20,337 bases of DNA from a virus. The notes beneath the pieces were generated by a model. The model did no database searches. It had not been told where the DNA came from and worked only from the letters and a program-made list of their open reading frames with translations. Position 1 is the first letter of the stretch. Every line of letters starts with the position of its first letter. The stretch covers positions 1 to 20,337 of IMG/VR virus record IMGVR_UViG_3300032288_001910, one strand, 5' to 3'. This document shows, one piece after another, positions 1 through 20,337 of this stretch. The position numbers and the translations under genes are program-made.

Positions 1-509
1 CTAAAACTGTTGAAGAGATTCAAGACAACCTTGACTTGCCTAATATTTATTCAATACTTGATATTTCTGCAGGAATAAAAATTAGTAAAGAATCCGAAGA
101 GGCCGTAAAAGACCAAGCAAAAGATAGCGGAACTACTTGGGATGAACTAGATCTTGCAAAACTAGAATCTGAAGTATTTTTGTTGGGTATATGGAAAGAC
201 TATCAAGAACTAGAAATATCATTGTCAATGCCAGAACTACTGGCAACACTAGCAAGCAAAAGAGAATTAGACTATGAAGAAAAGAAGTTTTTAGCAGCAA
301 TTCAGGGAGTTGATTTAGAGGGAGAGTCCAATTCTGGCAAGGGACAAAAAGAATGGGAAGACATGAAAGCCAGAGTATTTAGCCAAGGGGCTACATCTGA
401 TAGTAATGATGTTCTTTCACTACAAGGTGTTAATGCACAAAAGGCAGGGTTTGGTATTGGTTTTGGTCTTGATTATGAAGACGCTAGAGACCCCTCCGTT
501 ATGCTATAA
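1..509 (+). CDS. Tail assembly chaperone, long form (5' end outside window)
   Basis: The frame is open from the left edge (first full codon at base 3) to TAA at 507-509, so the N-terminus is missing. The TTG at 36 lies inside an already conserved stretch and is not a credible start. The visible part begins with a segment (LDLPNIYSILDISAGI) that resembles the C-terminal half of the next gene's product (LDLPTVYKIVEAASGI). It continues with an acidic, helix-rich extension containing WDELDLAKLESEVFLLG and RELDYEEKKFLAAIQGVDL, and ends in a Gly/Phe-rich tail. A position just before the tape measure gene and this two-part build fit a G/GT-type chaperone, which coats the tape measure protein during tail assembly in the host cytoplasm. 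In most siphophages the extension is added by a ribosomal frameshift; here core and extension share one frame. The family call rests on context and remembered actinophage proteins. Confidence 0.65.
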   Translation, partial: KTVEEIQDNLDLPNIYSILDISAGIKISKESEEAVKDQAKDSGTTWDELDLAKLESEVFLLGIWKDYQELEISLSMPELLATLASKRELDYEEKKFLAAIQGVDLEGESNSGKGQKEWEDMKARVFSQGATSDSNDVLSLQGVNAQKAGFGIGFGLDYEDARDPSVML

Positions 510-510
510 T
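502..510 (+). promoter_or_regulatory. Possible extended -10 promoter
   Basis: TGCTATAAT is a perfect TGn-TATAAT extended -10 element overlapping the last codons and stop of the long chaperone gene. Transcription would start near 517, leaving a leader of about 20 bases with the AGGAGG site intact before the ATG at 538. No convincing -35 hexamer lies 16-18 bases upstream, and the sequence also encodes Met-Leu-stop, so chance is a real alternative. Confidence 0.3.
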
Positions 511-525
511 TAACTAAGCCTACAC

Positions 526-531
526 AGGAGG
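526..531 (+). promoter_or_regulatory. Strong Shine-Dalgarno site AGGAGG
   Basis: A perfect AGGAGG lies six bases before the ATG at 538. The segment AGGAGGAAATTAATGGC is almost identical to the start region of the gene at 15676 (AGGAGGAAATAAATGGC). It fixes the start at 538 and suggests high expression of the short chaperone gene. Confidence 0.75.
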
Positions 532-537
532 AAATTA

Positions 538-858
538 ATGGCAACAAAGGTATATGAGGGTAACAAACTTACTCTAATTGACGGAACAGAAATTGAGGTC
601 AGACCTCTTAAGATTTCTCTACTTCGTCCATTTATGAAGAAGTTTGAAGGAGTAGCAGCGGTGGCAGACAATAATGAAAAGTCAATGACTCTTCTTGTTG
701 AATGTGTACAGATTGCTATGGAACAGTATAAGCCAGAATTGGCAAAAGACTTAGGTGCATTGGAAGAACTTCTAGACCTTCCAACTGTTTATAAGATTGT
801 TGAAGCAGCATCAGGCATTGACCTTGGATCTGCAGCAGACATTCTTGCATCTGAATAA
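538..858 (+). CDS. Short tail assembly chaperone-like protein
   Basis: This 106-residue protein begins at an ATG with a perfect AGGAGG and a 28-base gap after the long chaperone gene. Its N-terminus is beta-like (VYEGNKLTLIDGTEIEVRPL), followed by helices and the segment LLDLPTVYKIVEAASGI. That segment matches the in-window start of the preceding product (LDLP, Y, I, G and I conserved). It is therefore probably a paralogue of the chaperone core without the C-terminal extension, that is, the abundant G-like partner. The tape measure gene follows after 22 bases. A chaperone role is inferred from position and the internal similarity. A minor virion protein is the alternative. Confidence 0.6.
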   Translation: MATKVYEGNKLTLIDGTEIEVRPLKISLLRPFMKKFEGVAAVADNNEKSMTLLVECVQIAMEQYKPELAKDLGALEELLDLPTVYKIVEAASGIDLGSAADILASE

Positions 859-880
859 AACAACTTAAAAGAGGTGATAC

Positions 881-3800
881 ATGGCTGATGTAAATGCTAA
901 TATTGGCGTAAATATTGATACGTCTGCAGCATTAGAGCAACTCAAGGCTCTACAACGTCAGATCTCACAGTTTCACACCTCAATCGCTAAGTCTAGTGAA
1001 GCAGCAGCACTTGCACAGAGGGATCTGCAGAGAAACTTTCTTAATAGCGTAAATGCTATTGGGGCTTTCTCTGCAGAACTCCGCACTGTTAAAACAACAT
1101 CAGAATCTTTTACTTCGTCTCTTGAAAAGAACAAGTTCTCAATGCGAGAATACTTTCGCTATGCGGGAGCAGCAACACAAACATTTGGTAAGTTATTTAG
1201 GTCCGAGTTTGACACAATTGGCAGGGTAGCAGAAGACAGAGTAAAGACACTTCAGACTCAGTACATCAAGATGGGTCGTGATGCCTCTGGAGCAATGAAG
1301 GCAATAGCAATAAGACCAGATCAACTTGATATGGGTAATTATTCAACACAGTTACAAATTGCTGCACAAAAACAAGCACTATTTAATCAATTAATGAAAC
1401 AAGGTTCTACCAATCTTCTAAACTTTGGTAAGAACACACAGTGGGCTGGTCGTCAGTTGATGGTTGGATTTACCCTACCACTTATTGCACTTGGTAGCGC
1501 TGCATCAAAAACCTTTATGGACATGGAAGCAGCAGCACTAAAGTTTAGAAAAGTTTACGGGGATTTATTTACACCACAGGCAGAAACAGATCAAGCGCTA
1601 GCAGATATTCAAGCACTTGGAAGAGAATTTACTAAGTATGGTATTGCCGTATCTGACACTGTTGGGCTTGCAGCAGATGCTGCAGCAGCAGGCTTTAGTG
1701 GGCTTGATCTTCAAAGACAGACTGCCCAAGCAACAAGACTTTCTGTACTTGGTCAAATTGATAATCAGCAAGCACTTCAAACCACTATTTCTTTGCAAAA
1801 TGCATTTGCTATTTCTAGCGACCAACTTGCAGATAGCATTAACTTCCTTAACGCAGTTGAAAACCAAACTGTAACATCTCTTGACGATATTACTATTGCA
1901 ATTCCAAAGGTTGCTCCAGTTATTCAGCAACTTGGTGGAGATGTTAAAGATCTTGCATTCTTCTTAACAGCAATGAAGGAGGGTGGAGTAAACGCATCAG
2001 AAGGTGCTAACGCACTCAAGTCTGGTCTTGCAGCATTAATTAACCCTACTAACTCAGCACGTAAGATGCTTAAGGGAATGAACATTGATATTGATGCTAT
2101 AGTCAATAGTAATAAAGGAGACCTTAAAGCAACAGTAATTGGGTTTGCACAAGCACTTGACACACTTGCTCCGCTTGCAAGAGCAAGAGCAATTGAGACT
2201 ATGTTTGGTAAGTTCCAGTTTGCTCGTCTATCAACATTGTTCCAGAATGTAACAAAAGATGGAACTCAGGCAGCAAGAGTTCTTCAGTTAGCAGGTTCTT
2301 CAGTAGAAGATCTTGCTGCATTATCTGACAAAGAATTAGGAATGACTGCAGAATCTGCAATGAATAAATTTAAGAAGGCTGTAGAAGATCTTAAATTTGC
2401 AATCATCCCTGTCGGAGAAGCATTCTTAAAAGCAATAACTCCAATCCTTGATTTTATAACTAATATTGCAGAAAAATTCTCAGGTCTATCTGATAGAACT
2501 AAAAAAGCAATAACGCTTATGGTTACTGTTATTGCTGGCCTTGGCCCAGTACTACTTATGACATTTGGTTTGCTTGCTAATGGTGTAGCAAACATTATAA
2601 AGTTGTTCTTAACACTTCGTACAGGATATCAAAAATTAACTGGGCAATCAAAAAATCTTGGTGAACAAACTCAGTATATGACCATGGAGCAGTTAGATGC
2701 AGCAGCAGCAGCACACTCTCTTAATCAGGCACACGCAACACTAACACAACAGTTTACCGCAGAAACAAATGCAGTAAAGCAACTTATAACTGCATATCAA
2801 AATGCAACAACAGCGGGTGCAAGATTTGCAATGACTAACCCTGGCATGATGATGCCACCAAATGTAAGAAAGATGGCAGAAGGTGGAATTGTTGTTGGTC
2901 CTGGCACTGGAACATCTGATTCAGTTCCAACAATGCTTTCAAATGGTGAGTCAGTAATTCCAGCAGATAGAACAAAGCAATATGGTGGATTAATTCGTGG
3001 AATTATTGCTGGAAATATTCCTGGCTTTGCTGGTGGAGTTGTTAACTTTGGTGGTAAAAACTTTAATATTCCAGTAACATCAAGAACATCACAAGGAGCA
3101 ATTGAGGGTATTCTTTCTAAATTTAGCAAGGACATAGAAGGTCTTACACTTGCACTTGATGCACTAGAAGCAAACGCAAGAGAACTTGGAATGTCTTTCC
3201 AAGAAATGAAAGCAGACGAACTAAAAACATTCTTAGATGAATTTGGTGTTGAAAGAAATAGAGCAAAGGGTAGTGCCTCATCTGGAGGATTTGTTTTTGC
3301 ACATGCACAAGAGCGTGGAGATGACGTAAGAGATATTCAAGAAATACAAAGATTAGTAGATTTATCAGATGGTGCTGTTAAGAAATATCTTCAAGCAACA
3401 CTAGACCAATTAAAATCTGCAGAAACAGCAAGAATAGAACTTGCAGCAGCAGAAAAAGAACAAGCATCACTTATTAAAAAACTTAGTCAAGCAAAAACTG
3501 ATTCAGAAAAATCAGCAATACAGGCTCAACTTGTTGCAATAGAAGAAACAAAGGCTTTAGCGCAAGGGGTTATAAAAGCAGCAGAATCAGCCAAAACATA
3601 TACTCTAAGTAACTTTGGATTTGTTCTTCCAGAAAAAGCAAATAAAGGAAAAATGTCTCCTACTGCAGTTGCAGAACAGTTTACTGGCGAAAATATGTCA
3701 AGAACGATGGTACCTATTTATGCTGAATATGCAAGAAAACTTGGAATGTCACTTGATGAAGCATTGGCAGATCCAGCAATCGCTGCACAAATGCATGCAG

Positions 3801-6800
3801 ACATGGCTCAATTTGGACAGTTAATATCTAATGAAATAGGAAAGGTTACAACAGATTTCTTGGCTGACCCAGACTTTTATGCTGCTGTTGAAAGAGCAAG
3901 ACAAGGACTTACTGGAGCAGTATCAGATATATTAATTGATGCTGTTAATGATTTAAAAAAGGTGTCAACAGTTGTAACCCAAGGTGGTGCGGCAAATAGA
4001 GGCTCTGAAGGACAAAGAACTGGAATTGCTCAAAGAGAAACAGCACTTCGTAATTACTTAGGGGTTGCTCAAGGAGGAATATCCTATAGAGATATTGGAA
4101 CAGCAGAATATGTTGCTATGGGTGCAAGAATACCTACGCCAGTACCAATTCCAACTACAGCCGTACAACCTTTTGCTAACTCAGCACCATTTCAATCAAG
4201 AGTTGATTTAAGTGGTCCATCAGCAAGTAATCTAAACACTAATCCTGCACAAGTAAATAGACTAGTTTCTGGACAGTCTGGACTTCCACAGTTAACAGAA
4301 CAACAAATTCAAGAAAGAAATGCAAAGGCACTTGCAAGAATTAAAAGAAATTCTGAAGCAATGGCAAATCAAGCAGTTCAATCAACTGCAGCAGCAGCAG
4401 GAACTCAGTCTCCATCAAGAAGAACAATTCCAATTGGAGAAGATATTGCTCGTGGTTTAGAAGTAGGAATGAACAATAGAAAAGATGATGTTGCAGTAGT
4501 CGCACAGTCTCTTGCAGGTGCTGCCGTAGGAGGTACAAAAGGTCCAAGAGGATCATATAGACCACAAGGCCCATCAAATGTTCCAGCAGCAGTTCTTAGA
4601 CAAACAGAAGAAAAGATGGCAAATGCAAGAACAACAGCAGCATCAAGAGCAGCACAGCAGCAACAGCAACAACAGCAAGCACTCACTGCTGCAGCATTAA
4701 AAGAAAAACAAGCACGTGAAGCATCTGCTGCTAGAATGGGCAAATTTAATAATGCAATTCAGGGTGGATCATTTGCCTTAATGAGTCTTTCTGGTGTAGC
4801 ACAAATGTTTGGCGGTAGTCTTGGAAAGATATCATCAGTAATTTTTACCCTCTCTGGAGCACTGTTTGCATTACAAACCATAACACAGTTATTAACGCAA
4901 GCAAAAGCACTAGAATTAATTCAATCAAGATTTGGTATGGCTAAAAATGCTATGAAGATGGCAAAGGGTGGAAGCGGAATTGCTGGCATGGGTGGTCTTC
5001 TTGGAAAGTCTGGCTTGATGGGAAATATAGCCAGAGTTGGACTTGGAATAACTAGATTCTTAGGGCCAATTGGATTAGCAGTAACTGCTGTAACTGCACT
5101 TGTTGGTGGATTTAAACTTCTTCGTAACTGGCAAGAACGTCAGAGAATTGCAATTGAAGGTTTGGGAGATGCTGCACTTCTTTCATCAGAAAAGTTAAAA
5201 ACTCTTGGTGATTTCTTTGGAGTTACTCCGCAAAAAACACCACTTGAAAGAACTGGTACACAACTTATACTTAACCAAGAAAAAAGAAGTGAAGTTGACA
5301 AACTAAGAGACTCTGAAGGATTCCAAAAAAACTTTAAGACAGATATTGCCTCTTTAAAGGGAGCAACTGACAGTCAGGCTGCACTTATACTAAAATCTTT
5401 AACTGTGCAATTAAAGGGTAAAGGTTTTGCTAAAGATCAAATTGACACAATTATAAAGTCACTTCAGGAGGAATCTGGAAAGACTAATCTTAATATTGAC
5501 TTTGCTAGTATAGATCTTGCAACAAAGGGTGGACAAGAAAATCTTGCAAAGAGTGTTCAGGCCCTTGGCAATCGTTTTGGAAAGCAGTTTGGCAAGGGGT
5601 ATTCTGCCGAAACAGGTTCTGCAATTAATCGTGCAAACGGAAAAATAGTTACATGGACAAAAGAAACCCTAAGTAAGGGTTTACAGAAAAACTTAAACTT
5701 AACAGCAAAAGCATTTACTGGAATGATAAATGGTCTTTCTGGTCAACTTGCAAATGGTAGCATAAATGCACAACAATTTAACCAATCATTTGGTGCTATT
5801 TCAGATACAATTACAAAAATGCCAAGGGCACAGGCAATGCTTCTTCTTAATAATATTCTAAAAACTATGCCTGGAGAACTTGCTAAGTCAGCAATTGGAA
5901 TGAAAAAACTTTCAGACAAAATGCTTATTATGCAAGCAGCAGCATTAGGTGTAGCAACAATTACTCAAGAGATGAAAGATGTTTTGAATGCAGCAGCAGA
6001 AAACCCTAATGACTCAAGGTATCAGCAGGCAGCAGCCTTAACTAGAGAAAAAATTAAGAAGGACATGGAATTAATACTAAAGGGGTACGAAGATATAGCA
6101 AAGGCTCAAGATGCTGCAGATGCTAAAGAAAAGGGCGAAGGAAAGAAGAGTAACCTACAACTTGCAATTGAGCAATTAAAGAAACAGCAATCAGAACTAA
6201 AGAATACTGCTAAGGCCTATGCTCTACTTCAGAAAGCAGGGCTTGATTCTGCAACGGCTATGGAATATGCAAAAGATCAGACAATTGCACTTGGTCTTGC
6301 AACAAAGGGACTTAAGTTAGATCAAGTAAGAGAGTTTGCAGAATTAATGAAGCAAATTTCAGCAGGTGCTAATTCTCAAAGTCTAAAAGAATTTTTTGCA
6401 AACCTTAAAAAAGAGAATGAATCCAAAGCAGCATTTTCTAAAATATCTAAAGACATTTATGCAATGGGTGGAAGTTTAGAAGACATTAATAACATTATGG
6501 AAAATTCTGCACTAGTTGAAGGTTTCTTAGATGCAGAAAAGGGAGCAGCAAGAATTCAGCGTTATCTTGATTTAATTAAAACTGGCAAGGCACTAGACCT
6601 TAAGATTCAACTATCAACCCCAGAAGGTGTTGAAAAAATGTTTAGTGATTTATCAGACAAGGCTAATCAATACTTTGATATCCTTGAAAGAAATGTTGAA
6701 AAGAAATTTAAAAATCCTATTAAGGCTGCAGAAAAGGCTGCTACAGATACTGCCAATGCAGTAAAAAAGATTCAAGATGAAATAACTGGACTACAAGATG

Positions 6801-8098
6801 AATCTTCCAAGATTCAAAGAAAAATTGAAGAAAGTATAACTAGACCTACAGATCTTTTGCAACAAAGAAATGCAGTGCTTTCTGAGAATATGACACTCAT
6901 TGACAGCATAGCAGAAGGCATAAACGAAAAATATGATGCACAGGCAAATGCTCTTTCTAAGGTTTCTGAAATTAATCAAGAAATTGCAAACCAGCAAAGG
7001 CAACAACTTGATCTTGCAAGTGCAATAACAACTGGAGATATTGCTGCTGCAGCAAAGGCTGCACAGGAGATGAGAGCACAAGCAGCATCTGCTAGAAATG
7101 AAGCATCTGCTAAAACATTAGAGGCATCAAGACAATCAGAACTTGATAGAATAACAGTTAATGGAATGACTGCAGCACAAATTAAAAAAGAACAGTTTGA
7201 TATTGATAGAAAAATTTATGCACTTGAGCAGCAAAGACTTCCACTTACAAAATCTATACAAGATATTGAAGATGACATTTATAAGATTCAAAATGGTAAA
7301 TTACTAACTGCACAAAAGCAGCAAGAAGAAGCAGACGCACTTCTTCAAAAACTTAAAGATGAAAAACAAGCAGAACTTGATTCAATTGAGTTACAAAAAG
7401 AATACTGGATAGACACTCAACTTGAAATTGATAATGCCAAGATAAAGGCTGGAGAATTTAATGATGTTCTTGATATGTCAATTACTAAACTAAAAGCAAT
7501 GGTTGATTTATGGAGAAGCCTACAGGGAGCAACTACCTCATCTTCTTCAGGCGGGGGACAAACAACAACTACATCAACTGTTACACCAGAAGTAGTAGAT
7601 GATATTGCAACAACAATTGTTGATAAGGTTACAACAATTCCTTCATCTGTAATTAGAGAAAAATATATAAATGAAGCACAAGCATCAAGTTATCTTGCTG
7701 ATCAGGCAATTACTTCTAGAGGGCTTGGCAATAGAGCAGCAGGAATGCTAAAGGGTATGCTTGGTTTTTCAGGTGGAGGTATGGTTCCGAAGTATTTTGC
7801 TGCAGGTGGATTTGCTCGTGGTACCGACACAGTTCCAGCAATGCTGACACCTGGAGAGTTTGTTGTCAAGAGATTTGCGGTAGATAAGTTTGGACTTAAC
7901 AATCTTAATGCTATTAATGATGGAACATTTAGACCAAAATCAACGGTAGCATCTGTAAACAATAATTCCAATTCAGTGTATAATTATGGTATAAGTGTTA
8001 ATGTTTCTAACTCAAATGCAAGCACAGACGATATTGCAAGGGCAGTAATGACTCAGATTAGAAATATTGATAATCAAAGAATTAGAGGGCAAAGATAA
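881..8098 (+). CDS. Tail tape measure protein
   Basis: This 2405-residue protein fixes tail length and passes through the tail tube during DNA ejection. The ATG at 881 has AGAGGTGAT just upstream. Residues about 185-475 look like the TP901-type tape measure core: a hydrophobic GRQLMVGFTLPLIALG start, then FTKYGIAVSDTVGLAADAAAAG. Hydrophobic segments lie near 190-210, 545-580, 1295-1337 and 1392-1415. A Gly-rich GPGTGTSDSVPTMLSNGE motif at 668-697 recurs near the C-terminus at 2309-2331. SPSRRTIPIGEDIARGLEVGM near 1176-1197 matches the SPS...iG..i..Gl..G motif common in tape measures. Residues 1259-1266 are eight glutamines. A long coiled-coil-prone region spans about 1940-2217. The end (IARAVMTQIRNIDNQRIRGQR) is basic. 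Residues 705-1170 show no domain I recognise. The gene overlaps the next by one base (TAATG). At roughly 0.15 nm per residue the tail would exceed 300 nm. Confidence 0.93.
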   Translation: MADVNANIGVNIDTSAALEQLKALQRQISQFHTSIAKSSEAAALAQRDLQRNFLNSVNAIGAFSAELRTVKTTSESFTSSLEKNKFSMREYFRYAGAATQTFGKLFRSEFDTIGRVAEDRVKTLQTQYIKMGRDASGAMKAIAIRPDQLDMGNYSTQLQIAAQKQALFNQLMKQGSTNLLNFGKNTQWAGRQLMVGFTLPLIALGSAASKTFMDMEAAALKFRKVYGDLFTPQAETDQALADIQALGREFTKYGIAVSDTVGLAADAAAAGFSGLDLQRQTAQATRLSVLGQIDNQQALQTTISLQNAFAISSDQLADSINFLNAVENQTVTSLDDITIAIPKVAPVIQQLGGDVKDLAFFLTAMKEGGVNASEGANALKSGLAALINPTNSARKMLKGMNIDIDAIVNSNKGDLKATVIGFAQALDTLAPLARARAIETMFGKFQFARLSTLFQNVTKDGTQAARVLQLAGSSVEDLAALSDKELGMTAESAMNKFKKAVEDLKFAIIPVGEAFLKAITPILDFITNIAEKFSGLSDRTKKAITLMVTVIAGLGPVLLMTFGLLANGVANIIKLFLTLRTGYQKLTGQSKNLGEQTQYMTMEQLDAAAAAHSLNQAHATLTQQFTAETNAVKQLITAYQNATTAGARFAMTNPGMMMPPNVRKMAEGGIVVGPGTGTSDSVPTMLSNGESVIPADRTKQYGGLIRGIIAGNIPGFAGGVVNFGGKNFNIPVTSRTSQGAIEGILSKFSKDIEGLTLALDALEANARELGMSFQEMKADELKTFLDEFGVERNRAKGSASSGGFVFAHAQERGDDVRDIQEIQRLVDLSDGAVKKYLQATLDQLKSAETARIELAAAEKEQASLIKKLSQAKTDSEKSAIQAQLVAIEETKALAQGVIKAAESAKTYTLSNFGFVLPEKANKGKMSPTAVAEQFTGENMSRTMVPIYAEYARKLGMSLDEALADPAIAAQMHADMAQFGQLISNEIGKVTTDFLADPDFYAAVERARQGLTGAVSDILIDAVNDLKKVSTVVTQGGAANRGSEGQRTGIAQRETALRNYLGVAQGGISYRDIGTAEYVAMGARIPTPVPIPTTAVQPFANSAPFQSRVDLSGPSASNLNTNPAQVNRLVSGQSGLPQLTEQQIQERNAKALARIKRNSEAMANQAVQSTAAAAGTQSPSRRTIPIGEDIARGLEVGMNNRKDDVAVVAQSLAGAAVGGTKGPRGSYRPQGPSNVPAAVLRQTEEKMANARTTAASRAAQQQQQQQQALTAAALKEKQAREASAARMGKFNNAIQGGSFALMSLSGVAQMFGGSLGKISSVIFTLSGALFALQTITQLLTQAKALELIQSRFGMAKNAMKMAKGGSGIAGMGGLLGKSGLMGNIARVGLGITRFLGPIGLAVTAVTALVGGFKLLRNWQERQRIAIEGLGDAALLSSEKLKTLGDFFGVTPQKTPLERTGTQLILNQEKRSEVDKLRDSEGFQKNFKTDIASLKGATDSQAALILKSLTVQLKGKGFAKDQIDTIIKSLQEESGKTNLNIDFASIDLATKGGQENLAKSVQALGNRFGKQFGKGYSAETGSAINRANGKIVTWTKETLSKGLQKNLNLTAKAFTGMINGLSGQLANGSINAQQFNQSFGAISDTITKMPRAQAMLLLNNILKTMPGELAKSAIGMKKLSDKMLIMQAAALGVATITQEMKDVLNAAAENPNDSRYQQAAALTREKIKKDMELILKGYEDIAKAQDAADAKEKGEGKKSNLQLAIEQLKKQQSELKNTAKAYALLQKAGLDSATAMEYAKDQTIALGLATKGLKLDQVREFAELMKQISAGANSQSLKEFFANLKKENESKAAFSKISKDIYAMGGSLEDINNIMENSALVEGFLDAEKGAARIQRYLDLIKTGKALDLKIQLSTPEGVEKMFSDLSDKANQYFDILERNVEKKFKNPIKAAEKAATDTANAVKKIQDEITGLQDESSKIQRKIEESITRPTDLLQQRNAVLSENMTLIDSIAEGINEKYDAQANALSKVSEINQEIANQQRQQLDLASAITTGDIAAAAKAAQEMRAQAASARNEASAKTLEASRQSELDRITVNGMTAAQIKKEQFDIDRKIYALEQQRLPLTKSIQDIEDDIYKIQNGKLLTAQKQQEEADALLQKLKDEKQAELDSIELQKEYWIDTQLEIDNAKIKAGEFNDVLDMSITKLKAMVDLWRSLQGATTSSSSGGGQTTTTSTVTPEVVDDIATTIVDKVTTIPSSVIREKYINEAQASSYLADQAITSRGLGNRAAGMLKGMLGFSGGGMVPKYFAAGGFARGTDTVPAMLTPGEFVVKRFAVDKFGLNNLNAINDGTFRPKSTVASVNNNSNSVYNYGISVNVSNSNASTDDIARAVMTQIRNIDNQRIRGQR
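2882..2971 (+). repeat. Tape measure Gly-rich motif, internal copy
   Basis: Residues 668-697 contain GPGTGTSDSVPTMLSNGESV, a motif common in tape measure proteins. It shares G-T-(S)-D-(S/T)-V-P-x-M-L-x-x-G-E-x-V with the C-terminal copy. The two copies are about 1,640 residues apart. Confidence 0.6.
4655..4678 (+). repeat. CAR microsatellite encoding eight glutamines
   Basis: Eight consecutive CAG/CAA codons encode Gln1259-1266 of the tape measure protein, in an Ala/Gln-rich helical stretch just before the hydrophobic region. The mixed CAG and CAA codons limit, but do not exclude, replication slippage. Confidence 0.9.
7805..7873 (+). repeat. Tape measure Gly-rich motif, C-terminal copy
   Basis: Residues 2309-2331 contain GTDTVPAMLTPGEFVVKR, the second copy of the motif seen at 668-697. 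It sits about 75 residues before the C-terminus, where such motifs are usual in tape measure proteins. Confidence 0.6.
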
Positions 8099-8757
8099 TG
8101 GCTACCCAAGGCTATCTTAATGGCAGAAAGCGGTATTCAAGACCGCAAGCAATTCTTTGGGCAAATAGCCCAGGAACACTTGTAGACGGCCTCTACGTGC
8201 CCACAGGACAGGAGATAGGGGCAGATCCTACCCTTACCACGGGAGGACCAGAACAGTTCTTAATCTTGTCAGACCATAATAGATCAGATATGGCATTTAC
8301 ACCAGAAAGAATTGAAAAGAGACAAAGAACTATTAATGGCAGAATGCGTTCATACCATATTGCTGATAAGATGAAGTTTTCAACCTCTTGGAATAATCTA
8401 CCATCTAGAGCATATAGCGCTACACCAAATTTTGATCAAGACGGTGTATCGGATTATCTTAGAACAACTAATGAGTATACTGCAGATGGTGGAGCAGGTG
8501 GAGTTGAATTACTTGATTGGTATGAAAAGCACACTGGCTCATTTTGGATGTTTCTTGCATACGACAAGCATAATAACTTTGCACCAACCGAAGTAGACCT
8601 AGATGCAGAATATAAACACCTTAATCAATATAATGAGGTTATAGAAGTTTATTTCTCTGAGTTTAATTATAATGTTGTAAAGCGTGGTGGAGGAAGTAAT
8701 CCTGGTACCTTTGGTCATGACCTATGGAATATATCTGTAAGTTTAGAAGAGGTATAA
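8098..8757 (+). CDS. Distal-tail-like minor tail protein
   Basis: This 219-residue protein starts at an ATG sharing one base with the tape measure stop (TAATG), so it is probably translationally coupled. It has no signal peptide or membrane segment. It is rich in aromatic residues, with recognisable stretches RTINGRMRSYHIADKMKFS and WYEKHTGSFWMFLAYD. Its place between tape measure and hub is where distal tail (Dit-like) proteins that join the tube to the hub are normally encoded. I cannot confirm that fold from sequence alone, so the role is positional. Codons 30-55 are unusually G/C-rich compared with the rest of the gene (GGC CTC TAC GTG CCC). Confidence 0.55.
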   Translation: MATQGYLNGRKRYSRPQAILWANSPGTLVDGLYVPTGQEIGADPTLTTGGPEQFLILSDHNRSDMAFTPERIEKRQRTINGRMRSYHIADKMKFSTSWNNLPSRAYSATPNFDQDGVSDYLRTTNEYTADGGAGGVELLDWYEKHTGSFWMFLAYDKHNNFAPTEVDLDAEYKHLNQYNEVIEVYFSEFNYNVVKRGGGSNPGTFGHDLWNISVSLEEV

Positions 8758-8758
8758 A

Positions 8759-11700
8759 GTGTTTACTAGCAATACACTAAAAAATCATTTTCAAACTTCT
8801 TCTACTGTTAAACTTCAGTCATTAATTTTGGCTGAGTGGAACATGAATATGCCAGATAATATTTTAAAGGTTGGAAACTACAGATACAGACCACTTAGTT
8901 CAGATTTACAATACAAAACAATTCCATTAATATTTGATCCATTGGATTCTGGAAACTACTATACTGGCGCAACTGATGCTGATGTTGTAATTAACGGTGG
9001 AGTTGACAACACAGACACTCCTGTTTTATTTAAATCTAAAAAAGAAAAAATGAATATGCTTTATTCTCTTGAAGATTGTATTAAGCCATTTAGACCAAGG
9101 TCTGGAATTAATAAACCACTTTATTTTTCGGGAACTTATGTAAATAATGCTGGAGCAAACATAGCACAAAGACCAAGATACTATATGTCATCTAGGTATG
9201 ATCAGTTTAGATATTGGACTTCATATAGAACAGAAGATAGTGTTGAACGTGGAATTGCCAAGAATAAGGTTAATGGAATAAACTATGTAGATGACACAGC
9301 ACCATTTGTTGTGTACAAGGAAGAAGTTCCAGCAAACCGAATTATTGTAAAAATGCAAACAAATATTGGAGATGTTGATTTAGGTCCTTTTACTAGTGCC
9401 TCTCAAACATTTGAAGATCCACTAGCACAAGAACAAAATAAAACTACTCCAGTCAAATGGAGAGTAGAGTATTTAAAAAATAATAGTTGGGTAGAAGCAT
9501 ATAGGTTTGATGAGAACACATTAAGAGATGATGGCTCCTCAGTAATTAAGTCTGATGGATATGTTGAATTACAGTATGGACTAGTAATTCCAAATGAGTA
9601 TAAGGGAAAGTTTGTTTTTGCTGAAACGCTAAGTTCTACAACTTTACTTCCAGAAGAGTCACAAGATGGATATGCATATTTGGTAATGGAAAATGAAAAC
9701 ACAAGAGGAAGTTTTTATATCTGGGACTCTTTAGAAGGCGAGTATAAAACCTTTGATGCCGATTATAGGTGGACTTTGGGATCAGAAGAAATTAATAATA
9801 CAACTAGTCTTGTTACAGACTTTACATCTCCATCATATTTTAATAGCATATTGACCCAAGAAAAGGTTTATAGAGAGTTTGAATATTTAAAGGGAATTCG
9901 TATTGTAGTTGAAACAATGAATAAGTTTGATTCCACCTTTGATCTAATTGAAATGTCACCAAGACTTGTTGCAAATATTTCTGACAGCGTTATTGATTTT
10001 AGAGTAACAAAATCTCTATCTGATATAGGAAATACATCTTTGCCAGTTGGTCAGTTGCTTGCCTCAACTGGCGATATATCTATTTTTGATTATGATAGAT
10101 CCTTCAATATTAATAATACAAACAGCATAATTAGTAAGTATGTAAGAAAAAATATTAAGTTTGCATTTTATGAAAACATAATGGATGTTGACGGATACAA
10201 CTATTATGTTCCTATCAAAACATTATACTCAGAGGGATTCCCACAAGAAAGTAATGAGTCAGCAACCTTAACAATGTCGTTAAGAGATTTATACTTTTAT
10301 CTTGAATCAAACTCTGCACCAAGAATGCTAGTAACTCAGGTATCATTAAGTTATGCAATTACAATGTTGCTTGATTATATTGGTTTTACAAACTACTCAT
10401 TTAAAAGATTAAGTTCAGAGCAAGACGTTATAATTCCCTACTTCTTTGTTTCACCAGATAAAAATGTTGCAGAGGTTTTGCAAAGTTTGGCAATAGCAAC
10501 GCAATCATCTATGTTCTTTGATGAATACAATAATTTTATTGTAATGAGCAAAGATTACATGATGCCTTCTGGTTCTGAAAGAGAAGTAGACTTTGTTTTA
10601 AACGCACAAAATAACCAGGCAGATACTGGACTTGTTGAAAATATAACTGTGGATAATTTACCAAATATTATCTCAATTAATAGCGAAGATAGAAAAGTTT
10701 TTAATGATGGAAAGATTAACTATACAACTAGATACATACAAAGATCATACGGGTCTATTAGGCAATCAAGTTTGGTTGACTCTGAAAAAACATGGATATA
10801 CAAGCCAGTGTTACTATGGGAAGTTGCTGGAACAGATAACCTAAAAACTATTAATGAGGTTGCATCAAAACAATCAAGTTATGTTCTTGGGGCAATGCCA
10901 ATTAACTCTACACTAACCGATGTAGTTCCATATGTATCAAATAATCAAATTAGAAATAATATTATTGATGTTGGAGAAAATGCATATTGGCTAACTAGAT
11001 ACAATGGATATTTGTATTCTAATGGAGAAATCATTAAGTATGATGCAGTTCAATTTTCTATTACCTTGCCAATTTGGTATCCAATAAATCAGGACGGAAC
11101 ACTTGATGAAACAAAACCAGAAATTGTTCTTCCTGGAAGACTAGCACCAGAATATGTTGGCGGTAATCTTACAACCACAACAGAAAATGATATTGCTGCT
11201 ATTGAACAGTGGAGAAACACACATAGACAAGGCAGCAGTAACGTCTGGATAACAAGTAATCAAGAGTATCAAAAGTTTGCAGGATCTCTTCCTTTTAATG
11301 GAAAAATTTATCCAACTGGTTTGGTGAGAATATACACAGTTCCTTTCTATGAGACAGTCAACGGAATTACCAAGACTAAGAATGGTATAGTTCAAGAGCA
11401 TGGTCGTGCACAGTTTGGAACTCCAGTAGTCTCCCATAGTGCTGGAATTGACCCATACTGGACTTCTACGGACTATGTTCGTGGGTGCAGCATGCAATCT
11501 AAATATTTATTCTCTACAGAAATTAGTCCAACATTACCATCAACTGCTCTTGGTCTTGCTGGTGAAGCAAACTCTTTAGCAAAGCAGGCTACAAGAAATA
11601 GCATAATTAAAAACTTTATGTCAACAAGTTCTTTTACAGAAACAGATGTTAGTTCTCTACAGTCAACAAAGACTGGAACAGTACAATCATCTGCATTAGT

Positions 11701-13279
11701 TATGAGTGGTCCATCATTTGCTGCAACAGATTTACCACTAAACTTTGTATCATATGTTTATAAAAATTTAAATAATTCTTATAGACATTTTGGAACTAGA
11801 ATGCGTATTGTTGGAAAGATTGAGAACAGCACAACCAGAGGACAGACCCCAGTAGGCAGCATGACTTATTATCAGGTTAATAATACAACACCAGATAAAA
11901 GTATCAGCATAGGTGGTGGTTCTGGAGGACTGGCTATTATGATTAATCCAGAAACTAATAATGGATATTACTTTGAAATTGTTGCTCTAACAGAAACTAA
12001 TGTAGAGTCTTATTTGAACTTAAATGCTGCTGGACAAACCTCTACCTCTGTTGACAATATACTTTTTTATAAAGTAAAAAAAGATTCTTCAAATACAGAT
12101 GCAATTCCAGTAAAACTTTGGGGAGGACTTTCGTCTATCATTGTTGACGATGGCAAATTTACTGGGCAGTCAAGAATGCTTGGAGAAGAAAATCCAACTG
12201 TATATGATTTATCAGTAGAGTATCAAGATATTGGTAAGATAAGAAGATTTTATTTATACATAAACAATAAATTAATTAAGGTTGTTGATGACGAAGATCC
12301 ACTTCCAGTTTATAACAATATGGCATTATTCACTAGAGGTTCTTCAAAGTGTATGTTTGAAAATATTTATGCAGTGGCTGCTAATTATTCACAAAATACA
12401 GTTGCTACAGTTTCAACCCCAATATCTAATGTATTTGGTCAAACACAAAACTCAACTACTTTTAATCAAGATACAAACCTATTTAATAACAACGAGATTA
12501 ATATTAGTGAATCTTTTAGAAAATATGCAATGAGTGGAGTTGTTCAGTCAACGTATCTTTCGGGAATCAGTTCCCAAGAGCCACCAAAATATAGTATGTA
12601 TTTTGAAGAATTTGGAAGCATCATGAGAGAATGTGCATATTTTAATATTAAGTATGACCGTGCATACCCAGCGCTTTATGCAGAACTATCGCCAACATTT
12701 AACAGAATTAAGGGATACACCACATCAGGATTTTATGCAGATTCTTACGGCGCTGAATTTTTAATTTTTAATTCAACAGATACCGCCTTAAACCTTGATG
12801 AAACATCTGGTAACTATTTAAGAATTCAAGGAATAACATTTACACAAGATACAACACACGAGTTGACAGTAGATTCATATTTTAATAAAAGATCAAGTTT
12901 AAGTGACCCAGAACTTAAGGGAGATACACTTGTTTATTCTCCTTATGTAGAACAAGAAAGATATAATGAAATTAAACTTAGCAGAATAACGTATGGTAAA
13001 AATGATTTTACTATTGATTCTGAGTATATCCAAACTGATGATGCTGCTCAAGAATTAATGGGCTGGATCATTAATAAAACAATGAAGCCAAAAAAATCTA
13101 TTGGTCTTGAAATTTTTGCAATACCAACACTTCAACTTGGTGATCTTGTTACAATAAAATACGTTAGTGATAATTTTGATGTAATTGCACCAGAAGATAC
13201 TAAGTTTGTAATTTATAATATTGAATATTCAAGAAATCAAGATGGTCCTACTATGATTATATATTTGAGTGAGGTGTAA
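8759..13279 (+). CDS. Large tail hub / minor tail protein with lectin-like modules
   Basis: This 1506-residue protein has a GTG start one base after the previous stop, with AGAGGT about five bases upstream. Residues about 176-300 (APFVVYKEEVPANRIIVKMQ, then WRVEYLKNNSWVEAYRF) look like a discoidin-type beta-sandwich. Residues about 440-620 (GDISIFDYDRSF, SLRDLYFYLES, MFFDEYNNFIVMSKDY) resemble the hub fold of Tal/gpP-type proteins. Residues about 980-1210 look like a concanavalin/LamG-type jelly roll (FYLYINNKLIKVVDDEDPLP, MFENIYAVAANYS). The C-terminus (about 1418-1506, LQLGDLVTIKY ... FVIYNIEYSRNQDGPTMIIYL) is typical of hub proteins, so the jelly roll appears inserted between hub segments. 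It probably sits at the tail tip, closes the tube and contacts cell-wall glycans. Domain calls are by eye. Confidence 0.75.
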   Translation: MFTSNTLKNHFQTSSTVKLQSLILAEWNMNMPDNILKVGNYRYRPLSSDLQYKTIPLIFDPLDSGNYYTGATDADVVINGGVDNTDTPVLFKSKKEKMNMLYSLEDCIKPFRPRSGINKPLYFSGTYVNNAGANIAQRPRYYMSSRYDQFRYWTSYRTEDSVERGIAKNKVNGINYVDDTAPFVVYKEEVPANRIIVKMQTNIGDVDLGPFTSASQTFEDPLAQEQNKTTPVKWRVEYLKNNSWVEAYRFDENTLRDDGSSVIKSDGYVELQYGLVIPNEYKGKFVFAETLSSTTLLPEESQDGYAYLVMENENTRGSFYIWDSLEGEYKTFDADYRWTLGSEEINNTTSLVTDFTSPSYFNSILTQEKVYREFEYLKGIRIVVETMNKFDSTFDLIEMSPRLVANISDSVIDFRVTKSLSDIGNTSLPVGQLLASTGDISIFDYDRSFNINNTNSIISKYVRKNIKFAFYENIMDVDGYNYYVPIKTLYSEGFPQESNESATLTMSLRDLYFYLESNSAPRMLVTQVSLSYAITMLLDYIGFTNYSFKRLSSEQDVIIPYFFVSPDKNVAEVLQSLAIATQSSMFFDEYNNFIVMSKDYMMPSGSEREVDFVLNAQNNQADTGLVENITVDNLPNIISINSEDRKVFNDGKINYTTRYIQRSYGSIRQSSLVDSEKTWIYKPVLLWEVAGTDNLKTINEVASKQSSYVLGAMPINSTLTDVVPYVSNNQIRNNIIDVGENAYWLTRYNGYLYSNGEIIKYDAVQFSITLPIWYPINQDGTLDETKPEIVLPGRLAPEYVGGNLTTTTENDIAAIEQWRNTHRQGSSNVWITSNQEYQKFAGSLPFNGKIYPTGLVRIYTVPFYETVNGITKTKNGIVQEHGRAQFGTPVVSHSAGIDPYWTSTDYVRGCSMQSKYLFSTEISPTLPSTALGLAGEANSLAKQATRNSIIKNFMSTSSFTETDVSSLQSTKTGTVQSSALVMSGPSFAATDLPLNFVSYVYKNLNNSYRHFGTRMRIVGKIENSTTRGQTPVGSMTYYQVNNTTPDKSISIGGGSGGLAIMINPETNNGYYFEIVALTETNVESYLNLNAAGQTSTSVDNILFYKVKKDSSNTDAIPVKLWGGLSSIIVDDGKFTGQSRMLGEENPTVYDLSVEYQDIGKIRRFYLYINNKLIKVVDDEDPLPVYNNMALFTRGSSKCMFENIYAVAANYSQNTVATVSTPISNVFGQTQNSTTFNQDTNLFNNNEINISESFRKYAMSGVVQSTYLSGISSQEPPKYSMYFEEFGSIMRECAYFNIKYDRAYPALYAELSPTFNRIKGYTTSGFYADSYGAEFLIFNSTDTALNLDETSGNYLRIQGITFTQDTTHELTVDSYFNKRSSLSDPELKGDTLVYSPYVEQERYNEIKLSRITYGKNDFTIDSEYIQTDDAAQELMGWIINKTMKPKKSIGLEIFAIPTLQLGDLVTIKYVSDNFDVIAPEDTKFVIYNIEYSRNQDGPTMIIYLSEV

Positions 13280-13280
13280 A

Positions 13281-14012
13281 ATGGCAATTGACGAAGATGA
13301 TATGAGAATGTTGCGCCGAGTTAACTCAGCAGCAGCATCTAGAGCAGCAGAAGAAACAAAGGCAGTGGCAACACCGCAACCAACAGAAAGACGCTACTCG
13401 TATGGAGACTTTAGGGTTGCTGAAGAAAAGTCTATGGGAACCTATAATGTAGTAGATACCTCAGTAAAAAATGCAACAATAGAGGTACCAGATAAAAAAG
13501 AAGATATTCCAGTAAAAAAATATGTTGCCCCAACTCCAATAACTCCTCCACCAGCATTAAAGCAGTCAATAAATCAAAGCGTAACTCAATCAATAAAGAC
13601 AGCAACTCCAGACATTATTATATTTGATGATGAGCAGGTTCCAATTGAAATAATGGCAGATTTAGTTTTTGAAAATATTGGAGGACAAGAATTAATTAAT
13701 ATAGGAAGAAATGATATTATTAACGGACAAACTGTTATATATCAGCCAATTAAAAACCTTAGTCTAATCCAGCAACAGTATAATCCAAACAACATAATTG
13801 GTGTTCAGGATACATCAGATAAATATTTTGCGGGATTTTCAATCAAGTTTGATTCTAAAATACCATCAATTGGTAATGGGCCAAATGGTGAAAATGTTTA
13901 TTTAGATGAAAATACAGGGGATATTGTTATTGAATTAGTTAATATTTTAGCAGATGAACAGGTAGAGGTTCAAACTATCACAAGTGGTACAATATATGAG
14001 GTGATTCTATAA
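13281..14012 (+). CDS. Minor tail / virion structural protein with Pro-rich linker
   Basis: This is a 243-residue protein. I chose the ATG at 13281, which has GAGGTG four bases upstream; a GTG at 13269 would overlap the hub gene and lacks a site. The N-terminal third is charged and Ala-rich. A disordered Pro/Thr linker (APTPITPPPALK) and a small repeat (QSINQSVTQSIK) follow. A conserved-looking C-terminal domain has IFDDEQVPIEIMADLVFENI, GGQELINIGRNDIINGQ and YQPIKNL. The gene ends in the TAATG overlap with the next. The linker suggests a flexible connection between a tail-anchored part and an outer domain. Exact function unknown. Confidence 0.6.
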   Translation: MAIDEDDMRMLRRVNSAAASRAAEETKAVATPQPTERRYSYGDFRVAEEKSMGTYNVVDTSVKNATIEVPDKKEDIPVKKYVAPTPITPPPALKQSINQSVTQSIKTATPDIIIFDDEQVPIEIMADLVFENIGGQELINIGRNDIINGQTVIYQPIKNLSLIQQQYNPNNIIGVQDTSDKYFAGFSIKFDSKIPSIGNGPNGENVYLDENTGDIVIELVNILADEQVEVQTITSGTIYEVIL

Positions 14013-15148
14013 TGATAACAAACATAGGCAAAGGCATTATTGGCAAGTATTTACTGGGGTACGCTCCATCTTATGCATCCTATCTTGCCGTAGGATGCGG
14101 TAAAAAGCCACTACAAACAACAGACCCATACCCAGATTACTCTGATCAGCAGAATCTAGACTTTGAAATGTTTAGAGTTCCAATTAGTTCAAGAGGTTTT
14201 GTAAACGAAGATGGCATAAGCAAGATTGTATTTACTGCTGAGTTACCAACGGAAGAGCGATATGAAATTTCTGAAATTGGATTATATTCAGCAGGCTCCA
14301 ACCCAAGTGCAGGATCATATGATAGCAAGACCATTTTTTCTTTTGCGTCAAACGAAAATTGGCAAAGACATACATCTGCTTCTGCATCTGCAATACCAAC
14401 AATATCAACACCTCTTGATGAAAATGATGATAACATAATTTCAACAACTAACCCTGTATTTCAAACCAATGCTGACAATAGTATTTTTTATAAAACATCT
14501 AGAGTAAATAGATATGAAAGATGTAGGTTTTTAAATAATACAATTATTATGGCTGGTAATGATGCAGATCTTGAACTTGACATTAACGATAATGTTGTTG
14601 TAAATACGGGATCAAATCATATTCACTTAACAGGAATTACCACAAACTTTGCAAAGAATTCACCAGCAGACGAACTTAGACTTGCTTTTTCTATTATTAA
14701 TAAAAATGGAAGTTCGGCTGGAAATCCAGACTCAGTAATTATAATGGTTGAGTTTGCATCAACAGAAAGCGAAACTGCAGAGTATGCAAGATTTCAATTA
14801 GAGGTTGTTAATGGAACTGGAGAAGGTGAGTATAACTTATCTGACAACAGATATTTAGTAATATCAAAACAACTTCAAGAACTTTATATGTCTTCTGCTT
14901 TTACTTGGGACTCTGTTACTGTAGCAAAAATTTATGCTTGTGCTATTGATGGTGGATCACCATCTGAAGATTATTATGTTGCACTTGATGCAATGAGACT
15001 AGAAAACACTCAAACCACTACTCCAGTATACGGACTCACTGGCTACTCTGTTGTAAAAAATACAGATGCAGAAACTGTTATTAAATCACCCAATACAACA
15101 AACTATGTTGAGTTTAGATTTTCTATAGACATTGGGGCAATTGTCTAA
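14012..15148 (+). CDS. Tail-tip structural protein with jelly-roll-like C-terminal half
   Basis: This 378-residue protein starts at an ATG overlapping the previous stop by one base. The first 120 residues (YLAVGCGKKPL, FRVPISSRGFVNEDG, ELPTEERYEISEIGLYSAG) resemble a tail-fibre or baseplate attachment domain seen in several phage structural proteins. The second half (about 185-378) is beta-rich, with FTWDSVTVAKIYACAIDGG followed by YYVALDAMRLEN, a pattern common in carbohydrate-binding jelly-roll modules. A role in attachment is inferred from this and from the lectin-like neighbours. The start region contains a strong hairpin (see 14042-14098). Confidence 0.6.
   Translation: MITNIGKGIIGKYLLGYAPSYASYLAVGCGKKPLQTTDPYPDYSDQQNLDFEMFRVPISSRGFVNEDGISKIVFTAELPTEERYEISEIGLYSAGSNPSAGSYDSKTIFSFASNENWQRHTSASASAIPTISTPLDENDDNIISTTNPVFQTNADNSIFYKTSRVNRYERCRFLNNTIIMAGNDADLELDINDNVVVNTGSNHIHLTGITTNFAKNSPADELRLAFSIINKNGSSAGNPDSVIIMVEFASTESETAEYARFQLEVVNGTGEGEYNLSDNRYLVISKQLQELYMSSAFTWDSVTVAKIYACAIDGGSPSEDYYVALDAMRLENTQTTTPVYGLTGYSVVKNTDAETVIKSPNTTNYVEFRFSIDIGAIV
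14042..14098 (+). other. RNA hairpin with loop complementary to upstream segment (candidate pseudoknot)
   Basis: GCATCCTA (14075-14082) and TAGGATGC (14091-14098) form a perfect 8-bp stem around the 8-base loop TCTTGCCG. Within the loop, CTTGCC (14084-14089) is the exact complement of GGCAAG at 14042-14047, ten codons into the gene. Loop and upstream strand could pair as a pseudoknot or switch. Several codons in the stem and loop use C at the third position (TCC, GCC, TGC), which is unusual in this A+T-rich gene. No function is shown; it could be chance. Confidence 0.4.
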
Positions 15149-15649
15149 ATGACAGATGAAAATATTAAAAAGGTTGTAATTCCACAATCTGAATTACCAC
15201 CAATTAGAGTTGAAGATGAAGGCTATGTATTTAGATACAGAATCATATCTGACGACAAAAACAGAAGGTCCCACTGGTCTCCGATAAAGGTAGTAAAGCC
15301 AGAGTATACATTTGTTTCTGGAGATATTCATCATGATAAATCGGGAGCAATTAGTACACTTGCTTGGACACCAGTAGTAATTAAAAAGAATAATACTGTA
15401 ATTACTCAGGTAGGTTCCTATGATTTATGGATAAGGTGGGATAGGGCAGACGGTGGTGATTGGTTGTACTCTGGTCAGATAGATAACACTAGTACTTCTC
15501 TAATTATTCCATCATCTTATACAATTAATGACATTGTTCAGGCAGATGCACCAAATAGACTTTCTGTAGAAATTTATTTAAAGGGTAGCCCAATCACCAG
15601 ATCAAGTTCATTCTTGCGTGTATATCAGGGCGGACCGTATACTGTTTAA
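15149..15649 (+). CDS. Small beta-rich tail structural protein
   Basis: This 166-residue protein has an ATG directly abutting the previous stop. The sequence alternates short beta-strand-like segments: YVFRYRIISDDKNRRSHWSP, YDLWIRWDRADGGDWLYSG and RLSVEIYLKGSPITRSSSF. The pattern is reminiscent of a fibronectin type III-like sandwich, often found in tail-tip proteins that bind cell-surface sugars. There is no signal peptide or catalytic motif. It is in one unbroken run with the tail genes, so a virion component is likely. The fold assignment is tentative. Confidence 0.5.
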   Translation: MTDENIKKVVIPQSELPPIRVEDEGYVFRYRIISDDKNRRSHWSPIKVVKPEYTFVSGDIHHDKSGAISTLAWTPVVIKKNNTVITQVGSYDLWIRWDRADGGDWLYSGQIDNTSTSLIIPSSYTINDIVQADAPNRLSVEIYLKGSPITRSSSFLRVYQGGPYTV

Positions 15650-15663
15650 TGGTATACTTTATT

Positions 15664-15669
15664 AGGAGG
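15664..15669 (+). promoter_or_regulatory. Strong Shine-Dalgarno site AGGAGG
   Basis: A perfect AGGAGG lies six bases before the ATG at 15676, with nearly the same flank as the site at 526-531. It fixes the start of the lectin-like gene. It is one of only two perfect AGGAGG start sites in the window. Confidence 0.75.
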
Positions 15670-15675
15670 AAATAA

Positions 15676-16119
15676 ATGGCTAAAATACCAATTCCAGAGC
15701 GTGGACAACCTATGGATGTTACATATTTTTATCAAATTGCAACGGCAGTTAATGACCTTGCAAAGCAGATTTCTTCTGCAACCTATAATTCTACTACTAT
15801 TAATAGTCCAAGCGGAACTAAAGAAACAGTAAAGACTTCAGAGGCAAGAATCTTTGCTGGATATAGCGTAGTTGCAACAAACAGTACTGTAAGTGCTGGC
15901 AACGAAAAGCCATTTTCAATTACATTTGATAATGGTTTTAAGTATATTCCAATTGTTTCTGCAACAGCCGTAAATACGGGCGGAACAGTTGTTGGAAAAG
16001 ATGTATCAGTTGTTGTAAAGAATATTACAACGTCACAAGTTGACGGGACAGTTAAGTTTAATACATCTGGAGATGTATCGTTAACAGTTCATGTAATTGC
16101 TATAGGTATTCCAAACTAA
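15676..16119 (+). CDS. Virion protein with H-type-lectin-like C-terminal domain
   Basis: This 147-residue protein has an ATG behind a perfect AGGAGG. The N-terminal 40 residues (IPIPERGQPMDVTYFYQIAT, then AVNDLAKQI) look like a helical anchor or trimerisation segment. The C-terminal 90 residues follow the H-type lectin pattern: FSITFDNGFKYIPIVSATAV, then VSVVVKNITTSQVDGTVKF and a closing VHVIAIG. H-type lectins are six-stranded sandwiches that bind N-acetylgalactosamine-like sugars. The last tail gene before the replication block and a strong ribosome site suggest a multi-copy receptor-binding or fibre protein. The sugar-binding function is inferred from pattern only. Confidence 0.55.
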   Translation: MAKIPIPERGQPMDVTYFYQIATAVNDLAKQISSATYNSTTINSPSGTKETVKTSEARIFAGYSVVATNSTVSAGNEKPFSITFDNGFKYIPIVSATAVNTGGTVVGKDVSVVVKNITTSQVDGTVKFNTSGDVSLTVHVIAIGIPN

Positions 16120-16128
16120 GGATAATTA

Positions 16129-16320
16129 ATGAAAAATTGCAATAGATGCAATGGAAGAATATTTGTTGATAGACAATACACTTCTCAAATGCATATTGAG
16201 ACTTACTGTGTGAGATGTGGGGAAAGAAAGTTTTATCATCCCCCGCAAGAAAGCATGGAGGGCAGATGGCTACTGCTAAGCGAAAAATACAGAGCGAAGA
16301 GTACAATCAGTCCACTGTAA
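16129..16320 (+). CDS. Small zinc-ribbon protein
   Basis: This 63-residue protein contains two CxxC pairs, Cys4/Cys7 and Cys27/Cys30, spaced as in a zinc ribbon. A basic, aromatic stretch (RKFYHPP) and a C-terminal tail (GRWLLLSEKYRAKSTISPL) follow. The ATG at 16129 has AAGGAT about seven bases upstream. The last 55 bases overlap the next gene in another frame. Such small proteins often bind DNA or act as adapters to host transcription or replication proteins. The partner here is unknown. It is the first gene after the tail block. Confidence 0.6.
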   Translation: MKNCNRCNGRIFVDRQYTSQMHIETYCVRCGERKFYHPPQESMEGRWLLLSEKYRAKSTISPL

Positions 16321-16808
16321 TAAAAGGAAATCAGAAGATCTGGTTTTTAAATGGAGACTTAGTTAGGCTTCATCATAGTTCTAGATCAACTGGTATGGTT
16401 TCTTTTTATAACATAACTAAAGACAGACTAGAAACATGTCTGCGTTCTGACTTTAGAAGAAACAGAGAAAGAGCATACACTATAGCAGAAACATCTGTTC
16501 TTGTCAATAGGCATAGAAAGTACATGCCTTATTTAATTAAACAAGGAGTCATACCTGCTCCAACGGGTGCAAAATTAAATGGAGAACGTGCATTTAGAAT
16601 TAGATCTTATTATTCAGAATCGCAAGTAAAAGAGATACGTGCTATACTTGCAAGTATACATATTGGACAACCAAGAAAAGATGGACTAATAACAAATAAC
16701 ATGACACCTACAACACAAGAGTTGACAAGGCGCATGGGAGATGGTATTCTTACATATACAAAGACTGAAGATGGAAGATTTATTCCAGTTTGGTCAGAGA
16801 GCATTTAA
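16266..16808 (+). CDS. MerR-like helix-turn-helix DNA-binding protein
   Basis: This is a 180-residue protein. I chose the ATG at 16266, with GGAGGG just upstream; an earlier in-frame start at 16215 would add 17 residues and a longer overlap. Residues about 70-125 (YTIAETSVLVNRHRKYMPYL, then IKQGVIPAP, ERAFRIRSYYSESQVKEIR) fit a MerR/excisionase-type winged helix: a helix-turn-helix, a wing, then an arginine-rich segment and a helix. The family usually binds DNA as a regulator or recombination accessory. A position between structural and replication genes suggests a control role. The 55-base overlap with the zinc-ribbon gene suggests coupled translation. Confidence 0.65.
   Translation: MATAKRKIQSEEYNQSTVIKGNQKIWFLNGDLVRLHHSSRSTGMVSFYNITKDRLETCLRSDFRRNRERAYTIAETSVLVNRHRKYMPYLIKQGVIPAPTGAKLNGERAFRIRSYYSESQVKEIRAILASIHIGQPRKDGLITNNMTPTTQELTRRMGDGILTYTKTEDGRFIPVWSESI
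16722..16750 (+). promoter_or_regulatory. Candidate promoter before the replication genes
   Basis: TTGACA (16722-16727) is a perfect -35. After exactly 17 bases comes TATTCT (16745-16750), preceded by TGG, so it is an extended -10 with four of six bases matching. It lies inside the 3' end of the helix-turn-helix gene. Transcription would start near 16757, about 70 bases before the 69-residue gene. Confidence 0.35.
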
Positions 16809-16826
16809 AATAGGAATGGGTGAAAA

Positions 16827-17036
16827 ATGGAAAACGATTCAACAAAGGTAAACGTAACACTTGGATATACTCTTAACCTGGGAAATTTCCAGTCACTAAG
16901 ACTTGACCTTGGCGTTATTGACAGCAAGCGTGATGGTGAAACAATAGAGCAGGCTTTTGATCGTGTCTATAAGTTTGTAGAAGATAAACTTACAGAGAAG
17001 ATTAAGGAAGCACAAGAAGAGGCTTCCGAAGGATAA
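16827..17036 (+). CDS. Small conserved-looking protein of unknown function
   Basis: This 69-residue protein begins with an alternating beta-like segment (VNVTLGYTLNLGNFQSLRLD) and ends in an acidic, helical, coiled-coil-prone tail (AFDRVYKFVEDKLTEKIKEA). The start has only a weak ribosome site (GGGTGA close to the ATG). It overlaps the next gene by one base (TAATG) and heads the run of replication genes. I do not recognise a family. The beta-then-helix build could form a small dimer. Confidence 0.6.
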   Translation: MENDSTKVNVTLGYTLNLGNFQSLRLDLGVIDSKRDGETIEQAFDRVYKFVEDKLTEKIKEAQEEASEG

Positions 17037-17344
17037 TGGCTGACCGCAAAGACCGCATGGCTTTGCTCAGTAGATTCAACAAATTTTATACACAACGCTA
17101 TGAGCGTAAGTCTAATATGAACTTAAATGTTGAACAGTGGGCAGCAGATGCTCTCGTAGAATCATACGGTATTTCTGAATGCTATGATTTATTAGAATAT
17201 TACTTTAGTGTTGCACAAGATCCAACATGGAATTATTTTGCTTACAATGCAGAAAAAATTCTTAATGGTAAACTAGAAGTAGAAGAAGACATTAAGCAAA
17301 GAGCAGAACTAAGAAAAAAGGCAAAGGAGTGGCTAAGTGAATAA
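17036..17344 (+). CDS. Unknown protein upstream of the helicase; possible helicase loader
   Basis: This 102-residue, mostly helical, highly charged protein has N-terminal basic residues (ADRKDRMALLSRF), a central aromatic segment (SYGISECYDLLEYYFSVAQD) and a charged C-terminal helix. It is coupled to the gene before by a one-base overlap and to the DnaB-type helicase gene by an eight-base overlap. In many phages the gene just before the helicase encodes its loader, and small helical loaders are common. This is a positional guess; no loader motif is visible. Confidence 0.55.
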   Translation: MADRKDRMALLSRFNKFYTQRYERKSNMNLNVEQWAADALVESYGISECYDLLEYYFSVAQDPTWNYFAYNAEKILNGKLEVEEDIKQRAELRKKAKEWLSE

Positions 17345-18560
17345 TACAGAAGCAAAAGTAATCTCCGCAGTATTGGCCGATAAACAACTTCATGTTTTGC
17401 TTCAGGCAAATGTAGAGACATTGCTTCGTACACATAACGATGTATGGAATTTTATTAGACTGTATGCAGAAAATAATGGCACAGTCCCACCAACATCATT
17501 AGTTGTAGAAAAGTTTAGAGACTTCCAGCCAGTACAAGGTATAGGAGCAACAAAGCATCACCTAGAAGAACTGCAAACAGAATACTTAAACGATAGCCTT
17601 AAGGATATTCTAAGGTCCGCAGCAGGTGAAGTTCAAAATGGGCAAGGATCAATGGCACTTGAAGATCTTATTGCAAAGACTTCACAACTTAAAAAGAATA
17701 CATCTGCAATCCGTGATATTGATGCAACAGATATTGATTCTGCAATTGCATATTTTGAACAAGTAAAAGAACAACAGGCATTGGGCCATAGAGGAATTAA
17801 AACAGGTTTGCCAGGGTTTGATAACTATCTACCATCTGGAATTATGCCAGGGCAGTTAGGAGTCTTTCTAGCATATCCAGGTATCGGAAAGTCATGGATG
17901 GCTTTATACTTTGCTGTGCAAGCCTGGAAACAGGGCAAGACTCCACTCATAATCTCTCTTGAAATGAGTGAAACAGAAGTTCGTAATCGTGCTTTTACCA
18001 TTATGGGTGAAGGACTTTGGTCTCACCGTAAACTATCCAATGGTGAAGTAGAACTTGATATGATGAAGAAGTGGCATACAGATAAGATTGAAGGTCGCCC
18101 ACCATTCCATATCATATCTAATGACTCTGGTGGTGAAGTAACTCCATCAGTTATTCGTGGAAAACTAGATCAGTATAAGCCAGACTTTGTTGTGGTTGAC
18201 TATCTTCAGTTAATGAATCCAAACCAGAAGGCTGATAATGAAACGGTAAAGATGAAAAACCTTTCACGAGAACTTAAACTTATGGCTATTAGTGAAGAGG
18301 TACCAATCATTGCTATCTCATCTGCTACTCCAGACGATGTAAAGGATTTGTCAACAGTTCCTACCCTTGCACAAACAGCATGGTCTAGACAGATTGCCTA
18401 TGATGCTGACTGGGTTTTAGCACTTGGTCGTGCAAGCAATAGTGATATTATTGAGTGTGCATTTAGAAAGAACCGTAATGGTTTTATGGGAGATTTCCTA
18501 GTTCAGTGTGATTTTGACAAAGGTTATTATCGTTACAAGGATTTTGAAGATGGCAAGTAA
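17337..18560 (+). CDS. DnaB-family replicative helicase
   Basis: This 407-residue protein has a GTG start with AAAGGAG seven bases upstream, overlapping the previous gene by eight bases. It drives strand separation at the fork as a ring-shaped 5'-to-3' helicase. Visible motifs: Walker A AYPGIGKS (179-186, the DnaB-type variant AxPxxGK[ST]), catalytic Glu209 in SLEMSETEVRNR, Walker B VVVDYLQLM (Asp288), and the C-terminal KNRNG with a likely arginine finger (Arg380). The N-terminal 150 residues form a short DnaB-like helical domain. At the H3 position, where DnaB proteins have SQLNR, it reads ISSATPDD (327-334), lacking the usual Gln. The primase gene overlaps its last 11 bases. Confidence 0.9.
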   Translation: MNNTEAKVISAVLADKQLHVLLQANVETLLRTHNDVWNFIRLYAENNGTVPPTSLVVEKFRDFQPVQGIGATKHHLEELQTEYLNDSLKDILRSAAGEVQNGQGSMALEDLIAKTSQLKKNTSAIRDIDATDIDSAIAYFEQVKEQQALGHRGIKTGLPGFDNYLPSGIMPGQLGVFLAYPGIGKSWMALYFAVQAWKQGKTPLIISLEMSETEVRNRAFTIMGEGLWSHRKLSNGEVELDMMKKWHTDKIEGRPPFHIISNDSGGEVTPSVIRGKLDQYKPDFVVVDYLQLMNPNQKADNETVKMKNLSRELKLMAISEEVPIIAISSATPDDVKDLSTVPTLAQTAWSRQIAYDADWVLALGRASNSDIIECAFRKNRNGFMGDFLVQCDFDKGYYRYKDFEDGK

Positions 18561-19476
18561 AGACATATATACAGAAGAACAGATTCGCCGTGTTCTTAAT
18601 GGAGCAGGAGTTGATATTGAGGCTGAGTTTGGTTCTGACTTTATTATTTTTTGTCCATATCACAATAACAATAGAACACCTGCTGGAGAAGTTTCAAAAG
18701 AAAATGGTTTGTTCTTTTGCTTTGGTTGCCAAACCACAAAAAATTTAACAGAACTAATTATGTTTACTTCTAATAGAACATACTTTGAGGCTGTTAGGTA
18801 TATTAAAAGTAAAGAGCAAGAATCAGATCTCACCTCAGTAATAAATAAAGCATTGTATGCACCAGCAGACTTTGTACAGTATGACGAGTTGCTTATTAAG
18901 AGATTAAATAATCAAGCCATTGATTCTCCAAGAGCAATGAGATATTTTGAGGGTCGCAGCATAACAAAAGATTCTGTGGTAAAATTTAATCTTGGGTATT
19001 CAGAAAAACAAGATTCAGTAATTATTCCAATGGCTACTCCAGATGGTATGTGTATTGGATTTGTTGCTAGAACTGTTGAGGGTAAAGACTTCAAGAATAC
19101 CCCAGGTCTACCAAAAAGTAAAATTTTGTTTAACTTGCATAGAGTTAAAACATCAACAACAGTCTACGTAGTTGAATCATCATTTGATGCTATTAGACTT
19201 GATCAAGTAGGTTTCCCAGCAGTTGCAACACTGGGTGCTAACGTATCTGTTTCACAGATTAAACTGTTAGAGAAGTACTTCAATAATGTTGTACTTGTTG
19301 CAGACAACGATGAGGCTGGCGCTATCATGAAAGATAAACTAGTTGAAAAACTAGGTCACCTTGTCACAGTAATACAACTAGATAAAAAATACAAAGACAT
19401 AGGCGATATGGATGATGATGCAATTAGAAAACTGGAGTTTCAGTTTGACAACTCTATCATCTCTATGCTAAAATAA
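18550..19476 (+). CDS. Compact DnaG-type primase
   Basis: This is a 308-residue protein. I chose the ATG at 18550, which overlaps the helicase end by 11 bases; a start at 18508 would add 14 residues unlike the family. It makes RNA primers for replication. A CHC2-type zinc finger has Cys35, His38, Cys57 and Cys60 (CPYH ... CFGC). The TOPRIM core has Glu209 and Asp213 (VVESSFDAIRL), then Asp252 and Asp254 (VADNDEAG). It stops soon after the TOPRIM and lacks the C-terminal helicase-binding domain of bacterial DnaG. TOPRIM motif 1 reads ESSFD rather than the usual EGYFD, but the catalytic Glu and Asp are kept. A promoter for the next gene lies in its 3' end. Confidence 0.88.
   Translation: MASKDIYTEEQIRRVLNGAGVDIEAEFGSDFIIFCPYHNNNRTPAGEVSKENGLFFCFGCQTTKNLTELIMFTSNRTYFEAVRYIKSKEQESDLTSVINKALYAPADFVQYDELLIKRLNNQAIDSPRAMRYFEGRSITKDSVVKFNLGYSEKQDSVIIPMATPDGMCIGFVARTVEGKDFKNTPGLPKSKILFNLHRVKTSTTVYVVESSFDAIRLDQVGFPAVATLGANVSVSQIKLLEKYFNNVVLVADNDEAGAIMKDKLVEKLGHLVTVIQLDKKYKDIGDMDDDAIRKLEFQFDNSIISMLK
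19445..19474 (+). promoter_or_regulatory. Candidate promoter for the ssDNA-binding protein gene
   Basis: A perfect -35 TTGACA (19445-19450), an 18-base spacer and -10 TAAAAT (19469-19474, five of six bases) preceded by TGC, an extended -10. Transcription would start near 19481. The short leader would keep the AGGAG at 19494-19498 before the ATG at 19508. It lies in the last codons of the primase gene. This is the best promoter match in the window. Confidence 0.55.
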
Positions 19477-19507
19477 AACATAAACAAACATATAGGAGAA
19501 AAATAAA

Positions 19508-20161
19508 ATGGCTATTGTAAAGGGACTAAAAAATATCAACGCATTGGTAGATAAGCCCAAGTATGAAGGAACAGGCAGTAAGGTTCGTTGGCTAAAGTTG
19601 GCTGATGGACAATCAGTAAAGATCCGTTTCATTGAAGAACTTGATGAAGACTCAGCAAACTATAATGAAGGTCGTGGTCTTGCACTCGTTGTTTCAGAAC
19701 ACACAAACCCAAAGGACTACAAGCGCAAGGCTGTAGACACAATGGATACAGAAGGTCGTGACTGGGCAGAAGAGATGCACCGCAAGGATCCAAAGGCAGG
19801 CTGGAGAGCACGTCTTCGTTTCTATTGCAACGTACTTGTAGATGATGGCATTGAGGCACCATACGTGGCTATTTGGTCAATGGGTGTTAGCAAGCAGTCT
19901 GCATTTAATACTATTCGTGAATATGCACTGGAGACAGGCAGTATTTCAAATCTTACCTGGAAGGTAAAGCGTAATGGTCAGGGAACTGAAACATCTTACA
20001 CACTTATTCCAGGTGGTCCAGATAAGGAACCATTTGATTGGTCAACTGTTGAGCCATTCCCACTAGAAAAGGCACTCAATAAGATTCCTTATGCTGAACA
20101 AGAAGCCTTTTATCTAGGCTTTGACACACCAGGTACTACATCCACAAACATGGATTGGTAA
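19508..20161 (+). CDS. Probable single-stranded DNA-binding protein
   Basis: This 217-residue protein has an ATG with AGGAG nine bases upstream. A position between primase and polymerase and a beta-rich first half (GSKVRWLKLADGQSVKIRF, ARLRFYCNVLVDDGIEAPYV) suggest a gp32-like ssDNA-binding protein protecting template strands at the fork. Residues 65-91 (EHTNPKDYKRKAVD, TEGRDWAEEMHRKD) lie where gp32 has its zinc module. Here His65 is followed by Asp77, Asp85 and Glu88, not cysteines; the only cysteine is Cys107. The tail after residue 200 (FYLGFDTPGTTSTNMDW) ends in Asp-Trp, recalling the acidic/aromatic tips of phage ssDNA-binding proteins. Family membership rests on context and pattern; no database check was possible. 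A strong promoter and ribosome site fit an abundant protein. Confidence 0.6.
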   Translation: MAIVKGLKNINALVDKPKYEGTGSKVRWLKLADGQSVKIRFIEELDEDSANYNEGRGLALVVSEHTNPKDYKRKAVDTMDTEGRDWAEEMHRKDPKAGWRARLRFYCNVLVDDGIEAPYVAIWSMGVSKQSAFNTIREYALETGSISNLTWKVKRNGQGTETSYTLIPGGPDKEPFDWSTVEPFPLEKALNKIPYAEQEAFYLGFDTPGTTSTNMDW

Positions 20162-20169
20162 TTGCCTAG

Positions 20170-20337
20170 GTGAATTACGTAGGCTTACATGTCCACACAC
20201 ACTATTCACTAATGGATGGTGTTGCTACTCCAGAAGAATATATTGACCGAGCAGTTGAACTTGGTATGCCAGCATTGGCTATCACAGATCACGGAACCTT
20301 ATCTGGGCATCGGGAACTGTACCGAATTGCAAAAGCA
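20170..20337 (+). CDS. dnaE: DNA polymerase III alpha subunit, PHP domain start (3' end outside window)
   Basis: The first 56 codons are present. The GTG at 20170 directly follows an in-frame TAG, so nothing earlier is possible, and the next ATG (20212) would remove the conserved start motif. The ribosome site is weak. GLHVHTHYSLMDG (5-17) and GMPALAITDHGTLSG (32-46) are the first two PHP motifs of DnaE-type polymerases, with metal-ligand histidines His7, His9 and His41 intact. With helicase, primase and ssDNA-binding protein genes just before it, a replicative polymerase is far more likely than a free PHP phosphatase. An intact PHP site suggests 3'-5' proofreading activity, as in some actinobacterial DnaE1 proteins; the rest of the gene is not visible. 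Confidence 0.8.
   Translation, partial: MNYVGLHVHTHYSLMDGVATPEEYIDRAVELGMPALAITDHGTLSGHRELYRIAKA

Follow-up and report, generated by a model that had tools for sequence, protein, structure and literature searches.

In most long-tailed phages a ribosomal slip produces two forms of one tail chaperone at a fixed ratio, and few recoding events of tailed phages are as highly conserved as this -1 slip. In lambda, many copies of G coat the tape measure protein and a few copies of GT bring in the major tail subunit, at a molar ratio of about 30:1 (excerpt of PMC5009743). A TP901-1 mutant in which gpG and gpT were permanently fused in frame formed intact-looking, non-infectious particles (excerpt of PMC4493119). 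The authors of PRFect counted 342 SEA-PHAGES genomes in which two chaperone genes stand without a joined frameshift, and suggested incomplete annotation for many of them (excerpt of PMC10885494). With regard to initiation, genes of Actinobacteria are taken to be leaderless when the Shine-Dalgarno sequence is replaced by a -10 signal lying about 12 nt ahead of the start codon (excerpt of PMC3160421), and leaderless promoters have been predicted in cluster O mycobacteriophages (excerpt of PMC4351075).

The window analysed here (the whole stretch of 20,337 nucleotides of IMG/VR virus record IMGVR_UViG_3300032288_001910) resembles lambda in that a G domain and a T domain are encoded just before the tape measure gene. 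The resemblance stops at the manner of expression: gpG and gpGT of lambda arise by a programmed -1 frameshift, whereas the lineage of the window has two paralogous genes with separate initiation signals (Table 1). We propose that in this chaperone module the programmed -1 frameshift was replaced by gene duplication, the long gene supplying GT and the short gene G, a reading to which we give a probability of roughly 0.83; the excess of G over GT seems to have been kept by other means.

Table 1. Features of the chaperone module and tape measure gene in the window
Feature	Position	Strand	Basis and remarks
Long chaperone gene, GT	3..509	+	open frame, 168 aa visible, 5' end truncated by the contig edge
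Visible end of the G domain (to ...DISAGI)	3..77	+	alignment to the short protein; family profile-profile E 1e-38
Linker, place of the slippery heptamer in frameshift relatives	78..134	+	codon listing and heptamer scan; without canonical heptamer
T domain (TWDELDLAKLE...)	135..506	+	homologous to the -1 frame T of Streptomyces phages
Proposed extended -10 of the short gene, TGCTATAAT	502..510	+	overlaps the long-gene stop codon (507-509); 27 nt 5' of the start codon
Shine-Dalgarno of the short gene, AGGAGG	526..531	+	duplex energy -10.3 kcal/mol
Short chaperone gene, G	538..858	+	106 aa; separate paralogue of the G domain
Tape measure protein gene	881..8098	+	2405 aa; PhageMin_Tail E 6e-24; phrog_10030 E 2e-101

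The tape measure gene lies directly 3' of the chaperone genes, and its product is presumed to be the client of both. In relatives, the long gene is preceded by a gene with a median length of 212 aa, whose end lies 64-87 nt away (55 loci); by its position, and as annotated in Francob, Faust and MindFlayer, we presume it to encode the major tail protein. Further 3' on the strand of the tail genes is a DnaB-type helicase gene (17337-18560, DnaB_C E 7e-29). Neither chaperone matches any Pfam family above the cut-off. In a profile search the short gene matches phrog_10504 (E 6e-19), and the long gene matches phrog_10474 with its C-terminal part (E 8e-14) as well as phrog_10504 (E 0.016). Both families are listed without function, and given these matches to the short G gene and to the T part of the long gene, they gain candidate functions, phrog_10504 as G and phrog_10474 as T.

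Because the window's copy of the long gene begins outside the contig, its upstream half was read from relatives. Scanning viral contigs with the short protein gave 357 encoding stretches, the best 80 of which were kept. The short protein also matches the upstream stretch of the long gene in 78 of these best 80 of 357 (the exceptions are cut before that stretch, L008, or inside it, L064), and the visible part of the long gene is 61-87% identical to 78 relatives in the same set. Uncut long open reading frames of relatives measure 233-259 codons from stop to stop, some codons preceding the start included; together with the upstream match of the short protein, these reading frames show that the long gene joins G domain, linker and T domain in a single frame. 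The window's short protein and the N-terminal domain of complete long genes are 37-52% identical across an alignment of about 95-100 aa (E ~1e-21 to 1e-29), and when the long G domain and the short families are compared as profiles the alignment covers 99 columns from the first residue (E 1e-38). On sequence comparison we thus consider it confirmed that the two genes are paralogues of one tail assembly chaperone G domain, with T fused in frame to the long copy. A sequence-only reading of the window had arrived at paralogy from the likeness between the core of the long gene and the C-terminal half of the short protein, and had seen a same-frame extension on the long gene only; the first point is upheld by the identities and profile match just given and the second by the relatives, where uncut long genes are G plus linker plus T and the short gene is G alone.

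Structure prediction bears on the same question. A model of the long protein of a complete relative (L174, pLDDT 71) and one of the window's short protein (pLDDT 65) agree in the order of their G-domain elements, two strands and four main helices, from which we hold with moderate confidence that the upstream half of the long gene shares its predicted fold order with the short protein. A different fold in that half was one outcome that would have spoken against the sequence-only reading; what emerged for L174 was a matching order of strands and helices, beside the 99-column family alignment. In BFVD, a protein that bears the name tail assembly chaperone is matched by the L174 long model (E 9e-5, TM 0.73 by target length), and two BFVD proteins without a name match it better. 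The HK97 tail assembly chaperone 2ob9_B is the top row for the long model (Z 4.3, 87 residues, rmsd 5.8), a weak match tied with unrelated helical chains. Foldseek against the PDB gave nothing at E <= 0.001, no chaperone row appears in the VIA-align result of the short protein (which we did not count against the fold), and profile matches to solved structures, all at E 0.49 or worse, were taken as chance.

How general is the layout? Loci were fetched by the N-terminus of the tape measure protein, a neutral anchor that avoids picking loci by their chaperone layout; every scan was limited to its best 80 loci, and the layout counts are counts among the matches listed. With the window's own anchor (A2), 75 of the best 80 loci have a fused GT and a separate G, the other 5 being cut or ambiguous. 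The anchor of the Streptomyces phage Mandalore (A1) retrieved 76 frameshift loci, 1 fused and 3 other among its best 80, and that of the sister phage L166 (A3) retrieved 64 fused loci with a separate G, 12 frameshift and 4 cut, again among the best 80. After pooling of the overlapping anchor lists and collapsing of identical anchor sequences, the matches listed comprise 223 distinct tape-measure loci: 123 with fused GT and separate G, 93 with G and a -1 frame T, and 7 unclassed. In the layout classification, L144 and L158 show T without a usable G, L064 and L189 are cut, and L101 has a split G hit. The G at L144 and L158 and the short G at L185 seem broken or missing, for which either a sequencing error or a genuine loss may be responsible.

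In the tape measure tree built from 114 dereplicated rows, a single change suffices for the distribution of fused and frameshift layouts; on a tree with more sisters (61 rows) it takes two, and there a clade supported at 99/98 unites 39 fused rows and the frameshift locus L294. The two-gene layout therefore appears, as judged from these trees, to mark a single clade that is nested among frameshift phages and contains one frameshift locus. At that locus (L294:2810-3483) the tape measure gene falls inside the two-gene clade, yet a single G is followed by a -1 frame T, and this G groups with the G of frameshift sisters and with short genes, apart from long genes. A module swap or a reversal is the likely explanation, and a frameshift module inside the clade means that the two-gene layout is not immutable.

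Among named phages, tblastn with the T part as query (123-506) found 130 records, from 127 Streptomyces and 3 Rhodococcus phages, and the short protein found 124 phage-collection records, all of Streptomyces phages and each with one G place; the matched named records carry a tail assembly chaperone annotation (tblastn, G and T). Since the named relatives infect Streptomyces or Rhodococcus, the host of the window's phage was probably an actinobacterium. The only locus from the scan of genome contigs for hosts or prophages, L332, was discarded as a host clue for the clade because it has the frameshift layout and is uninformative; this phage-like frameshift tail module lies in a contig of 110 kb that bears the title uncultured cyanobacterium MAG and may be phage DNA placed in the wrong bin. 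In the Streptomyces phage Faust (L088:2794-3150) the second chaperone is annotated at 3091-3150 and the -1 T frame spans 2794-3150, which is likely an annotation slip.

The slippery site itself separates the two layouts. A canonical X XXY YYZ heptamer lies in the G/T overlap of 76 of the 86 frameshift loci (CCCAAAC in 38, CCCAAAT in 22, AAATTTA in 6, CCCAAAA in 5, others in fewer; the sister phage L166 has GGGAAAC), and the remaining 10 have CCCGGAA in its place (8) or neither (2: L167, L168). The loci with CCCGGAA at the conserved slip position (L082, L084, L085, L089, L091, L092, L093, L094) belong to Streptomyces phages of the Jay2Jay/Coruscant/Yaboi type and to near contigs. At fused junctions any canonical heptamer is found in 7 of 48 (8 occurrences, 7 different sequences), with no heptamer conserved across the 48, and the scan of the window's junction revealed no canonical heptamer. 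A frameshift site joining the long gene to another chaperone frame would also have told against the sequence-only reading; instead, G and T form one open frame in 75 of the best 80 window-anchored loci. Reverse slippage within the long gene was tested as well and is unsupported by the same heptamer counts.

If slippage no longer sets the ratio, initiation could. Signals were compared in 62 dereplicated two-gene and 74 frameshift rows of the listed matches, leaving out those in which the domain hit does not run from model position 1 or the start is missing (for the long gene, the window and L232; for the short gene, L232, L243, L249, L250, L272 and L323; for the frameshift G, L104, L105, L107, L109 and L112). 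None of 60 long genes has a Shine-Dalgarno sequence at or below -6 kcal/mol (median -2.1), and an extended -10 precedes all 60, its end lying 6-9 nt from the ATG in 58. Its hexamer is mostly TAGAAT, TAAAAT, TATACT or TAAACT; TATAAT occurs in 6/60, so the weakness of the long-gene promoter is a tendency. A terminator-like hairpin stands 5' of the long gene in 59/59 loci, compared with 18.4 in shuffles. Given the missing Shine-Dalgarno sequence and an extended -10 that ends so close to the start, the long gene is probably leaderless.

The short genes present the opposite picture. A Shine-Dalgarno sequence is found in 53/56 (median -10.2) and an extended -10 in 56/56, with the consensus TGnTATAAT in 55/56; the motif TGNTATAAT occurs within 60 nt in 55/56, the window included, and in 45 loci it sits 24-28 nt before the ATG. 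The terminator-like hairpin is rarer here (16/56, shuffles 8.2). A first, smaller set gave a shuffle expectation of 6.3/47 and 4.0/45 for the extended -10, and in it the short-gene Shine-Dalgarno was stronger than that of the long gene in 44/44 pairs. The stronger ribosome site that the sequence-only reading had assigned to the short gene is thus found again, in the AGGAGG of the window at -10.3 kcal/mol as against relatives' long genes, 0/60 of which reach -6. In the window, with both strands scanned, TGCTATAAT is the only copy of TGNTATAAT. Across 56 fused loci (460 kb) the plus strand holds 78 copies (55 at the short gene, 4 at the long gene and 19 in an upstream cluster) and the minus strand 7. 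The cluster of 19 copies lies about 1.5 kb 5' of the short gene, at the beginning of the presumed major tail protein gene; with start codons chosen by script, an extended -10 is present within 80 nt upstream of 43/55 of these genes, with TATAAT in 21. Because the sole other recurrent plus-strand TGNTATAAT precedes this presumed gene, consensus promoters seem to be kept for the two high-copy tail products.

Frameshift phages provide the reference state. The G gene of non-sister frameshift phages has a terminator in 56/57 (shuffles 17.4), an extended -10 in 46/57 and a Shine-Dalgarno sequence at or below -6 in 51/57. In the frameshift sisters, a set of 12 that includes the near-identical rows L166, L253 and L254 as well as L294, the -10 is present in 12/12, the terminator in 6/12 (shuffles 3.0) and such a Shine-Dalgarno sequence in 3/12 (median -5.9). 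These leader signals suggest that the short gene keeps the leader design of a single G, with a site stronger than in most sisters, while the long gene lost its leader; given the middling Shine-Dalgarno sequences of the sisters, retention of the sister state does not simply account for the short gene's strong site. The start codon is TTG in 34/57 non-sister frameshift G genes, and ATG in every long (60) and short (56) gene examined.

Codon adaptation, scored against the presumed major tail protein gene in a leave-one-out manner, follows the same division. The short gene exceeds the long G domain in 56/56 phages (medians 0.612 vs 0.456) and T in 55/56, a contrast that mirrors G over T in frameshift phages (69/72; 0.579 vs 0.471). 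Within the long gene the G part stands at 0.456 and the T part at 0.487, G being higher in just 14/56, and the long G domain is below the tape measure gene in 53/56: it has dropped to T's level or lower. Relatedness among the rows makes the p-values overstate independence, but the direction is uniform. The suggestion, made in the sequence-only reading, that two differently expressed genes stand in for the frameshift ratio thus draws support from the phylogeny, from the promoter and Shine-Dalgarno contrasts and from codon adaptation.

A G-T unit may have been duplicated, after which the first copy would have been fused in frame and the second would have lost T; the long gene would also have lost its 5' leader. 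The GT gene would now be transcribed from an extended -10 of its own, degenerate in most loci and placed directly after the terminator, and translated without a leader, and a poor promoter combined with a leaderless start would make little GT. A consensus extended -10 where the long gene ends, followed by a strong Shine-Dalgarno sequence, would produce much more G. By analogy with lambda, G would coat the tape measure protein and the few GT would recruit the major tail protein. Separate promoters and a leaderless long gene take the mechanism beyond what the earlier note had offered, and we regard them as probable. In broader terms, it is more likely than not that a conserved recoding event was dismantled in a large uncultured lineage and rebuilt as dose control at transcription and initiation (a weak, leaderless GT and a G with consensus promoter and strong Shine-Dalgarno), to the same balance. 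The frameshift and two-gene solutions seem interchangeable, since one phage inside the lineage again carries a frameshift module.

Other histories have to be weighed against duplication. The fused long gene might have been brought in from another phage by recombination, with no duplication in the lineage. G-domain trees show the long genes as one clade (99/95) and the short genes as another (99/99), and the free tree places the short genes with the G of frameshift sisters (98/96) and the long genes outside, as such an acquisition would predict; the frameshift module of L294 likewise suggests that modules are exchanged. A tree that joins long and short genes is however 3.2 log units better (AU p 0.547), and a donor was not recognised among the matches listed, so that we consider acquisition unlikely. 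As the free and joined trees are equally good, the order of duplication and divergence is not fixed by them: a split of the long G domain before the frameshift sisters diverged, which we also considered, is indistinguishable from a lineage-specific duplication (AU p 0.547). Less credible still is that the locus is an assembly artefact or holds a degenerate copy. The window is a contig fragment, which might raise that suspicion, but the layout recurs in 123 distinct loci among the matches listed, and median dN/dS is 0.135 for the long G domain, where 45 of 52 pairs were usable, 0.095 for T (48) and 0.128 for the short gene (52). Values near 0.1 indicate purifying selection on both genes and leave this explanation a negligible probability. 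Over the same pairs, median dS rises from the short gene (0.67) to the long G domain (1.13) and T (1.32); the lower value of the short gene may come from codon selection or recombination.

The products could also differ in function rather than in dose alone, the diverged long G domain having a task of its own, such as initiation only, at a single tape measure end, and coating being left wholly to the short protein. The two G domains within one phage are 29.6-49.0% identical (mean 39.7, 38 phages), the long G domain evolves faster (mean identity 50.7% vs 66.3% for the short gene) and is the less conserved in 679 of 703 phage pairs, and the long (LG) and short (SG) domains form separate, strongly supported clades; with such divergence the two proteins may not co-assemble as G and GT of lambda do. 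Against a division of labour, the two G domains share the predicted order of secondary structure, the 99-column alignment and the synteny, and the relative codon cues fit the G/T contrast of frameshift phages, which makes it an improbable account. Finally, a slip inside the long gene could yield a truncated G in the manner of dnaX, so that frameshifting would still set the ratio. The heptamers at 7/48 junctions are what such hidden recoding has in its favour, but they are unconserved and absent at the window's junction, a dedicated short gene is present, and the codon adaptation of the long G domain is as low as that of T (0.456 vs 0.487), unlike the G of frameshift phages (0.579 vs 0.471); we judge it very improbable.

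Under the duplication reading, a lineage with two genes and close sister phages that still slip constitutes a natural experiment, which says that selection keeps the ratio and not the act of slipping. For annotators, it follows that not every chaperone pair should be forced into a joined frameshift CDS. The parts of this system are already known; their arrangement, a fused GT with a separate G, is not described in the excerpts or titles of the open-licence PMC literature that the searches covered.

The nearest isolated relatives belong to the Stanwilliamsviridae (Jay2Jay, Coruscant, Wakanda, Faust, Yaboi and others), which have the same gene order, with G 29-37% and T 37-49% identical to those of the window in the rows listed. 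They differ in having a single G, with one G place per record (124/124), and a T in the -1 frame that overlaps G by 43-61 nt in 10/10 of the Streptomyces phages fetched. The N-terminus of the window's tape measure protein is 31-32% identical to those of three named relatives, and the comparison with this family concerns the tail module only. The TP901-1 fusion mutant, as far as the excerpted report goes, shares with our lineage an in-frame GT made without a slip; it is without a separate G, whereas the lineage of the window has one with strong initiation signals. That the fusion was non-infectious suggests that balance with free G matters and that a natural fused GT would need a separate excess of G, which is what the two-gene layout offers. 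The likeness to leaderless genes of Actinobacteria and of cluster O phages, as excerpted, lies in a -10 close to the start that replaces the Shine-Dalgarno sequence; unlike in those genes, the probable leaderless start of this lineage's long gene appears to help set the dose ratio of two paralogues.
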